Part shown: positions 1-64,000 of the stretch, piece by piece | How the letters are laid out: each line of letters opens with the position of its first letter | Position numbering within the stretch: position 1 is the first letter of the stretch | Origin: Candidatus Nitrospira neomarina | GTDB taxonomy: Bacteria; Nitrospirota; Nitrospiria; Nitrospirales; UBA8639 | Assembly (NCBI RefSeq): GCF_032051675.1 | Contig: NZ_CP116968.1 | Span: 1,302,001 to 1,366,000, forward strand | Direction: 5' to 3' | DNA: 64,000 bases | The notes under the pieces: model-generated | The model's database searches: none | Told to the model about the DNA's origin: nothing | Seen by the model: the letters and a program-made list of their open reading frames with translations, nothing else | Position numbers and translations under genes: made by a program

Positions 1-1962
1 TGCCGCTTGCCCCTCATATAACACGTGCCCTGGGCAAATACCCATCGCAGCGGCGGCGGCATCGAACAACCGACCGCAGGAACTCGCAAGAGGGCTATTA
101 ATCCGACCGCTCAGCATGCGATCCAGCATCATGCGAGGTTTTTTCTTGAGAAGATCAAACAATGGCAGATCGGAGTAGTTCATCGCAAACTCCGCCCATC
201 CCATTTCTGCCATGACATGCGCATAGGTGTTTCGCCACGGTTCCTTGATCGCCTGAGTTCCGCCGAGCATCGGTACGGGCTTAAAGGACCCAAGACGAGT
301 AAAGCCCCCATAATCCGCCAGCAAAAACTCACCGCCCCACATCGTGTCGTCTTCCCCATAGCCCAACCCATCCAAGATCACCCCAAGGACCGGTTTAGTC
401 GTTAAGGGAACCCCGTTTTCAACCAGACAGGCAGCGAGATGAGCATGGTGATGTTGAATTTCAACAATCGGAAGGTGCCCGTTTTTTGCTTTGGCCCGTC
501 CAAGCTTGCTCGACAGGTATTCCGGGTGCAGATCAACGGCGATAATTTCAGGGCTCTGCTCAAACAGCAGTTGGTATTGTGTGATGGCTCGTTGATAATC
601 GGCATAGGTCAAAGAGTCTTCCAAATCTCCAATGTGATGGGAGAGCAGGGCTTGTCCATCTTTGAGTAAGCAAAAGGTATTTTTGAGTTCACCGCCCATA
701 GCAAGAATAACAGAACTGTGCTCGAAGCCAGAGGGAAGCCCTATGGGTATGGGCGCAAACCCTCGACTCCGTCGCAGCACTCGTGGATCCTGATCCATGA
801 CTTTGACCACCGAATCGTCAACACGTTGGACAATCCCCCGATTATGCAAGACCACAAACTCCGCAATGTTTTTCAAATGTATTTTGGCCTGCTCATTGTC
901 AATGCACTGGGGTTCGCCGGCATGATTCCCGCTGGTTAATACAATCGGATGAGCCATGCGATGGAGGATCAAATGGTGCAGCGGTGAATTGGCTAACATA
1001 CATCCATAGGTGGACATGCCGGGAGCGACACTTGCCGCAAGGGTCCTCTCCGGATGGCGCTTCAGGATGACAATGGGGGCCGCCTGGCTTTGCAAGAGTT
1101 CGGCTTCCCTCTCCCCTACCACACAATACCGGCGAATCACTTCCAGGTCGCGCGTCATTAATGCAAGAGGTTTTCCCTCCCTGTGTTTCAAGGCCCGAAG
1201 CCGGCTGACCGCGTCCTCCCGGGTGGCATCGCAGGCAAGTTGAAAACCGCCTAATCCTTTAATGGCCAGAATGTGCCCTTTCTGGAGGAGACTGCAGACC
1301 GCATCTGCCTCATCCAGCATCGTATAGGAATGCACCGTCACGGGTTTTCCATCCATACGTTCAATCCACACCTTCGGTCCGCATGCATGGCACGCGATCG
1401 GTTGGGCATGAAACCGTCGGTCTTGGGGATCGTGATATTCCTTCAGGCAGGCCTCGCACAAAGGAAAATCCTTCAGTGTGGTGGAAGGCCGGTCATACGG
1501 AATCCCTTCCTGAATCGTCAGGCGGGGTCCGCAATGCGTGCAGTTGGTAAAGGGATAGCGGAACCGCCGTGCAAACGGATCAAATATTTCCTTCACGCAA
1601 CTCGGACATGGGACGGTATCCGGAACAATGCCGGTCTGCACAGGAGTTTTGTCAGTACCGGCAATGACAAACCTCTTTTCCGGGACGCCACACAGGGAAA
1701 TGCTGCTGGTAAAGATTTCGGCAATCTTAGCGAGTGGTGGAGGATTGTGAGTCAGTTCATGAATGAAATGCCTGAGGTTATCTTCATCGCCAGCAACCAG
1801 AATTTGAACACCTTTTCCATTGTTGGCAACACGACCTCGAAGATCAAAGCGTTGAGCCAATTGGCAGACCATCGGACGAAAACCGACACCCTGGACCAAT
1901 CCAGACACTTGGATATTGAATGCCTGTTCGTTGGAGCTTCTTACCGTTACTGTTTTCATCAT
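1..1962 (-). CDS. hypF: Carbamoyltransferase HypF (3' end outside window)
   Basis: HypF uses carbamoyl phosphate and ATP to make the thiocarboxamide on HypE that becomes the cyanide ligands of [NiFe]-hydrogenase. The 654 visible codons stay open to the left edge. An acylphosphatase-like start (VSGLVQGVGFRP) is followed by two Cys4 zinc-finger motifs, the second containing DPQDRRFHAQPIACHACGP. A YrdC-like region and a Kae1-like domain with LAMGGELKNTFCL come next, and the last visible residues (SSCGRLFDA ... YEGQAA) match the family's C-terminal region. Family members are about 750-800 aa, so about 100 residues lie outside the window. The start ATG at 1962 overlaps the stop of the upstream NHL frame (ATGA); a second ATG follows immediately. 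The structural hydrogenase genes are not visible here. Confidence 0.95.
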   Translation of the reverse strand, partial: MMKTVTVRSSNEQAFNIQVSGLVQGVGFRPMVCQLAQRFDLRGRVANNGKGVQILVAGDEDNLRHFIHELTHNPPPLAKIAEIFTSSISLCGVPEKRFVIAGTDKTPVQTGIVPDTVPCPSCVKEIFDPFARRFRYPFTNCTHCGPRLTIQEGIPYDRPSTTLKDFPLCEACLKEYHDPQDRRFHAQPIACHACGPKVWIERMDGKPVTVHSYTMLDEADAVCSLLQKGHILAIKGLGGFQLACDATREDAVSRLRALKHREGKPLALMTRDLEVIRRYCVVGEREAELLQSQAAPIVILKRHPERTLAASVAPGMSTYGCMLANSPLHHLILHRMAHPIVLTSGNHAGEPQCIDNEQAKIHLKNIAEFVVLHNRGIVQRVDDSVVKVMDQDPRVLRRSRGFAPIPIGLPSGFEHSSVILAMGGELKNTFCLLKDGQALLSHHIGDLEDSLTYADYQRAITQYQLLFEQSPEIIAVDLHPEYLSSKLGRAKAKNGHLPIVEIQHHHAHLAACLVENGVPLTTKPVLGVILDGLGYGEDDTMWGGEFLLADYGGFTRLGSFKPVPMLGGTQAIKEPWRNTYAHVMAEMGWAEFAMNYSDLPLFDLLKKKPRMMLDRMLSGRINSPLASSCGRLFDAAAAAMGICPGHVLYEGQAA

Positions 1963-2429
1963 GAACGCAAGGTTCCGTCAATGTCCCACAGTTGAACACG
2001 GTTGTTGCCTAAGTCAGATACTACTACAAACTTATCACACACCTGAACATGTAAGGCCAGCACAAACTCCCCCTCATGGGAGAGCTCCATTGATTTATCC
2101 CCTGTAGCCTGAAAAGTTGGCTGGCCGGCCAACGCCTGCGCCTTGGCTCCTGTCTGGAGGTTGGAATCATACCGACCCATTAAACGGGAATTTGCGGTAT
2201 CTGCCACGATTAACCAGGAACCGGTGGCCGTGACTCCATAGGGCATGTTGAGTGTCTCGGCGCGGGGCCAATACAGGCTGGCATTATGGTCAACCAGATG
2301 AGACGCAGTTTGGTCAAGAATCCAACGGCTTGGATTTCTGAAAAAATTCGACGCTCGAAACGTCGGCAATCCCGTCATCGAATACGATGACTTCTCTGGC
2401 GGGAATTTGGCTTCAGTCCTGCCGGGCAT
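1959..2429 (-). pseudogene. 5'-truncated NHL-repeat protein next to hypF
   Basis: This 156-codon frame carries NHL beta-propeller repeats: LNMPYGVTATGSWLIVADTANSRLMG and, near the end, VVVSDLGNNRVQLWD, with a linker GQPTFQATGD. NHL-repeat proteins of about 300-400 aa are known neighbours of group 2 [NiFe]-hydrogenase genes, and this looks like the C-terminal half only. A TGA lies in frame shortly upstream, and GGGAGG sits only one base before the first ATG, which is poor for initiation. The stop overlaps the hypF start by four bases, so the pair was probably co-transcribed. I infer deletion or rearrangement of the 5' half; a short expressed protein cannot be excluded. Confidence 0.6.
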
Positions 2430-2956
2430 GCCTCCCAGTCGTCGCGCTCAAGACCTGGTCATCTTTGGACAAACAAGAAAGGTGGGCCTTCCGCTTCTCA
2501 GGCTCCCTTTCAATGAGAAGGATGGTTTCTTCCACGACTTCCCTTTTCAAGTAAGCTTTCAAAGTGTAAATGTAGTTTGCATCAACACAAAACGCAACCG
2601 TGAGGGAATTTAGAAAGGAAAATAAGCATAGGAAATCTGTAAGATACGTTCACTGTAAGGAAGCCATTAGGTGTTGTCCGGAATAGCTTCGTCTTTATTC
2701 AATTGCCAAAAAACAAAGAACACAATTTTCAAAATTCCGAATCTCCTCAAATTTTTTCATTAGAAGGAATCGAGGCTTTTACTCCGCAGAAGTCGAACCG
2801 GCATGAAGAAGAGGCGGTTTTTGGGAAAGAACAGTTTGGCCGGGCCTTTAAAGCGGAAACCGGATCGGTACAGGAGAAGTCGAAAGCGCGTTAGTCAGCC
2901 ATGAGGAGTGAGTTCTCTATACTCTTCCCACAACCAGTGTCCCTGTAGAGCAACGC
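2430..2956. other. Intergenic, no recognised gene
   Basis: On the minus strand an open frame without an ATG (about 2445-2655) has a coding-like composition but no recognisable family. On the plus strand a very basic 33-codon frame starts at 2803. Neither has a convincing ribosome binding site, and I do not call either as a gene. Confidence 0.3.
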
Positions 2957-4336
2957 TTACCGCGACCGACACCGGGCATTCTTGTCATCGATCCTGCATT
3001 TGGTGACACTCGCTCCGGCAGCGTCGAATACGTTCACACTCCAGGCACCTCGTTGACGGGGGACGAAACCAAAAAATCCATGGACTGAGACCATCATGGC
3101 GTGCGTCACAGTCTCGCTATCAATTACCCTTCCCTCAAGTCCCTTGGTAACAGCTGGAAGCAATTTTGTGCCACTGATACCCACTACCATCTGAGGTGGT
3201 CGACGGCCGGTAAAGCTCAACACCTCACCCACATGAATATGGCCGGTGAGGACCAGGTCTACCGCCGGCGGCAAGCGGCCTGCCAACCTTGAGGCAGTCA
3301 ATGCGTCCTGAGCAGTCACGTTGATATCTTCCACAGCTACGGGTGGAATCATCTGATTGCCGCACGCATCGGTCTTTGGCTTCAAGACGGAACTGTGCGC
3401 CGGGCGCAATGCCCAGATGGGGCGGTGACTGAGAAGCCAGGTGGGACCCTCTGCAAGCTTCGCTGCCTGTTCGAAGTCTCGCGCGTAGCGATTGATCACG
3501 ACGTTCGGCGAGAGCGAAGTATCATCGGCCTGAACGGTATCCATGACGACCAACTGCAGCTCTTCGAACTCCAAGGCATAGGGATCACTGAAGTCACTGC
3601 AGGCTGCGAACTCAAACGGATTGAGAAAACGAACATATCCTAATCCGGCGCGCTCACAAGTTTCGTGGTCCCCCCGTACAAAAACGAGTGGGGCTGCTTC
3701 GAGCATAGGCGTCCCCGGATGGAAGAAATCGGTATTCCAGGTCGCCATCCGCATACCCGGACTGTTGTAGGGACTGCCCTGGCAATTCCCACAACCATCG
3801 GGGCACTTTTCTTCGCGATAGATGTAATCTCCCAACTGAATAATCAGATCCGGCTGCCATTCCGCCACGCGTTCTGCAACCTTGGCAAATTCCCAGTCGT
3901 CGGGGTCGCCACAGTTCTGAAAACCATCGTCGAATGCACTCCCCGCCTTCATGCGACAGCCGGTGTCTCCGACTACCGCGATTCGCCGTGGATTCCGAGA
4001 AACCGGGCGGAGCTCACGACCGGCAACTTCGATTCGGCCGGTCTCACGCGGCACGAGGAGTTCACAGACCAGAACATTAAAATCCGAATTCGGTTGCGCA
4101 CGCACTTTCATCCGCGCATGGCGGCCATCGAAATAGGCCAAGGGACAATGCTCACCTTCGGTAATGGCGCGCACGAGCCCGCGGTGAGGTGGCACAACCT
4201 GCACCCACACATTGCGGACTTGTGAGTCAGAATGGGCGAAAGCAGATTCGATCCCGGCCGAACCCAGCCACGCGCAGGTCACGAGCACCAGGAATTGAAG
4301 CTTTGGCAGGACTGCCCGATTACGACGCCACCACAT
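2957..4336 (-). CDS. Secreted calcineurin-like metallophosphatase
   Basis: This is a probable periplasmic metallo-phosphoesterase; the substrate is unknown. The start at 4336 is chosen because GGAG lies six bases upstream and it begins a clean signal peptide (WWRRNR, hydrophobic stretch, then SAFA). A GTG ten codons earlier is less likely. An N-terminal beta domain (about 35-115) precedes the phosphatase core. The metal-binding motifs are present in order: GDTG (about 123-126), LGDYIYR (about 168-174), RGDHET (about 221-226), SHRP and GHIH. The third motif has GDHE in place of the usual GNHE. Several Cys (CPDGCGNC) may form disulfides. It stands alone with no evident operon partner. Confidence 0.85.
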   Translation of the reverse strand: MWWRRNRAVLPKLQFLVLVTCAWLGSAGIESAFAHSDSQVRNVWVQVVPPHRGLVRAITEGEHCPLAYFDGRHARMKVRAQPNSDFNVLVCELLVPRETGRIEVAGRELRPVSRNPRRIAVVGDTGCRMKAGSAFDDGFQNCGDPDDWEFAKVAERVAEWQPDLIIQLGDYIYREEKCPDGCGNCQGSPYNSPGMRMATWNTDFFHPGTPMLEAAPLVFVRGDHETCERAGLGYVRFLNPFEFAACSDFSDPYALEFEELQLVVMDTVQADDTSLSPNVVINRYARDFEQAAKLAEGPTWLLSHRPIWALRPAHSSVLKPKTDACGNQMIPPVAVEDINVTAQDALTASRLAGRLPPAVDLVLTGHIHVGEVLSFTGRRPPQMVVGISGTKLLPAVTKGLEGRVIDSETVTHAMMVSVHGFFGFVPRQRGAWSVNVFDAAGASVTKCRIDDKNARCRSR

Positions 4337-4574
4337 CTTTTTCTCCGGAAACACAAAGGTAGACACCTATGCTCTAAAGTACCTCTCAATGGAGTTCATT
4401 TCAAGATGTACGTCATTGCCGAAATATGCGTAATGAGCCTAAACAACTCACCGCTGGAAATACCCATCCTAAAAATAGTGGAAAAGATAGTTCGGAGAAA
4501 ATTTTCCTCATAGAGGAAACCGTATAGGTTTTGGGTTTTATCTGGTTGGAATAGAATTGGGTACAGAATTTTTA

Positions 4575-5079
4575 AGGCGCCATGCAGATGCTACAACGCC
4601 GCCGCCCATGCCCTTTACCAGTCGCATTCCCGTCTGCTTCTTAATGTGCGCACCAATTGGGCAATCGTGTTGTGCTTGAAACTTTGCGGCTGGAGCAAAG
4701 CGAATATCTTATGCGCAAGGCCCTGCGCGACATTGAATTTGAAGGATTTTTAATTCCAAAAGGCTGGCTGGTACGGATTGGCATTCGTGAAAGCCATCGG
4801 GATGCTGAAATTTTTCCCAACCCAAATGACTTCAACCCTGATCGATTTTTAACAACGTCCATTGGCCCCAAGCAGTATTCTCCTTTTGGCATCCAACAGA
4901 AATCGTGTTTGGGAAAGGGACTCACTCTTTGGATTGGGCAGAAGGTTGTTCTGGAATTAGCGCAAGGCTTTGAATGGAAAGTCGTTCATGATGGTCCCAG
5001 AGAATTGGGGGTCTTTCATTGGAGACCCAGTGCGAAGTTAGGCGTACAGATGTCTTCAATTTCTATGGGTTCAGCATAA
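4575..5079 (+). pseudogene. Cytochrome P450 C-terminal remnant
   Basis: From about 4657 the frame reads a P450 C-terminus. The K-helix ExxR (ETLRL) is followed by a meander region with FNPDRFL and a haem-binding loop (FGIQQKSCLG) in which the usual second Gly is Gln. Only about 140 of roughly 450 residues remain, and the frame opens at a TTG. Upstream bases 4575-4656 give P450-like text split between frames: NAAAHALYQ and LLLNVRT in one, HADATT in another. This implies at least one frameshift and loss of the N-terminal two thirds. Fold identity is secure from ExxR plus the Cys loop; non-functionality is inferred. Confidence 0.7.
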
Positions 5080-5110
5080 TTCCTATTCCTGAAAAAGTAC
5101 TTTAATCTTA

Positions 5111-5515
5111 ATGACTACTGTTTTTCGATGCGACAAGGGGAAAAGTATAAATTTTTCTCCAACATATTCCGATAAAAGGAGAGTAACCCCAGTGTCGTCC
5201 AAAGACAGTTGTGAAAGGCACATGAACAGCCAATTGCCCTATAAAAAAGCAGGAAAAATGAAGGATAATCGCCAATCCGCAGATTCTGAGGATTGCCTGT
5301 ACTGTCCTTTGAGAAAGCCTGTCTTTTGGCCTATTGTGTTTCTTCTTTTTGTGTTGAGTCCTTTTATTTTTTCTTCCAATATTTCAAATACATCCTCAAA
5401 TCCCCGGTTTGCATCCTCCCCTCCTGTCCCCAAACAAACCAAGCCTCATGATGACGACGGTAAGGATACTTCATTTCAAAATGTTCAACTCCGGAAACCG
5501 GTTTCTCAAAAATAA
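5111..5515 (+). CDS. Hypothetical protein with one membrane segment
   Basis: I do not recognise a family. The 134-codon frame has a polar N-terminus, a CLYCP pair of cysteines, one hydrophobic span (about 71-90, FWPIVFLLFVLSPFIFSS) and a Pro/Ser-rich tail. No strong ribosome binding site precedes the first ATG; an internal ATG at 5222 is an alternative start. It follows the P450 remnant on the same strand and could itself be fortuitous. Confidence 0.35.
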   Translation: MTTVFRCDKGKSINFSPTYSDKRRVTPVSSKDSCERHMNSQLPYKKAGKMKDNRQSADSEDCLYCPLRKPVFWPIVFLLFVLSPFIFSSNISNTSSNPRFASSPPVPKQTKPHDDDGKDTSFQNVQLRKPVSQK

Positions 5516-5671
5516 GAAAAATTCTTCGCAGCTTATTGTGTGTATCACGTCCTGACCAGGTCACTTCATAAAGTGGAATCATCGTCCTGAAGATGCACCC
5601 GCCGGGAAGGCATGATAGGATAGAAAAATTTCAAAAGGTCCCATAAGGGTCCCTCTGTTACGGTCGTTGAC

Positions 5672-6229
5672 ATGTTGAGAACCCTGACAATGGGAATCGT
5701 CTGCTTGATGCTGGGTGCCTGTTCAAGCGTTGAACCGGCAGGAACGTTACCCACGGCATTGTCAGTTGACCTCTCCCGATATAGCGGAATGTGGCATGAA
5801 ATTGCACGACTGCCGATGTGGGGGCAACGAAATTGCGTAAGATCTACAGCCGAGTACCGGCTACTGGAATCGGGGAAAGTCGCCGTGCGAAACGCATGTA
5901 CCACCTCGACCGGTGAGGAGGTCAGCATTGAGGGAGTGGCCACCGTGGTGGACCCTGAACATCGGGCGAAGTTGAACGTGGTCTTCGACCAATGGGCAGC
6001 TAAACTTGTAGCCTTGCTTACCTCAGCGGAGCAGGGGAATTACTGGATACTTCGGGTCGATCCCGAGTACAAGCTTGCGATCGTCGGCACCCCGGATCGG
6101 GACTACCTCTGGATCCTGGCACGAACCCCCTCGATCGATGAAGCAAGCTATCAGGACATGGTCTCCTTTAGTCATCGCCTCGGCTTTCAAACAGAGCATT
6201 TGATCCGGGCCCCCGCCGGGGAAGATTAG
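5672..6229 (+). CDS. blc: Outer-membrane lipoprotein lipocalin (Blc-like)
   Basis: A bacterial lipocalin, known family role: binding lipids or lysophospholipids at the outer membrane under envelope stress. The signal peptide ends in a lipobox (MLGAC, Cys17), so the protein should be lipidated. Lipocalin signature 1 is GMWHEIARLP (about 39-48) and the third conserved region is YLWILARTP near residue 150. At 185 aa it is the usual Blc length. An RNCVRSTAEY strand supplies a Cys that could pair with Cys in RNACTT, as in other lipocalins. No Shine-Dalgarno sequence is evident. It is monocistronic as far as can be seen. Confidence 0.9.
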   Translation: MLRTLTMGIVCLMLGACSSVEPAGTLPTALSVDLSRYSGMWHEIARLPMWGQRNCVRSTAEYRLLESGKVAVRNACTTSTGEEVSIEGVATVVDPEHRAKLNVVFDQWAAKLVALLTSAEQGNYWILRVDPEYKLAIVGTPDRDYLWILARTPSIDEASYQDMVSFSHRLGFQTEHLIRAPAGED

Positions 6230-6439
6230 TCCTTGCCTCCCACAATTAAATATCAAAATTTTTCGAAAGTGGAATGAATAAGCCGAAGAATTTTCCTGAA
6301 TTGGACGTTTTGCCGTTCTCTAATGCACGGAAGCATCCCGCCGGTCCTCGCGGCTTATGAAACAAAAGCCTTTAGTTTTTCCAAGCACAGCGAACCCAAT
6401 GAGGGCAAGTATTGCAAGGACCGCTTGGACTCGAGCTTG
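6230..6439. other. Short convergent intergenic gap
   Basis: This gap separates the convergent lipocalin and M48 protease genes. I see no clear hairpin with a T run. Confidence 0.3.
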
Positions 6440-7456
6440 CTATTTTGACAGTGTGTAAAATCGGTCTTTCACAGTTTTGCCGTTAGAATATTGATCAAAG
6501 CTTTCTCCCATAGAATCACCGAGTTCTGCCAATCTCGTATCGGGATGAGGATGAGTCTTAAACAGTAAGGCGACACTGCTGTCACTGAGACCTGCATGAC
6601 CAATTTCCTGCAACACCATTGGCAGGCCATAGGCGTCATAGCCGGCTCTGGCGGCCAACACTACCCCAATTCTGTCGGCCTGATATTCGGCATCTTTATC
6701 CAATCCGCGAGCCATCACTTCTGCTCCACTTCCAATAAGATTATTCACGGCCTGCTTCGCTTGCTCATTCTTCATATTACCGAGTTTTTGAGAAAACACG
6801 CTTCTTCCCATATCAATCGCCTGGCTTTGCTTAATGATGGTTAGATGATGCTGTTTAACAACATGACCAATTTCATGTCCCAGGACCCCAGCCAATTCCG
6901 CTTCAGAATGAAGTTGTCGATACAAACCTTTGGTCAGAAAAATAAATCCACCCGGCGCAGCAAAGGCATTGATATCCTCGGAATCAATCACTCCAAAATA
7001 CCAATCAAGGTCGGTTCTTCCACTCTGTAGGCTTAGCCACCTTCCAACATGATTGACGTACCGTTGCAGGCGTTCATCCTTGACCAGAGGCGCAGCCCCA
7101 AGCAGTCGTCCGGCAATCTCTTGACCGATGGCTATTTCCTCTTCTGTGGAAGTCCCTTTGACCAGGTCGGTCAGGTCTGTCAGCGCAGGAGTTTTCTTGC
7201 CCGTCTTTTTTTGTGGAGTACCTTCTTGTGTTGTTCCGGTGGTGGTTTCATCCGGCTGCCCTAATTGTTTGAGAGCATCACCCAAATCAAATGCATGAGT
7301 GATGGTTGCCAACCCGAAGATTACCAATGTCAGAATCCATGCACGCAAAAGGAATTCTTTCAAGTCCGCCCTTGCCTGTTGATTGAGGAACATTAGAGGC
7401 ACCGATCGTAAAAAACGAGAGAGTACATTTTTCTTCATATGATGCTGATTGTTCAT
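6440..7456 (-). CDS. M48-family zinc metalloprotease
   Basis: A peptidase M48 (BepA/LoiP-type) zinc endopeptidase, probably acting in the periplasm on envelope proteins. A hydrophobic segment at about 38-54 gives an N-terminal anchor or signal. A low-complexity Thr/Lys linker (about 70-90) follows, then the catalytic domain with HEIGH at 194-198 and the downstream Glu ligand in DAEYQADRIG. The family text INAFAAPGGFIFLTKGL is intact. It starts three bases after the stop of the SH3-domain gene, and the CHASE2 gene lies further upstream on the same strand, so the three probably form one transcript. A second ATG six codons in is an alternative start. Confidence 0.9.
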   Translation of the reverse strand: MNNQHHMKKNVLSRFLRSVPLMFLNQQARADLKEFLLRAWILTLVIFGLATITHAFDLGDALKQLGQPDETTTGTTQEGTPQKKTGKKTPALTDLTDLVKGTSTEEEIAIGQEIAGRLLGAAPLVKDERLQRYVNHVGRWLSLQSGRTDLDWYFGVIDSEDINAFAAPGGFIFLTKGLYRQLHSEAELAGVLGHEIGHVVKQHHLTIIKQSQAIDMGRSVFSQKLGNMKNEQAKQAVNNLIGSGAEVMARGLDKDAEYQADRIGVVLAARAGYDAYGLPMVLQEIGHAGLSDSSVALLFKTHPHPDTRLAELGDSMGESFDQYSNGKTVKDRFYTLSK

Positions 7457-7459
7457 GTG

Positions 7460-7975
7460 TTAATTCCCGTCTGTCGTCTGTATAAACGGAACTTTTTGTA
7501 CTTGTAACCCTGCCTGATTGGCAAAACCTTGTGCTTGTTTCTTTGAAGTCCGATAGGTTTTCAATGTCTGTAATTCATGTTCATTAAATTCGGCCTCTTT
7601 TAATTCTTCTTCATCTAATCCGCGAACGCCCGTAGCGGCCACAACATTTCCAGTTCCAGCTCTCCCAGTGGCTAAACCCAATACTCCTGAGGCTTCCGTC
7701 GCCGCGGAAGCCTTTTCCGCAGAGCCCCCCCGTCGAATATAGAGCATTCTCACCCATCCGGTTTTATCTTTACGGGACACTTCTAACCATCCACCTTTTC
7801 TTCTCAGAATCTCCACGGTGTCGCCTTCTTTTAACGATAGCACTTCTCGAGCATCTTTAAAGGGTTCGCTCATGAGCTGGCACGCTCTAGCGGCTACACC
7901 GGGATCCGAAGCTTTTCCCTCTGCGGGAAAGACTCCAATCATGACTATTGTCAGAAAGGCAAACCATTTCCTCAT
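7460..7975 (-). CDS. Periplasmic bacterial SH3-domain protein
   Basis: The start at 7975 has a strong ribosome binding site (GAAGGAGG) and begins a signal peptide (RKWFAFLTIVMIGVFPAEGKA). Residues about 30-85 form a bacterial SH3 domain (DAREVLSLKEGDTVEILRRK then GWLEVSRKDKTGWV), a fold that often binds cell wall or proteins. The rest is a Gly/Ala stretch and a charged, probably helical C-terminus without a family match. It sits between a CHASE2 membrane protein and an M48 protease with a three-base gap to the latter, which suggests it tethers or regulates the protease; that role is inference. Confidence 0.8.
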   Translation of the reverse strand: MRKWFAFLTIVMIGVFPAEGKASDPGVAARACQLMSEPFKDAREVLSLKEGDTVEILRRKGGWLEVSRKDKTGWVRMLYIRRGGSAEKASAATEASGVLGLATGRAGTGNVVAATGVRGLDEEELKEAEFNEHELQTLKTYRTSKKQAQGFANQAGLQVQKVPFIQTTDGN

Positions 7976-8060
7976 CACAGTCCTCCTTCTTGTGTTGAAC
8001 AGACATGGCGGTTCATGGTGCATCACTGACTGAGACGGGGGAATTTACGGTAAAGGAACA

Positions 8061-9815
8061 TCAAGTAATCCCAATCGGCTGCTCTTTGAGATTGACCATG
8101 GCTTTAATCACTAAATGTTGCCAAGCCTCCATTCTGGAATTTTCATTCCCATAGGTCAGGGGACCTTGGCACCATCCCAGCTTACATCCTATTCTATCAT
8201 TTTCACAGATGCTGCGAACTACTTCTCGAACCAGGGATACCGTTTGTTCACCGGATTTTTCCACCTCCCATGGCTTGGTTTTCACATGATTTTCGACCCA
8301 ATAAATAAGGAACATATTCTGAAAGGCTTTTTCAATGCCGGCAGGTTTTCGTGAGAAGGCTTCTATTGTAAACCCAACCTTCTTGCCATACAGGCCACGC
8401 TTCAGCAGGGTCAAGAATCTCCCTTCCGGGATTTCCTCCAAGCTCTCCGGTTGAACCACCACCACCACGGTATATTGCCATCCGTCCACCCCCTCTTCCA
8501 CATTGAGCCAAACATATTTTTCCATGATCGTGGCTTCGGCATAGGCATACACCCGTGCGAGAGAAAAATAGATCAAGCCGGCGGTAATGGGTGCCGTTAA
8601 ATCAAGGTAGTAGGTGGTAAGATTCAAACTCGCGAAAGTAAACGCCATCAAACCTACTTGCGAACCGGCAAACACCATATCTATGGCTTTGCGTTTGACC
8701 CCGGTCAAAAAGGCCAAGGCTGTGATCCAGATGAGTCCAAGGGCCAGTGCGGTAAAGAGCCAAGGGTTTTTGGCCTGGGTGATCCAATCTCCGTTTTTGA
8801 TATTGCCAATCGCCGTGGCCAGAATTTCCACACCGGGATGAATTTTCTCCATGGGAGTGGGCTTGGTGTCGAACAGGGCCGAGGCTGTAGACCCGATGAT
8901 CACAATTTTTCCAGTGAATTCATCCGAAGCCCGTTGCTTATCTCTCCTCAAAAAATCGTCAAAGACGTCACTAAAGCGAACCGATCTGAATGCCCCGAAT
9001 TTTCCACGCCAGTTTAAAAACACATCTGAATCATTCGGGAGTCTCCACCCCAGCGTATCCCCGATTTTGGCAGGCAGGGAAGGTACACGCCATCCAAAAT
9101 GATCACGATAGATGGGGTATTGACGAACAATGCCATCCCGATCCGGATAGACATTGTTGGTCCCCACTCTTCCACTCTGAATAATGCCGGTGAAGGCGGG
9201 CAAGATCAGGGCAATCCCTTTTTCGTCTTGTGCCTCGCCATGAACGGGTTCTACACCCGGAATCATGGAAGGCGTCACTTTGCTAAGTTTATCGTTCGTT
9301 GGGGATAACCGCATCATGGGGAAAAATGTATTTTCCGAATCACTGACGACGTCATTGAAGTACAAATCTGATTCTTTATTGAACACATCAGGATCACTAA
9401 ATAAAATATCAAATACCACGGCAGAGGGCCCTTGCTCCTGTAGCATTTCCAGAAATTCTGCAAAGACCTGACGTGGCCAGGGCCACCGGCCATATTCTTG
9501 AGCCATGGCCTCCAAACTGGCTTCATCAATATCCACAATCACAATGTCGGGGTCGGCTTTGTGAAACAGGATCCGGTTTTTCATGATCACATCAAATGTC
9601 TTCAGTTTCATTCCCCGAATCAGTTCGAACGAGCCGGCATCCAATATCACGAGGACGCTACAAAAAATCGCCAAATAAAGATAAAACCGACCTTGCGATT
9701 TCGTCACATAGCGATATCCCACCTGAATGAGTTTTTCAACGGAAAGATTCTTCATTTCCTGAACAAGATCGTGAACTGGGGTCTGGCCTGAACGTCTTTC
9801 ATCTGAAGGCACCAA
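8061..9815 (-). CDS. CHASE2-domain membrane sensor without known output domain
   Basis: CHASE2 is an extracytoplasmic sensor domain usually joined to cyclase, GGDEF, kinase or histidine-kinase domains. Here one N-terminal membrane helix (about 44-60) leads into CHASE2 (about 70-350: FDVIMKNRILFHKADPDIVIVDIDEASL, GRWPWPRQVFAEFL, AVVFDILFSDPD, GKIVIIGSTASALFD, HPGVEILATAI). Three membrane helices follow (about 355-430), as is typical. The last 150 or so cytoplasmic residues match no output domain I recognise. The first codon at 9815 is TTG; GTG at 9812 and ATG at 9755 (MKNLSVEKL) are alternatives. It probably heads the operon with the SH3 protein and M48 protease. Confidence 0.85.
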   Translation of the reverse strand: MVPSDERRSGQTPVHDLVQEMKNLSVEKLIQVGYRYVTKSQGRFYLYLAIFCSVLVILDAGSFELIRGMKLKTFDVIMKNRILFHKADPDIVIVDIDEASLEAMAQEYGRWPWPRQVFAEFLEMLQEQGPSAVVFDILFSDPDVFNKESDLYFNDVVSDSENTFFPMMRLSPTNDKLSKVTPSMIPGVEPVHGEAQDEKGIALILPAFTGIIQSGRVGTNNVYPDRDGIVRQYPIYRDHFGWRVPSLPAKIGDTLGWRLPNDSDVFLNWRGKFGAFRSVRFSDVFDDFLRRDKQRASDEFTGKIVIIGSTASALFDTKPTPMEKIHPGVEILATAIGNIKNGDWITQAKNPWLFTALALGLIWITALAFLTGVKRKAIDMVFAGSQVGLMAFTFASLNLTTYYLDLTAPITAGLIYFSLARVYAYAEATIMEKYVWLNVEEGVDGWQYTVVVVVQPESLEEIPEGRFLTLLKRGLYGKKVGFTIEAFSRKPAGIEKAFQNMFLIYWVENHVKTKPWEVEKSGEQTVSLVREVVRSICENDRIGCKLGWCQGPLTYGNENSRMEAWQHLVIKAMVNLKEQPIGIT

Positions 9816-10616
9816 AGACGTGGGCTAATAACAACCAAAATAAAACCCGCAGGTGCTATCAGGAGGGTGAGAATGGAAACGTTCAAGTAGAAATGTTAGC
9901 CAACAACTGAGGAAATGTACAGGGGAAATAACAAGCAGAATTGTAAATGAGTTGTCCTTGAAATTTCCGTCTAACCTATACTCTTTTCTTGTTTTGGAAT
10001 CCTCTAAGTGATTCGCGAAATATCCCATGCCGATTTCCTTCGATTTTCGGACTCAACGGGCCTTTTAACTGTTGAGGGGCAATTCTCAGGACTGGATAGA
10101 ATGCTTTCATCTGGGCAACGCCTCTCTACCCCATTGCCATTTTCATGCTTATAGGCAGGTCACCGGAAGGGACGGCTGGAGGAATCAGGACAAATACGAT
10201 CGGCAGTATGAGGAATATGTGTGTGGACCAACTTGCGGAATCGTCAAGACGTGTTTTTTATTGGCGGCGGGCGCCAACATCAGCCGTTCACCAGGCCTTG
10301 GCCTTAGCTATTCTTGTCATGTTTTTGTTGGCGGTATTTACCCATCGGTTCTATATGAGTGGAACCCCAATTATTTCTCTCCTGTTTGAGGGCGCGTCGG
10401 CGACAGCAATTTTATTTTCTGCGTGTTCATCGGGGGCCTTGGCCCGTTGCTGCTCGGGCTCTGATCGTTTCAGGAAAACGAAAATGACTGTACAATTTCC
10501 CAAGTCAAAAATTTCTATTTGTGAGGATGACTTCCTTCCCCAGATAATCAGGTAACCCGAAGGCTCCCCTTCCCTGTCCAAGCCGTCAACATGATGGGGA
10601 ACACAGCATATGTTGG
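9816..10616. other. 800-base region with only a doubtful frame
   Basis: On the plus strand a frame from an ATG at 10208 to 10555 encodes a possible membrane helix (HQALALAILVMFLLAVF) followed by Cys/Ser-rich sequence. It has no ribosome binding site and no recognisable family. It could be a decayed small membrane protein. Nothing else is seen. Confidence 0.25.
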
Positions 10617-12287
10617 TCATGCCCGTTGCGCACCGGAGAGTTCATCTGTGGGTGAAAAATTATGTCCTTGATCGGCATGACGCAAGGCATCCAATCGAAG
10701 GTCGTACCGTTGTTCAGGTCCAATGTGATCCAAAACTCCCAATCCTTCCAGAACTTTAAGGACTCCCGGTTTAATTCCAACAAAGTATAGATTCTGGCGA
10801 TGTGCCTGAACCATGCGGAGCATATCCTCAACCGCAAGGGCGGCAGTTCCGTCAATGGCGGAAACGTCGGACAAATCGAGAACGACATGGGTAAAGGTAT
10901 TGAAGCCTTTTAGCGACTCCAATCGTCTCACCATAGTTTTTGCCGAACCGAAACTCATCGGACCATCCACATGAATCAGGACAATCCGACCGGTGTTGCG
11001 TTCAAGAATGGCTTTTTCTTCAGGATGAAACGGGATCTCCTGTGTCGGCTCACTTATGACCCGTAAATTGGCTAATTCAAGTTCGGCCATGCGCTTAACA
11101 AATAACAGACTCGCCAGGACGATTCCCACGCCAACAGCCGAGATTAAATCCACAAGAACCGTAATGATCAGCACCACCCCCATAATCAGCACATCGGTTC
11201 GTGGGGCCTTGACCAGGTGTCGGAGTAATCTCCAATCAATAATATCCAGCCCCACCTTGAATAAAATCCCGGCCAACACGGCTAAAGGGATTTTTTCCGC
11301 TAACGGTCCCAGCCCCAGCAATGTGGCCAATAACACCAATGACATGAGGATCCCCGATATGGGCGTTCGGCCACCACTCCGAATATTGGCCACAGACCGC
11401 ATGGTCGCGCCTGCTCCCGGAAGGCCGCCAAAGAGACCGGCCATCATATTGCCAACTCCCTGACCAATCAATTCCTGATTCGAATCATGTTGGGTACGGG
11501 TCATGTTGTCACAGACCAACGAGGTGAGCAGACTATCAATACTTCCAAGGAGAGCCAACACTACCGCCCCCTCTACCATCAGAAGCATTACACTGGTCTC
11601 CATATCAGGGATGATAAAAGATGGAAATCCTTCCGGAACATTTCCAATCACTGGTGCGTGAGGGAAAAAGAAATAGGCTCCCAGGGTGCCTGCACATAGG
11701 GCCAGAAGTTGGGGAGGAATCAATTGACTCATTCGTACTGGTGTCAGATACATGATCGCAATAGTCAGGAGCCCCAGAATGGTTGCTTGGGGGAGAGGAT
11801 TTGATAAAAATTCCGGAATGGCCAACAGATTGGCATATATTCCTTCCGGTTTGGCTTCGAATCCAACAAGCGGTCCAACCTGCAAAATAAGAATAATGCA
11901 TCCAATCCCGCTCATGAACCCTGAAATCACCGGATAGGGAACAAGGGCAATATAATGCCCGAATCCCAGCAATCCGAACAAAATTTGTAACCCCCCACCC
12001 ATGATCACCACTGTAAAAGCGAGGGCTGGATTGTCAGAGAATTGAACCAGAATGCCAGCCATCACAACCGTCATGGGACCGGTGGGGCCGGAACATTGCG
12101 CAGGGGTCCCTCCGAATATGGATGCGAACAATCCGACAAGGATGGCGCCATAGAGTCCGGCAATTGCACCGGCCCCTGAGGCCACCCCAAAAGCGAGGGC
12201 TAATGGTAGTGCGACCACAGCCGCCACCACGCCACCGTAGATATCTCCTCGAAAATTATTGAAATGCAGTCCATGAATCATGGGCAT
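10617..12287 (-). CDS. SulP/SLC26-family anion transporter with STAS domain
   Basis: A multi-span inner-membrane transporter for sulfate, bicarbonate or related anions; the sequence does not fix the substrate. The start at 12287 is preferred to an ATG at 12350 because GAGGAG lies ten bases upstream. The N-terminal transport domain carries the family text ALPLALAFGVASGAGAIAGLYGAI and SGPTGPMTVVMAGI, then LPGAGATMRSVANIRSGGRTPISGI. The cytoplasmic STAS domain (last 120 or so residues) contains VVLDLSDVSAIDGTAALAVEDML. The gene is monocistronic here. In an autotroph, bicarbonate uptake is a reasonable guess. Confidence 0.9.
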   Translation of the reverse strand: MPMIHGLHFNNFRGDIYGGVVAAVVALPLALAFGVASGAGAIAGLYGAILVGLFASIFGGTPAQCSGPTGPMTVVMAGILVQFSDNPALAFTVVIMGGGLQILFGLLGFGHYIALVPYPVISGFMSGIGCIILILQVGPLVGFEAKPEGIYANLLAIPEFLSNPLPQATILGLLTIAIMYLTPVRMSQLIPPQLLALCAGTLGAYFFFPHAPVIGNVPEGFPSFIIPDMETSVMLLMVEGAVVLALLGSIDSLLTSLVCDNMTRTQHDSNQELIGQGVGNMMAGLFGGLPGAGATMRSVANIRSGGRTPISGILMSLVLLATLLGLGPLAEKIPLAVLAGILFKVGLDIIDWRLLRHLVKAPRTDVLIMGVVLIITVLVDLISAVGVGIVLASLLFVKRMAELELANLRVISEPTQEIPFHPEEKAILERNTGRIVLIHVDGPMSFGSAKTMVRRLESLKGFNTFTHVVLDLSDVSAIDGTAALAVEDMLRMVQAHRQNLYFVGIKPGVLKVLEGLGVLDHIGPEQRYDLRLDALRHADQGHNFSPTDELSGAQRA

Positions 12288-12606
12288 CGTCTCTCTTACT
12301 CCTCTATGAATAAAATTTTTCGACACTATGATTTTTGACAAATCAGGCACCTGCCTGCCGCCGTGTTTTATTGATCCGATGGAACGGAGAAGTAACTACC
12401 CATTGTCTTTGCATGAGGTTAGCCTTCACCGTGCCTGTTGCTTAAAGAAATATTGGCGAAAATGGAAGAAAAAAATTATGAGATTGAGTTTTGTTCTCTT
12501 GCAGCATAAAGTAACGGAAATACGGATGAAATGGCAGAGGGGAAAACCTGACAAGACCATACGAGAGTGATGGGAACATTGCTCAATCGGGGAAAAAGGA
12601 GGGAGT
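12288..12606. other. Intergenic, nothing recognised
   Basis: This gap lies upstream of the SulP gene and downstream of the response regulator, both on the minus strand. It presumably holds the SulP promoter. No repeat or coding-like frame stands out. Confidence 0.3.
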
Positions 12607-13278
12607 TCAGAGAGAATTTCCGGACGTCAGCACACCACAGCTCAGAGCAAACTGCACAAGGTCGGCACGACTACGAAGACCGAGTTTTTCCATAACCCTT
12701 GCACGATACGTTTCAACCGATTTGACACTAATTCCCAATTGTTCAGCAATGTGCTGATTAGTAAACCCTTGTGCGACCAGACCGAAAATCTCACGCTCTC
12801 TCGGACTGAGTTCTCCCAGCAATCCAGGGGCCCTGTCGGCAAGCCTCTTCCTGGGGGCAGCGGGGAGATCCTGTCCCACCCCTTTCCCTACAGTCCAATC
12901 CACAAAGGTCTTTCCTTGGGCAACGGTACGGATGGCTGTCAATAATTCGGTGTCAGCCGCACTCTTGACAACATACCCCGCAGCACCGGCAGCTAATGAC
13001 CCGCGAACGTAGCCGCTTTCGGTGTGCATGGTCAGAACAAGGATATTTCCGGAAGGACAGCATTTTTTCAGTTCGCCGATTGTGTCAATATGCATATGAC
13101 CTTGCATGGCCAGGTCCATCAAGATGACATGAGGCAACAGCTCTTGAACCGCCTCAAGGGCGGAAGGGGCGCCTCCGGATTCACCAACGACTTCCATATC
13201 CGATTGCCCATTAATCAAGAGACGTAACCCGGACCGGAGAACTGCATGATCATCGACGATAAAAATCCGAATTTTCAT
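12607..13278 (-). CDS. NarL/FixJ-family response regulator
   Basis: A two-component transcription regulator. The start at 13278 (MKIRIFIVDDHAV) puts the receiver domain at the N-terminus; an ATG 21 codons earlier is less likely. The acidic pocket (D9, D10), the phosphorylation site D55 in ILMDLAM, and the conserved Lys in AGYVVKSA are all present. The C-terminal LuxR helix-turn-helix reads LSPREREIFGLVAQGFTNQHIAEQLGISVKSVETY. No histidine kinase is adjacent; the PAS/GAF kinase at 25.4-27.3 kb is of the HisKA_3 type that pairs with NarL regulators, but partnership is a guess. Confidence 0.92.
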   Translation of the reverse strand: MKIRIFIVDDHAVLRSGLRLLINGQSDMEVVGESGGAPSALEAVQELLPHVILMDLAMQGHMHIDTIGELKKCCPSGNILVLTMHTESGYVRGSLAAGAAGYVVKSAADTELLTAIRTVAQGKTFVDWTVGKGVGQDLPAAPRKRLADRAPGLLGELSPREREIFGLVAQGFTNQHIAEQLGISVKSVETYRARVMEKLGLRSRADLVQFALSCGVLTSGNSL

Positions 13279-14262
13279 GAGACGATTTTTTAAATATAAT
13301 GCTGCCATGAATGGTGGAGCCAGGACTGAAGACGATTCCATCGAATTCGAATCATTAGCAGCAGCATAGTTGCCTGCATCCTATGCAAAATCAGAGGTCA
13401 TTCACCACCGCCTTCAAAATTATCTCCTTGACGTCAAACCCCTGTCCATTAAATTTTATGGCTTAACCGTTGCCCCAGTGCGGGACTCTTCCCTCTCTCT
13501 TTTAAATTCCGCATACCGGTACAAGTAGCCGCTCTCACTTTCCACCTCACGGTCCAACATGTGTTGCAACATGGATCCTGTACCGACAAACGCACGATAT
13601 GCTTCCTAACCATTCCTGGATATAAAGGGGTCGTTTCCCGTCACCACCTGCCGTCTAAGATTTCCCTTTAGACATCATGTCGTTGAGCCGCCGCCTCCGT
13701 CGCACCATCAAATGGAATGAAAATCGTCCTAGAGGAAATCCTGACATATACAAAAAGGTCTGAACTAAATGACCAAATGAGGCAATGGACAAACATCTGA
13801 AAACCAAATTGGTATTTCCACAAGAAACATTTATTCCACTGCTATTCGACAGAGGCTGAAAACCTCAAAATTATTGGGGATTGGGAAAAGGAACTCTCCA
13901 CAAGGCTCCTGCCATTCTTATCGGTTCAACCTATTAGTAAGATGTTTTATTGACTCCCGCGGGTGTGCCGGAGCAGTTATGGATAATCCGATGAGGGGGA
14001 TGCCCCTACAATTGCATCTCTGACAATAAAGGAAAGCGGGACCCAGTCTTTTCAAGAATTGCAGAGACGTGTAATATTTTACAAACGATTTAAGGCGGGC
14101 TTACGGTTGGTCCAGATAACTTCTGGAGAATCAATCGATAGTCTGAAATGTGAAGATGGTTATATTGAAGGATCACCTTCTTAAGCACTTGAACATTCTT
14201 AAACACTTAAACATTTTATTCATTGACTTCTCCGCCTTGTCAGGTGCATGAGAAAAAACATC
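13279..14262. other. Nearly 1 kb between response regulator and BON gene
   Basis: It contains a short minus-strand frame (13456-13572, 38 codons) with coding-like composition (MLDREVESESGYLYRYAEF) but no family or ribosome binding site. It also contains the plus-strand fragment of the AMP-ligase gene listed separately at 13965-14070. The rest shows nothing I recognise. Confidence 0.3.
13965..14070 (+). pseudogene. Decayed copy of the 5' end of the AMP-ligase fusion gene
   Basis: These bases closely match the start of the gene at 16440. GTGCCGGAGCAGTTATGGAT is identical, including the ribosome binding site and ATG (13979). A gap of about 25 bases follows, then GGAAAGCGGGACC and GTCTTTTCA are shared. 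The frame stops after about 14 codons. It is therefore a partial, degenerate duplication in direct orientation about 2.46 kb upstream of the intact gene. Confidence 0.8.
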
Positions 14263-15798
14263 TTAACCGGCCCTTTGTTTACGTGCCTTAACGTCCTCAT
14301 CCTCCCGATCAGCATTGTCCACCGCTAAATTGTTACGCACACTTCGCGCTCCTCCTTCCACAGCGTTTTCACTCGCGATGCGCCATTCCTGCCAGCTCCC
14401 AACCGTACCTTCTAATGTGACCACTCCCTGGTCAACCGAGACAGTAATGCTATCGCTATCCACAAACGGGCTCCACCATAATTGTTCTTTAACATCTTCA
14501 CGGATTTCCGAGTCCTGTTTTCCTACCCATGGCGCATTCACTTGTAGGCGGTTGATAATTTCAGTCACGCCTTGAACACTGGCAGCCGCCTCCTCGGCCT
14601 GATCTTTCTCAAAATTTGATCCGACTGTTCCCGCTAAATAAGCGGTTCCATCGAAAACGGTGACATCCATGCCCAATCGGGTCAGGTAGGGATTTCGCTC
14701 CCAGGCTTTGCGGATAGAATTGCCGATTTCCCCATCCGACATGCCATCCGGCGGTTGAACTTTTAAAACATTCTGCACATTCCTCACGCCCACTGTGTTC
14801 AACGCATCCTCTTCCGCGGCACGTTTAGCCTGTAGACTATTGATTGGCCCACGTAACGTGACAACACCGTCTTTCACTTCCACCTCCGGCGCCTGACCGA
14901 CCCGCGGATCATAGGAGAAGGCATTGATAAGAGCCTCCCGAATTTTTTCTGGAGAAAGGTTGATGGTTTTCGTCCGTGACATAGTTTCAGAAAGCTCCGG
15001 ATCAATCACCAAATCTTTCGTTTCCACCTCTTTGACTCCTGTCCCCCAAGCATGAAAAACAGCCTTTCTCTTGGCCATGGCGCTGCCGACAACTCCCGTG
15101 AGGACGACCTTTCCATTCTCAACCTTCACTTCAATGGCCTCTGCCGGAATCCACACATCGTACCTAAATCGTTTGACTATGTCCCGTTTCATGTCGGCAT
15201 CGGAACGTGGTTCATTTTTGAGAAATGCTAAATGATTTTCGACCTCTTTCACACCTTTGACCTGTTTGATCATTTTTTCCAAGATAAATTTTCCATCCCA
15301 GGATTCCACATGGCCAGTCAACGTCACCACTCCTTCCTTCACTGCCACTTGAATCATTTCCGGATTTAGGGCGGAATTACTCTTCAATTCCTCCATAACC
15401 CGTTGCTTCACCTCCGAATCTGTATAAGGGATGAAAGAATGAACCTGAAGTTGATTCACGACAGCCCGCACACCTTTGACGGTTTCCGCCAGTCTTGCAG
15501 CGCGCTCCTTCGCCAACAGGGTATTGACGGTTCCTTTAAAGGTCACGACTCCTTCCCGTACGATCATGTTCATGTGATCAATGGATATGACCCCATCCGC
15601 ACGCAGTTTACGTTCAACAGCTTGGGCTATTGTTTGGTTGGACAGAGTATGGGTGGGGTATGGTGAAGAGCCGGCTGCCGTCCCGAGTTCGGGCAACTGG
15701 GAAAAAATCAAGACTCCTCCCAGTAACCACATAAAAGACGCAGTGCTCTTTTCCTGCAAAAATCGGTGAACATATTGTATCGAAATGAAGCCGTTCAT
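14263..15798 (-). CDS. Secreted protein with six BON domains
   Basis: BON domains bind membranes or phospholipids and occur in OsmY and in pore- or peptidoglycan-associated proteins. After an N-terminal hydrophobic signal (about 20-42) there are six repeats of about 70-80 residues. Each has the pattern helix, EVxVKDGVVTLxGxVxS, then an Ala/Lys helix and GVxxVxNxL (for example VKEGVVTLTGHVESW, VENGKVVLTGVVGS, VKDGVVTLRGPINS, VDQGVVTLEGTVGSW). Most BON proteins have two or three. GAGGAGG lies upstream of the ATG. It is flanked on both sides by copies of the AMP-ligase 5' sequence, but is on the opposite strand. A role in osmotic or envelope stress is inferred from the family. Confidence 0.9.
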   Translation of the reverse strand: MNGFISIQYVHRFLQEKSTASFMWLLGGVLIFSQLPELGTAAGSSPYPTHTLSNQTIAQAVERKLRADGVISIDHMNMIVREGVVTFKGTVNTLLAKERAARLAETVKGVRAVVNQLQVHSFIPYTDSEVKQRVMEELKSNSALNPEMIQVAVKEGVVTLTGHVESWDGKFILEKMIKQVKGVKEVENHLAFLKNEPRSDADMKRDIVKRFRYDVWIPAEAIEVKVENGKVVLTGVVGSAMAKRKAVFHAWGTGVKEVETKDLVIDPELSETMSRTKTINLSPEKIREALINAFSYDPRVGQAPEVEVKDGVVTLRGPINSLQAKRAAEEDALNTVGVRNVQNVLKVQPPDGMSDGEIGNSIRKAWERNPYLTRLGMDVTVFDGTAYLAGTVGSNFEKDQAEEAAASVQGVTEIINRLQVNAPWVGKQDSEIREDVKEQLWWSPFVDSDSITVSVDQGVVTLEGTVGSWQEWRIASENAVEGGARSVRNNLAVDNADREDEDVKARKQRAG

Positions 15799-16439
15799 AA
15801 AAATAACCTCCTCACAATTCAGCGGATGGGTATGCCCTTAGGTATATAAAAATTTTTCAACATTGCCATTCGATTTTCCGTTCTTTTAACTCCCCTTTCG
15901 CACAATATTATTCTCCTCCCCTTCACCAGGGGTAGAAGATGTTCCTGTTAGGCGGCTGATAATAGAGGATTCATATGTTTTTATACCGGCTCTACTCCTG
16001 GTTTCCTACTAGGCTAAACCCTTGTTTTTGTCGGCACCGGAGCAAGGTAAACGCCATACAGAAGGGGCAATAGCTACACCATATACATTCAGGTCTACGG
16101 TCTCCATCTGTTGTCTGATCCGGACAGCACGCACGTTGGCCTTAACTCATTGTGTACGCCAAGACCTTCCGAAGACGGTTTATCCACACTCTCCATCACC
16201 GCCCCATTTCCCTCATCTTATCCTGTTCGTGTGAACGACGAAGTCAAAAAATATATTCCGCATTTCTCTCTTTCGACTGCAGAGGCCTACATTTATTACA
16301 TAATACGAATAAACCTTTATTACATAATACGAATAAACCTTCCGGAAGAGAGTCTCTTCCAGGGTTTCCGCCAGTTTTCGCCGGTCATGGCTTTGGTAAT
16401 GTAGACGTATTTCCTGCCTGACGTGGTGCCGGAGCAGTT
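15799..16439. other. Divergent intergenic region with a short tandem repeat
   Basis: This 640-base region separates the divergent BON and AMP-ligase genes and should hold both promoters. Apart from the 24-base tandem repeat at 16292-16339 I see nothing specific. Confidence 0.35.
16292..16339. repeat. Perfect 24-bp tandem duplication
   Basis: The unit TTTATTACATAATACGAATAAACC occurs twice, head to tail, without mismatch, about 100 bases before the AMP-ligase start. It could be a recent slippage duplication or a pair of regulator sites. Confidence 0.9.
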
Positions 16440-19106
16440 ATGGATAATCTGATGACTCTTATACACTCCCTTAAAGAGGGAGGGGATGCTCCTGCCATTG
16501 AATTCCTCATAAAAAAGGAAAGCGGGACCTGGTCTTTTCAGCACCTGGGGGAAACGAGTGAGCGATTAGCCGCCGGAATGATGAAAGCCGGCCTCACAAG
16601 GGGATCTCATGCCGTTCTGCTCGCTCCCAATGGCCCGGAATGGATTGCCGCAGTCTGCGGATTGATTCGCGCGGGCGGGATCCCCATTCCGGTCGACCCG
16701 CAAATGAGCAAAGAGGATCTCTCGCATGTGCTGGCGGATTCAGAAGGATCCTGGATTTTTACGACGTCGCCTATTCTGTCGATCCTTCAGGACCAACACC
16801 ACGACAAGAACCGGAATATTGTTTTGCTGGATGCCGACATACGCCATCAACAGAGCTGGCGGCGATTGATCGTAGATTCAGAAACGACAGGTTCACAAGT
16901 CTCACCAGACGATACGGCCATATTGTTCTATACGTCAGGCACATCCGGCCGGCCGAAGGGCGTGCCCCTCACGCATCGTAATCTGACATCGAATCTTCAC
17001 GCGTTGTTATCTCTCGACATCATTCAACACCATGATCGGCTTCTGGTCCCGTTGCCCTTTCATCATGTCTATCCTTTTACGATCGGATTGCTGGTTGCGC
17101 TCGCCGCCAAGATTCCTCTGATCCTTCCTTATTCGCTGACCGGTCCGCAATTATTGAGAGCCCTCCGGAAAGGCAATCCGACCGTGATGTTGGGTATTCC
17201 GCGGTTATACGAAGCCTTATACACCGGTATTGAAAATAAAGTGGTACAACGCGGAAAGCTGGTGGCCACAGGATTCCGTATCCTCCTTGGTCTATCGACT
17301 TTTCTGCGGCGGCGACTGGGAATACGTATCGGACGACTCTTCTTTTCATCCCTGCACCGGGAGGTGGCACCCCGTCTGCACACGCTGGTATCCGGAGGCT
17401 CGGCCCTCCCTCCAGAGACCGGGTGGAAACTTGAAGGCCTGGGTTGGCGGGTCGGAACGGGATATGGACTGACGGAAACATCTCCAATCCTGACCTTGCA
17501 AAAGCCGGGTGAGGGAGATTTAGACACGGCAGGACGCCCGCTTTCCGGTGTCGATGTGAAACTGGCTGAACCTTCATCTCAAAGCCAACACGGGGAAGTT
17601 CTTGCCAAAGGACCGAATGTCTTTGCCGGATACCGGAATTTGCCTGAAAAGACACAACAATCTTTTACCAAAGACGGCTATTTTCGTACCGGAGATTTAG
17701 GAGAGTGGAAAGGATCCTGTCTCAAACTGGTCGGCCGGTCTTCATCCATGATTGTGCTTTCCGGAGGGGAAAATATCCGTCCGGACACGATTGAAGACGA
17801 ATTGAATCAGATCGAAGCCATTCAGGAAAGCGCCGTACTCGATCAAGATGACAAATTGGTCGCGTTAATAGTGCCGAAGAACGGTCACTCCACCAATGAA
17901 CCAACCAAGATGACCAAACAAATTGAACAGGACATTCATCACCGCATGCGCCAGCTCCCTTCTCACCACCGGCTTACCGATTTTGCGATCAGTTTTGAGC
18001 CGCTTCCCCGGACCCGCCTGGGAAAACTCCGGCGACATAAGCTGGCGACGCTGTACGACCAGGCGAAACAGGGGAAAGGTGTGGTCAAGGCGGAACAACA
18101 CGGCCCCATGCCTGTTTATCAGATGTCCTCAGAAGACCAGCAACTGCTAGCCGACTCGCAAGCCAGACAGGCCTGGGATTGGCTGGCTTCCCGTTTTCAC
18201 ACGGCCCGGCTCACGCCTGATTCACATATACAAATGGATCTTGGTGTGGATTCATTGGAATGGGTGAATCTTTCCCTGGAAATTCAGGAAGGAACCGGCG
18301 TAGAGATGGACCAGGACACGATCGGCCGCATCCAGACCGTCCGTGATTTTTTACAGGCCATGGCGGAAGCAGAGACTGGCGGTCACGGCGGAAATCTCCT
18401 CCAGCAACTGCAGGATCCTTATGCCTTGTTGGATGAACATCAGCGCGCCTGGATGACTCCGCTTGGCACCTTCGGGCAGTTTGTTTTCCGGATTCTGTGG
18501 GGACTGAATCGTGGGTTGATGCGGATGGTCTATCAGGTCACAGCCCGGGGGACGGACCGGCTCCCCGAGGAGCAGTTCATGCTCATCGCCAATCATGTCA
18601 GTTTGCTGGATCCTCTGGCCCTTCATGCCGTTCTCACGCCACAACGACTCGCCAATATGTACTGGGCAGGCTGGACAGAGGTGATGTTCCGGAACATGCT
18701 GATGCGGCGGATCAGCCGGTTCACTCATGTCGTGCCTATCAACCCTCAAAAAGGTCCGCTTTCCAATGCGGCCATGGGATTGGCCACATTAAAGGAGGGG
18801 CATTGCCTTGGCTGGTTCCCGGAAGGGAGGCGGTCTGCTGACGGCCGGCTGCAGCCGTTTCAATCCGGCATTGGATTGATCTTGGAGCAGCATCAAGTGC
18901 CGGTGGTCCCGGTCTGGATCGCGGGCACCTATGACGCCTGGCCGGTTCACCGGTGGTTTCCGCGTCCAGGGAAAATTTCTGTGTCATTCGGAACACCGCT
19001 TTCGGTTCAGAAGGTGAAGGAAAAGGGAAAAGGAGATCAGCCGCACCAAAAAATCGCCGACGGACTTCACCAGGAACTAGTGGCACTCTCGCGAAACAGT
19101 TCATGA
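16440..19106 (+). CDS. Acyl-AMP ligase / ACP / PlsC acyltransferase fusion
   Basis: A three-part lipid enzyme of 888 aa, resembling 2-acylglycerophosphoethanolamine acyltransferase/acyl-ACP synthetase (Aas) but with its own carrier domain. Residues 1 to about 535 are an AMP-forming ligase with YTSGTSGRPKG at 164-174, GYGLTETSP and YFRTGDLGE. An acyl-carrier-like domain (about 570-640) has LGVDSLEW with Ser605 placed for phosphopantetheine. The C-terminal acyltransferase (about 685-880) has NHVSLLD (718-724) and FPEGRRS (from 793). The likely route is fatty-acid activation, loading on the internal ACP, and transfer to a glycerolipid or lysolipid at the inner membrane. GGAG lies five bases before ATG. 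Domain identity is firm; substrate is inferred. Confidence 0.9.
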   Translation: MDNLMTLIHSLKEGGDAPAIEFLIKKESGTWSFQHLGETSERLAAGMMKAGLTRGSHAVLLAPNGPEWIAAVCGLIRAGGIPIPVDPQMSKEDLSHVLADSEGSWIFTTSPILSILQDQHHDKNRNIVLLDADIRHQQSWRRLIVDSETTGSQVSPDDTAILFYTSGTSGRPKGVPLTHRNLTSNLHALLSLDIIQHHDRLLVPLPFHHVYPFTIGLLVALAAKIPLILPYSLTGPQLLRALRKGNPTVMLGIPRLYEALYTGIENKVVQRGKLVATGFRILLGLSTFLRRRLGIRIGRLFFSSLHREVAPRLHTLVSGGSALPPETGWKLEGLGWRVGTGYGLTETSPILTLQKPGEGDLDTAGRPLSGVDVKLAEPSSQSQHGEVLAKGPNVFAGYRNLPEKTQQSFTKDGYFRTGDLGEWKGSCLKLVGRSSSMIVLSGGENIRPDTIEDELNQIEAIQESAVLDQDDKLVALIVPKNGHSTNEPTKMTKQIEQDIHHRMRQLPSHHRLTDFAISFEPLPRTRLGKLRRHKLATLYDQAKQGKGVVKAEQHGPMPVYQMSSEDQQLLADSQARQAWDWLASRFHTARLTPDSHIQMDLGVDSLEWVNLSLEIQEGTGVEMDQDTIGRIQTVRDFLQAMAEAETGGHGGNLLQQLQDPYALLDEHQRAWMTPLGTFGQFVFRILWGLNRGLMRMVYQVTARGTDRLPEEQFMLIANHVSLLDPLALHAVLTPQRLANMYWAGWTEVMFRNMLMRRISRFTHVVPINPQKGPLSNAAMGLATLKEGHCLGWFPEGRRSADGRLQPFQSGIGLILEQHQVPVVPVWIAGTYDAWPVHRWFPRPGKISVSFGTPLSVQKVKEKGKGDQPHQKIADGLHQELVALSRNSS

Positions 19107-19197
19107 GACGGAATCCAAACTACCAGACCCTTCGCATTCATCACTACGCCTGCAGAGGTATCCGGCCATCACAACAGGCAACCCATCCGTTTTACCT

Positions 19198-19500
19198 GTG
19201 AACACTCCTTACCCCCGACTTTCACACCCCCCATCACCGTCGCCTCACACAACCAAGGCCGGGCTTTGGGCCTGGGCTTTGTATGATTGGGTCGGAAATG
19301 GCGTTTGCGACCGTTATTCAAACCTTCGTCTTTTCGGCCTACTTTACCTAGCAGGTTGCACCTGATTCCATTTCGGGAACAGCTTTGTGGGGTAATACCC
19401 TTGGAATGGCAGGAATCTTCAATACAAATCTCCGCAGGTTTCTCAAGACGATTGGCTTTTGTGGCTGTTCATTCAGGTTTTCGGTCTCTTGAGCAGCACG
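19198..19500 (+). pseudogene. UMF1-type MFS transporter, broken N-terminal fragment
   Basis: From GTG at 19198 the frame reads TTKAGLWAWALYDWVGN, the hallmark start of UMF1-like major facilitator proteins. A frameshift near 19300 moves the match to another frame (AFATVIQTFVFSAYFT). That is followed by an in-frame TAG and then QVAPDSISGTALWGNTLGMAGIF. After that the match ends, so most of the roughly 450-residue protein is gone. One frameshift, one nonsense codon and a 3' truncation make function very unlikely. The 3' end overlaps the DUF4177-like gene on the other strand. Confidence 0.75.
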
Positions 19501-19646
19501 TGGATCCGATGTTGTTCCCCGATAATGGGAATAAGGCCTACCACTTCCCATTGGTCTTCTCCGAAATCATTTAAGGTGGTCCTCACGTCTGTGTAATGCT
19601 CGGGCCTGAGATCGATGCGCGTCATTTGATATTCCCATTTACTCAT
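19473..19646 (-). CDS. DUF4177-like small protein
   Basis: A 57-aa frame reading MSKWEYQMTRIDLRP then LNDFGEDQWEVVGLIPI and ending in HRIHVLLKRPKT. The WEY start and the GxxGWE(V/L)V-type core are typical of DUF4177 and related short proteins of unknown function. AAAGG lies about ten bases before the ATG. It lies downstream of the glycosylase gene on the same strand, separated by about 250 bases of broken frames. Family assignment rests on the short pattern only. Confidence 0.6.
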   Translation of the reverse strand: MSKWEYQMTRIDLRPEHYTDVRTTLNDFGEDQWEVVGLIPIIGEQHRIHVLLKRPKT

Positions 19647-19649
19647 CGT

Positions 19650-19897
19650 TCATGCCTTTCTTGGGGGAAAGTATGGAAATTCCTGCCTGCCAACCGACAC
19701 ATCCCGTAGTTCCTTAATTCCTGAACAATGAGGACAGGGAGAATGTTCAGTCTCTGACTCACGAGCCTGCCTGAGTGGTTTTTCATATTTTCACTTTCCT
19801 GCAATGTCTCGGCTGCCGTCCCCGGCGAGATGTTTCTCCACATGGTGTAGCCAAACAAAGTATATGGTCCCCGAAAAACCCGTGAGATAGACATCAT
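19650..19897 (-). pseudogene. Broken frame between glycosylase and DUF4177-like gene
   Basis: One minus-strand frame reads KGHDVYLTGFSGTIYFVWLHHVEKHLAGDGSRDIAGK, hits TGA at about 19793, and continues in the same frame with EHSPCPHCSGIKELRDVSVGRQEFPYF to a TGA at 19650. Both halves look like protein-coding text, and the second has a CPHC zinc-ribbon-like pair. Neither has a start codon. An alternative frame is continuously open from an ATG overlapping the glycosylase stop, but its composition is poor. I infer a decayed gene of unknown function. Confidence 0.35.
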
Positions 19898-20691
19898 GCC
19901 CTTTTACGCTGGCATGACTGACAAAAATACGCGGACCGCTGGTGAACCGTCATCCGGGTTATTCTTCCTCCGCAGCGGGGACAGGTTGCTTTCGCATGTC
20001 GATGGTGGAGGAGCCATGAATCCGGCATCTTTTGAGGATCGGCGTGATATTTTATAGCCCGCATGAGCACCGACCGCAGGTTCCGGTAGAGACGACGCAA
20101 GGTGGCGGTATCTAAAGATTTCATGGAATGCTGAGGATGAAGACGGCTTTTAAAGAGGATTTCATCGGAATACACATTGCCGATTCCGGCTATAAGAGAC
20201 TGGTTCATCAGCGCGGCTTTCACCCCGCCGGGTGTATTCTGACATCGTTGAATAAATTCCTTTTGGGACATGGCCAGCGCGTCAGGTCCCAGCTTATGGC
20301 GTAGAAGATAATCTTCGACATCAGCCGCCCATCCCGCCTGACCGAATAACCGCGAGCAATGAAAACGTAACAGGCATCCAGTCGTGAATTTGAGTATAAA
20401 GCGAATGTGGTTCTCCGGCTCCGGATCCTGTTTTTTCCCGGAGGTGAAGTATCCGGTCATGCCGAAATGAAACCACAGCCAGCCTTTAGCAGCATCCAGC
20501 TCGATAAACAGCACTTTGCCGTGGCGGTGGGTGTTCTCCAGCTTCCGACCTTTGAGGAGTTGAGTTAATTTTTTCCCCGGCATCGACCGGACGATTTTGG
20601 GATGAAGGATCGCACTGCGGGCAATGCGTTGGTGCAGAGAAGTATCATCCACAAAATGTTTAAACACTTCCACATCCGGCAATTCAGGCAT
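19894..20691 (-). CDS. Fpg/Nei-family DNA glycosylase
   Basis: A base-excision repair enzyme of the formamidopyrimidine-DNA glycosylase/endonuclease VIII family, 265 aa as expected. Processing leaves the catalytic Pro-Glu at the N-terminus (MPELPDVEVF). A conserved Lys lies in HRHGKVLFIEL, followed by the H2TH region (GGVKAALMNQSLIAGIGNVYSDEILF). A C-terminal zinc finger (CPRCGG ... CQSCQ) closes the protein. Whether it prefers oxidised purines (MutM) or pyrimidines (Nei) cannot be read from the sequence. No partner gene for DNA repair is adjacent. Confidence 0.92.
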   Translation of the reverse strand: MPELPDVEVFKHFVDDTSLHQRIARSAILHPKIVRSMPGKKLTQLLKGRKLENTHRHGKVLFIELDAAKGWLWFHFGMTGYFTSGKKQDPEPENHIRFILKFTTGCLLRFHCSRLFGQAGWAADVEDYLLRHKLGPDALAMSQKEFIQRCQNTPGGVKAALMNQSLIAGIGNVYSDEILFKSRLHPQHSMKSLDTATLRRLYRNLRSVLMRAIKYHADPQKMPDSWLLHHRHAKATCPRCGGRITRMTVHQRSAYFCQSCQRKRA

Positions 20692-20873
20692 AAACTTTTC
20701 CTAACCGAATTTCGACCTATCATTGCCCTTCAAGGGACGGATGATCAATGCACTACTGTTCAGTTTACTCGGCCTTGGATTCAACTTCTCAGTGCAATGT
20801 AAACTCTTGGTTGCGGGGGAAGCCGCGAGAGCATCGTGGCCTTGCCTCACCGGGCAAAGTAAGAGGAGCACAC

Positions 20874-20995
20874 ATGAGCGGCTATACGCAGCTGACACAT
20901 GTACAACGATTCAAACTCATGCCCTCGAGCAAAACGGGCCAGAATCACCCCAAATGGCGACGACCATCGGAGTCCATAAAGCCACAATCATGAAC
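20874..20995 (+). mobile_element. IS30-family transposase N-terminal stub
   Basis: ATG at 20874, with AGGAG six bases upstream, begins YTQLTHVQRFKL and KTGQNH. The match then moves by frameshift (near 20952) to MATTIGVHKATI, the helix-turn-helix start of IS30-type transposases (LTxxxR ... IAxxxGxxxSTI). The similarity stops near 20995 and the remaining 300 or so residues are missing. It is therefore a dead insertion-sequence remnant. I could not identify its inverted repeat or target duplication. Confidence 0.65.
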
Positions 20996-21065
20996 CGTTA
21001 CACCTACCAATTGATTCAATGATCCATCATTACTCAAAAAATCAAGCCAGCATCTTAAAATTCCG

Positions 21066-21461
21066 TCAGAAGAACTCACCCACATACCTGATGATGATGG
21101 CGATGAACATCGTCATCAACAATACCCAAAAGAAAATTTCAAAAGCTGTCTCCGCTTTACGTTCATCCTGGCGTTCAGCCGCAGTATCTTTTAATTCCAC
21201 CGTTGATCGGGGGGCGGGTGCCGCCGCTACCAGAATCAAGGAAATGAGAAATCCCATAAAGGCAAACGGCAACCAATATCCTCCCCATAATGGCGGCCCG
21301 GCCGGTGCCGCCCAGGCTCCTCCCACCCATGCTGCCAGAAACACCAAAAGAAAAAAAATCGGAACGCTTGCCCAAGGGCCTCGCCGACCGAAACCAAAGG
21401 CAAAAATCGCTGTAAAAATCAACCCTATGACAAAAGCGAATAGCACATCAGGAAAGATCAT
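21066..21461 (-). CDS. Small membrane protein, four predicted helices
   Basis: No named family. The 131 aa include four hydrophobic spans (about 7-26, 30-50, 58-80 and 107-127) with a short charged loop before the last (VELKDTAAERQDERKAE). Aromatic and glycine-rich text (WVGGAWAAPAGPPLWGGYW) lies between helices two and three. It starts with MIFPDVLFAF; AGGAGGGC lies just before the ATG. An inner-membrane protein of unknown role. Confidence 0.7.
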   Translation of the reverse strand: MIFPDVLFAFVIGLIFTAIFAFGFGRRGPWASVPIFFLLVFLAAWVGGAWAAPAGPPLWGGYWLPFAFMGFLISLILVAAAPAPRSTVELKDTAAERQDERKAETAFEIFFWVLLMTMFIAIIIRYVGEFF

Positions 21462-21787
21462 GATCTGCCCTCCTTCTCACAGAATATCTCGATAAGAGCG
21501 TCAGAACATCTGAAAAATCCCTGGAGCGAAGTTACTTCCCAAAGCAGGAAATTTCTCACTCTCCCATTTGCATAGTTGATTGCAGATATTGAGGATTCAG
21601 GCGGGAAAGATTTTCCAATTGCCGCCAGAATGGGAGAAGTTCCTCATGGTTCCGATGAAGGTGGATGGAATTCTGAAAATTTTACGACTTGAGACGGCTT
21701 AATTTAATTTCGGCCCAATCTGGAAGTGGCAGGCGCCCCAACACGTTTAGTCCACAGGCAGCAACCCTGTGCCGATCCCAGCTAACA
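21462..21787. other. Gap with a coding-like broken frame
   Basis: On the minus strand one frame from about 21780 reads WDRHRVAACGLNVLGRLPLPDWAEIKLSRLKS, meets TAA at 21684, and continues in frame with HRNHEELLPFWRQLENLSRLNPQYLQ to a TGA at 21556. It looks like a remnant of a gene disrupted by a nonsense codon. No family is recognised and there is no start. Confidence 0.3.
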
Positions 21788-22417
21788 CTATCCCGCCTCC
21801 AATTCCTGGTTTTCTTCCCGTTCCTGCGTCCTGGGTTCCTCCTGGGCACTGCCGGCACGCACACCCGGTTTATCGACAATTTGAACCGTACTGGCTTGAG
21901 GGCCTTCTTCCCCCTTTTCTTCGACAAACCTCACCCCTGTGCCAATTTCCAATCGGGCAAAATCACCCTGCAATACGCTATGCTGATGAAAATAAATTTC
22001 CTGTCCATCCGGTCGCTGAAGAAAGCCATAGCCTCCTTCCGCAAATAATTTCGTGACATAGCCGACCGATTCCTGTTCAGGGTGGGTTTTCACTGCCCCG
22101 CGCTGTTTTGCGACCAGTGTCTTCAATTGCCGTCGTGCCGCTTCAAAGGCCTTACGAATCACCTGAGGTAATTCCGACAAATCGCCTTCTCCGGGATTGC
22201 GCGTGACCGCCAGCTCATGACCCGGAGGGACCGTCATGTTAATGCGCACCCGATAGGGATTTCCCGCACGATCATGCTGAGATTTTTCTACGGCAATCCG
22301 GCAGCTGTTGAGGTAAGAACACACCTTCTCCAGGTTTTCCACTTTTTTTCGGATAAGGGCATCCAGCGCCTCTGTTTTTTCCACATTTCTATAGGTAATT
22401 TCCAAAGGAACATCCAT
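21788..22417 (-). CDS. HPF/RaiA-type ribosome-associated protein fused to cold-shock domain
   Basis: From ATG at 22417 (GGGAAGGAA upstream) residues 1 to about 105 form the HPF/RaiA ribosome-hibernation fold (MDVPLEITYRNVEKTEALDALIRKKVENLEKVC ... CRIAVEKSQ). This is followed by a cold-shock domain (about 120-185) with GYVTKLFAEGGYGFLQRPDGQEIYFHQHSVL, which carries the FF-type nucleic-acid-binding surface. The tail is charged and probably disordered. Such fusions are predicted to bind ribosomes or RNA in stress or stationary phase. The dodecin gene lies 31 bases upstream, so the two are probably co-transcribed. Confidence 0.88.
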   Translation of the reverse strand: MDVPLEITYRNVEKTEALDALIRKKVENLEKVCSYLNSCRIAVEKSQHDRAGNPYRVRINMTVPPGHELAVTRNPGEGDLSELPQVIRKAFEAARRQLKTLVAKQRGAVKTHPEQESVGYVTKLFAEGGYGFLQRPDGQEIYFHQHSVLQGDFARLEIGTGVRFVEEKGEEGPQASTVQIVDKPGVRAGSAQEEPRTQEREENQELEAG

Positions 22418-22448
22418 GGCGTTTGATTCCTTCCCTCTGCAATCAATG

Positions 22449-22676
22449 TTATTTTTCCGCTGAAGGTTCCAACGTAAAAGCAATTTTTAACGTCACCTGC
22501 CATTGCGACACCTTTCCTTCTTCAATGGCCCCCCTGGTTTCAACAACCTGAAACCATCGCATATGACGAATGGACTGTGAGGCTTTCGCCACAGCATGTT
22601 GAATAGCGTGTTCTTCTGTGGTGGTGGAAGTTCCTGTGATTTCAATTGTTTTATAGACATGATCCTGATCAGACAT
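22449..22676 (-). CDS. Dodecin
   Basis: A 75-aa flavin-binding storage protein that assembles as a dodecamer. It has the family text VYKTIEITGTSTTTEEHAIQHAV, RHMRWFQVVETRG (Trp stacking on flavin) and GKVSQWQVTLKIAFTLE. It is full length. It lies just upstream of the HPF-cold-shock gene on the same strand. Confidence 0.93.
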   Translation of the reverse strand: MSDQDHVYKTIEITGTSTTTEEHAIQHAVAKASQSIRHMRWFQVVETRGAIEEGKVSQWQVTLKIAFTLEPSAEK

Positions 22677-23034
22677 GCTGCCCTCCGTTTCTGTTAAACC
22701 CTGCCCCTTTTTCTACGGAAGAATTAACATCCGACGCAAAACTGCATTCTCTGGCTCCATATGTTGATCATCCGGCCCATCTTCATAAATGGAACCTAAA
22801 CCTGTCCTCGATTGTGAAAGGCGGAACAACTGGCTATCGGCCTTGTGCCACATGCCCCTTTCTCTGCTTCAAAAATATGTCGTGGGGAGTCCCCCTGCAA
22901 ACCAACTCCTCAACCACCATCCCACGACAACACCGATCACAAAAAGTAATCCTCTTCGTGACCATTCCCACAACATATCCTCTTCTCCATTATCAATGAT
23001 GCTTCGGAACGCCATCTCCTGTTCTCATCGCGGG
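22677..23034. other. Intergenic, nothing recognised
   Basis: This 358-base gap lies upstream of dodecin and downstream of the transaldolase-like gene. It probably holds the dodecin promoter. I see no repeat or recognisable coding text. Confidence 0.3.
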
Positions 23035-24318
23035 TCATCGGGACATATATTCCTCAATGGCTTGATCCATTTCCGCCTGATGTTTTTCAAAATCAGCATC
23101 GGCCATCAGCGTATATAAGGTATCGAGAGGAAGCTGCCTGGTGAGCGGGGCAGCAGGATCGGGAATTTTACTGCGCCGGATTTCTTCCCATTCTCCAGGG
23201 GCCGGCGCATAAAAGAGGTCCTTGAAACCTGCCTGGTCGAATCGCTTGACCAGTGCATCAGCATCTTGAAGCTGTGCATATTCCTTCGTGGCTCGATATT
23301 CGAGCAAAAATTCCCGCAACTCCGGTTCCACACGATAGAGGCGGGCAATACACTCATTTGTCAGTTTGGCCGAAATCGCTGGGGGAATTCCGAGCCGGTC
23401 TTCATATGAGGTGTTGACTTGGGAGGGAATCTCCTGCGGCACCTCAGGCAGGTCCAGAAATTCTTGAATGACTTTGCAGGGAGCGGTATACACATCACAA
23501 CCGGCCGTTTCCAAAAAACTTTTTCCCTGACGCATACTGGCCACAATCAACTGGGTTTTAATTCCTACGTTTTTCCGCAGGTTAAGCAAATGTCGTTGTG
23601 TCTCCAAACTGACATGCGCTCCCAAATAATCGGTCTCCAAACCCTGATCCAATCGCCCCATAAAGATATTGGTCCGAGTGATATTGGCCAGCAATGCGCC
23701 CATTACGCCCTGCCGTGCGGAAAATGTGGAGGTAAAGTTTACGGGGATGCCCTCTTGCTCAAGATCCCTGGCCACAAAAAGACATGAGGGCAAATGAGGT
23801 GTAAATGGAATTTTCACCAACGCACTCGGAACCATCTTCCGCAAGTCACGCCCTATCTGTTTTGCCGTCGTAGGATCTTCCATGAGTTTCATGTGAAGCT
23901 GGAGACTGACTTCCCAGGCCCGTCCGCTGCCAAACATTCCGGAAAAATTATTGCCGATCCGACCACAGACAATGGCGTATAACATGGGGAATAGATCTTG
24001 ACGCGGAAGGCCTTTTCGAAACGACCGTAACTTTTCCATCCAACCCACCGAATCTCCCTCATCAAGATAGGCCGCAATGACTTTTTTGACCAAGGGTTGA
24101 TTGACGGTATTTCCATCCACTTCCTCCATAATGGCATTTTCTCCCATTGCCACTAGATCCTGTAATTCATGGAAGTCAGCGGTATCCGCATAGATATGCG
24201 AGGTTCCCGCCTTTCGAAGTGCTTTCAAGCGAGAAGAAGAACTCAATCGTGGAGTAGAAAATTTTTCTTTGGGTTGTCCCAAGGCCCCGAGTACGTCAGT
24301 GAATGTCTTTGTACTCAT
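23035..24318 (-). CDS. Transaldolase-family protein
   Basis: Transaldolases move a dihydroxyacetone unit between sugar phosphates through a Lys Schiff base. Here SALVKIPFTPH supplies the Lys at the expected strand, and VNFTSTFSARQGVMGALL and IYADTADFHEL resemble other barrel strands. The usual TTNPSL signature is replaced by VDGNTVNQPLV. At 427 aa (start MSTKTFTDVLGALG) the protein is long, with a C-terminal extension ending in DFEKHQAEMDQAIEEYM. An ATG 63 codons further upstream is less likely because the added residues are not family-like. It is a divergent member; catalytic activity on standard substrates is not assured. Confidence 0.75.
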   Translation of the reverse strand: MSTKTFTDVLGALGQPKEKFSTPRLSSSSRLKALRKAGTSHIYADTADFHELQDLVAMGENAIMEEVDGNTVNQPLVKKVIAAYLDEGDSVGWMEKLRSFRKGLPRQDLFPMLYAIVCGRIGNNFSGMFGSGRAWEVSLQLHMKLMEDPTTAKQIGRDLRKMVPSALVKIPFTPHLPSCLFVARDLEQEGIPVNFTSTFSARQGVMGALLANITRTNIFMGRLDQGLETDYLGAHVSLETQRHLLNLRKNVGIKTQLIVASMRQGKSFLETAGCDVYTAPCKVIQEFLDLPEVPQEIPSQVNTSYEDRLGIPPAISAKLTNECIARLYRVEPELREFLLEYRATKEYAQLQDADALVKRFDQAGFKDLFYAPAPGEWEEIRRSKIPDPAAPLTRQLPLDTLYTLMADADFEKHQAEMDQAIEEYMSR

Positions 24319-25350
24319 AGTTTCACCATCGAATTTTTCATCTGCGTAAGGCGCTTTCGTTTTTGGTAGAAATATTTTGATGAGCAAGGACCCGAGACTG
24401 AATGCATAAAGACCCCTGTCCTCTCCTGTGGATAGATAGATTGCCTGGCTAACCCACTCGGATCGTTGAGGTCTGGCCCATTCACTCGAAATTCGCGAAT
24501 GGATCATCTCTTCTCAATTTGATCCGTTGCCTGGCTCCAACAATGATCCCAGTCACAGCAGATTGGAGAAACATCCCTGGAAGTGCACCTCTCCTACCCT
24601 ATGGCCTACTCTTGCCCATGATCCGAAGGGCTTCGACTAATGACTCCTTACTAATCTCATAAAGGTAAAGGCCACAGGAATTCTTGATTTTCCGACCCGA
24701 TCCATGGAATCCCTTTGACTTATCCCGATTTGCATTCGCTACAAGTTTTTGTACCAAGCCCGCTCATTAAAGAACACTATTAAAAACCCTTAAACCGTGA
24801 GGCAATTCGGTATGCCCGGGAATATCCCTCCTGCAGCCAATTCATAACCGGGCATTGCGGGGTCATCGTCAAGCTCGATTTTTCTCCGGATTCTCTCCAG
24901 TTGAAGAACCACCGTAAATGATCTCACAGGATCAACCGAATGACGCTCCCGGATCGATTGCGGTTCGCTTTAAAATAAACGGGAAACGGAAATGAACCGA
25001 AATTCAGGTAGGATAAGCGGATGAGAGGACTATAATGAGATCGGTGAATGTTATCGTTATGAACGTTTCACTCATTTTTGAGATTTAGGCCAACTCAGTC
25101 TATTAATGACATCGACTGACTCAAGCCATCCCCGACAAGCTTGATCATTCCCGTAGGGAACATCCGAGAATGAATACGTGTCCGGACGACCAACTTATAC
25201 GCGGCTTTCCGATGAATAGCAAAGAGCACATGATCATATTTGTTCAGATCCATTAATATGATATCCGCTTCTTCGGCTTTCGTGCAATTTCTATATCTGC
25301 TTACCCATGAGAGGGGGTGATCAGGTCGGAGTGCCGCGTGATCAACGATC
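24319..25350. other. 1-kb gap with one possible short frame
   Basis: A minus-strand frame from ATG at 25253 to 25095 (52 codons: MDLNKYDHVLFAIHRKAAYKLVVRTRIHSRMF) has coding-like composition and the open frame extends back into the kinase 3' end. No ribosome binding site or family is seen. The remaining bases show nothing specific. Confidence 0.3.
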
Positions 25351-27261
25351 CTAAGTTTCCTGGTCGTTAAACTTTTTCAGAGGAATATTGACATAAATGG
25401 AGGTTCCGGTTCCGGCAGATGATTCAATGGAAATCGAACCATTGAGCAACAGAGTTCGCTCCCGCATCCCGTGCAGGCCAAGATGCGCACCTGCCGCAGC
25501 CTTCTGAACAACCGCCTGCGCGTCAAATCCCTGACCATTATCTTCCACAATAAGTCGAATCTGTGCCGGATTTTGCTGTAGAAGTATTGACACGGTGGTG
25601 GCCTTGGCATATTTGCCGACATTTGTCAGCGCTTCCTGAACAATTCGATACAACGCGGTCTCCACTGCGGGAGCAAGTCGGTCCTTACTTTGCCAGTTTT
25701 GCGCCACATCCACCTCTATTCCATAGGTCGAACTAAATTCGGCTCCATACCGGGCGATGGCTTCCTCTAGTCCAAAGTCATCCAGTACGGTTGGACGAAG
25801 ACCTTTTGCCAGTCGCTGAACCTCTTGAAGTGTGGTACTCGTAATCTTTCGAAGATCATTCACCCGTGCTCCCATTCCATCTGAGCGTGCCTCATCCTCA
25901 GCCGCACGAAGTCCAACCAAAAGAGAAGTCAGAGATTGGCCAATTTCATCATGTAACTCCCGACTGATTCGGCGCCGCTCGTCTTCTTGAGCCGTCATGA
26001 TTTTGTCCAACAGATGGCTATGAAGCGCCTCAGCGTCTTGAAGTTTTTGGTAAGCCAAGGCATTCTGAATGGCAATAGAGGCCACCTGCGAAACTCCAAT
26101 CATGGTTTGCTGATCAACATGCGTGAAGCCATTGGCCTTCTCTTTGTTATGAACTTCAATACATCCCAAAAGAGTATCCTTGGCATCGAGAATCGGAATG
26201 CTTAAGGCGGAATGAATATCAAAGGCCTGACGAAAATCCTGCTCCATCTGGCGGTCCTCCTGCGCGTGATTCGTAAGATAGGCAGTCTTATGCAGGAGCA
26301 GCCAGCCGGGTAATCCCTGCCCCGCAGACCAGGAACGATGACAGAGTTTTATTGTCCGACCTTGAATATATTTTTCACATGTCAACATTTCCCCGGAGGC
26401 CAAACCGGCAAACCCAGCATGGGCCTGGACCAGTTGAATGGCTTCTGTCACCAATTCGTCCAGGAGTGTTTCCAGCACAAAAGTGGAATTCAATTTTTCA
26501 CTTAGACGAAGCAGAGCTCGAATCACATCTTCTTCCTGCTTTCGCTTGGTGAGATCCCCCATCACCGCGGCAAACCCATGAAGTTGATCATGTTCGTCAC
26601 GTAAGACGGTGATGCCCACATGTCCCCAAAACCTGGACCCGTTTTTGCGGACCAGCCATTCCTCCTTTATGACACTCCCCGAAACTCTCGCCTCAGTCAG
26701 GAAATTGGTTGGTTCGCCTGAGTCAATGGCAAAGGGTGCATATAACAGTCTATGAGGCCGCCCCAGAACCTCTTCAGTGGAATAGCCGAAAATATGTGCC
26801 GCACCGGCATTCCAACTGGCGACGTTCCCTTCCGGATCCAGCATCACAATTCCATAATCCTTGATACTTTCGGCGACCAAACCAAATCGATCCTCACTCG
26901 TTCGAAGAGCTTCCATCGCCCGCCTTCGTTGGAGCGCCAACAGGGTAATGCCCCAAATACCGGCGATACAAAAAGCCCTGTTGATGATGGGAAACCGGAA
27001 TGGCCAACTCAAGGAGGATGGTGCCCCATCCGAGGTGAAAAATGTCAGGGCAAAGCCTATGATCGTGAGAGCGGTGCATCCAATGGCCACAACATAGACC
27101 ATCCTTCGTGGCAAACGTTGTGTCGCAAAAAACACCACCCCTGCATACAACATTTCTTCCGCAAATCCTCGCGGGAGCAGAAGATCAAACGTGAAAACCC
27201 CACCAGCCAGGATAAGGGTTAGGAAAAAATCTTTGGGGTTGTATAATTTGCTTGAATACAT
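25351..27261 (-). CDS. PAS/GAF sensor histidine kinase (HisKA_3 type)
   Basis: A membrane sensor kinase of the NarX/DegS class. N-terminal hydrophobic helices (about 12-110) are followed by a PAS domain (about 120-240, GIVMLDPEGNVASWNAGAAHIFGYSTEE), a GAF domain (about 260-400) and the dimerisation/phosphorylation helix RRRISRELHDEIGQSLTSLL with His near 430. The HATPase domain has ALTNVGKYAKAT, VEDNGQGFD and GLHGMRERTLLLNGSISIES. The likely partner is a NarL-type regulator, perhaps the one at 12.6-13.3 kb, but none is adjacent. The input signal is unknown. Confidence 0.93.
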   Translation of the reverse strand: MYSSKLYNPKDFFLTLILAGGVFTFDLLLPRGFAEEMLYAGVVFFATQRLPRRMVYVVAIGCTALTIIGFALTFFTSDGAPSSLSWPFRFPIINRAFCIAGIWGITLLALQRRRAMEALRTSEDRFGLVAESIKDYGIVMLDPEGNVASWNAGAAHIFGYSTEEVLGRPHRLLYAPFAIDSGEPTNFLTEARVSGSVIKEEWLVRKNGSRFWGHVGITVLRDEHDQLHGFAAVMGDLTKRKQEEDVIRALLRLSEKLNSTFVLETLLDELVTEAIQLVQAHAGFAGLASGEMLTCEKYIQGRTIKLCHRSWSAGQGLPGWLLLHKTAYLTNHAQEDRQMEQDFRQAFDIHSALSIPILDAKDTLLGCIEVHNKEKANGFTHVDQQTMIGVSQVASIAIQNALAYQKLQDAEALHSHLLDKIMTAQEDERRRISRELHDEIGQSLTSLLVGLRAAEDEARSDGMGARVNDLRKITSTTLQEVQRLAKGLRPTVLDDFGLEEAIARYGAEFSSTYGIEVDVAQNWQSKDRLAPAVETALYRIVQEALTNVGKYAKATTVSILLQQNPAQIRLIVEDNGQGFDAQAVVQKAAAGAHLGLHGMRERTLLLNGSISIESSAGTGTSIYVNIPLKKFNDQET

Positions 27262-27321
27262 AAGGAGAAAAACCCGTTCTCCTCATTCATAGATGATGGC
27301 AGTAAATGCCGGAGCGGGAAT

Positions 27322-27495
27322 CTACCTGGTTCGCGGACGATCGATGCCACTACAGCAACCACACCAGGCGCAAATGATTTCATAGAGTTGCACGATACCC
27401 CATAACGTTGCGGGAATGATGATTACAAAGAGCGTGACGACCGCAAATAATCGCCATAGAGGATGTTTGGTTTTTGAAGGAAAATGTTGTGACAT
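27322..27495 (-). CDS. Short single-helix membrane protein
   Basis: A 57-codon frame: a basic N-terminus (MSQHFPSKTKHPLWR), one membrane helix (LFAVVTLFVIIIPATLWGIVQ) and a Cys-rich tail (ICAWCGCCSG). It lies upstream of the histidine kinase and just downstream of riboflavin synthase, on the same strand as both. There is no obvious ribosome binding site. The positive-inside charge pattern and CxxCxCC cluster make it more credible than chance. No family known to me. Confidence 0.5.
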   Translation of the reverse strand: MSQHFPSKTKHPLWRLFAVVTLFVIIIPATLWGIVQLYEIICAWCGCCSGIDRPRTR

Positions 27496-27510
27496 GGAAT
27501 GTAAAAAAAA

Positions 27511-28167
27511 CTATAGCAGGCCTCGTTTTTCAAGATAATCTCGATCGATCACTGTGGCGGGTTTTGGCGAGAGAGCTCCGCTTGATTGCAACAAGCGTTC
27601 AACATACTTTCCAATTAAGTCGGATTCCAAATTGACCGTGTCCCCTATTTGCTTCAGGCCCATGGTCGTCACTTTGGCGGTATGCGGAATGATGGCCACG
27701 GCAATAGAACGATTCGACACCGCATTGATGGTCAAACTAATTCCATCCACAGTAATTGAGCCTTTCGGCACACAATACCGGATAATTTCCTCTGGAGCTT
27801 CAATGGTGAGTTGAATTGAATTTCCATCCTGCTGCCGGGCACGCAAAAGACCAATGCCATCGATATGGCCTGTGACCAGATGCCCCCCTATTCGGGCGTT
27901 GAGTGTCATGGCACGCTCCAAATTGACCGGTGTCCCGACAGTAATGGTTCCTAACGTTGTGCAGTTCAATGTTTCGGTGGACACATCCACCGAAAAACCC
28001 GTGTCACTCACCTGGCTGGCCGTCAAGCAGGCACCGGCCACACTAATACTATCTCCCAGTTTGAGATCTTCTAAAGTCACCGAAGCCAAAATGAAAAACT
28101 TTGCACCCGCTAAACTTTTATTTATTCCCTGAATCGCACCGATTTCTTCAACTATTCCGCTAAACAT
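27511..28167 (-). CDS. ribE: Riboflavin synthase
   Basis: Catalyses dismutation of two 6,7-dimethyl-8-ribityllumazines to riboflavin. The 218 aa hold two tandem lumazine-binding domains. The first begins MFSGIVEEIGAI with LGDSISVAGACLTA; the second has GGHLVTGHIDGIG and KGSITVDGISLTIN. Each has the expected internal repeat. AGGTGGG lies upstream of ATG. A 43-codon membrane-protein gene ends 15 bases before the start, so the two are likely co-transcribed. No other rib genes are in the window. Confidence 0.95.
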   Translation of the reverse strand: MFSGIVEEIGAIQGINKSLAGAKFFILASVTLEDLKLGDSISVAGACLTASQVSDTGFSVDVSTETLNCTTLGTITVGTPVNLERAMTLNARIGGHLVTGHIDGIGLLRARQQDGNSIQLTIEAPEEIIRYCVPKGSITVDGISLTINAVSNRSIAVAIIPHTAKVTTMGLKQIGDTVNLESDLIGKYVERLLQSSGALSPKPATVIDRDYLEKRGLL

Positions 28168-28182
28168 GTCCCACCTATTTGG

Positions 28183-28314
28183 TTATTGGAGATCGCTGTC
28201 TTTCTTTAAAAGAACATTTTTCACGACCACGATAAAGACCACCACTAAGATCACGACCCCGATGGCCGCCACAATCCCGATGATGAGATCTCCGGTTCCC
28301 ATTTCTTCATTCAT
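28183..28314 (-). CDS. 43-aa single-span membrane protein
   Basis: ATG at 28314 with GGAG eight bases upstream opens MNEEMGTGDLIIG, followed by a long Val/Ile helix (about 11-31) and a short Lys-rich tail (KNVLLKKDSDLQ). The ribosome binding site, tight spacing to ribE (15 bases) and charge distribution support a real gene. The function is unknown; acidic residues outside and lysines inside suggest an N-out orientation. Confidence 0.65.
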   Translation of the reverse strand: MNEEMGTGDLIIGIVAAIGVVILVVVFIVVVKNVLLKKDSDLQ

Positions 28315-28352
28315 GGCGTTCGACTCCTTTGCCTTCCCCTTCAGGAAAAAGC

Positions 28353-29543
28353 CTATTGTAACACAACTGGTTTTTTGATCCCCATCATTGTGACACCAAA
28401 AAATGCCGCCGTCAGTAATAAGAGGACCCCAATACAGAAAAACCCTCCTCCATAGCCTAACGTGTTGATGAGGAGGCCGGCCAGGAGCGGTCCGACTGCA
28501 TGCCCGATATCCATAATAGTCCCCCGTAATCCCATGCCAGCTCCGAGATCTTTTCCTTCTGAATAATCAGCAACCAGGGCGGTGGTCGAAGACGTTACCA
28601 CGGCTTCACCAAACCCAAACATTCCGGCGACCACTAATAAAAGGACATATCCCTGGATTTGGGGAATAAACATGACCATGAGGCCGCACAGGCAAAGCCC
28701 TCCAAAAATCAGCGGCTGCCTGGCCCCACGATCAGAAATTCTCCCCATCACCGGTTTGGCAATAAACGAAGTCAACGCCTGCACTCCAAACAACACTCCG
28801 ATTTCGGCGGCGTTCAATCCAATGGTCAAACCGTACAGCGGCAAAAACGCCATCAGTGTGCCGTTGCCCATCATCTTGGCAGCTTCCACACTACTCGTAA
28901 TAAGAATGGGTGGAATCTGGCAGACTCGACGGAGGCCTTCGCGCATCTCCTTCCATAGTGTCGGGACGGAATATTGATGGAGCCGCGAGGGTGTGGGCGT
29001 TTGGGGGATCAACCAGAAGAAGACCAACGCTAACATCCCAAATAACCCGGCTAAAAAAAACGTGGGGGCAAATCCAAATTGATAGACGATAGCCCCTCCA
29101 ATCATGGGACCAAGCAGGCCACCACCCTGGGTTGCCGAGGTATACCAACCAAAAGCCTCTCCCCTCCGTTTCGCAAAGAGCTCTGCCACCATCGCTAAAG
29201 CCAGCGGCGTAAACATTGCGGTCGCTAATCCATGAAACAATCTGAGAATACCTAAGGTCCAGAGATCCGAGGTAAATGGATAAAGAAAAGGCGGTATTGC
29301 AAAGGCCAACACTCCTCCCAACATCAACCGTCTTCGATTGATCTGGTCGGAGAGCAATCCTATCGGAAGCTTGAGTACAATGCCGGTGACTGTTGAGACA
29401 GCCACTAAGAGACCGACAAGAAAGGGGCCGGCACCAAGGCTTTCCACAAACAGAGCCAAGGCCGGACGACGCACCATGTCATAACTGACAAAACTACAAA
29501 AACCGACGAGACAAAGGCTGATAAATGTCTTTGAATCTTTCAT
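28353..29543 (-). CDS. Major facilitator superfamily transporter
   Basis: A 12-helix inner-membrane secondary transporter of unknown substrate. Start ATG at 29543 (MKDSKTFISLCL) is chosen over a TTG four codons earlier. The loop 2-3 signature reads GLLSDQINRRRLMLGG, repeated in the second half as GRISDRGARQPLIFGG. Length, about 396 aa, is typical. The text FGWYTSATQGGGLLGPMIGG and ALVADYSEGKDLGAGMGLRGTI resembles drug-efflux members. No regulator is adjacent. Confidence 0.88.
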   Translation of the reverse strand: MKDSKTFISLCLVGFCSFVSYDMVRRPALALFVESLGAGPFLVGLLVAVSTVTGIVLKLPIGLLSDQINRRRLMLGGVLAFAIPPFLYPFTSDLWTLGILRLFHGLATAMFTPLALAMVAELFAKRRGEAFGWYTSATQGGGLLGPMIGGAIVYQFGFAPTFFLAGLFGMLALVFFWLIPQTPTPSRLHQYSVPTLWKEMREGLRRVCQIPPILITSSVEAAKMMGNGTLMAFLPLYGLTIGLNAAEIGVLFGVQALTSFIAKPVMGRISDRGARQPLIFGGLCLCGLMVMFIPQIQGYVLLLVVAGMFGFGEAVVTSSTTALVADYSEGKDLGAGMGLRGTIMDIGHAVGPLLAGLLINTLGYGGGFFCIGVLLLLTAAFFGVTMMGIKKPVVLQ

Positions 29544-29719
29544 GCTAGAGACCAAACGAAAAGGAGAGCCGGTGAAAGAAAACGGTCATTGCGGGATTCT
29601 GAGAAGGAAAACCAAAGTTGAACAATCACATCTTATACGGCTTATAACGTCATGGTCCTGAAGAAATTCATCGACCGCCTGATCAGCCGCCGATCGACCC
29701 AATACCCCTTCCAATACGC

Positions 29720-30523
29720 CTATGGGTTCGATGGGGAATCGAACGTCAGCTCAAGGGTCTCTTGCCGGCCGGAAATGAGCGTTATCTTGGCTTCCTGATA
29801 ACCCAGCACCGGGTGCCAGGCCCCGACCGTATGTGTGCCCGCAGGAATATCCGTCAATCGAAAAACCCCCTGGTCGTCAGAAACCGTCACATATGGATTC
29901 GCAGCCAACAGAAGCCACCCTTCCATAAAGCTGTGTTGATCACATGTCCATTTGATAATGCTGCTACGCCGTGCTTTGAGTGGAAGGGTGGCTTCCCCAT
30001 CCTTTCCTAAATTAGAAATATGAAAAAGCGGCAGACGGCCGTTTTCCAACATCTCCCATCCCCGGATCTGATGAAGAATGGGATCCCGCATGACCATACG
30101 GAGATTTTGATCGGCCAAGGTACCGATGACTCGTGGCACGAATTGACATCGGTCCACCGCCAGGATCGGCTCTTCTTTGGGGAGAGGTTTCCCACGGTCA
30201 ACCTCTTGAAGAAAAACGACCACATCGGCCAAGTGCAGTTTGGAAGACACACGAACCTTCGGGACAGTGATATAACCTTTTTTGTCCGCAATAGTCTGAC
30301 AGAATTCGGGGTGGCTTCCCATGGTGACTTTATAGGTTTTGGGCGTTGGAACAGATCCAGCAAATTTCATAACACCAGTGATCGACGCTCCACCGGCAAC
30401 CTCCTCTTCCTGATAGGCACTCACCGTCCCTCCGCTCAGCGGAGCCCACAACACAAAAATCACGACGACCAGGTATAGGTCAATATATTTTCTTTTCTGA
30501 CTTTTGACGCGATACCCATCCAT
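29720..30523 (-). CDS. Exported protein with carboxypeptidase-regulatory-like domain
   Basis: Start at 30523 (MDGYRVKSQKRK) has GGGAGGAG nine bases upstream and opens a signal peptide (LYLVVVIFVLWAPLSGGTVSA). The mature part begins with a beta strand GASITGVMKFAGSVPTPKTYKV, has a middle segment with Cys (HPEFCQTIA; DRCQFVPRV), then IIKWTCDQHSFMEGWLLLAANPYVTVSDDQGVFRLTDIPAGTHTVGAWHP. The last stretch is the carboxypeptidase-regulatory (transthyretin-like) fold. The Cys-x-x-His arrangement resembles cupredoxin-like ligands, but I cannot assign metal binding. Role unknown. Confidence 0.75.
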   Translation of the reverse strand: MDGYRVKSQKRKYIDLYLVVVIFVLWAPLSGGTVSAYQEEEVAGGASITGVMKFAGSVPTPKTYKVTMGSHPEFCQTIADKKGYITVPKVRVSSKLHLADVVVFLQEVDRGKPLPKEEPILAVDRCQFVPRVIGTLADQNLRMVMRDPILHQIRGWEMLENGRLPLFHISNLGKDGEATLPLKARRSSIIKWTCDQHSFMEGWLLLAANPYVTVSDDQGVFRLTDIPAGTHTVGAWHPVLGYQEAKITLISGRQETLELTFDSPSNP

Positions 30524-31215
30524 GATACACATCTCCTCCCTCACCATTTGTCCTTAAGAGTCAATCCTGACTACCGACACCAGGGAATAACTAAACTGGA
30601 AAATACAATCAACTCACAATTCGGGGAACAGTGAAAATTCAGTTCCCGGCGGGCTTCATCTTCAATTCCTCAACACTTCGGCTTGGACCTACGGGGTTGA
30701 GTGAAGGGTAACTGTAAAATTTTCCTCCTAATTATGACGTCAATAAAAGCAATCTGACACGATATTTTGCAAAGTATTCTCATTTAGTGATTTCAACATC
30801 CCTTCTATCATCATACTCTTCGTCATCGATTCACTCCACGCAGAGTGCCTTTGAGGATGTTAAGATGTTAAAAGGAAGCATCTGTTGATTCATCCATACC
30901 CCTTGAGACTTCTCACAGAAAATCATCTTGCCGTTTTCTAGGCCACACTGGCAAGGGCAAGTCACTCTCTTTCTTTCCAAAGGACAGCGGATAGTCGTTC
31001 GGTTAGTTTTGGGTGACTTTCATCATACTCACGCAGAGAACGACTTCGATTGATACAAGGTACTCCGTTGTGTGGGGAGAGCCTGAGAAAAGTAAAGAGG
31101 TAGGAGAATGCCCTGACTGTCCGGAAACGGAGTGCCTCTTGCGAATCTTCGGTGTTAGGATCTCATGGATTCAAGTACAAACACCATTTTAATGAATACT
31201 TGGAATAAGCAGAAC
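30524..31215. other. 690-base gap, nothing recognised
   Basis: Lies between two minus-strand genes. AT-rich patches occur near 30720-30800. No coding-like frame, RNA gene or hairpin with T run was identified by eye. Confidence 0.3.
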
Positions 31216-31563
31216 TTAGGAGGGAGAGACTGCAGATAAGGCGTCCTGTTCTGACTGGCACACTGAGATGAGTTCATGGATTTGGAGATTTTGAAGCAAT
31301 TCCCCAACACATCCTTGTGGCTGAATCCAACTTATTCTGCGACGTAATTCCCTAAATTGATAGGAGCACAACACCAGAAATCCTAATCCAGCACTATCCA
31401 CAAACGTTAAGCCTTTGAGGTTGAGAATCAGATGCTCTTGTTCGGTATGGCAACATTGGTTAATAATGGCCTTAACATGCCATCGAGAATGCATATCTAA
31501 TCGACCATGAAAATCTACGACGGTCGCGCCTCGAATTCCACGTATAATAACTTCAATGGCCAT
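31216..31563 (-). CDS. STAS-domain (anti-sigma antagonist-like) protein
   Basis: A single STAS domain of 115 aa from ATG at 31563 (MAIEVIIRGIRGATVVDFHGRLD). The switch motif is FVDSAGLGFLVL, in which the Ser is the usual phosphorylation site. This places it with SpoIIAA-type regulators that bind anti-sigma kinases. No RsbW-like kinase or sigma factor is adjacent. A second STAS gene, interrupted by a stop codon, lies at 49.2-49.5 kb. Confidence 0.85.
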   Translation of the reverse strand: MAIEVIIRGIRGATVVDFHGRLDMHSRWHVKAIINQCCHTEQEHLILNLKGLTFVDSAGLGFLVLCSYQFRELRRRISWIQPQGCVGELLQNLQIHELISVCQSEQDALSAVSPS

Positions 31564-31735
31564 AATCTTACGAAACCTTATCGGTCCAATATGCCAGACC
31601 TTAACGAGCGTTTCTTCTTCGCGGCGCATCTTCCCCAACCCATAATAACGACAAAGGCCTGGTTCCTTTTCTTTTATTCGACCTGTATCATATTAGTGTT
31701 TTCCTCCACCGACTCCTGCTACAATTTCATCATCC

Positions 31736-33595
31736 ATGCCACCGGCCATTCATCCTGTTGATCTCATAGAAATACTCCGTCGGCATCGCTTGACTCCGGC
31801 GATTGTCTTTTTGACCTCTCGCCGGGCCTGCGATGAGGCCATTGATACCTTCGCCCACAGTTCCGCCAGGATGTCGACTCAACGTTCGGAGGCTATTCGG
31901 GAATTTCTGGAGAAATTCATCAAAAACTTCCCGAGTGTTGAGCACCACCCCTTAATTCCTGTTGTGCAGGAATTTGGAGTCGCCGCTCATCACGCCGGGC
32001 ATCTCCCTTCCTGGAAAATTGCGATTGAAGAACTCATGCGCCAGGGATTGTTGGATGCCGTGTTTGCCACAACGACCTTGGCCGCGGGGGTCGATTTCCC
32101 GGCACGAACCGTCGTGATTACCCAATCCAGCGTACGCAAATCGCAGGATTTCACTGATCTGACCAACAGCGAAATTCAACAGCTGGCCGGCCGCGGTGGA
32201 CGTCGAGGCAAAGATTTGGTGGGTGTGGTGGTCATTACTCCCTCTCCTTACATTGACTTAAACATCCTTGGCAAAGGACTCACAGGCTATCCGGAACCGA
32301 TCGACAGCCAATTTGTGGTGTCCTATCCCATGGTGCTTAATCTGCTGAAGGCCCATTCCCTGGATCAGATTGAGGGATTACTCGCAAAAAGCTTTGCGCA
32401 ATTTCAGCTGAATCAACGATCAAGCATCCATCAAGATCATCTGGATCAGATCAAGGACCAATTAACACCCTATGGACCCCGGGAATGCGCCGATTGGATC
32501 ACTCAGTGGAAAGGCTTTGATCTGGCCCGCCGCCGCAAAGCGCACCGACATCCTATCGTCACCAAGGACACGCCCTTTTTGACGGCCTGCCTGCCTTTTT
32601 TGACTCCAGGACGCCTCATCGGACTGCCAAAAGGTCCGGCGATTATTCTCCGTCAATATCGAAGTCGTGGAACCTTTGCCCCAATGTTATCTGTGATTCG
32701 GGCGAAAGGCACCTTGGGTGAGTGTCCTGCCCATTCGGTCACTCAGGTTTACGACCGCCTGTTTGAGTTTCAGCCCTCTCGCACTATTCCCTGGTGTCAG
32801 CCTCAGGTGCTGGCTCAACTCAAGAAAGAGCTTTCCCAATTGCCTGCGCGTCTGCCTACCGTTCCGATTTTGCCGGAAACCCAGGAAACAGAAGATCCGC
32901 TTCTCGCAGAAATATTAACGGAGGAATTTCCCTGTCCCACCTGTCCCTCCCACCCGGCCTGCAAGAAAGACTTTCCTCTGGCGTCGAAACTTCGCCAGAA
33001 ATCCCAGCAATTGACCAAAACGATACAAGCTCTCCGTGATGGATTGTGGCACCGGTTTCAACAAAAAGCCGACGTACTCCATAAATTCGGATATATCACC
33101 GCCAACTCGCAACTCACGGCTGACGGTGAATGGGCTAGACTCATTCGTATTAACCATTCCCTACTCATCACAGAACTGATTCGTATGGAGGCCTTCTCGG
33201 GTATTGCTCCAGGATTGTTAGCGGGCGTGATGGCGAGTATTTCCCATGATGATGATCGCCCAGGATCCTACATGCGCCTCCCGTCTGGACTGGCCTCCAT
33301 GTTGACACAGGTGCGTGCTGTCGCTGATTCCTTGAGCCCGTATGAACCCCCGCCCTTGTTGCGCTCAGATGTCGCGGCACTCGTGGAAAGTTGGATCGGG
33401 AACCCTCAACTCACATGGGCTTCACTGGTTCGTTCCACATCCATGGCCGAAGGGGATGTGTATCGCCTTTTAGCCAGAACCTTGGAATTTCTCTCCCAAA
33501 TATATGGACTCAAGGTGACGCATCCCGGCTTGGCCGATACCGCCCACTCCGCGATGGTGACCATGCGCCGGGAAGTCCTGCAAGAACTTCCATAG
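31736..33595 (+). CDS. Ski2-like helicase, C-terminal half (RecA2 and beyond)
   Basis: This 619-aa frame holds only the second half of a Ski2/Mtr4-like DExH helicase: motif IV-like PAIVFLTSRRACDEA (about 21-35), motif V TTTLAAGVDFPARTV, and motif VI QQLAGRGGRRG. A long C-terminal region follows with a Cys cluster (CPTCPSHPACKK) and a DSHCT-like helical part (ELIRMEAFSGIAPGLLAGVMASI). Motifs I-III are absent here but present in the next gene. The frame begins exactly at the inter-domain linker (MPPAIHPVDLIEIL) and no ribosome binding site precedes the ATG. See the finding on order reversal; activity depends on assembly with the next product. Confidence 0.85.
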   Translation: MPPAIHPVDLIEILRRHRLTPAIVFLTSRRACDEAIDTFAHSSARMSTQRSEAIREFLEKFIKNFPSVEHHPLIPVVQEFGVAAHHAGHLPSWKIAIEELMRQGLLDAVFATTTLAAGVDFPARTVVITQSSVRKSQDFTDLTNSEIQQLAGRGGRRGKDLVGVVVITPSPYIDLNILGKGLTGYPEPIDSQFVVSYPMVLNLLKAHSLDQIEGLLAKSFAQFQLNQRSSIHQDHLDQIKDQLTPYGPRECADWITQWKGFDLARRRKAHRHPIVTKDTPFLTACLPFLTPGRLIGLPKGPAIILRQYRSRGTFAPMLSVIRAKGTLGECPAHSVTQVYDRLFEFQPSRTIPWCQPQVLAQLKKELSQLPARLPTVPILPETQETEDPLLAEILTEEFPCPTCPSHPACKKDFPLASKLRQKSQQLTKTIQALRDGLWHRFQQKADVLHKFGYITANSQLTADGEWARLIRINHSLLITELIRMEAFSGIAPGLLAGVMASISHDDDRPGSYMRLPSGLASMLTQVRAVADSLSPYEPPPLLRSDVAALVESWIGNPQLTWASLVRSTSMAEGDVYRLLARTLEFLSQIYGLKVTHPGLADTAHSAMVTMRREVLQELP

Positions 33596-33617
33596 CCACA
33601 GATGGGAACGTACCGCC

Positions 33618-34673
33618 ATGCATCATGATGATCTCAAGCGCGAACTCCAAAATTTACCGGTAAAATATTTACATCACATGGCCAGGGGCCGCATCCATCG
33701 ACATTTTCGTCTCGGGAAACATCGCCTTGTTGAATTAATGCTGGCCTTTCCACCGGACCAGATTCTGGCCATCGAAACCGAACTGCAGCAGATACTGACC
33801 ATCCGCCAGGAACGCCTGGCCGCGCAAGAAGCCCGCGCCGCAGCACGCCCTCAAATTCCTGATTCGCCCTTTCAAGCAAAAAATCGTCCCAATAAGAGGA
33901 GGCCCACCTTCGGCCCTGTTCCGCCATCGATTACGCTCAAGCAAATATTGGAAGGGATTGGAGTTCCTGAGCCTCAACCCTTCGTTCCGGATCCCTGGCA
34001 AACCGAGGCGGTGGAACATCTGGCGCATTCAGATGTCATTGTGAGCGCTCCGACGGGAAGCGGAAAAACCTATGTCGCCATCCAGGCGATCAGGCAAGCG
34101 ATGGCACTGAACCAAACGGTGATTTACACCTCTCCACTCAAAGCGCTGTCAAATACAAAATTCATGGAATTCACCCAGCTTTTTGGACCGGATCAAGTCG
34201 GAATTTTAACCGGAGACCGGCGTGACAATGCTCAGGCCCCGCTCCTGGTCATGACGACCGAAATTTTGAGAAATTTATTCTATGATGCCGCCAGCGGGGA
34301 GATTGATTTACGGCTGCATACTTTGGGGCTGGTTATTCTGGATGAATCCCAATATCTCGCCGATCCAGAGCGTGGGGTGGTGTGGGAAGAAACCATTATT
34401 TTGTGTCCATCCCAAGCACGGCTTCTTCTTCTCTCAGCCTCTATCGGGAATCCTCAAGATCTGGCTGAATGGCTTCAATCCATCAGGCCTATTCCCTGCC
34501 ATCTTATCCGCCATGCCAAACGATCCGTTCCTCTTCGAGGGCTGTATCTGCATCCTACAGGGCAACTCGTTCCGCTGTTCAAAAATCAAGATATTCATCA
34601 AGGGAAAGGTTATACTTTTCATCCAGAAACAAAGCAGCTGTTCGCTGAATACGAAATTAAACCATTTCGTTAA
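33618..34673 (+). CDS. Ski2-like helicase, N-terminal half (RecA1)
   Basis: The 351 aa begin with a basic, helical N-terminal part (about 1-110). RecA domain 1 of a DExH helicase follows: FVPDPWQTEAVEHL, motif I APTGSGKT (about 143-150), TSPLKALSNTKF, GDR, TTEILRN, motif II VILDESQ and motif III LLSASIGN. Motif II is DESQ rather than the DEVH common in Ski2 relatives. The helicase part ends at LRGLYLHPTGQLVPLF and the last 35 or so residues look like an unrelated tail. It starts 22 bases after the C-terminal half, so the natural order of the two halves is inverted. Confidence 0.85.
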   Translation: MHHDDLKRELQNLPVKYLHHMARGRIHRHFRLGKHRLVELMLAFPPDQILAIETELQQILTIRQERLAAQEARAAARPQIPDSPFQAKNRPNKRRPTFGPVPPSITLKQILEGIGVPEPQPFVPDPWQTEAVEHLAHSDVIVSAPTGSGKTYVAIQAIRQAMALNQTVIYTSPLKALSNTKFMEFTQLFGPDQVGILTGDRRDNAQAPLLVMTTEILRNLFYDAASGEIDLRLHTLGLVILDESQYLADPERGVVWEETIILCPSQARLLLLSASIGNPQDLAEWLQSIRPIPCHLIRHAKRSVPLRGLYLHPTGQLVPLFKNQDIHQGKGYTFHPETKQLFAEYEIKPFR

Positions 34674-34940
34674 TAATCCAATTCAGCCAACCGGCACATC
34701 CATCATTAACTAAAGCAAAACATTAATTTTAATGGCACTGACGTCTGTGATAAAAAAACAACATATTGTGGTAATTAATATACGTTAGGGTCTTCAATAT
34801 ATTGTCAATATTGTCATTTTACGGGCAAAAACTCACATTCCACACAATTGTTTTTTAGCATAAATTTTGCGTAATCCTTGTGGAGTTTATTTAAAGTTGG
34901 CTTTTTTGTGAAATAGGAATTCTTAGGAATCATTTTAAAT

Positions 34941-35468
34941 ATGAACCACAAACCTCTTGTCTCAACTCATATCAGGTTTATCCTGGTGAGTCTACTTTCG
35001 ATCATGGTTATAGGCTGCCAGAGTCTTCAGCCAAAATCTACCGGAGAACTGGCCATGGAGGATCATGATTTCCTTGGGATTTGGGACGCTTATAACCACT
35101 GTGTGAATAGCTCTGATGTCCAGCACATGCAAGCCAATCTTGACGTGTTAGCCTCTGCACCGAAACCGATCTCACTGGACGACTCTCCGATTCCTGTCCC
35201 CGCATTTCTGAAAAAATGGTCTACCGCAAGAGGTTCCCGCCTGGCTGTCGATCCACGAGCCATGGCTGCCTCCTGCTCAATTCATCTCGCAGAAGTCGCT
35301 CAATTATCAGCAGATTGGCCAACGGCACTGCGCACATTTCAGGAAATACTGAAAAATTTCCCGGAACCTCAATATGCCTTCTACGTCAGTAAAGCCAATC
35401 AGGCGATGGAACAACTGACCACTGTTCGCCCTGTGTCTCTTGCTTTCCAGGAAGCCCTGGTTGAATAA
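34941..35468 (+). CDS. Predicted lipoprotein, TPR-like tail
   Basis: A signal peptide (FILVSLLSIMVIGC) ends in a lipobox at about residue 26. The mature 150 aa contain helices, a Cys (YNHC; ASCSIHL) and a C-terminal stretch LAEVAQLSADWPTALRTFQEILKNFPEPQYAFYVSKA that looks like one tetratricopeptide-type repeat. I recognise no named family. AT-rich bases upstream (34740-34930) probably hold its promoter. Confidence 0.7.
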   Translation: MNHKPLVSTHIRFILVSLLSIMVIGCQSLQPKSTGELAMEDHDFLGIWDAYNHCVNSSDVQHMQANLDVLASAPKPISLDDSPIPVPAFLKKWSTARGSRLAVDPRAMAASCSIHLAEVAQLSADWPTALRTFQEILKNFPEPQYAFYVSKANQAMEQLTTVRPVSLAFQEALVE

Positions 35469-35606
35469 ACTCCTATCCTCCCTAATTTTTCCCTCAATTT
35501 TTCAGGTTTCCAGTTGGCGTTTTTTGAAAAGGTGTCTTTTGAGCCATCATTTCAGCACATCGATGGCGTTTCCTGCGGATCCTGAGACAAAGAAAAACAG
35601 AAGAAG

Positions 35607-35957
35607 CTAGAGGAGTTGCTTGCTTTTGGGTTTATTGGGCTGGCAGACATCACATTGGCACATGCGGCGAAGTGCCGTATAGGAATAGAGTCCGGTATCA
35701 TGCCCGTCACTCCATTTAAATCGGAAGGCATAGCGCCCAACCGGTTCTATATCCTTCAAGAGTATGAGAAGTGGGATAGAGTCCGGCTTAAGACGCAACT
35801 CGCCGGTCCATTCGTCCGTACAGGCCGCACAGGGGCAATGTTGCCGCAAATACCGAACCGGGTAAACGCCCTTATGCCCATCACTCCACGTAATGCCCAA
35901 GACCCCGTTATCCAGCCATTCCATATCCGTCGGTTCCAGTGATGCTTGAGAAGTCAT
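35607..35957 (-). CDS. DUF971 protein
   Basis: A 116-aa single-domain protein of the DUF971 family (the N-terminal fold of gamma-butyrobetaine hydroxylase, seen alone in bacteria). Typical text is LGITWSDGHKGVYPVRYLRQHCPCAAC, DEWTG and FRFKWSDGHDTGLYSYTALRRMC. Cys and His suggest a bound metal or Fe-S cluster. It follows recO on the same strand after 28 bases, so it may be the last gene of the housekeeping block. Confidence 0.85.
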   Translation of the reverse strand: MTSQASLEPTDMEWLDNGVLGITWSDGHKGVYPVRYLRQHCPCAACTDEWTGELRLKPDSIPLLILLKDIEPVGRYAFRFKWSDGHDTGLYSYTALRRMCQCDVCQPNKPKSKQLL

Positions 35958-35985
35958 ACCTGATTGTCCTTATGAGTGGTGGGCA

Positions 35986-36735
35986 TTAGGAGACCCATTG
36001 TTCAAATGTTGGAAGAGCTTTTCCGACGACCGCCTGAAAGTAGGCTTCAATCGCCTCCTCCACCTCAACCCTGACCGTTCCGATCGCTTTTAGTCGTGAC
36101 AAACTAGCCATAGGGAGGCGTCGAGCTTGTTCAATAAACGCTAAACTGCCTTTAGAAATTGACAGTAACCGCCCTATACCCCGTTGACCACAACCGTGGC
36201 AGACCATCCCCCCTAATCGAGGAGAAAACCACTGAGGCATATGAGGGGAGGCAATAGTTCCGCATTCAGTACATCGATCAATTTGTGGACGAAAACCAGT
36301 ATAGCCCAGCACATGAATTTGAAATAATAATGTGGTGAGGCCCAGGTCTCTCTCAGGAACCAAGTGTTCCAGGGCATATATCAGTGATGAATACATTTCC
36401 GGATTGGGATCACGATCGGCCGTAATCATCTCCACCATATGCACCATCTTGGCAGCGGCTGCCATCACATTTAAATCTTCTCGTAGAGCTCTAAAGTTTC
36501 TGACCAGATCTATTTGACTAATTTGCCCCAACGCGTCTGGGGTTTTTTGAAATAGCGTGACATCAACAATCCCAAAAGGCTCAAGAACCCCCCCGAAGCG
36601 TGTCTTCATCCGGCGTGCACCACGTGCGGCGCCTCGAATTTTTCCCAAATCGGCGGAATACAGAGTGACAATTCTGTCAGCATCACCCCATCGTTGGCTT
36701 CGAATAATAACCGCGCGAGTTCTTAAGAGCGGCAT
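35986..36735 (-). CDS. recO: DNA repair protein RecO
   Basis: RecO loads RecA with RecF/RecR and anneals single strands. The N-terminal OB fold begins RTRAVIIRSQRWGDADRIVTLYSADLGKI. The helical C-terminal domain contains a zinc site CTECGTIA ... GMVCHGCG. Length 249 aa is normal. It follows era on the minus strand (gap 63 bases), an arrangement common in many bacteria. Confidence 0.93.
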   Translation of the reverse strand: MPLLRTRAVIIRSQRWGDADRIVTLYSADLGKIRGAARGARRMKTRFGGVLEPFGIVDVTLFQKTPDALGQISQIDLVRNFRALREDLNVMAAAAKMVHMVEMITADRDPNPEMYSSLIYALEHLVPERDLGLTTLLFQIHVLGYTGFRPQIDRCTECGTIASPHMPQWFSPRLGGMVCHGCGQRGIGRLLSISKGSLAFIEQARRLPMASLSRLKAIGTVRVEVEEAIEAYFQAVVGKALPTFEQWVS

Positions 36736-36798
36736 GAGTAATCTACAAGTACGGTCTATAGGTCAGACATGAATACTGATGAAATTATCACGAATTTT

Positions 36799-37692
36799 TC
36801 ACCCATATCCCAGTTCATTCAACACCTGAATATTATCGCGCCAGCCTTCCTGCACTTTCACCCACATCCGGAGATAAATCTTCATGCCGAACAGTCGCTC
36901 CATATCTAACCGGGCACTTTGACCAATCTCTTTGAGGCGCATGCCTTTTTTCCCGATCACAATCCCTTTTTGACTTGTTTTTTCCACAAGAATAACGGCC
37001 CGTATGGTTGTCAGCCCTGGTTCTTCCTGAAATTCCTCGATCAACACACCCACAGCATATGGTAATTCATCGTACGTCTGGGCTAGAACTTTTTCACGAA
37101 TGAGCTCTGCAGCCATATGGCGCATTGGCTGATTGGTCAAAAAATCTTCGTCATACATTAATTCCGAACACGGGGTCAGACACGCAAAGGTTAATTCCAC
37201 TAATTGCGGGATATTTACCCCGGTCTTGGCAGAAATGGGGATAATTTCTGTCCACGGAAACCATGTGCGGTATTGATCAATAAGGGGTAGCAGCCTGGAT
37301 TTGGCGACAGCATCGGCTTTATTTAATAATAAAAATACCCCCTTAAATGGTCGCTCTTGATGAGACGACATAATCTGCTCCAGGACTTGTCGGTCCCCAG
37401 GACCCGGCAAGACCTGACTGTCCACGATCATATAGACCACATCGGATTGAGTCAGGGTGCCTAACGCCGATTCCACCATCTGTGTGTTCAGGCGATGGTG
37501 AGGGGTATGGAGGCCAGGCGTATCAATGAGAATGAGCTGACCTTCAGGGTAATGCCCGACCCCTAAAATCAGGTTTCGAGTTGTTTGTGGTTTATCGGAG
37601 ACGATGGCGATTTTTTCGCGTACCAATGCATTGAGCAACGTCGACTTGCCGACATTGGGTCGGCCGAGAATGGCTAATTGGCCTGATTTCAT
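36799..37692 (-). CDS. era: GTPase Era
   Basis: An essential GTPase that binds the 3' end of 16S rRNA during 30S maturation. G1 GRPNVGKS (10-17), G3 DTPG, G4 NKAD are intact, and the C-terminal KH domain has VIGKKGMRLKEIGQSARLDMERLFG. Length 297 aa is normal. It sits between ftsB and recO. Confidence 0.97.
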   Translation of the reverse strand: MKSGQLAILGRPNVGKSTLLNALVREKIAIVSDKPQTTRNLILGVGHYPEGQLILIDTPGLHTPHHRLNTQMVESALGTLTQSDVVYMIVDSQVLPGPGDRQVLEQIMSSHQERPFKGVFLLLNKADAVAKSRLLPLIDQYRTWFPWTEIIPISAKTGVNIPQLVELTFACLTPCSELMYDEDFLTNQPMRHMAAELIREKVLAQTYDELPYAVGVLIEEFQEEPGLTTIRAVILVEKTSQKGIVIGKKGMRLKEIGQSARLDMERLFGMKIYLRMWVKVQEGWRDNIQVLNELGYG

Positions 37693-37780
37693 AGCAAAGC
37701 TTTCAAGTATGGGAAAACCGAAGAAGCAGCAATGAATGAGTATGAAGGGTTACAGGGGTATGGCGCAAGAAGTCTTGCCG

Positions 37781-38134
37781 CTAAGGTCTGGCCGTAAACG
37801 AGGAAGGGACCGGCTCCACAAATTGATACACCACTTCTCCCTGTCGAACCATACCCAAACGATTTCGGGCCAGTTCTTCCAGTCGTTGCGGGTCCCGTTG
37901 AATACGGAGGATATCTTCTTCAATCGAGGCATTGATATCTTGTAACTGCTGGATTTGTTCCGTCAAATGCTGACGCGTTTCCCGCATATGAAAATATAAA
38001 GGCAATCCATCAGAATTAAAAAACATGGTCCCCGCGAGCACACTCATCATCAAAAAAGCCCCAACCATTGGAAGGCGCTCCAACAGATCACCCCCAAGCC
38101 CGGTGGACGCCCGTTTTTTATTATTGGGACGCAT
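37781..38134 (-). CDS. ftsB: Septum formation initiator FtsB/DivIC-like
   Basis: A 117-aa bitopic division protein. There is a short basic N-terminus, one membrane helix (about 22-40, LPMVGAFLMMSVLAGTMFF), a coiled coil (RETRQHLTEQIQQLQDINASIEEDI) and the typical LEELARNRLGMVRQGEVVYQF. The start lies nine bases from the eno stop, so it is translationally close to eno, as in many genomes. Confidence 0.88.
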   Translation of the reverse strand: MRPNNKKRASTGLGGDLLERLPMVGAFLMMSVLAGTMFFNSDGLPLYFHMRETRQHLTEQIQQLQDINASIEEDILRIQRDPQRLEELARNRLGMVRQGEVVYQFVEPVPSSFTARP

Positions 38135-38143
38135 ACGAGAAAA

Positions 38144-39472
<1,329 letters not shown>

Positions 39473-39502
39473 TTAATCTTGTACCCTGAGATGAGTCTTA
39501 GA

Positions 39503-40933
39503 TCAAGATGCAAGATGCTGTTTCAATAGCGCATTGACCTTGCCAGGATTGGCTTTTCCCTGTGATGCCTTCATCACCTGGCCCACCAAAAAACCTAATA
39601 CGGTTTCCTTCCCGCCACGATATTGCTCCACTTGAGCAGAATGCTGGGCCAGCACCTCCTCTATCAATTTTTCCAGGACACCCTCATCGGAAACCTGGAC
39701 CAGCCCTTTTTCATTCACCAATTGCTCCGGAGTTTTCCCACTCGCATAAAATTCCGGGAAGAGATCTCTGGCCACTTTTAAGCTGATCGTCCCCTCTTCT
39801 ACCAATTGTAAGAGTTCAACCAATTGTTCGGGACTTACCGGGGAAGATTCGGGACCGGTGTTAGCGGTATTGAGCTCACGAAGTAATTCGCCCATGACCC
39901 AGTTACTGACCGTTTTCGGATGGGGAAAGTCTTTCACGCAGGCCTCGAAATAGTCGGCCAGGTTTTTTGAATCGGTCAGAAGTTTTGCATCGTACTCAGG
40001 GAGATGATATTCCGTCACAAATCGCTTCATGCGGACAGCCGGAAGTTCCGGAATAGTCTGACGCAACGATTCTATCCACTCTGCATCCAGCCGGACGGAT
40101 AGTAAGTCAGGATCGGGAAAATATCGGTAATCATGGGCCTCTTCCTTGCTTCGCATGACAACCGTATGCCCTTTTTGAACATCCCACAGCCGGGTCTCCT
40201 GGCGGATCGTTTCGCCTTCCGTTAATGCCTCTGTCTGCCTGGAGATTTCAAAATCTAAGGCCTCTTTGGCAAAACGGAAGGAATTGATATTTTTCAATTC
40301 GACCTTGGTCCCAAGAACGTCCTGCCCGCGTGGACGAAGCGACACATTCGGTTCACAACGAAAACTCCCCTGTTCCATATTCCCATCACAGACATCCAGA
40401 TAGACCAAAAGATCATGAAGGGTTTTCAAATAGGCATCAACCTCGTCGGACGAATGTAAGTCGGGTTCGGTAACAATTTCTAATAATGGGGTCCCCGCTC
40501 GATTTAAATCGACACCACTCCCCTCCACTGGGACATCGTGAACATTTTTCCCGGCATCCTCTTCCAAATGAGCCCGGCGAATGCGCACGCGTTTTGACTC
40601 CCCGTTGACGGAAATGTCGAGCCATCCTGGTCCGCAGATCGGCAAATCATATTGCGAAATTTGATAGCCCTTCGGCAGATCAGGGTACAAGTAATTTTTT
40701 CGGGAGAATTGATTGGTCAGTGTGATCTCGCAGTGAAGCGCGAGTCCTGTGCGTACGGCCATTTCCACCGCACGTTGATTGAGCACCGGCAAACTTCCAG
40801 GTAACCCCAGACAGGTTGGACACACCTGCGTATTCGGAGGAAGACCGAAAGAAGTCGGACAGCCACAAAACAATTTCGTCTTTGTTTGGAGTTGGGCATG
40901 CACCTCAACCCCGATAACTGGTTCATAGGCCAT
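39503..40933 (-). CDS. gatB: Asp/Glu-tRNA amidotransferase subunit B
   Basis: With GatA and GatC, converts Glu-tRNAGln and/or Asp-tRNAAsn to the amide form. The 476 aa begin [23 protein letters not shown] (zinc Cys with CPTCLGLPG) and contain the signature [24 protein letters not shown]-terminal helical/YqeY domain ends [26 protein letters not shown]. It is complete. It is separated from gatA by two small genes, all on the same strand. Confidence 0.97.
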
Positions 40934-40978
40934 AACGCAGCAGAGCCACTCCTCTCGATTTCGTCTTTTTTTTGAATT

Positions 40979-41293
40979 TTAATCCAGGGATTTCATTTCA
41001 CGTTCACGGCGCATGGCATCCCGGCCCGCATCTAAGGCTTCTCGCACGGCACAGGAAATTTCTTCCACCAGTTCACGGCCACGACCAACGACATCCTCTA
41101 CCGCATCAGTGGCCCGCTCCTTCATGTCTCGCAAATCTTCACCCGTTCGCCGGGCATAGCCCGTGATTCGTTCTCGGGAATCTCTTCCCGGCTGAGGAGC
41201 TAACATGATCGCCGTCACGGCTCCCAATAACGCTCCACTTAAAAATGCCAACGCAACCGATCCTGCTGATGCACCTGAATGATTAGTTGCCAT
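40979..41293 (-). CDS. YtxH-domain protein
   Basis: Start ATG at 41293 has GGAGG seven bases upstream and overlaps the 3' end of the preceding gene by 11 bases. The 104 aa include one glycine/alanine membrane helix (VALAFLSGALLGAVTAIMLAP), the YtxH pattern APQPGRDSRERI, and amphipathic helices rich in Arg/Glu. A small envelope protein of unknown role, paired here with a DUF948 protein; this pairing is frequent in bacteria. Confidence 0.8.
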   Translation of the reverse strand: MATNHSGASAGSVALAFLSGALLGAVTAIMLAPQPGRDSRERITGYARRTGEDLRDMKERATDAVEDVVGRGRELVEEISCAVREALDAGRDAMRREREMKSLD

Positions 41294-41690
41294 AGGATGG
41301 CCCTCCTTTTTGTTCTTTATGTACACGTTTTTTGATAGTCGAACTGGCTGCTTTGAGTCCGGCAAGTAAACTGGAAACGCCCACAGCAAGGGCACCCCCT
41401 TTCCCGCGAACAGTCTGATGGACCTGATTGACGGTTTCCCCCACATCTCCAACTGCATTCAAGAAAATGGTGGCCCGATCCATGCCAAGCCTGGCTTGAT
41501 CCGTTAAAGTTAAAATGTTTTCGTTGGTCCCCTTGACGTCTTTCAATATTCCCGGCAACTCATGGTTCAGGCGAATCAGCAGACGTTCTGATTGCCCCAC
41601 GGTGCGTTTCACTTGAAGAATCATTGGAACCAGGTAGCCCACCAAGACCACAAAGGCCACGGCAATGATGATCGCTGCCAAATCCACCAT
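41283..41690 (-). CDS. DUF948 membrane-anchored protein
   Basis: An N-terminal membrane helix (LAAIIIAVAFVVLVGYLVPMIL) is followed by a long helical segment (QVKRTVGQSERLLIRLNHELPGILKDVKGTNENI), matching DUF948. The C-terminus is basic (KKRVHKEQKGG). The 135-aa gene lies between gatA and the YtxH gene and overlaps the latter, so the three share a transcript. Function unknown. Confidence 0.8.
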   Translation of the reverse strand: MVDLAAIIIAVAFVVLVGYLVPMILQVKRTVGQSERLLIRLNHELPGILKDVKGTNENILTLTDQARLGMDRATIFLNAVGDVGETVNQVHQTVRGKGGALAVGVSSLLAGLKAASSTIKKRVHKEQKGGPSYGN

Positions 41691-41704
41691 ACCTCGCTAT
41701 CCTT

Positions 41705-43177
41705 TCATGACCGAATCACGGGTCGTTTCATTCGCCAGTCTGTGGCTTGTTCATAGGCATAGGCCGCACGCAAGACCATGGCTTCTTCAAACGGACGCCC
41801 CATCAGTTGTAATCCGATAGGAAGTCCCATTTTACTCAAACCACAGGGAACCGACATCGCTGGGAGTCCGGACAAACTCGCAGGAATCGTATAAATGTCG
41901 GACAAATACATTTGCAGGGGATCGTCCAATCGCTCTCCTAATTGAAAGGCGGGCGTCGGCATGACCGGACTCACCAACAAATCGACTTCCTGGAACACGG
42001 CATCAAATTCCTGTTGAATCAAGGTGCGAACGGCTTGAGCTTTCCCATAATATGCCTCGTAATACCCCGCGCTCAGGGCATAGGTTCCCAACATGATACG
42101 CCGTTTCACTTCAGGGCCAAACCCTTGCGACCTGGTGCTCCGATACATCTCTGCCAATTCCCGGGATTCCTTGGCACGAAACCCAAACCTGACCCCATCA
42201 TAGCGAGCCAAATTAGAGCTGGCCTCTGCCGTGGCAATGAGGTAATAGGTCGCAATGGCCTGTTCAGTGGAAGGCAACGTCACTTCTCGAATGGTCCCGC
42301 CTAACTCCTGCAACACCTGTATGGCATCCTGAACCTTTTCGCAGACTTCTGTATCAAGCCCATCAGAAAAATATTCCCGCGGCACGCCGATAGTGAGTTT
42401 CTTGAGGTCTTTCTTTTTCACGGCTTTGGTGAAATCCGGGCAGTCACGATTAGCGGAAGTCGAATCCATCGGGTCAAATCCGGCAATGGCATTCAGCATG
42501 ATAGCGGCATCAGTCACGGTTTTGGTAATAGGACCGATTTGATCCAAAGATGAGGCAAAGGCAACCAATCCAAAGCGAGACACTCGTCCATAGGTAGGCT
42601 TTAACCCAACCACACCGCAACAAGCCGCTGGTTGTCGAATTGACCCGCCGGTATCAGAGCCTAATGCCGCCACACATTCATCGGCTGCCACCGCAGCCGC
42701 CGATCCTCCGCTGGATCCTCCCGGTATAAACTTTTGATTCCACGGATTTCTGGACGGCCCAAACACTGAATGTTCCGTGGACGAACCCATGGCAAATTCA
42801 TCCAGATTGGTTTTGCCCAGAATCAAAGGTTGGTGAGTTCGAAGACGGCCCATCACTGTGGCGTCATAAGGAGGAACAAAGTTTTCCAACATTCGAGATC
42901 CACAAGTCGTCCGGATCCCTTCTGTGCAAATATTATCTTTAATACCTAATGGCATGCCCATGAGCGGTTGTGTTTTTCGCCAGGCTTTCAGTCCATCATC
43001 AATCGCTTTGGCTTGTTCGAGGAGCGTCTCTTTTGGTGTCAAGGTAATATAGGCTTTGATTTTCGGCTCCACCTGGCTGAGCCGCAGCGAATAAGACCTG
43101 GCGATATCCACAGCACTAATCTCGCCAGCGGTAAATTTACCCTGAAGATCTTTTAGCGTAAGTTTAAATAGAGACAT
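41705..43177 (-). CDS. gatA: Asp/Glu-tRNA amidotransferase subunit A
   Basis: The amidase subunit, releasing ammonia from glutamine. The Ser-cisSer-Lys triad is visible: K80 (MPLGIKDNI), S155 in GGSSGGS, and nucleophile S179 in [16 protein letters not shown]. Length 490 aa is normal. It is in the same run as gatC and panD upstream and gatB downstream. Confidence 0.97.
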
Positions 43178-43264
43178 ACAAACCCGATTCTGGGATGAGT
43201 GGGTAAAAAGGAAATGGAAAGAAACAGGCCTTCAACCGGAGCAACCCGTTCACACGGGAATTGG

Positions 43265-43612
43265 TTACTTTGCTTTATTCTGGTGATCGACTTGGATAAT
43301 TTGAGGGACGTGCCGCTTGGCTTCTTCATCATTAAATAATTCATAACAAAAAATAATGACCTTATCGCCAATCACTCCCAACCGGGCTGTGGGACCATTT
43401 AAAATGATCTCTCCTTTGCCCCGGGTGCCTGGAAGCGCGTAAGTCGAAAACCGCTCTCCGTTATTCAAATTGGAAACCATCACCGCTTCATAGGCCATTA
43501 TTCCCGCTCGATCCATCAGGTCTTCGTCAATCGTTAAACTACCCTCATAGTCGAGACTGGAATCGGTAACGGTCGCCCGGTGAATTTTACATCGTAACAA
43601 TTGTCGATACAT
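43265..43612 (-). CDS. panD: Aspartate 1-decarboxylase
   Basis: Makes beta-alanine for pantothenate and CoA. The pro-enzyme self-cleaves at Gly24-Ser25 (DYEGSLTID) to form the pyruvoyl cofactor; R54 and other active-site residues lie in LNNGERFSTYALPG. Length 115 aa is normal. It is inserted between gatC and gatA. coaD, also in the CoA route, lies 2 kb away on the other strand. Confidence 0.95.
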   Translation of the reverse strand: MYRQLLRCKIHRATVTDSSLDYEGSLTIDEDLMDRAGIMAYEAVMVSNLNNGERFSTYALPGTRGKGEIILNGPTARLGVIGDKVIIFCYELFNDEEAKRHVPQIIQVDHQNKAK

Positions 43613-43673
43613 ATTAAATTCCTATTTTACTTGTCATGCTCAAATCGAGCGTTCTCAATATCTCGCGTGGGCT

Positions 43674-43967
43674 CTATTTTCCTAATATATTCGGGACGAC
43701 AAAAAATCCATTATGTGATTCTGGGGCATTAGCCAGCGCCTTCTCCACAGACAAGCATTCGCTTGGGCTATCCTCACGGAACACCTGTTCCTCATGAGCG
43801 ACGGAGGCCGTGGGAGGGACTCCCTCCGTCGACACCCCTTGTAATTGATCCACATACGATAAAATATGATTCAACTGGTCGGCAAACATGGGTTTTTCCG
43901 CTTCCGATAAGTCTAAGCGGGCTAATTGGGCGACATGTTCGACTTCTTTTTGAGTGATAGAGGCCAT
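43674..43967 (-). CDS. gatC: Asp/Glu-tRNA amidotransferase subunit C
   Basis: The 97-aa small subunit that stabilises GatA. It has the family text ITQKEVEHVAQLARLDLSEAEKPMFADQLNHILSYVDQL and the tail REDSPSECLSVEKALANAPESHNGFFVVPNIL. It is the first gene of the long minus-strand block. Confidence 0.95.
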   Translation of the reverse strand: MASITQKEVEHVAQLARLDLSEAEKPMFADQLNHILSYVDQLQGVSTEGVPPTASVAHEEQVFREDSPSECLSVEKALANAPESHNGFFVVPNILGK

Positions 43968-44140
43968 ATCTGATCCTTATGATGCAGGAATTAAACAAAC
44001 ATGGAGACACTGCAAGTGGAAACTACAACACCACGTATTTTTACCATGAATTTCTCATGAAAAGCTACTCAGAACAAAGGATTGAACCAGCGGTGGGAAA
44101 AGTGGAGATCGAGAAAATCTAGAGAAAGAAGCTGAGGCAA

Positions 44141-44887
44141 TCAATGGTCAAACGTGGACGTTGAAGAAAGGAGAAAGCCTTCGTCCGCAAAACTCACATA
44201 GCGCCCATCCCCAATCACAATGTGATCCAACACTCGGATACCCAAAATTTCCCCTGCTGCCATAAGTCGACGGGTTAGGGCATGATCCTCCTCGCTGGGA
44301 TGAGGGTCACCACTTGGATGATTATGGACAAAAATGACTGCTGCCGCAGATTCTCGTACGGCCAGATTAAAGACTTCTCGTGGATGAACAATACTCACCG
44401 TCAAACTTCCCTCGGAGACAGTGACATCTCGGATAAGCCCGTGTTTGGCATCTAACAACAGGGCTTTAAAGACCTCATGCCGAAGATCACGCAATAAAGG
44501 ATAGTAGTGTTGATAAATATCATGGCTATGATGAATCCGTAATCCCGCAGTTAACGGAACCGCCAATGCCCGCTTTCCCAACTCAACGGCTGCGAGAATC
44601 TGGGCAGCCTTTGCAGGACCAATTCCTGGAACAACACACAATTCTTGCAAGCTTCGATTGGCCAAACCCCGCAGTCCCTTAAGCCGGGTGAGGAGGTCCA
44701 ATGCCACATCCACTGCCGAGGAATCGGGTCGACCGATTCGTAGAAGGATGGCCACCAGTTGAGCATCCGATAAACCCTGAGCGCCATTGTTCAGAAGGAG
44801 TTCACGGGGCCGTTCCTTCTCAGGCCAGGATTGAATCCCTTTTTTGAGTTGTGGGTCATTCATATTCATAATACCAGGGTTTGCCAT
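44141..44887 (-). CDS. radC: RadC-family JAB-domain protein
   Basis: A helix-hairpin-helix part (LLTRLKGLRGLANRSLQELCVVPGIGPAKAAQILAA) precedes a JAB/MPN metalloprotease-like domain. The zinc motif is complete: HNHPSGDPHPSEEDH. RadC proteins were once linked to repair, but their biochemical role is unclear. Length 248 aa is normal. Several ATGs near the N-terminus (residues 1, 7 and 9) make the start uncertain. It is divergent from rsmD. Confidence 0.92.
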   Translation of the reverse strand: MANPGIMNMNDPQLKKGIQSWPEKERPRELLLNNGAQGLSDAQLVAILLRIGRPDSSAVDVALDLLTRLKGLRGLANRSLQELCVVPGIGPAKAAQILAAVELGKRALAVPLTAGLRIHHSHDIYQHYYPLLRDLRHEVFKALLLDAKHGLIRDVTVSEGSLTVSIVHPREVFNLAVRESAAAVIFVHNHPSGDPHPSEEDHALTRRLMAAGEILGIRVLDHIVIGDGRYVSFADEGFLLSSTSTFDH

Positions 44888-45001
44888 TCGAGAATGGGTT
44901 GAACTATACGCAGCTATTTTTCACCCCGTCAAAAACGATTCTTCCCATTCTGTCATTGAGATTGTTGAGGTTTCCAGAACTATGATATCGTCCACTCCCA
45001 T

Positions 45002-45598
45002 ATGAAACCATCTTCTATCCGGATCGTTGCAGGGCAATTTAAAGGTCGAACAATCCCTACGCTTCCTGGGCGAACCACCCGTCCGACTTCCCAGCGGGCC
45101 AGAGAAGCCCTGTTTTCTATACTGGGTGGCCAGATTCAGGATGCCACCGTGGCTGACCTATTCGCGGGGACAGGAGCAGTGGGGCTGGAAGCCCTAAGCC
45201 GTGGAGCGACTAAGGCGCTTTTTGTTGAGGAAAATCCATTGGCCGGAAGGAGTATTCAGCAGATGCTTACCCAACTCAAGGTTAGCCCTTCAAGCCAGGT
45301 CCTCATTGAGGATGTGTCACTCGCCATACAAAATTCAATTTTGGTAGGATGGCGTCCGTTTGACATGATATTCATGGACCCCCCTTACCGGCTCCAGAAT
45401 GTTCAACAGATCTTGCATCATTTAGAAGAAGCGGACGTCATGGCCCCAACCGGTCGACTCATTTATGAACATTTCCATAAAACCACTCCTCCAATTCCCC
45501 TTGGGAAATGGTCGCTCATCCGAACCGCCCGCTATGGGGATACGGCGTTGACGTTTTACCGGCCCGTTTCTCCGACCGTAAAAGATTTTGACCAATGA
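45002..45598 (+). CDS. rsmD: 16S rRNA (guanine966-N2)-methyltransferase
   Basis: Methylates G966 of 16S rRNA in the 30S subunit. The SAM site reads VADLFAGTGAVGLEALSRGA and the catalytic motif is FMDPPY. The N-terminus RIVAGQFKGRTIPTLPG and RPTSQRAREALFSIL are diagnostic. The stop overlaps the coaD ATG by four bases (ATGA), the usual rsmD-coaD arrangement. Confidence 0.95.
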   Translation: MKPSSIRIVAGQFKGRTIPTLPGRTTRPTSQRAREALFSILGGQIQDATVADLFAGTGAVGLEALSRGATKALFVEENPLAGRSIQQMLTQLKVSPSSQVLIEDVSLAIQNSILVGWRPFDMIFMDPPYRLQNVQQILHHLEEADVMAPTGRLIYEHFHKTTPPIPLGKWSLIRTARYGDTALTFYRPVSPTVKDFDQ

Positions 45599-46083
45599 CT
45601 ATTGGCATTTATCCAGGGACATTTGATCCTATTACCCGGGGCCATACCGATGTCATTGCTCGAAGCCTCAGGCTGGTCGAGCAGGTGATCGTCGCCGTGG
45701 CTCCCAACCCTCGAAAAGCCCCATTGTTCGACTTAGACGAACGAGTCCAATTGGCCAAAATCGCCACAAGTGACCTCAAGGGTGTCACGGTTGAACCGTT
45801 TGACGGCTTACTGGTGAACTACGTCAGGAAACGCGGGGCTTTGGCCATTATTCGTGGACTAAGAGCCGTGTCAGATTTCGAACATGAATTTCAAATGGCC
45901 CTGCTGAACCGAAAACTTGACTCTAGTCTGGAAACTGTCTTCCTGATGTCGAGTGAGGAATTTTCCTATCTCACCTCCAGCATGGTCAAAGAGGTCGCCT
46001 CGGTTGGCGGTCCCCTCCACCATTTTCTTCATCCCGAGGTTGCCGAATGGCTCCAGGGTCGATTACGGAGAAATGCCAAATGA
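45595..46083 (+). CDS. coaD: Phosphopantetheine adenylyltransferase
   Basis: Fourth step of CoA synthesis from 4'-phosphopantetheine and ATP. Nucleotidyltransferase motif GTFDPITRGH (8-17) and the SSMVKEVAS motif near the end are intact, as is RGLRAVSDFEHEFQMALLNRKL. Length 162 aa is normal. It overlaps rsmD upstream and the aminotransferase downstream by four bases each, indicating translational coupling. Confidence 0.97.
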   Translation: MTIGIYPGTFDPITRGHTDVIARSLRLVEQVIVAVAPNPRKAPLFDLDERVQLAKIATSDLKGVTVEPFDGLLVNYVRKRGALAIIRGLRAVSDFEHEFQMALLNRKLDSSLETVFLMSSEEFSYLTSSMVKEVASVGGPLHHFLHPEVAEWLQGRLRRNAK

Positions 46084-47273
46084 ACCTTGCCTCGCGAACG
46101 ACCCGCATTACCCCCTCCCCCACGTTGCAACTCTCCGCAACGGTGAAAGCCCTGGTCGCGCAAGGGCAGCAGGTCTTCGATTTTACTGCTGGAGAACCCT
46201 CCCTGGATTCTCCTGAAGAGGCCAAAGAGGCCGCCTATCAAGCCATTCGCTCCGGCTTCACCAAGTATACGGCCGTCACCGGTATTGATGATCTAAAAGA
46301 GGCCATCATTGAAAAATTTCAGCGTGACCAGGGGCTGACCTATTCAAAATCGCAAATCCTGGTATCGTGTGGAGCCAAACACACCCTATTCAATCTTGCA
46401 TTGGCATTGTTTGAGGCCGGAGATGAAGTGATCATTCCCGCACCCTATTGGGTCTCTTATCCTGAACAAATCCTCGTGGCAGACGCCAAGCCTGTTTTTT
46501 TGCCCACTTCCGAATCCTCAGGCTATGCCATTGACGTGAAGGCGCTGGAATCCGCGGTCACTGATCGCACGAAGGCGATAATTCTGAATTCTCCGTGTAA
46601 TCCGACCGGGAGCATGTATGACCGGAAAACGTTGGAAGGTATTGCCCAGATAGCGCTTCAACATGATTTGCTCATCATTTCTGATGAAATTTACGAAAAG
46701 ATGGTTTACGACCGGCACCAACACCATAGCATCGCATCACTTGGAACAGACATTGCCAAGAACACCATCATTGTGAATGGGGTGTCAAAAACCTATTCCA
46801 TGACGGGTTGGCGGATTGGCTATGCCGCCGGCCCCGAGACGTTGATTAAAGCCATGGGTGACATCCAAAGCCAAAGCACCTCAAACCCCAGCTCCATCTC
46901 CCAAAAAGCAGCGGTTGGGGCCATCCGGGGGGCAGATGCGTTCATTGAACACATGGTGAAGGAGTTGGATATGCGACGAAAGGCCATTGTCGAAGGGTTA
47001 AATCGGATCCCGGGTATTCACTGTCCTATGCCTGCAGGCGCATTCTATGCTTTCCCGAGCGTTGCTCAACTCCTGGGCCGTCGGTTCAAGGGAGAATCCT
47101 TGTCCACGCCGTTGGCATTTGCCAATTTTTTTCTTAAAGAAGCCCAAGTGGCGTGCGTCCCTGGTGAACCGTTTGGCAGTCCCACGCATCTGCGGTTTTC
47201 CTATACCGGAACCTTGGAGGTCATTGAAGAGGGCTTACAGCACCTTACCGAGGCCGTAGCTAAACTTGAATAG
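46080..47273 (+). CDS. Pyridoxal-phosphate aminotransferase (aspartate type, class I)
   Basis: Start ATG at 46080 overlaps the coaD stop by four bases. The protein (397 aa) has the class I-gamma aspartate aminotransferase pattern: FTAGEPSLDSP, the cofactor Asn in LNSPCNPTGSMYD, the tyrosine/aspartate region ISDEIYEKMVYD, and the Schiff-base Lys in NGVSKTYSMTGWRIGYAAGP. Substrate is probably aspartate or prephenate with 2-oxoglutarate; this cannot be resolved by eye. Confidence 0.92.
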   Translation: MNLASRTTRITPSPTLQLSATVKALVAQGQQVFDFTAGEPSLDSPEEAKEAAYQAIRSGFTKYTAVTGIDDLKEAIIEKFQRDQGLTYSKSQILVSCGAKHTLFNLALALFEAGDEVIIPAPYWVSYPEQILVADAKPVFLPTSESSGYAIDVKALESAVTDRTKAIILNSPCNPTGSMYDRKTLEGIAQIALQHDLLIISDEIYEKMVYDRHQHHSIASLGTDIAKNTIIVNGVSKTYSMTGWRIGYAAGPETLIKAMGDIQSQSTSNPSSISQKAAVGAIRGADAFIEHMVKELDMRRKAIVEGLNRIPGIHCPMPAGAFYAFPSVAQLLGRRFKGESLSTPLAFANFFLKEAQVACVPGEPFGSPTHLRFSYTGTLEVIEEGLQHLTEAVAKLE

Positions 47274-47412
47274 CCTTTTACTCTCCGCCCAGAGTTTCAT
47301 TTTTTTCAATTCGGGCACCACCAAACCTTGACCTGAACAGAATCAGCCTTATCCTTTATACACGTATGGTTACCATTCCCCTTAATTGACGTTTACTTTC
47401 TGGAGGTATCCC

Positions 47413-47853
47413 GTGCCCATTTATGAATATCAATGCACCGGTAGCGGTGAGCGATTTGAAATTCAACAAAAAATGTCTGATCCTCCTATTCAAACCTGCG
47501 ATCAATTATCCTGTGGTTGTGGCAAAGCTGAACCCGTCACTAAAGTCATCTCAGCTCCCGCCATCATGTTCAAGGGATCGGGATGGTATGTCACGGACTA
47601 CTCGGACAAACTCAAAGCGCCCGAGAGTAAATCAGAGAACAAAGGGAAACCCGCTGACACCAGTACAAGCGAATCCAAAACAGACAACAAGGCCGGTTCG
47701 ACCAGCTCTGATAGTGGGTCCAGTTCAACAACCACCCCATCCGCATCTTCCGATGGGTCTAAGGGATCAGGGACGGCTTCGGGATCAGGGACATCGTCCA
47801 GTTCCAGTGCCTCCACTGGATCCGTGGCTTCTTCATCGAGCAGTAAGTCCTAA
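47413..47853 (+). CDS. FmdB-type zinc-ribbon protein with Ser-rich tail
   Basis: GTG at 47413 with GGAGG upstream begins PIYEYQCTGSGERFEIQQK. This is the FmdB/CxxC regulatory ribbon, but the second Cys of the first pair is Ser (CTGS). The second pair lies in TCDQLSCGCGK, with extra Cys. KGSGWYVTDYS follows, as in relatives. Residues about 75-146 are Ser/Gly/Thr low complexity. Function of the family is unknown; a small regulator has been proposed. The altered Cys pattern may affect zinc binding. Confidence 0.8.
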   Translation: MPIYEYQCTGSGERFEIQQKMSDPPIQTCDQLSCGCGKAEPVTKVISAPAIMFKGSGWYVTDYSDKLKAPESKSENKGKPADTSTSESKTDNKAGSTSSDSGSSSTTTPSASSDGSKGSGTASGSGTSSSSSASTGSVASSSSSKS

Positions 47854-48236
47854 CTCCTCACGCAGATGCATTGGCCTGGGACATCTGTGCAACATTCTGA
47901 CAATCACCGGAATCCAGTCCCCACCATAACCAAACTTAAATTGCAGCCCTAATTCCTCAGACCCTCCGAACATATGATCTCATCTATCAAAGTGATCAGC
48001 CCTCGCAACGAACCCATATTCGACCTTCTCCTCATGAGGAGCGAATATCTTTTGCCTCTTGGCAGCGAGAGATATCAGAGCCCTAGGCAACGGCAATACT
48101 GTTTATCCACAAGGAGTTGTGACTCTTGACAGCTCCGCCTACCGTCGGTACTGTCATCAGGTTTACTCGGAATTTCAGCCTCTTCGGCATCTCAGCCCGA
48201 ATGGAGGATCATCCTTTAAACGCTAGAGGGAAAAGC
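47854..48236. other. Intergenic, probable promoter region of ompH
   Basis: 380 bases between the FmdB-like and OmpH-like genes. A short hairpin-like stretch near 48030-48060 (CTCATGAGGAG) is seen, but no T run follows. No coding frame is convincing. Confidence 0.3.
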
Positions 48237-48818
48237 ATGAAGAAGATGTGTGTGAATGGTTTGTCAAAAATTGTTGGGGTCCTATTCATCACCGGTATCT
48301 GTATCCTGAGTGTGGCTTTTGAACAGCCCGCCTTTGCCGCAGGAAAAGATTCCTTTCGCGTCGGTGTCCTTGATCCTCAAGCCGTGATTGAAAAGTCAAA
48401 GGCGGGAAGCCGCGCCTTGGCGGCTTTAAAGGAACATGCCCAAGCCAGAGAAACCGTGATGAAAAACGATCAAAAGGAATTGGAGAGTCTTCAGGAAGAA
48501 CTCAAAGCCGCAGAGTCCAACTCCAAGCTGAGTGAGGAGGAGCAAAAACGCAAACAAGAACGGTTTGCACAAAAATATCAAGCCTGGCAAAAACAAGGTC
48601 AGGATTTCCAGAATGAACTCGGGCAAAAACAAAAAGACCTGGTTCAGGAATATATGAAGAAAATCGAAGAGGCCACAAGCGCCGTCGCCGCACGCCATGG
48701 CTTTGATGTAGTCATTGATAAAGGTAGTGAGAACACGCTAAAAATTGTGCTGTACAGTAGAGATGGGTTAGATCTCACAAATGAAGTCGTGAAGGAATTT
48801 GACCGTCGATTTAAATAA
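48237..48818 (+). CDS. OmpH/Skp-family periplasmic chaperone
   Basis: Start at 48237 (GGGAAA upstream) opens a signal peptide (KKMCVNGLSKIVGVLFITGICILSVAF ... AFAA). The mature part starts RVGVLDPQAVIEKSKAG and has a long coiled coil (ETVMKNDQKELESLQEELKAAESNSKLSEEEQKRKQERFAQKYQ). It ends with a small beta region (GFDVVIDKGSENTLKIVL). Skp carries unfolded outer-membrane proteins; no bam gene is adjacent. It is followed by a strong terminator. Confidence 0.88.
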   Translation: MKKMCVNGLSKIVGVLFITGICILSVAFEQPAFAAGKDSFRVGVLDPQAVIEKSKAGSRALAALKEHAQARETVMKNDQKELESLQEELKAAESNSKLSEEEQKRKQERFAQKYQAWQKQGQDFQNELGQKQKDLVQEYMKKIEEATSAVAARHGFDVVIDKGSENTLKIVLYSRDGLDLTNEVVKEFDRRFK

Positions 48819-48849
48819 CCGTCGATTCATAGCAAGGTTTTACATAATC

Positions 48850-48881
48850 TCCCCTGTGGGTCAAACTCACAGGGGATTTTT
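48850..48881 (+). terminator. Rho-independent terminator after ompH
   Basis: An 11-bp stem (TCCCCTGTGGG paired with CTCACAGGGGA, one G-U) with a TCAAA loop is followed by five T. It lies 32 bases after the OmpH stop codon. Confidence 0.85.
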
Positions 48882-49190
48882 GTATCCCCTCGCCTTCATA
48901 TTATGTAAATAGAAATCTCCACTGTTTAACGGTCAACAAAAAATTCTACAAAACTTAGATTGGAATGGAGTCGAACCCCATCATACAGGCAGGGTTCTTG
49001 TAGACCACAGAATTTTTCGTGAGCGACAGGCTCGAAGGAACCAGTGGTGGACGTTCCAATCCATCCGCCCTAATGCCCTCGAAACAAGCGAAGGATGAGC
49101 GAAGGAATCCCGGGCAACTACGGCTTTCGGAATAAATAAAGGAGGCTGGATGAGAAAATTTTAAAAAATAATAGAAAGAAAAAACAGGAG
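48882..49190. other. Gap rich in inverted repeats
   Basis: Contains several hairpins in about 110 bases: GATTGGAA (48958) with TTCCAATC (49054), GAACCC (48974) with GGGTTC (48993), GGAAC (49037) with GTTCC (49053), and GAGC/GCTC around 49021-49033. It may be a structured RNA or a decayed palindromic intergenic repeat. No protein gene is seen. Confidence 0.4.
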
Positions 49191-49532
49191 TCAGCGCACA
49201 CTGTCTCTGACAGCCTCTTCCTCGGTCTGATAAATGGGAATGACCTGAGGCAGGTTAGCATATTCAAGCAATTCTCATACATGGGATTGAGGACTCACAA
49301 TACTCAATCGAATGCGATCGGACTTCATCCGCTGATACCAAAGAAACATCTGCCCCAATCCCATCGAGTCAATCCAGGTAATGTTCGAGAAATTGAGAAT
49401 AATATGATGGCATCCTATTTCCTGAGCACCCAGAATGGCCACTTCGAGGCCAAGCTTAGAGTCATAATCAAAACGACCAGATAACTCCAGAACCTTTGTA
49501 TCCCGGCGAACATGTTCCCTGACAGTCAGCAT
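49191..49532 (-). pseudogene. STAS-domain gene interrupted by in-frame TGA
   Basis: ATG at 49532 has GAGGAAG six bases upstream and opens a STAS domain (TKVLELSGRFDYDSKLGLEVAIL, ILNFSNITWIDSMGLGQMFLW, IRLSIVSPQSHV). TGA occurs at 49275-49277. The same frame then continues ELLEYANLPQVIPIYQTEEEAVRDSVR to a second TGA at 49191. This restores the normal final helix and strand of the domain. So one nonsense change (for example CGA to TGA) splits an otherwise full 113-codon gene. The short product (49275-49532) would lack the last 27 residues. Confidence 0.75.
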
Positions 49533-50308
49533 TTCAGACTTCCTCTTATTGACCTTTTCGGCAATCACACAGTAAAAATTTACTGATCTCAAAAGAAGAC
49601 ACAATAATCAGATTCCCCAACCGACCCTGGGTAATACAAAGCCTCGCACTCAACCCATCCAGATATTGCTTTCGATTCAACAACATCCCTTTGATTGCAG
49701 TAGTCTAAAAAATAAACTGAGCCCTTGAGGGGAAAGGCTTTTATACTCCATTCTCTATTGTAGCTTTTTTCTTCAACAGTGATTCCTGGCGTTCCTGCTA
49801 AATCATCAATCCAATATTCATTTTGGTGAGTTGTGAAAAAGAAGGATCGAGTTTCATAGCCATGCCATAAGTATTCAGAAGTAAAGTTTCATTCGAAAAC
49901 GTGTCCAGCCGGAATGGGCTGCTGGCTTTTTAAATATCGAGCAGGTCAAAAAACATCTTCGCCTTCACCTCTTCTGTATATGATCCGGCCATTTGAAGGT
50001 ACTGACAGAGAACCCTCCAGTTTGTTGACCGTATTTTAGGGATAACTTCAGCAAAAGATGGAAGCACAGTGGACCAACCCATTTAGCCCCATGGGAGGAT
50101 TTTGAATGATTTTTGGAACACCCTGCCGGAATCATTCTTGGGAGGAACCGAGGCGTGACAATGACCATATTCATATAACTCCCCTTTTTTACTCATTCTA
50201 GTGAGCTAATCGCGGGTTAAGGATGGTAGACCTTGATCGTGGCTGAATGGGGGTCCGGGAGACTTTCTTGAATGAACAAAAGCAACAACCTTCTCCGGCG
50301 GGATGCAG
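49533..50308. other. Intergenic with coding-like remnants
   Basis: On the minus strand 49589-49888 is open with no usual start codon. It reads coding-like text (LWHGYETRSFFFTTHQNEYWIDDLAG ... GSVYFLDYCNQRDVVESKAISGWVECEALYY). A second frame over 49780-49900 reads ETLLLNTYGMAMKLDPSF, TPR-like. These look like pieces of one or two decayed genes. Nothing is recognised in 49900-50308. Confidence 0.3.
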
Positions 50309-50464
50309 ATGGTTAAATCCAAGAAAGGATTATTCTTTTTACCATCATTGCAACCCGAGGGTAATGAGGATGCCCTCAGGAAGTGGCATACCCATCTAAG
50401 CCAAGCGCACCTTCAATTAATCTGTAACAAAGAGTCCGAATGGATGACCCAAAGTGAGGATTAA
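50309..50464 (+). CDS. Possible 51-aa small protein
   Basis: Frame MVKSKKGLFFLPSLQPEG, then DALRKWHTHLSQAHLQLICNKESEWMTQSED. Composition is protein-like (charged helix) but no family is known. An ATG two codons earlier (50303) is an alternative. The upstream purine run (CGGCGGGA) is a weak ribosome binding site. Confidence 0.3.
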   Translation: MVKSKKGLFFLPSLQPEGNEDALRKWHTHLSQAHLQLICNKESEWMTQSED

Positions 50465-50552
50465 CAAATAGTGGGTAATTGGAACCAAGCTTGAGGATGC
50501 AATTGGATCCGTTAGATGAGGTCTTGCAACGACATGATTGTTTTGGTGTAGG

Positions 50553-50629
50553 TGGTGCGCCCGGCAGGAATCGAACCTGCGACCCCCGGCTTAGAAGGCC
50601 GGTGCTCTATCCAACTGAGCTACGGGCGC
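50553..50629 (-). tRNA. tRNA-Arg (anticodon TCT)
   Basis: Cloverleaf on the minus strand: acceptor GCGCCCG pairs with CGGGCGC, D-arm AGCTCAGTTGGATAGAGC, anticodon stem CCGGC/GCCGG with loop CTTCTAA (anticodon TCT, reading AGA), T-arm GCAGGTTCGAATCCTGC. The CCA end is encoded. Confidence 0.97.
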
Positions 50630-50968
50630 ATGATAGGAAAATCGCATAGTTAGGGAGTTTGAGTCAACGACCTGGCAGCCTGGGGAGCCAATTGTTGCAT
50701 TCGTCATTTCAGCCCAGAAAATCAAACACAGTTTTTGAATGAGGGGGATCATGTGCTCCACAGAAACGAAGCAAGTCCAAAGCTTTTAACAACCCTGTTC
50801 AGGAAACAGGATGAAGATCAAGTAAACCCGTTCCTATCATCAAAAATGTCGAAAAACGAAAACGGTTCACCTCTAAACTATCCGATTTTCACACAACATG
50901 CTTACCGTGTCGTTCATGCATATAGGATATTCGCATCCAACCGATAGGGTGAGCTATCGGAGGTGGAA
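50630..50968. other. Intergenic, nothing firm
   Basis: 339 bases between tRNA-Arg and the lipoprotein gene. A plus-strand open frame (50735-50947) lacks a ribosome binding site and family. GATAGGGTGAGCTATC just before the lipoprotein start forms a small palindrome (50943-50958). Confidence 0.3.
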
Positions 50969-51445
50969 ATGCGAAATAATTTCATCCTTGGTGTTGTAGG
51001 TTTCTTTGTACTCCTTGGGGCCTGCGCCTCACAGCATTCGTCCCATAATAACCTTGATGAACAGGTGGATCTCTATCTCAGCACACTGGATGATAAGCAT
51101 TTCGTCTGGTGCGAATTAGATCTGGAGCAATGTCGGCGTGACTTTGAGGCATGGAAACGTACCAAACAAGGTCTCAGCATAATTAAGGAATTCGAACGAG
51201 AGAATACTGATCAACCGGACAATACCCAGCAATTGCCGAATGTCTTTCGTACGCGATTTGTGGAGGAAGGCCAGTTAGAAGAAGAAATGGTAGGCAAAGA
51301 CGGCAAGGGGCAGAGCATCGATCGTGATCCGGATGGCTTGGGTAGGTTCTATTGGACTACTGATAATAATGGTAATAATGGACATACCATACAGGAAGGC
51401 ATGAGTATGGCTCCGAGAATACATGGTCCCCAATCCCCGCGCTGA
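50969..51445 (+). CDS. Predicted lipoprotein of unknown function
   Basis: ATG at 50969 lies five bases after GGAGG. The signal peptide (NNFILGVVGFFVLLGAC) ends in a lipobox Cys at about residue 19. The mature protein is acidic, with a Cys pair (VWCELDLEQC), a helical middle and a Gly/Asn-rich region (DGKGQSIDRDPDGLGRFYWTTDNNGNNG). No family recognised. Confidence 0.7.
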   Translation: MRNNFILGVVGFFVLLGACASQHSSHNNLDEQVDLYLSTLDDKHFVWCELDLEQCRRDFEAWKRTKQGLSIIKEFERENTDQPDNTQQLPNVFRTRFVEEGQLEEEMVGKDGKGQSIDRDPDGLGRFYWTTDNNGNNGHTIQEGMSMAPRIHGPQSPR

Positions 51446-51733
51446 TATCCTTGAGGAGCCGGCTAAACTCACCATTTGGCTCAGATCCCTTCGCTTGATT
51501 TCCCCGACGCACTGACTCTCGAACCGACTTCCCCTTCTGTTAAAACCAAAGATTCCCTTCAATCTTGCTATTCACTCGAAAGAAATTTTTTACTTCAAAT
51601 TGGATAAAACTACTACTGTAAAGTTTTAATTTTTTGCGCTAAAGAGGACCAGGTTTTGAGACCGATTTCAACTTTGACTTCTTTACGTAACACAGAGGAA
51701 AATGATGACAAACGACCAGCCTAATCGAAGAAC

Positions 51734-52525
51734 CTATTCTCCAACTCGAACCAGCATGCCGCGATCTTTACAGATATTAAAGGTGTGATAGAACCACGCC
51801 ACGATGATCACCAGGAATCCAAAATTAAGGCCCGTGGCCCAAAGCAGATGAGTCACCGGGGCGTTACCGGTAGTGAGGACCCCACGCATCCCTTCAAAGA
51901 TATGCGCAGGAGGGACCATCCAGGCAATAGATTGCAGGACAGGGGGAAGGACCTCAATGGGGTAAAACACACAGGAGATGGGTTGAAAAAGGAAGACCAT
52001 GCCCCAGGCCAGCACTTCGGCCTGTTGCCCAAAGCGCATAATGATAGATGTAGTAAGCACGCCAATAATCCAACCTGATATGACCAGATTGAGAACGAAA
52101 GGGAGCAAGGAAAAGCCCATCTGGAGAATGTCGTATGAATAAAAGACCCAGGCGAAAAGCATCATCAACCCGCCCACAGCAGTGACCTTCAGCACACTCA
52201 TGGTCATGGTGGCAACGAGATATTCTCCGATCGTTAACGGACTGGCAAACAGGTTCATCAGATTTCGTGCCCACATTTCTTCTAAAAATGAGACGGCAAT
52301 TCCCTGCTGCGCGCGAAACAACACATCCCAGAGGATCAGCGCTCCAAGAAAAAATGAGAGGGCGCCATGCAGCGACATCCCAACTTTCTCCAGATAAATC
52401 GTGATAAATCCCCACACCACGAGATCTAAAAACGGCCAATAAAAAATCTCCAGCAACCGGGCAAAGCTTCGCTTGTAGAGATACATATGACGGGATAATA
52501 ATGCAAGGATACGCCCGAGACTCAT
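51734..52525 (-). CDS. ABC-2-type transporter permease
   Basis: A 263-aa inner-membrane subunit with six predicted helices. The typical ABC-2 text includes WDVLFRAQQGIAVSFLEEMWARNLMNLFASPLTIGEYL and FLFQPISCVFYPIEVLPPVLQSIAWMVPPAHIFEGMRGVL. Its start overlaps the stop of the ATPase gene by four bases. The cargo is unknown; the neighbourhood (cytochrome c, Moco, Tat genes) hints at a role in respiratory protein biogenesis, but this is inference. Confidence 0.9.
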   Translation of the reverse strand: MSLGRILALLSRHMYLYKRSFARLLEIFYWPFLDLVVWGFITIYLEKVGMSLHGALSFFLGALILWDVLFRAQQGIAVSFLEEMWARNLMNLFASPLTIGEYLVATMTMSVLKVTAVGGLMMLFAWVFYSYDILQMGFSLLPFVLNLVISGWIIGVLTTSIIMRFGQQAEVLAWGMVFLFQPISCVFYPIEVLPPVLQSIAWMVPPAHIFEGMRGVLTTGNAPVTHLLWATGLNFGFLVIIVAWFYHTFNICKDRGMLVRVGE

Positions 52526-53277
52526 GGACCCTTTTGCTCTCTGGCCAGTTTCAAAAAAACCTCTTCCAGATCTCGTTGGCCGTAGCGTTGAATAATTTCG
52601 GAGGCGGTACCTTCCGCCACAATTTTGCCCCGTTGCAGGAAGATGATCCGATCGGACATTTCCTCCATCTCCCGCATGTTGTGTGAGGTATAGAGAATAC
52701 TCAGGCCTTCCGAGCGTTGATATTCTTTCAAGAACGATTTAATTTTATTGACGATATCAGGATCCAAACTCGCGGTGGGTTCATCGAGAAACAGCACTTT
52801 AGGTTCGGTCATGATGGCTTTGGCCAGGGTGAGCCTCGACATTTGACCGGAAGATAGTTTTCTGGTCAGTCGATGCCGAATGTCCTCCATCTCCAACTTT
52901 TTGACAATATCATCAATGCGCTGCTGGATATGCTTGAGTTCATAGAGCCTCGCAATGACCTTGAGATTTTCCTCTACCGTTAAGGAAAACGGCATCGAAA
53001 TGTACGTGGAGGAAAAATTCACCTGTTTCAGAATGGTTTCCCGATGTGTGGCCAGATCCAGCCCAAACATGTGAATGGTGCCGACCGTCGGCGTGATCAG
53101 CCCTAACAACATGTGAATGGTGGTAGTTTTGCCGGCGCCATTCGGCCCAAGGAGCCCGAGTATTTCACCTTTTTTGATATCGAAAGAAATATTATCCACG
53201 GCGGTAAAGCCTTGAAACCGCTTGGTGAGGTTTCGAACCTCAACGACAGGGGAAGCCATGGAATCTGAGGCAGGCAT
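52522..53277 (-). CDS. ABC transporter ATP-binding protein
   Basis: The 251-aa ATPase partner of the ABC-2 permease. Walker A GPNGAGKTT, signature LSSGQMSRL (a variant of LSGGQ), Walker B VLFLDEPTASLDPD and switch His in YTSHNMREM are present. Its ATG overlaps the stop of the cytochrome gene by one base (TAATG), so cytochrome, ATPase and permease form one transcript. Confidence 0.93.
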   Translation of the reverse strand: MPASDSMASPVVEVRNLTKRFQGFTAVDNISFDIKKGEILGLLGPNGAGKTTTIHMLLGLITPTVGTIHMFGLDLATHRETILKQVNFSSTYISMPFSLTVEENLKVIARLYELKHIQQRIDDIVKKLEMEDIRHRLTRKLSSGQMSRLTLAKAIMTEPKVLFLDEPTASLDPDIVNKIKSFLKEYQRSEGLSILYTSHNMREMEEMSDRIIFLQRGKIVAEGTASEIIQRYGQRDLEEVFLKLAREQKGP

Positions 53278-53975
53278 TAAAACAAAAACCCACCGATTTT
53301 ATCGGGCAGGTGACAGGTTTCACAGCGATCACTCAGCACTTCACCCTCGTAACGCTGTTCCCCATCATGACAACGAAGACAATCGGCCATGTTCGCCTTC
53401 CAGAGCACCGAGTCTTTTGGATGATCTGGCTCATGTGGTTGATCATCGAGCTTGACATGCCCGCGCGGAATCACAATGGGATACGTTTTAATTGGCGCTC
53501 CGTGCACGACCCGCCCGTGGCAGGTCGTACACCCCTCCCCTTTTCCGCGTTTCTCAAAGGCCTCCATGTGTTCCCGATGATTCATGATCAACCCGACATC
53601 TTTGACCGGTGGGGGCAAATCCCGCACAGAGACTTCCGTCACCCGCAAGATGGCTCGATGACAACTGATACACACAGAAGAAGACACATGGGATTCAAGA
53701 TTATGCGGTTCGGTCGGGGTTCCGAAAACTGTGATCGCGACGTCTTCTATTCCGGCAAAGATTTTATCCTGAATAAACCCGGAAATGCCTGGACGCACGT
53801 GGCAATCGACACAGGTGACATCTTTATGACTGGATTGTATCCAGGAATCGTAGGATGGTCTGATGGTATGACAACTCGCACAGAAGGTGGGCTGATTGGT
53901 CAGCGGGATAGCCGCAGCCCCTCCTAAGGCCAGCACCAGGAGTGTGGCCGCAATGAGGGTCAGGCCTTTTCCCAT
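53277..53975 (-). CDS. Membrane-anchored multihaem cytochrome c (NapC/NirT-like)
   Basis: An N-terminal helix (LTLIAATLLVLALGGAAA) anchors a periplasmic domain with six CxxCH haem sites at residues 32, 55, 102, 149, 199 and 218 (CASCH, CVDCH, CISCH, CTTCH, CLRCH, CETCH). The first part (TFCASCHTIRPSYDSWIQSSHKDVTCVDCH) resembles NapC/NirT quinol dehydrogenases, which have four haems. Two extra haems and distal His (MNHREHMEAF) make it larger. It probably moves electrons from quinol to periplasmic enzymes. Confidence 0.9.
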   Translation of the reverse strand: MGKGLTLIAATLLVLALGGAAAIPLTNQPTFCASCHTIRPSYDSWIQSSHKDVTCVDCHVRPGISGFIQDKIFAGIEDVAITVFGTPTEPHNLESHVSSSVCISCHRAILRVTEVSVRDLPPPVKDVGLIMNHREHMEAFEKRGKGEGCTTCHGRVVHGAPIKTYPIVIPRGHVKLDDQPHEPDHPKDSVLWKANMADCLRCHDGEQRYEGEVLSDRCETCHLPDKIGGFLF

Positions 53976-53980
53976 GAACG

Positions 53981-54484
53981 TTACGAACCCCTTTGAAGGG
54001 GAAACTTTTTCATGATCAGTTGCGCCAGCCCTTGGACGTCATCCCGATCAAACCAGGGAGCCGAGCATTCAATGCGTTTCATAGAAGCCACCGCCATTAA
54101 ACCATCTAACGAGACATCCACTTCCTGTAGCTGCTCGCGCACCACGATTACCTTCGGAAACCCCTGGCTTTTCCAGCCTTCGGCAATTATTAAATCGATT
54201 TCTCCATTGATGAATCGGTCACGGACTTGGTCGACAGGAAGTTCTTCCGGAACATCAGCAAACATGGCCAGGCTACCCTTTGATAACACTATGACCGTAC
54301 TGGCCCCAGCGCGTTTGTGGCGCCAACTATCTTTGCCTTCAGTATCCAGATCGAACCCGTGCCCGGCATGCTTGATGGTGGCCACTCGATAACCCGCGTG
54401 AGTCAGTTCCGGAATGAGCCGTTCAATCAAGGTCGTTTTGCCACTGTTGGAGCGGCCAACAAAACCCAAAATGGGAGGTGTCAT
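53981..54484 (-). CDS. mobB: Molybdopterin-guanine dinucleotide biosynthesis adapter MobB
   Basis: A GTP-binding helper of Mo-cofactor guanylylation. Start at 54484 (MTPPILGFVGRSNSGKTTL) places the P-loop at residues 10-17. KHAGHGFDLDTEGKDSWRHKRAGA and LIIAEGWKSQGFPKVIVVR are family text. It ends five bases before the cytochrome gene start, so it is likely in the same transcript. Confidence 0.92.
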   Translation of the reverse strand: MTPPILGFVGRSNSGKTTLIERLIPELTHAGYRVATIKHAGHGFDLDTEGKDSWRHKRAGASTVIVLSKGSLAMFADVPEELPVDQVRDRFINGEIDLIIAEGWKSQGFPKVIVVREQLQEVDVSLDGLMAVASMKRIECSAPWFDRDDVQGLAQLIMKKFPLQRGS

Positions 54485-54565
54485 GATGAAGCCTGTACTC
54501 CCTTCTATAAGGTCGAATTCTGCCAAATAGACAGTGTGACTGATGGAAAATATGTCGTATTTCTT

Positions 54566-55795
54566 TTAAAAATTTCGTGATAATAATTGGACGTTCACCC
54601 AATCGCCTGGCTTCAGAGATTCGACCTCTTCCGGTACATCAATAAATCCATTCGCTTTCACCATTGAGGTGAGGATGCCGGACCCCTGCCCTCCGGTCGT
54701 TCGGACCGTGAGGACGCCGTTTTCCTGTTGAAGAATGCCGCGAAGGAAATGCCGCCGGTCCGTATGTTTGGAGAACGTTTCTTGAAAAAGTGCCTTCACC
54801 ACCGGCCGTTCCCACTTCCGATGCCCGCCCATTTTCAACATGGCCGGCCGCACGAGTTGATCAAAGGTCACCATCGAAGAAACGGGATTTCCCGGCAAGC
54901 CAAACGCCAATTTCCCTTGAATTTTTCCAAAGGCTACCGGCTGTCCGGGGCGAATCGCTAATTTCCAGAAATTCATGTCTGCCCCGAGTTCGGCAAACAC
55001 CGGCTTGGTAAAATCATAATCTCCCATGGAGACTCCCCCCGATAACACCAAAATATCACAGGTGAGCCCCTGTCGGATTTTGTCTTTTAAGGAATCAGGG
55101 TTGTCTTTGGCAATTCCCAAGAGAACAGGGATTCCGCCCGACTCCTGAACCGCAGCAGCAATACCATAGCTGTTGGAATTGACGATTTTATGCTCATCAA
55201 ATGATTCATCCAGATCCGCCAACTCATCCCCTGTAGAAAGAATGGCCACTCGAGGACGTTGCGACACAAGGACAAACGATTTGGCCAGAATGGCCAACAT
55301 GCCGATTTCCCCGGAACGCAGTTGGGTCCCTTTCGGAATGATGCACTCTCCTTCCGTGACATCTTCTCCTTTTGGTCTGATGTTAGAACCCTGACCGGCT
55401 TCAGTCTTCATGATACGAACCTTTGCCCCTGAAGGCTCCGTGTATTCCACCCGCACGACGGTATCTGCTCCGGCCGGCATAGGGGCTCCGGTCATGATCC
55501 GAATCGCTTCTCCCGGACCGACGGTTTTCGTGGCCACGGCCCCTGCGGCGACATCTTCCACAATGTTTAATTCGGGAATGCGAGTGATGGCATAGTCCTG
55601 CTTAATGTCAGCCCACCGGACCGCAAAGCCGTCCATCGCCGAATTGTCCCATGGAGGATTGGATCGTGGGGCAAGAATGTCTTCTCCCAATACCCTCCCC
55701 AGGGAATCAAGGAGCCCGATTTTTTCACAGCCCAAGGGATGCGCGGCATCCAGGACAGTTTGTTGGGCAGAAGTTAACGAAGTAAGCTCATCCAT
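54566..55795 (-). CDS. moeA: Molybdopterin molybdotransferase MoeA
   Basis: Inserts molybdate into adenylated molybdopterin. Full length (409 aa). Features are RSNPPWDNSAMDGFAVR, IMTGAPMPAGADTVVRVEY, the MoCF-like core IVLSTGDEL-type (AILSTGDELADL), LSGGVSMGDYDF, and FGLPGNPVSSMVTFDQLVRPA. The C-terminal beta barrel ends near NVQLLSRNF. It is upstream of mobB on the same strand. Confidence 0.95.
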   Translation of the reverse strand: MDELTSLTSAQQTVLDAAHPLGCEKIGLLDSLGRVLGEDILAPRSNPPWDNSAMDGFAVRWADIKQDYAITRIPELNIVEDVAAGAVATKTVGPGEAIRIMTGAPMPAGADTVVRVEYTEPSGAKVRIMKTEAGQGSNIRPKGEDVTEGECIIPKGTQLRSGEIGMLAILAKSFVLVSQRPRVAILSTGDELADLDESFDEHKIVNSNSYGIAAAVQESGGIPVLLGIAKDNPDSLKDKIRQGLTCDILVLSGGVSMGDYDFTKPVFAELGADMNFWKLAIRPGQPVAFGKIQGKLAFGLPGNPVSSMVTFDQLVRPAMLKMGGHRKWERPVVKALFQETFSKHTDRRHFLRGILQQENGVLTVRTTGGQGSGILTSMVKANGFIDVPEEVESLKPGDWVNVQLLSRNF

Positions 55796-56006
55796 GTGTC
55801 TTGCCTAATCATGCGGAAGATTGAAGTGGTTCTCTGAAGACGGCGACACTCCATTCAGAGTCTCGCCACAAGCACACAACACATATGTTTTTTCATTTCA
55901 TTATGGCAGTCAGTACACTTTCAATTCATGCTTGGACACTCGACCATTCTCTGGCGTACAAATCAAATAGTCAGATAACGCATCGCAACGGCCTTTGGGC
56001 GACAGG
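55796..56006. other. Gap upstream of moeA
   Basis: About 210 bases between the Mrp-like gene and moeA, both minus strand; presumably the moeA promoter. No hairpin with T run recognised. Confidence 0.25.
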
Positions 56007-56972
56007 TTAGGCCTTTTTGAATGGAGCCGGCCTGGCCGACACTTTTACCAGGGAATCTTTCTTCTTACAGAACTCCTCGACTTTGTTCGCAATGCCGTGG
56101 ATGGCGTCAGCCGTGGGAAGATCCGAATGAAACAGCGCATAGGGCTCGCCACGATCACATTGGAGAACCATTTCCGGATCCAGTGGCACGCGACCGAGGA
56201 AGGGGACGCCCATGTCTGCGGCCGAGGCTTCACCTCCCCCTTTTCGAAACAATTCAATGGATTGGTGGCAATGGGGACAATCTAACCCGCTCATGTTTTC
56301 CACAATACCAATAATGGGAAGCTCACTATCCCTTGCGAAGGTGACCGACTTCCGGGAGTCTAACAGGGCCACTTCCTGTGGAGTGGACACAATGACGCAA
56401 CCCGTGACATCACCAATGAGATCAATCGTCGTTACCGATTCATTCCCGGTCCCTGGCGGCAGGTCAATCAGCAGGAAATTAAGGTCTTGCCATTCCACTC
56501 CACCTAGCAGTTGATTGATGAATTCAAACTTATACGCATCCCGCCAGATAATGGGATCATCTGAATTTTGCAAAAGAAATGACATGGAGGCGATTTTCAG
56601 ATTATAGGCTTGATGCGGAATAATTCCGCCGCCTGTACTGATTTTGAGTTTCTGGCCTTCGGCTCCCACCATTTTGGGAATATTGGGGCCATGAATATCC
56701 ATGTCGCATATTCCCACTTCATAGCCTTTGAGGGCCAAACTAATGGCGAGATTGGTGGTCATCGTGCTTTTTCCCACCCCGCCCTTATTGCTCATGACCA
56801 ATATTTTGTAATCAATGCGCTCCATGCGCTTTCCGACCAGCCAGCGACTATGGCCTTCACGGTCCTTTTGGCAGGTTTCGGTTTCATCACAAATGGCACA
56901 CGCCCACATATAGGTACAGACATCCCCACTCGAACTCGAGGATGGTTGAATCATATTCAGTTCAGTTGCCAT
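56007..56972 (-). CDS. Mrp/NBP35-type P-loop Fe-S cluster carrier
   Basis: A deviant-Walker ATPase that carries and hands over 4Fe-4S clusters. From ATG at 56972 the N-terminus has four Cys at 19, 25, 28 and 34 (Cx5Cx2Cx5C). The last three match the CX2CX5C pattern of eukaryotic NBP35. P-loop MSNKGGVGKSTMTTN, DMDIHGPNIPKM, LLIDLPPGTGNE and C-terminal NMSGLDCPHCHQ (the bridging CxxC) are all present. Among Moco and Tat genes it likely supplies clusters to respiratory enzymes. Confidence 0.9.
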   Translation of the reverse strand: MATELNMIQPSSSSSGDVCTYMWACAICDETETCQKDREGHSRWLVGKRMERIDYKILVMSNKGGVGKSTMTTNLAISLALKGYEVGICDMDIHGPNIPKMVGAEGQKLKISTGGGIIPHQAYNLKIASMSFLLQNSDDPIIWRDAYKFEFINQLLGGVEWQDLNFLLIDLPPGTGNESVTTIDLIGDVTGCVIVSTPQEVALLDSRKSVTFARDSELPIIGIVENMSGLDCPHCHQSIELFRKGGGEASAADMGVPFLGRVPLDPEMVLQCDRGEPYALFHSDLPTADAIHGIANKVEEFCKKKDSLVKVSARPAPFKKA

Positions 56973-57038
56973 GAATCCCTCCACATACATCCACTACGAT
57001 GATAGTTTGGATAATATAAATTCGGCCACACCCATAGA

Positions 57039-57521
57039 TCATGACGTGGCCATACTTCCCATTTTCTCCACCATATGCTCTAACAGCGGTAGAATGATAT
57101 TTAAATTCTCCTGCACGCCGTTTACGCTTCCGGGCAAATTCACAATCAGTGTGGTCCCCTTAATTCCAGCCGTTCCGCGTGAGAGCATGGCCGTCCTGAC
57201 TTTTTTAAGACTTTCAGCCCTCATGGCTTCTCCGATGCCGGGGATCTCTTTTTCAATCACGTCTCTGGTTGCCTCAGGCGCCCAATCGGCTGGTCGCACA
57301 CCCGTTCCCCCAAGAGTCAAAATGATATGAGGCGCGGTCGTCCCACAAATTGTGTCCAATTGGTGGGAAATGGCCTGACGATCATCCGCCACGACATCAT
57401 AGGATAAAAGGGTCAATTGGTGGTTCGTCAAGATCCTTTCCAAAGGTTTCCGATTCTCATCGGGTTTTTGGCCTGACTGTATTTTGCTGCTGATCAACAC
57501 CACAGCCACCTGAATCATCAA
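57039..57521 (-). CDS. moaB: Molybdopterin adenylyltransferase (MogA/MoaB type)
   Basis: Adenylates molybdopterin before MoeA acts. The 160 aa carry the MoCF fold with ILTLGGTGVRPADWAPEATRDVIEKEIPG and GTTLIVNLPGSVNGVQENLNIILP. The N-terminal strand is VAVVLISSKI. MogA and MoaB cannot be told apart by eye. It is upstream of the Mrp-like gene, same strand. Confidence 0.92.
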   Translation of the reverse strand: MMIQVAVVLISSKIQSGQKPDENRKPLERILTNHQLTLLSYDVVADDRQAISHQLDTICGTTAPHIILTLGGTGVRPADWAPEATRDVIEKEIPGIGEAMRAESLKKVRTAMLSRGTAGIKGTTLIVNLPGSVNGVQENLNIILPLLEHMVEKMGSMATS

Positions 57522-57542
57522 ATGCCTCTGCTGGATTTCATA

Positions 57543-58499
57543 TTACCGCGGACCTGAGTCCGGAACATCGACATATTCCTCATCCCCACCAGACCCGGCT
57601 CCCACTGGTTGTGGGGCTAATGGAGGACGCCGAACTGCCGGCGCGCCAGAAGCTGGAGCGGATGCCCCCACATCCTCACTGTCTGGAGCTTTTTTCTTGC
57701 CAAAGACTTGGGCGCTGATAATACCCACTTCATAAAAGAAATACATGGGGATGGCCATAATACATTGGTTAAATGGATCAGGCGTGGGCGTAAGAATAGC
57801 CGCGAAGAGAAAGGATCCCAGAAATGCCCATTTCCGGTATTTTCGTAATACAGGAGCATCCACCCACCCTAGTTTGGCCATCAAGGTCAACGCGAGCGGA
57901 ACTTCAAATATCAGTCCAAAAACCAACATGAACCACAGAATAAAACCCACATAATTGGCAATAGAAATTTGTGCAATAAATCCCGAAGCCAACCCATAGG
58001 AAATCAAAAAATGCAACGCGAAAGGCAACACGACAAAAAAACAGAAAGTCAATCCCAAATAAAAAGCCACGGTGCTAATGGCGGTGAAAGGTCCGACAAA
58101 CCGTCGTTCCTGGGCATGTAAACCTGGAAGAACAAACTGCCAGACTTCCCACAACCAGTGAGGGGTCGACAAGACAACTGCACATAACCCGGCCACTTTC
58201 ACATTTTGCCATAAGGCTTCAGCCGGGGAGAGGAAGACAAAGGGAATTTTTGGCAAATCCGATGGCATCCATTCCCATGAATCTAAAATGAAATAATTTT
58301 GCAGTGGGATTCGTAGCCAGGACACCAGCGTATCCGCATAAAAAAATGTCCCGACAAACACACAGGCCATCACAATGACCGCACGCGTGAGTCGCCATTG
58401 GAACTCATGCAAATGCTCCATGACGGGCATTTTTTTGTCTTCCAATGGCTTAAAGACTTTCTCTTCAAACCAGGAACCTATTTTGCTTTGTTTGGCCAT
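57543..58499 (-). CDS. tatC: Sec-independent translocase TatC
   Basis: The signal-peptide receptor of the twin-arginine translocase. Start at 58499 (MAKQSKIGSWFEEKVF). It has six helices, with MEHLHEFQWRLTRAV before helix one and the conserved FxxxPxWPW-like region LSPAEALWQNVKVAG and TPHWLWEVWQFVLPGL. A Pro/Ala-rich tail (about 275-318) is unusual. tatA/B are not in the window. Tat exports folded cofactor enzymes, which fits the Mo-cofactor neighbours. Confidence 0.93.
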   Translation of the reverse strand: MAKQSKIGSWFEEKVFKPLEDKKMPVMEHLHEFQWRLTRAVIVMACVFVGTFFYADTLVSWLRIPLQNYFILDSWEWMPSDLPKIPFVFLSPAEALWQNVKVAGLCAVVLSTPHWLWEVWQFVLPGLHAQERRFVGPFTAISTVAFYLGLTFCFFVVLPFALHFLISYGLASGFIAQISIANYVGFILWFMLVFGLIFEVPLALTLMAKLGWVDAPVLRKYRKWAFLGSFLFAAILTPTPDPFNQCIMAIPMYFFYEVGIISAQVFGKKKAPDSEDVGASAPASGAPAVRRPPLAPQPVGAGSGGDEEYVDVPDSGPR

Positions 58500-58515
58500 G
58501 TGAGTCCTGCGCCAC

Positions 58516-58547
58516 AAAAATCCGAGGGGGGCTCGGTCGCCCCCCTC
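58516..58547 (-). terminator. Terminator between htrA and tatC
   Basis: Read on the minus strand, a perfect 9-bp G/C stem (GAGGGGGGC/GCCCCCCTC) with a six-base loop is followed by GGATTTTTG. It lies 13 bases after the HtrA stop and before tatC, so htrA transcription probably ends here. Confidence 0.8.
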
Positions 58548-58559
58548 AGTACCTATCCC

Positions 58560-60101
58560 TTATTGAGGATTCACTGCGATAAACAGATTATTGCCGCGCC
58601 GGTTGACCAACAATACGGCCAACTCATCTTTGGCAATTTTTGACGCAACCTGTTTGAAGTCGTCAATCGTTTTCACGCTTTGGCGACTCACTTCTTGAAT
58701 GACGTCACCAACCTGAATACCCGCAGCCTCAACAGCGCTGCCTGATTCGACTTTCGAGACGACCACACCTTTGATTTGTTCAGGAATATTGAATTCACTC
58801 CGGCTTTCCCCACTAATTGGTGCGACGGTCATTCCCGACAATACGTTATCCAGTTTAGCCATAGCCGGAGCTTTCTCTTCTTCTTCTACCGGGCCAGTCT
58901 TTGCCAGTGCCTGATCGGAAGGCCGTTCTCCCAGTTCCAGAGTCAGCATGGTCTCTTTGCCCTCGCGTAACACTTTAATTTCTTTTTTCTTTCCGACCTT
59001 TGTTCGGGCAACGATATTACGAAGATGATTGACATCCTTGACGGCTTCACCTCCGTATTCAAGGATGACATCCCCACGTTGAAGTCCAGCCTTTGCGGAA
59101 GGGCCATCTTCATGGACTTCACTGATTAATACCCCACCCTGTTGACCTTCAGGTAGTTGGAAAGATTGCGCTAAGGCCGGCGTTAATTCCTGAATGGCCA
59201 CTCCCATCCATCCTCTCACCACCTTCCCCGTTTCGATCAGGCTTGCAGCGATATCCTTCGCAATACTGACTGCGATGGCAAATCCCACGCCTTCGGAACC
59301 ACCCGTTCTGGAAAAAATGGCCGTGTTGATCCCGATAAGCTCCCCTTTCATATTCACCAGGGCTCCACCGGAATTTCCGGGGTTAATCGCGGCATCCGTT
59401 TGAATGAAGTCTTCATATTCCGTAATACCGACACTCCCTCGGCCGAGGGCACTGATAATTCCCAACGACACGGTATTGCGTAATCCGAAGGGACTCCCGA
59501 GAGCCAATACCACATCTCCAACTCGAAGGGATTCATATTCTCCCCAGGCCACTGAAGGAAGCGGGCCATTTTCAAGTTTGACTTTAATGACGGCTAGGTC
59601 GGTCTTCGGATCAGTCCCGACAACCGTTGCTGACATCTCTCGTCCATCTTGAAAAGACACCTTGATATCACTCGCATCTTCCACAACGTGGTTATTGGTC
59701 AGAATATATCCGCGGGAATCAATAATTACCCCTGATCCGGCACTCATACCTGGAGGTCCGCCGGGACCACCACCGGGAGGTCCGCCACCAGGAGGTCCGC
59801 CTCCAGGGGGTCCTCCGCCGGGAGGCCCACCAAAAGGTCCGGGAGGTAAGCCTCTAGATGGTCCACCCCCACCAGTCACTGCCACGTTGACCACAGCCGG
59901 ACCGACTTTTTCAACAATTTCTGAAAAACCTTCAATGAACGCTCCGGGTATAGCCGCTTGCGTTTGGGCGGGGACAAACCACCCATTTCCCAAAAATCCA
60001 CCGACCATTCCCAATCCTACAAATAGGACAAGGAAACCCCACGGAGGGGCAATTCGAAACGGCCTGGCAGGGCCAGCAAACAACCGTGACATGTGCATCA
60101 T
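58560..60101 (-). CDS. HtrA/DegP-type periplasmic serine protease
   Basis: A trypsin-fold protease/chaperone with two PDZ domains. Start at 60101 has AGGAG six bases upstream. Signal/anchor at about 20-45. Catalytic triad His138 (TNNHVVEDAS), Asp168 (KTDLAVIK) and Ser244 (GNSGGAL) is intact. PDZ1 (about 315-400) contains GLQRGDVILEYGG, and PDZ2 (about 425-505) contains GIQVGDVIQEV. Residues 78-120 are an unusual Gly/Pro repeat (GGPPGGGPP). It follows an intergenic gap and ends with its own terminator. Confidence 0.93.
   Translation of the reverse strand: MMHMSRLFAGPARPFRIAPPWGFLVLFVGLGMVGGFLGNGWFVPAQTQAAIPGAFIEGFSEIVEKVGPAVVNVAVTGGGGPSRGLPPGPFGGPPGGGPPGGGPPGGGPPGGGPGGPPGMSAGSGVIIDSRGYILTNNHVVEDASDIKVSFQDGREMSATVVGTDPKTDLAVIKVKLENGPLPSVAWGEYESLRVGDVVLALGSPFGLRNTVSLGIISALGRGSVGITEYEDFIQTDAAINPGNSGGALVNMKGELIGINTAIFSRTGGSEGVGFAIAVSIAKDIAASLIETGKVVRGWMGVAIQELTPALAQSFQLPEGQQGGVLISEVHEDGPSAKAGLQRGDVILEYGGEAVKDVNHLRNIVARTKVGKKKEIKVLREGKETMLTLELGERPSDQALAKTGPVEEEEKAPAMAKLDNVLSGMTVAPISGESRSEFNIPEQIKGVVVSKVESGSAVEAAGIQVGDVIQEVSRQSVKTIDDFKQVASKIAKDELAVLLVNRRGNNLFIAVNPQ
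59748..59850. repeat. Short tandem G/C repeats inside htrA
   Basis: About 100 bases of imperfect 12-base units (GGAGGTCCGCCACC-like) encode the Gly/Pro linker of the HtrA protein. Units differ at third positions, so the array is ancient or drifting. Confidence 0.8.
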
Positions 60102-60516
60102 CCCGATCTCCTGTTCAAAAAATGTAATAGAAACGGAGTGAATAGGAAAATTTCTATTTCACAACCCTGGGCGTTCTTAAGAAATTCCCCAAGACAAATC
60201 GCCTCACTTCGTATAACCGTTTGATTCTACAATAATTGTTTTCCCACGTTCAAAGTCAAATCCCTAGTTTTTTACTGCACCAGTACAAGCGGGTGACCAA
60301 CAGAGTATCTTCCATTTTGTCAAGACATTCGTTTTAAAAAACGAAAAGACGCTCCTGGAGGACACAAACTTCTTCAGAACCGGCTGTTTGTATTGAGAAG
60401 GACCCAACACTGCGTCATTTTCAAGAGCGAAAAGCCCATAAAATTCTACAGGAAATATTAGACAGAGCAAAGGAGATGGGATCGAATGAAGAATGATTAC
60501 ATTCAGGAAGGAGGCA
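60102..60516. other. Intergenic with a coding-like frame
   Basis: About 400 bases. On the plus strand, 60337-60496 is open and reads coding-like text ending LRHFQERKAHKILQEILDRAKEMGSNEE, but no ATG starts it. It may be a gene remnant. The htrA promoter should lie in 60102-60250. Confidence 0.3.
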
Positions 60517-60873
60517 TTACTCGGTAATATCCAAGAGGGAGCCCAAAACTTTCCCCTGAATTCTCATACTGGCCATATTGGCTTCTATGAGATTCACCGC
60601 TTGCAGATTGGAAATTATTTCTTCGCTGAGATCCACATTAGATCCTTCGCGAAGACTGAGCGAATGATTACCGGAGAGAAATTGGGGACCGGGACGTTCA
60701 TCGGTTTGCAAAGTAACCCTCACGCCACCACCGGCTGACGATTCTTCTGGAAGAGCACGGATTCGTTTAAAACTTTCTGTTTGGGCATTGGCAATATTAT
60801 GCGCGCCGACGCTGAGGATTCTTCCCCCAGCTTGAATTCCAGAAAGAGCAGAGGCCATACCGGCGATCATCAT
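60517..60873 (-). CDS. Flagellar basal-body rod-like protein (FlgC-like)
   Basis: A 118-aa protein with the rod/hook N-terminal helix (ALSGIQAGGRILSVGAHNIANAQTESFKRI) and C-terminal helix (GSNVDLSEEIISNLQAVNLIEANMASMRIQGKVLGSLLDI). These are the two coiled parts shared by FlgB, FlgC and FlgG. The central part is short. AAAGGAG lies upstream of ATG. No other flagellar gene is adjacent, so it may be an orphan with another role. Confidence 0.75.
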   Translation of the reverse strand: MMIAGMASALSGIQAGGRILSVGAHNIANAQTESFKRIRALPEESSAGGGVRVTLQTDERPGPQFLSGNHSLSLREGSNVDLSEEIISNLQAVNLIEANMASMRIQGKVLGSLLDITE

Positions 60874-61104
60874 GACTTCTCCTTTGATTCGAGGGGCAAC
60901 TCACATTCGTCTATACACGTTCACGTTATCGACTAAAGTCTCAAAATCTTTCCTGACAAGATGGAAGAGTTTTCGCAACACGCCGGGGGATAAAGATACC
61001 TTTACTGTGAAAAATTGTTTTATTGAATATTTATAGAAATTGCTGAAGATTGACAGCCTTTTTGCTATGGTGCTATCGAGTCATTTCCTAAGGTATTTCT
61101 TAAA

Positions 61105-61226
61105 GGGGCGGTTGAAAAAAGCCGCCAGCGGCGTTCTCGACATTTTTCCGTGCTCACGTACTGGAAGTACGCTCTGCGCGCAAAAGTGACTGAGGCCTTG
61201 CTGGACGGACTTTTTTGAACCGCCCC
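61105..61226. repeat. 122-bp palindromic intergenic repeat (MITE-like)
   Basis: The ends are inverted copies: GGGGCGGTTGAAAAAAG at 61105-61121 and CTTTTTTGAACCGCCCC at 61210-61226. Further in, GCCGCCAGCGG pairs imperfectly with CTGGACGG and neighbours, and the centre has ACGTACT/AGTACG. The unit can fold into one long hairpin. It carries no gene. It resembles dispersed non-autonomous or REP-like repeats; copy number in the genome is unknown. Confidence 0.8.
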
Positions 61227-61308
61227 GAGACCTCTAATATGCAACGTGCCTGTGGGTCAATATGCCCTTGGAAATTGGTTTTATTCAACACTCCTTTAAA
61301 GGATACAT

Positions 61309-62262
61309 ATGCGGGGACTTGTTCTTCATCAGAAGCTTCAACTTCAACACGACCTACCCCTTCCCCCGCGTCCACATGGTGAAGCCAGGATCAGGGTCAT
61401 CCAAGCTGGAATCTGCTCGACCGATCTTCAGCTACTCAAAGGGTATATGGCCTTTCAAGGTGTCTTGGGGCATGAATTTGTTGGGATAGTCGATGAGGCC
61501 CCCGATACAGAATTGATTGGAAAACGGGTCGTCGGAGAGATCAATGCCGCCTGTCGCAATTGTGAAACCTGTGCCAACGGCCATCCCACGCATTGCCCTC
61601 ATCGCACCACATTAGGCATCCAGGGTCGGGATGGGGCCTTTGCGGATTATCTTATTCTGCCGGTTGAAAACCTTTATGTCGTGCCTGACTCCATTTCCGA
61701 TGATCAGGCCGTCTTTATTGAACCCTTAGCCGCCGCCTGTGAGATACCCCAATTAGTCTCTATCAAACCAACCGATCGGGTGGTCGTCATCGGAGATGGA
61801 AAGTTGGGGATACTGTGCGCACAAATTCTTGTGCTTTCAGGATGTGCCGTGACCCTATTGGGTCGTCATTCGGACCACAACACCTGGCTCACCCACATCG
61901 GCATTAAGGTAACCTCGCACCCGGCTGATATTTCTCCAGGCGCAGATATCATTGTGGAAGCCACCGGAAGCCCCGACGGGTTTTCCGCGGCCATGCAATT
62001 AATTCGACCTAGAGGTACACTTGTGCTCAAATCCACGTATCATGGGAACCTGTCATTAGATATGGCGGCTTTGGTCATTCAGGAAATATCCTTAATTGGA
62101 TCTCGTTGCGGCCCTTTCCCTCCGGCCATCCGCCTATTAGAATCGAACCACGTCCGGGTTGACCCCCTTATCCATGCTCGCTATGCACTCCTGGATGGCG
62201 TTCTGGCCATGGAAAAAGCCGCACAGAGTGGGGTACGAAAAGTCCTGTTGCAAATGACCTGA
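61309..62262 (+). CDS. Zinc-dependent medium-chain dehydrogenase
   Basis: A 317-aa alcohol/polyol/threonine-dehydrogenase-type enzyme using NAD(P). Catalytic zinc ligands lie in GICSTD and LGHEFVG; the structural zinc site is CRNCETCANGHPTHC. The Rossmann segment is VVVIGDGKLGILCAQ (GxGxxG variant with Asp). It is somewhat short for the family (about 340). AAAGGA lies five bases before ATG. It follows the palindromic repeat and precedes tRNA-Thr. The substrate is not readable. Confidence 0.85.
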   Translation: MRGLVLHQKLQLQHDLPLPPRPHGEARIRVIQAGICSTDLQLLKGYMAFQGVLGHEFVGIVDEAPDTELIGKRVVGEINAACRNCETCANGHPTHCPHRTTLGIQGRDGAFADYLILPVENLYVVPDSISDDQAVFIEPLAAACEIPQLVSIKPTDRVVVIGDGKLGILCAQILVLSGCAVTLLGRHSDHNTWLTHIGIKVTSHPADISPGADIIVEATGSPDGFSAAMQLIRPRGTLVLKSTYHGNLSLDMAALVIQEISLIGSRCGPFPPAIRLLESNHVRVDPLIHARYALLDGVLAMEKAAQSGVRKVLLQMT

Positions 62263-62342
62263 ATCGTGGCTAGTTGGCAAAAATTTTTTTTATGTATCCC
62301 ATGCTGGTTGAATGGTTCAGCCTTTGGTATGTATGATGAGGC

Positions 62343-62348
62343 TATAAT
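62343..62348 (+). promoter_or_regulatory. Likely -10 box for tRNA-Thr
   Basis: A perfect TATAAT lies seven bases before the mature 5' end of the tRNA. No good -35 box at 16-18 bases upstream is seen. Confidence 0.4.
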
Positions 62349-62355
62349 TCGCCGA

Positions 62356-62431
62356 GCTGGCGTAGCTCAATCGGTAGAGCAGCGGTTTTGTAAACCGCAG
62401 GTCGGAGGTTCAATTCCTCTCGCCAGCTCCA
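62356..62431 (+). tRNA. tRNA-Thr (anticodon TGT)
   Basis: Acceptor GCTGGCG pairs with CGCCAGC, D-arm AGCTCAATCGGTAGAGC, anticodon stem GCGGT/ACCGC with loop TTTGTAA (anticodon TGT), T-arm GGAGGTTCAATTCCTC, encoded CCA. Confidence 0.97.
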
Positions 62432-62932
62432 TACAACTCATGGGACTTGCCCCGTTTAGGCAGGCACGCCAACATCTAACTACCAAGAAAGACTTCACAG
62501 ATTGTTTTTTTTAAATTGAATTGTTCTCTCCAGCCCTTCCAACCGTGTTCACCCCCTGATCTATGTTGGCCAAAGCATTCTCATACCACAGGAGTCATTT
62601 CTCACCTTCTAGGCGTTGAACGTCATGATGCAAGGCCTCATGATCTTCAAAAAGTTTACGGGTTCATCCGTTTGTCCAAATACACTCCACCAGCCCTTGT
62701 ATAATTGTTATTGAATTTTACATTAAGAAAAACTGCTTTTGTTCAGGGAGTTATCTGTTAAAATAACTTGACATGACGATAGTGATCTCGCAAGCAATTG
62801 TGGGGGCTCATTCCCTCATGATGGGAGAAATGCCATATCCCCTAACAAGACGAACAGTCACAGAATAATGAGGAATATTGCCAACAGGTTACTCATTTCC
62901 TCTCGCATGTGCATGCTCAGATCGCGCACCCA
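62432..62932. other. 500-base gap, nothing recognised
   Basis: Lies between tRNA-Thr and the SUMF1-fold gene. No frame with a ribosome binding site or recognisable protein text was seen on either strand. Confidence 0.3.
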
Positions 62933-63982
62933 ATGAACGACGATAACCAAACAACCCTGCCCGCGGAAAAATCTTCCCCCGCACCCCTGGCTGATCACAC
63001 AAAGCCTGAAAGCCTTCGACGACAATCGGTTGCTGGTAAACCCTCGTCTAAGCCGCGAACACCCAACCTGATTTCGGGGGAATCTTCACATGCAGAAACC
63101 GTCTCCATGCTGAAAAAACAGTACCAGCTTGCGGAGCGACAGAAACGATGGATGAAACGAGCAGGGCTCATGGCGGTCTTCATTATTATTTTGGGAGGAT
63201 TAGGCACTTGGTTGGCAGAGGAGAATAAGGCATTTAAAATGGCCATCCTGAGAGTCGTCGCTCCGGTAGTGAGCATCCATCTGGATCCCGAAATGGTTTC
63301 AATTCCTGCCGGGACCTTTCAACAGGGAGATAGCTGGGAAGAGAGTACGTCAAGCGAACTCCCGCTACGAGAAGTCCATATCAACAAATTTGCTTTAGGG
63401 CGATTTGAGGTCACCTTCGAGGAATATGACCGGTTCGCCATATCGACAGGTCGGCCGCTTCCGGGAGATGAGGGATGGGGACGTGAAAGGCATCCGGTCA
63501 TCAATGTCTCCTGGAAAGATGCCGCCGACTATGCAACGTGGTTATCACAAAAAACCGGTTATCGCTATCGACTTCCCACAGAGTCTGAGTGGGAATATGC
63601 AGCCAGAAATATGGGAAAAGGCGAAATTTGGGCGGGAACCTCAGAACAGGAACAGCTTTCGACATATGCCTGGTTCAACACAAACAGCAATGGAAGAACT
63701 CAACCAGTTGGAACCCAACAACCCAATGGCCTCGGCCTGCATGACCTGAGCGGAAATGTATGGGAGTGGGTCCAGGATTGCTGGCACGACGATTATCAGC
63801 ATGCCCCAACAAATGGGGCGGCCTGGCTAGAGGCGAATGACGGGATGTGCGGAACACGGGTGAGGCGAGGTGGTGGCTGGACTAACGCTCCGATGTCTTT
63901 GCGTTCTTCATTTCGTAATGGGTACAGCGCCGACTCACGGAGCATACAGATTGGTTTTCGTCTCGCGCAGGACATCAAATAG
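62933..63982 (+). CDS. Membrane-anchored SUMF1/FGE-fold protein
   Basis: Start ATG at 62933 (MNDDNQTT) is preferred over a GTG eight codons earlier. A disordered N-terminus precedes one helix (about 77-92, AGLMAVFIIILGGLGTWLA). The formylglycine-generating-enzyme fold follows (about 118-345): MVSIPAGTFQQGD, FEVTFEEYDRF, VINVSWKDAADYATWL, RLPTESEWEYAAR, GLHDLSGNVWEWVQDCW, RRGGGW, IGFRLAQD. The paired catalytic Cys of true FGE are missing from the C-terminal part (SLRSSFRNGYSADSR). It is more likely a binding or structural relative than a sulfatase activator. Confidence 0.85.
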   Translation: MNDDNQTTLPAEKSSPAPLADHTKPESLRRQSVAGKPSSKPRTPNLISGESSHAETVSMLKKQYQLAERQKRWMKRAGLMAVFIIILGGLGTWLAEENKAFKMAILRVVAPVVSIHLDPEMVSIPAGTFQQGDSWEESTSSELPLREVHINKFALGRFEVTFEEYDRFAISTGRPLPGDEGWGRERHPVINVSWKDAADYATWLSQKTGYRYRLPTESEWEYAARNMGKGEIWAGTSEQEQLSTYAWFNTNSNGRTQPVGTQQPNGLGLHDLSGNVWEWVQDCWHDDYQHAPTNGAAWLEANDGMCGTRVRRGGGWTNAPMSLRSSFRNGYSADSRSIQIGFRLAQDIK

Positions 63983-64000
63983 TATAGCTATCTTCAGCTT

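What the first reader, a model, noticed from the sequence alone, without database searches (positions are those of the whole stretch)
31736..34673. Ski2-like helicase split in two with its halves in reversed order
The upstream gene carries motifs IV, V and VI plus the C-terminal region. The downstream gene, 22 bases later, carries motifs I, Ia, Ib, II and III. The break falls at the linker between the two RecA domains: the first gene begins MPPAIHPVDLIEIL and the second loses similarity after GQLVPLF. A plain frameshift cannot give this order. It requires a permutation, for example tandem duplication followed by loss of the outer halves, or excision and reinsertion. If both products are made and assemble, this is a two-subunit helicase with one RecA domain per chain.
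Basis: partly seen in the sequence, partly recalled or inferred. Interest (0 to 1): 0.8.

Follow-up and report, generated by a model that had tools for sequence, protein, structure and literature searches.

The report
RNA helicase motor split across two genes
A helicase of the Ski2/Mtr4/HelY kind, normally one protein, is encoded here as two separate proteins whose genes lie in reversed order, and the arrangement is conserved across a whole order of bacteria, so it looks like a natural two-part motor and not a broken gene.

Summary
Gene C (31736-33595, 619 aa) carries motifs IV-VI, winged-helix/arch-like parts and a DSHCT domain. Gene N (33618-34673, 351 aa), 22 nt downstream, carries motifs I-III. 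Against single-chain HelY the cut falls inside the linker between the two RecA domains, with nothing evidently lost or duplicated. It is not an assembly error or a relic: in a 296-genome phylum sample 95 genomes of the order carry the separate N gene and 97 the C gene, none intact; in about 91 of 94 genomes holding both, C directly precedes N on the same strand. Both genes are under strong purifying selection (median dN/dS about 0.04 for C and for the N RecA domain). Several lineages have the halves apart (7 kb, 25 kb, or different contigs), still conserved, so the products must act in trans. One reduced genome lacks both; one genome keeps C without a detectable N. Best explanation (about 0.78): an obligate two-subunit Mtr4/HelY-like helicase whose ATP site forms at the interface of two chains. 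Assembly, ATPase activity and RNA as substrate are inferred. Arrangement outside the phylum could not be surveyed. No precedent found in the held literature. New variant of a known kind.

The parts
31736..33595 (+). Gene C: second half of a Ski2/Mtr4/HelY-type helicase (RecA2, winged-helix/arch-like region, DSHCT), 619 aa
   Evidence: Pfam PF00271 and PF08148 above cut-off; PDB match to Ski2/Mtr4 RecA2 onward; AlphaFold model nearest to Mtr4; conserved across the order
33618..34673 (+). Gene N: first half of the same helicase (N-terminal helical domain, RecA1 with motifs I-III, linker tail), 351 aa
   Evidence: Pfam PF00270 82 bits; PDB match to Mtr4 RecA1; AlphaFold model nearest to Mtr4; conserved across the order
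32066..32107 (+). Motif V (ATTTLAAGVDFPAR) of gene C
   Evidence: Read from the sequence; near-invariant in 33 rows
32180..32215 (+). Motif VI (QLAGRGGRRGKD, arginine-finger motif) of gene C
   Evidence: Read from the sequence; Q149, G152, R153, G155, R156, R157 and D160 invariant in 33 rows
33107..33580 (+). DSHCT domain of gene C (residues 458-615)
   Evidence: PF08148 E 3.2e-20; only DSHCT in the genome
32933..32962 (+). Cysteine cluster CPTCPSHPAC in gene C, at the same place as the HPCHGC..H motif of actinobacterial HelY
   Evidence: Alignment with Nonomuraea single chain; C400, C403, C409 near-invariant
34047..34070 (+). Motif I / Walker A (APTGSGKT) of gene N
   Evidence: Read from the sequence; P145-T151 invariant apart from S148
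34341..34352 (+). Motif II, DESQ (DExQ variant, not DEVH) of gene N
   Evidence: Read from the sequence; D242, E243 invariant, Q245 near-invariant
33618..33845 (+). Extra N-terminal helical domain of gene N (residues 1-76); no Pfam match; missing in family f4
   Evidence: Alignment, pLDDT above 90 for residues 1-70, Pfam empty
34551..34670 (+). Linker tail of gene N (residues 312-351), aligning to the HelY inter-RecA linker
   Evidence: Alignment with single-chain HelY
31720..31725 (+). -10-like TACAAT, 11-16 nt before the ATG of gene C; with the preceding ACTCCTG it is conserved in 13 congeners; suggests a leaderless mRNA
   Evidence: Upstream sequences of 13 congeners; inference from consensus

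Best explanation
Genes C and N encode the two subunits of one Ski2/Mtr4/HelY-type helicase. The ancestral chain was cut in the flexible linker between RecA1 and RecA2, and the pieces ended up as neighbouring genes in reversed order. N supplies the ATP-binding RecA1 domain (motifs I-III) plus an extra helical domain. C supplies RecA2 (motifs IV-VI, arginine fingers), winged-helix/arch-like parts and the DSHCT ratchet. They would assemble non-covalently so that ATP and a nucleic-acid strand bind at the interface, and the complex would then translocate 3'-5' and unwind or remodel structured RNA as Mtr4, Ski2 and chloroplast ISE2 do. Shown: two conserved, separately encoded open frames, the breakpoint, motif retention, purifying selection, unlinked cases. 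Inferred: assembly, ATPase and helicase activity, RNA as substrate.
For: Family and fold: (both halves have Mtr4 as top structural hit). Breakpoint in the linker with no evident loss or duplication against single-chain HelY. Same two frames throughout the order: 95 N and 97 C genes in the phylum sample, about 91 of 94 with both in order C-N on one strand. Motifs of both chains near-invariant. dN/dS medians 0.044 (C) and 0.043 (N RecA1) in the genus. Halves apart but conserved: G228 ~7 kb, G233 25 kb by an insertion between glgC-C and N-OMP, family f4 13.5 kb or different contigs. One reduced genome (G151) lacks both. No conserved neighbour other than the partner gene across the families compared.
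Against: No expression, binding or activity data. One 99%-complete genome (G194) has a conserved C gene and no detectable N, by recent loss or an assembly gap. Motif II is DESQ, not DEVH.
Confidence: 0.78

Rival explanations
1. The two products work separately: N as a stand-alone RecA1 ATPase or RNA-binding protein, C as a DSHCT/winged-helix RNA-binding factor or adaptor.
For: G194 keeps C with no detectable N; N carries its own extra domain in most families; the halves can be unlinked.
Against: Motifs V and VI on C and I-III on N are near-invariant, which is expected only if a composite ATP site is used; the genes almost always co-occur and stay adjacent while other neighbours change.
Confidence: 0.12
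2. The halves are joined after expression, by protein trans-splicing or RNA trans-splicing, giving an ordinary single-chain helicase.
For: Would explain why both halves are complete up to the linker.
Against: No intein-like sequence at either end: the N tail aligns with the HelY linker and C starts at MPP[AS]IHP; each frame has its own start and stop; no Rfam intron or other RNA element in the region.
Confidence: 0.04
3. Rearranged relic or assembly artefact with no function.
For: None found beyond the unusual order.
Against: Single-contig genomes and dozens of species share it; dN/dS far below 1; no stops inside; no intact copy elsewhere in the genome.
Confidence: 0.01

Closest known systems
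HelY, actinobacterial DSHCT helicase (single chain, e.g. Nonomuraea 907 aa, L131)
   Same: Same domains; 43% identity over RecA1 and about 27% over the C part; linker and cysteine cluster at the same places
   Different: One polypeptide in the normal order RecA1-RecA2-DSHCT; lacks the extra N-terminal domain; DEVH motif II
Mtr4 / Ski2, eukaryotic exosome helicases
   Same: Best solved relatives of both halves by sequence and by fold
   Different: Single chain; DEVH motif II; exosome cofactors of eukaryotes
Single-chain homologue of Candidatus Troglogloeales (G226, L104, 718 aa), the only non-split relative of this type found in the phylum
   Same: RecA1, RecA2 and DSHCT-like end; same class Nitrospiria
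   Different: One chain, normal order, only 25-42% identical, lacks the arch-like insert
Hel308 family
   Same: Ski2-like SF2 core; NCBIfam partial matches
   Different: Scores far below the family cut-off (69 against 887-1216 bits); no DSHCT

Membership tests
Ski2/Mtr4/HelY (DSHCT) helicases | SF2 motifs I-III in a RecA1 domain | tested here: met
   Gene N, PF00270 82 bits and Mtr4/Ski2 matches; motif II is DESQ
Ski2/Mtr4/HelY (DSHCT) helicases | Motifs IV-VI in a RecA2 domain | tested here: met
   Gene C, PF00271 29 bits over the cut-off of 23.5, Ski2 alignment
Ski2/Mtr4/HelY (DSHCT) helicases | C-terminal DSHCT domain | tested here: met
   PF08148 73 bits over the cut-off of 22.7
Ski2/Mtr4/HelY (DSHCT) helicases | Arch/KOW-type insertion between winged helix and DSHCT (Mtr4, Ski2) | tested here: inconclusive
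   Model has helices plus a five-strand segment at residues 293-342 in that place, and Foldseek aligns about 680-700 columns with Mtr4; TM about 0.6 only
Ski2/Mtr4/HelY (DSHCT) helicases | RecA1 and RecA2 in one polypeptide, in that order | tested here: not met
   Two genes, reversed order, throughout the order
Ski2/Mtr4/HelY (DSHCT) helicases | ATP-dependent 3'-5' RNA unwinding | not testable with these tools
   No biochemistry; by analogy with Mtr4 (PMC5818665)
Hel308 | Match over the NCBIfam equivalog cut-off | tested here: not met
   Best 69 bits against cut-offs of 887-1216
Split-intein proteins | Intein halves at the break | tested here: not met
   Ends align directly to the HelY linker; no intein domain in Pfam

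The most novel reading that the evidence does not exclude
An SF2 motor in which RecA1 and RecA2 are separate, exchangeable subunits, so that helicase activity is switched by subunit association and the N subunit, with its own nucleic-acid-binding-like domain, can be loaded or regulated independently.
Probability: 0.3. Interest if true: 0.85.

Novelty: new variant of a known kind. Interest (0 to 1): 0.72.

Why it matters
The two RecA domains of an SF2 helicase are nearly always one chain, and how tightly they must be tethered is a basic question of motor mechanism. A natural, order-wide enzyme with one RecA domain per chain would let domain closure be studied as subunit binding. It would also give a clear case of a gene fission with reversed order that was kept through a whole bacterial order, with later lineages in which the two genes drifted apart and still stayed under selection.

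Tried and rejected
Assembly error: rejected (single-contig genomes). Frameshift or broken gene: rejected (order reversed, selection strong). Intact copy elsewhere in the genome: none. Two different helicases that happen to be adjacent: unlikely, because the halves abut within the linker of one HelY chain and both have Mtr4/Ski2 as nearest solved relatives. Intein or trans-splicing: no sign. RNA element between the genes: none in Rfam. Fused permuted single chain: not found in any genome.

Full report
What is there. The window lies in a single 4.8-Mb contig. Gene C runs from 31736 to 33595 (619 aa) and gene N from 33618 to 34673 (351 aa); they are on the same strand, in different frames, 22 nt apart. 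Gene C carries helicase motifs IV-VI and a DSHCT domain; gene N carries motifs I-III. The nearest solved proteins by sequence are Mtr4 and Ski2 for both. AlphaFold models (mean pLDDT 81 each) have Mtr4 as best fold match for both, C over about 680-700 alignment columns. TM-scores are moderate (0.5-0.6), as expected for partial or flexibly arranged chains.

Where the cut is. Placing N before C and aligning with the 907-aa single-chain HelY of Nonomuraea and the 718-aa homologue of Candidatus Troglogloeales puts the cut inside the linker between RecA1 and RecA2. The last ~35 residues of N align with the first part of that linker, and the MPPAIHP start of C with its end. Nothing is evidently missing or repeated.

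How widespread. Among 60 relatives, N occurs as a separate frame of about 350 aa in 54 and C as about 620 aa in 56, a few of them cut by contig ends. In a phylum sample of 296 genomes, 95 genomes of the order have N, none in an open frame longer than 470 aa (518 aa), so none intact; 97 have C. I read the two tables against each other by eye: of 94 genomes with both, about 91 have C directly before N on the same strand. Gaps measured in 25 species range from -4 to 195 nt. Genomes with only one half are explained by contig ends (G047, G255, G273), except G194 (C intact, N not found). G151, a 2.0-Mb genome rated 99% complete, has neither. Outside the order only G226, in the same class, has a related helicase of this type, in one chain and normal order; its record is Candidatus Troglogloeales, class Nitrospiria, so the window's order is probably Nitrospirales (inference).

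Selection. Within the genus the median dN/dS is 0.044 for C, 0.043 for the RecA1 part of N and 0.19 for its N-terminal extension. The ATP-site and RNA-contact motifs of both chains are near-invariant.

Acting in trans. In family f4 the halves are 13.5 kb apart (G042) or on different contigs with different neighbours (G039). In G228 they are about 7 kb apart. In G233 a 25-kb block, beginning with a UDP-sugar gene, sits between glgC-C and N-OMP, which are adjacent in G044 and G050. dN/dS stays low in these lineages (f4 C 0.11-0.14 and N 0.03-0.10; G233 0.04-0.06; G228 C 0.09-0.13 and N 0.19-0.24). So the two products are needed as separate molecules even without linkage. Elsewhere the pair stays together while the neighbours change: STAS and lipoprotein genes in the window's genus, glgC overlapping the start of C by about 26 nt in family f3, others in f2.

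Expression. Upstream of C, 13 congeners share ACTCCTG[CA]TACA[AC]T (TTACAAT in one) ending 11 nt before the ATG, and TTAGTG further up. A -10 element this close would give a leaderless or nearly leaderless mRNA. This is inference from consensus only.

Extra features. N has a helical N-terminal domain (L..LP...LH.LARGR..RHFR.GKRRLI..LL), confidently modelled, without a Pfam match, absent in f4. It resembles SAP/Rho_N-type nucleic-acid-binding helices to my eye; not tested. Motif II is DESQ. C has a CPTC-x5-C cluster where actinobacterial HelY has HPCHGC..H, which points to the bacterial HelY branch rather than to Mtr4 itself.

Mechanism. SF2 motors work by closing RecA1 onto RecA2 around ATP. 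With motifs I-III on one chain and V-VI on the other, an active enzyme requires the two chains to meet. I therefore think this is a two-subunit helicase, probably acting on structured RNA as Mtr4, Ski2 and ISE2 do (PMC5818665 for Mtr4/Ski2; ISE2 from my own knowledge). Whether the chains stay together or associate on demand is open.

Origin. The same break in all families implies one fission at or before the base of the order, or arrival in split form. Trees of C and N recover the families in outline, but outgroup branches of 7-10 changes per column cannot place the root. Tandem duplication with loss of the outer halves fits the reversed order, but no remnant was seen.

Limits. The plasmid collection showed only normal-order HelY in the actinobacterial records I examined. 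No paper in the held library describes this split; that is absence from an open-access library, not proof of novelty.

Noticed in passing
L035 (G013), minus strand, between C and N: About 180 nt between the two genes instead of about 22, with inverted GAGCCTGTCGG/CCGACAGGCTC ends, like a small MITE-type element.
   Followed up: no
L120 and L134-L137 (G194:C5): Conserved C gene but no N gene anywhere in a 99%-complete assembly; a polysaccharide cluster starts at the place where N should be, as in G233.
   Followed up: partly
L049, L140, L141 (G044, G050) and other f3 loci: Gene C overlaps the end of a glucose-1-phosphate adenylyltransferase gene (glgC) by about 26 nt, so the pair may be translated from a glgC operon in family f3.
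   Followed up: partly
window 31216-31638, minus strand: STAS-domain-like gene divergent from gene C; kept in the close congener G019 but not in other genera compared.
   Followed up: partly
window 33618-33845: Confidently modelled helical N-terminal domain of gene N with no Pfam match and a GKRRLI-type signature; missing in family f4.
   Followed up: partly
L060 (G042:C128), last ~200 bases: The N gene is cut at the contig end, followed by an inverted copy of part of itself, probably an assembly artefact.
   Followed up: no
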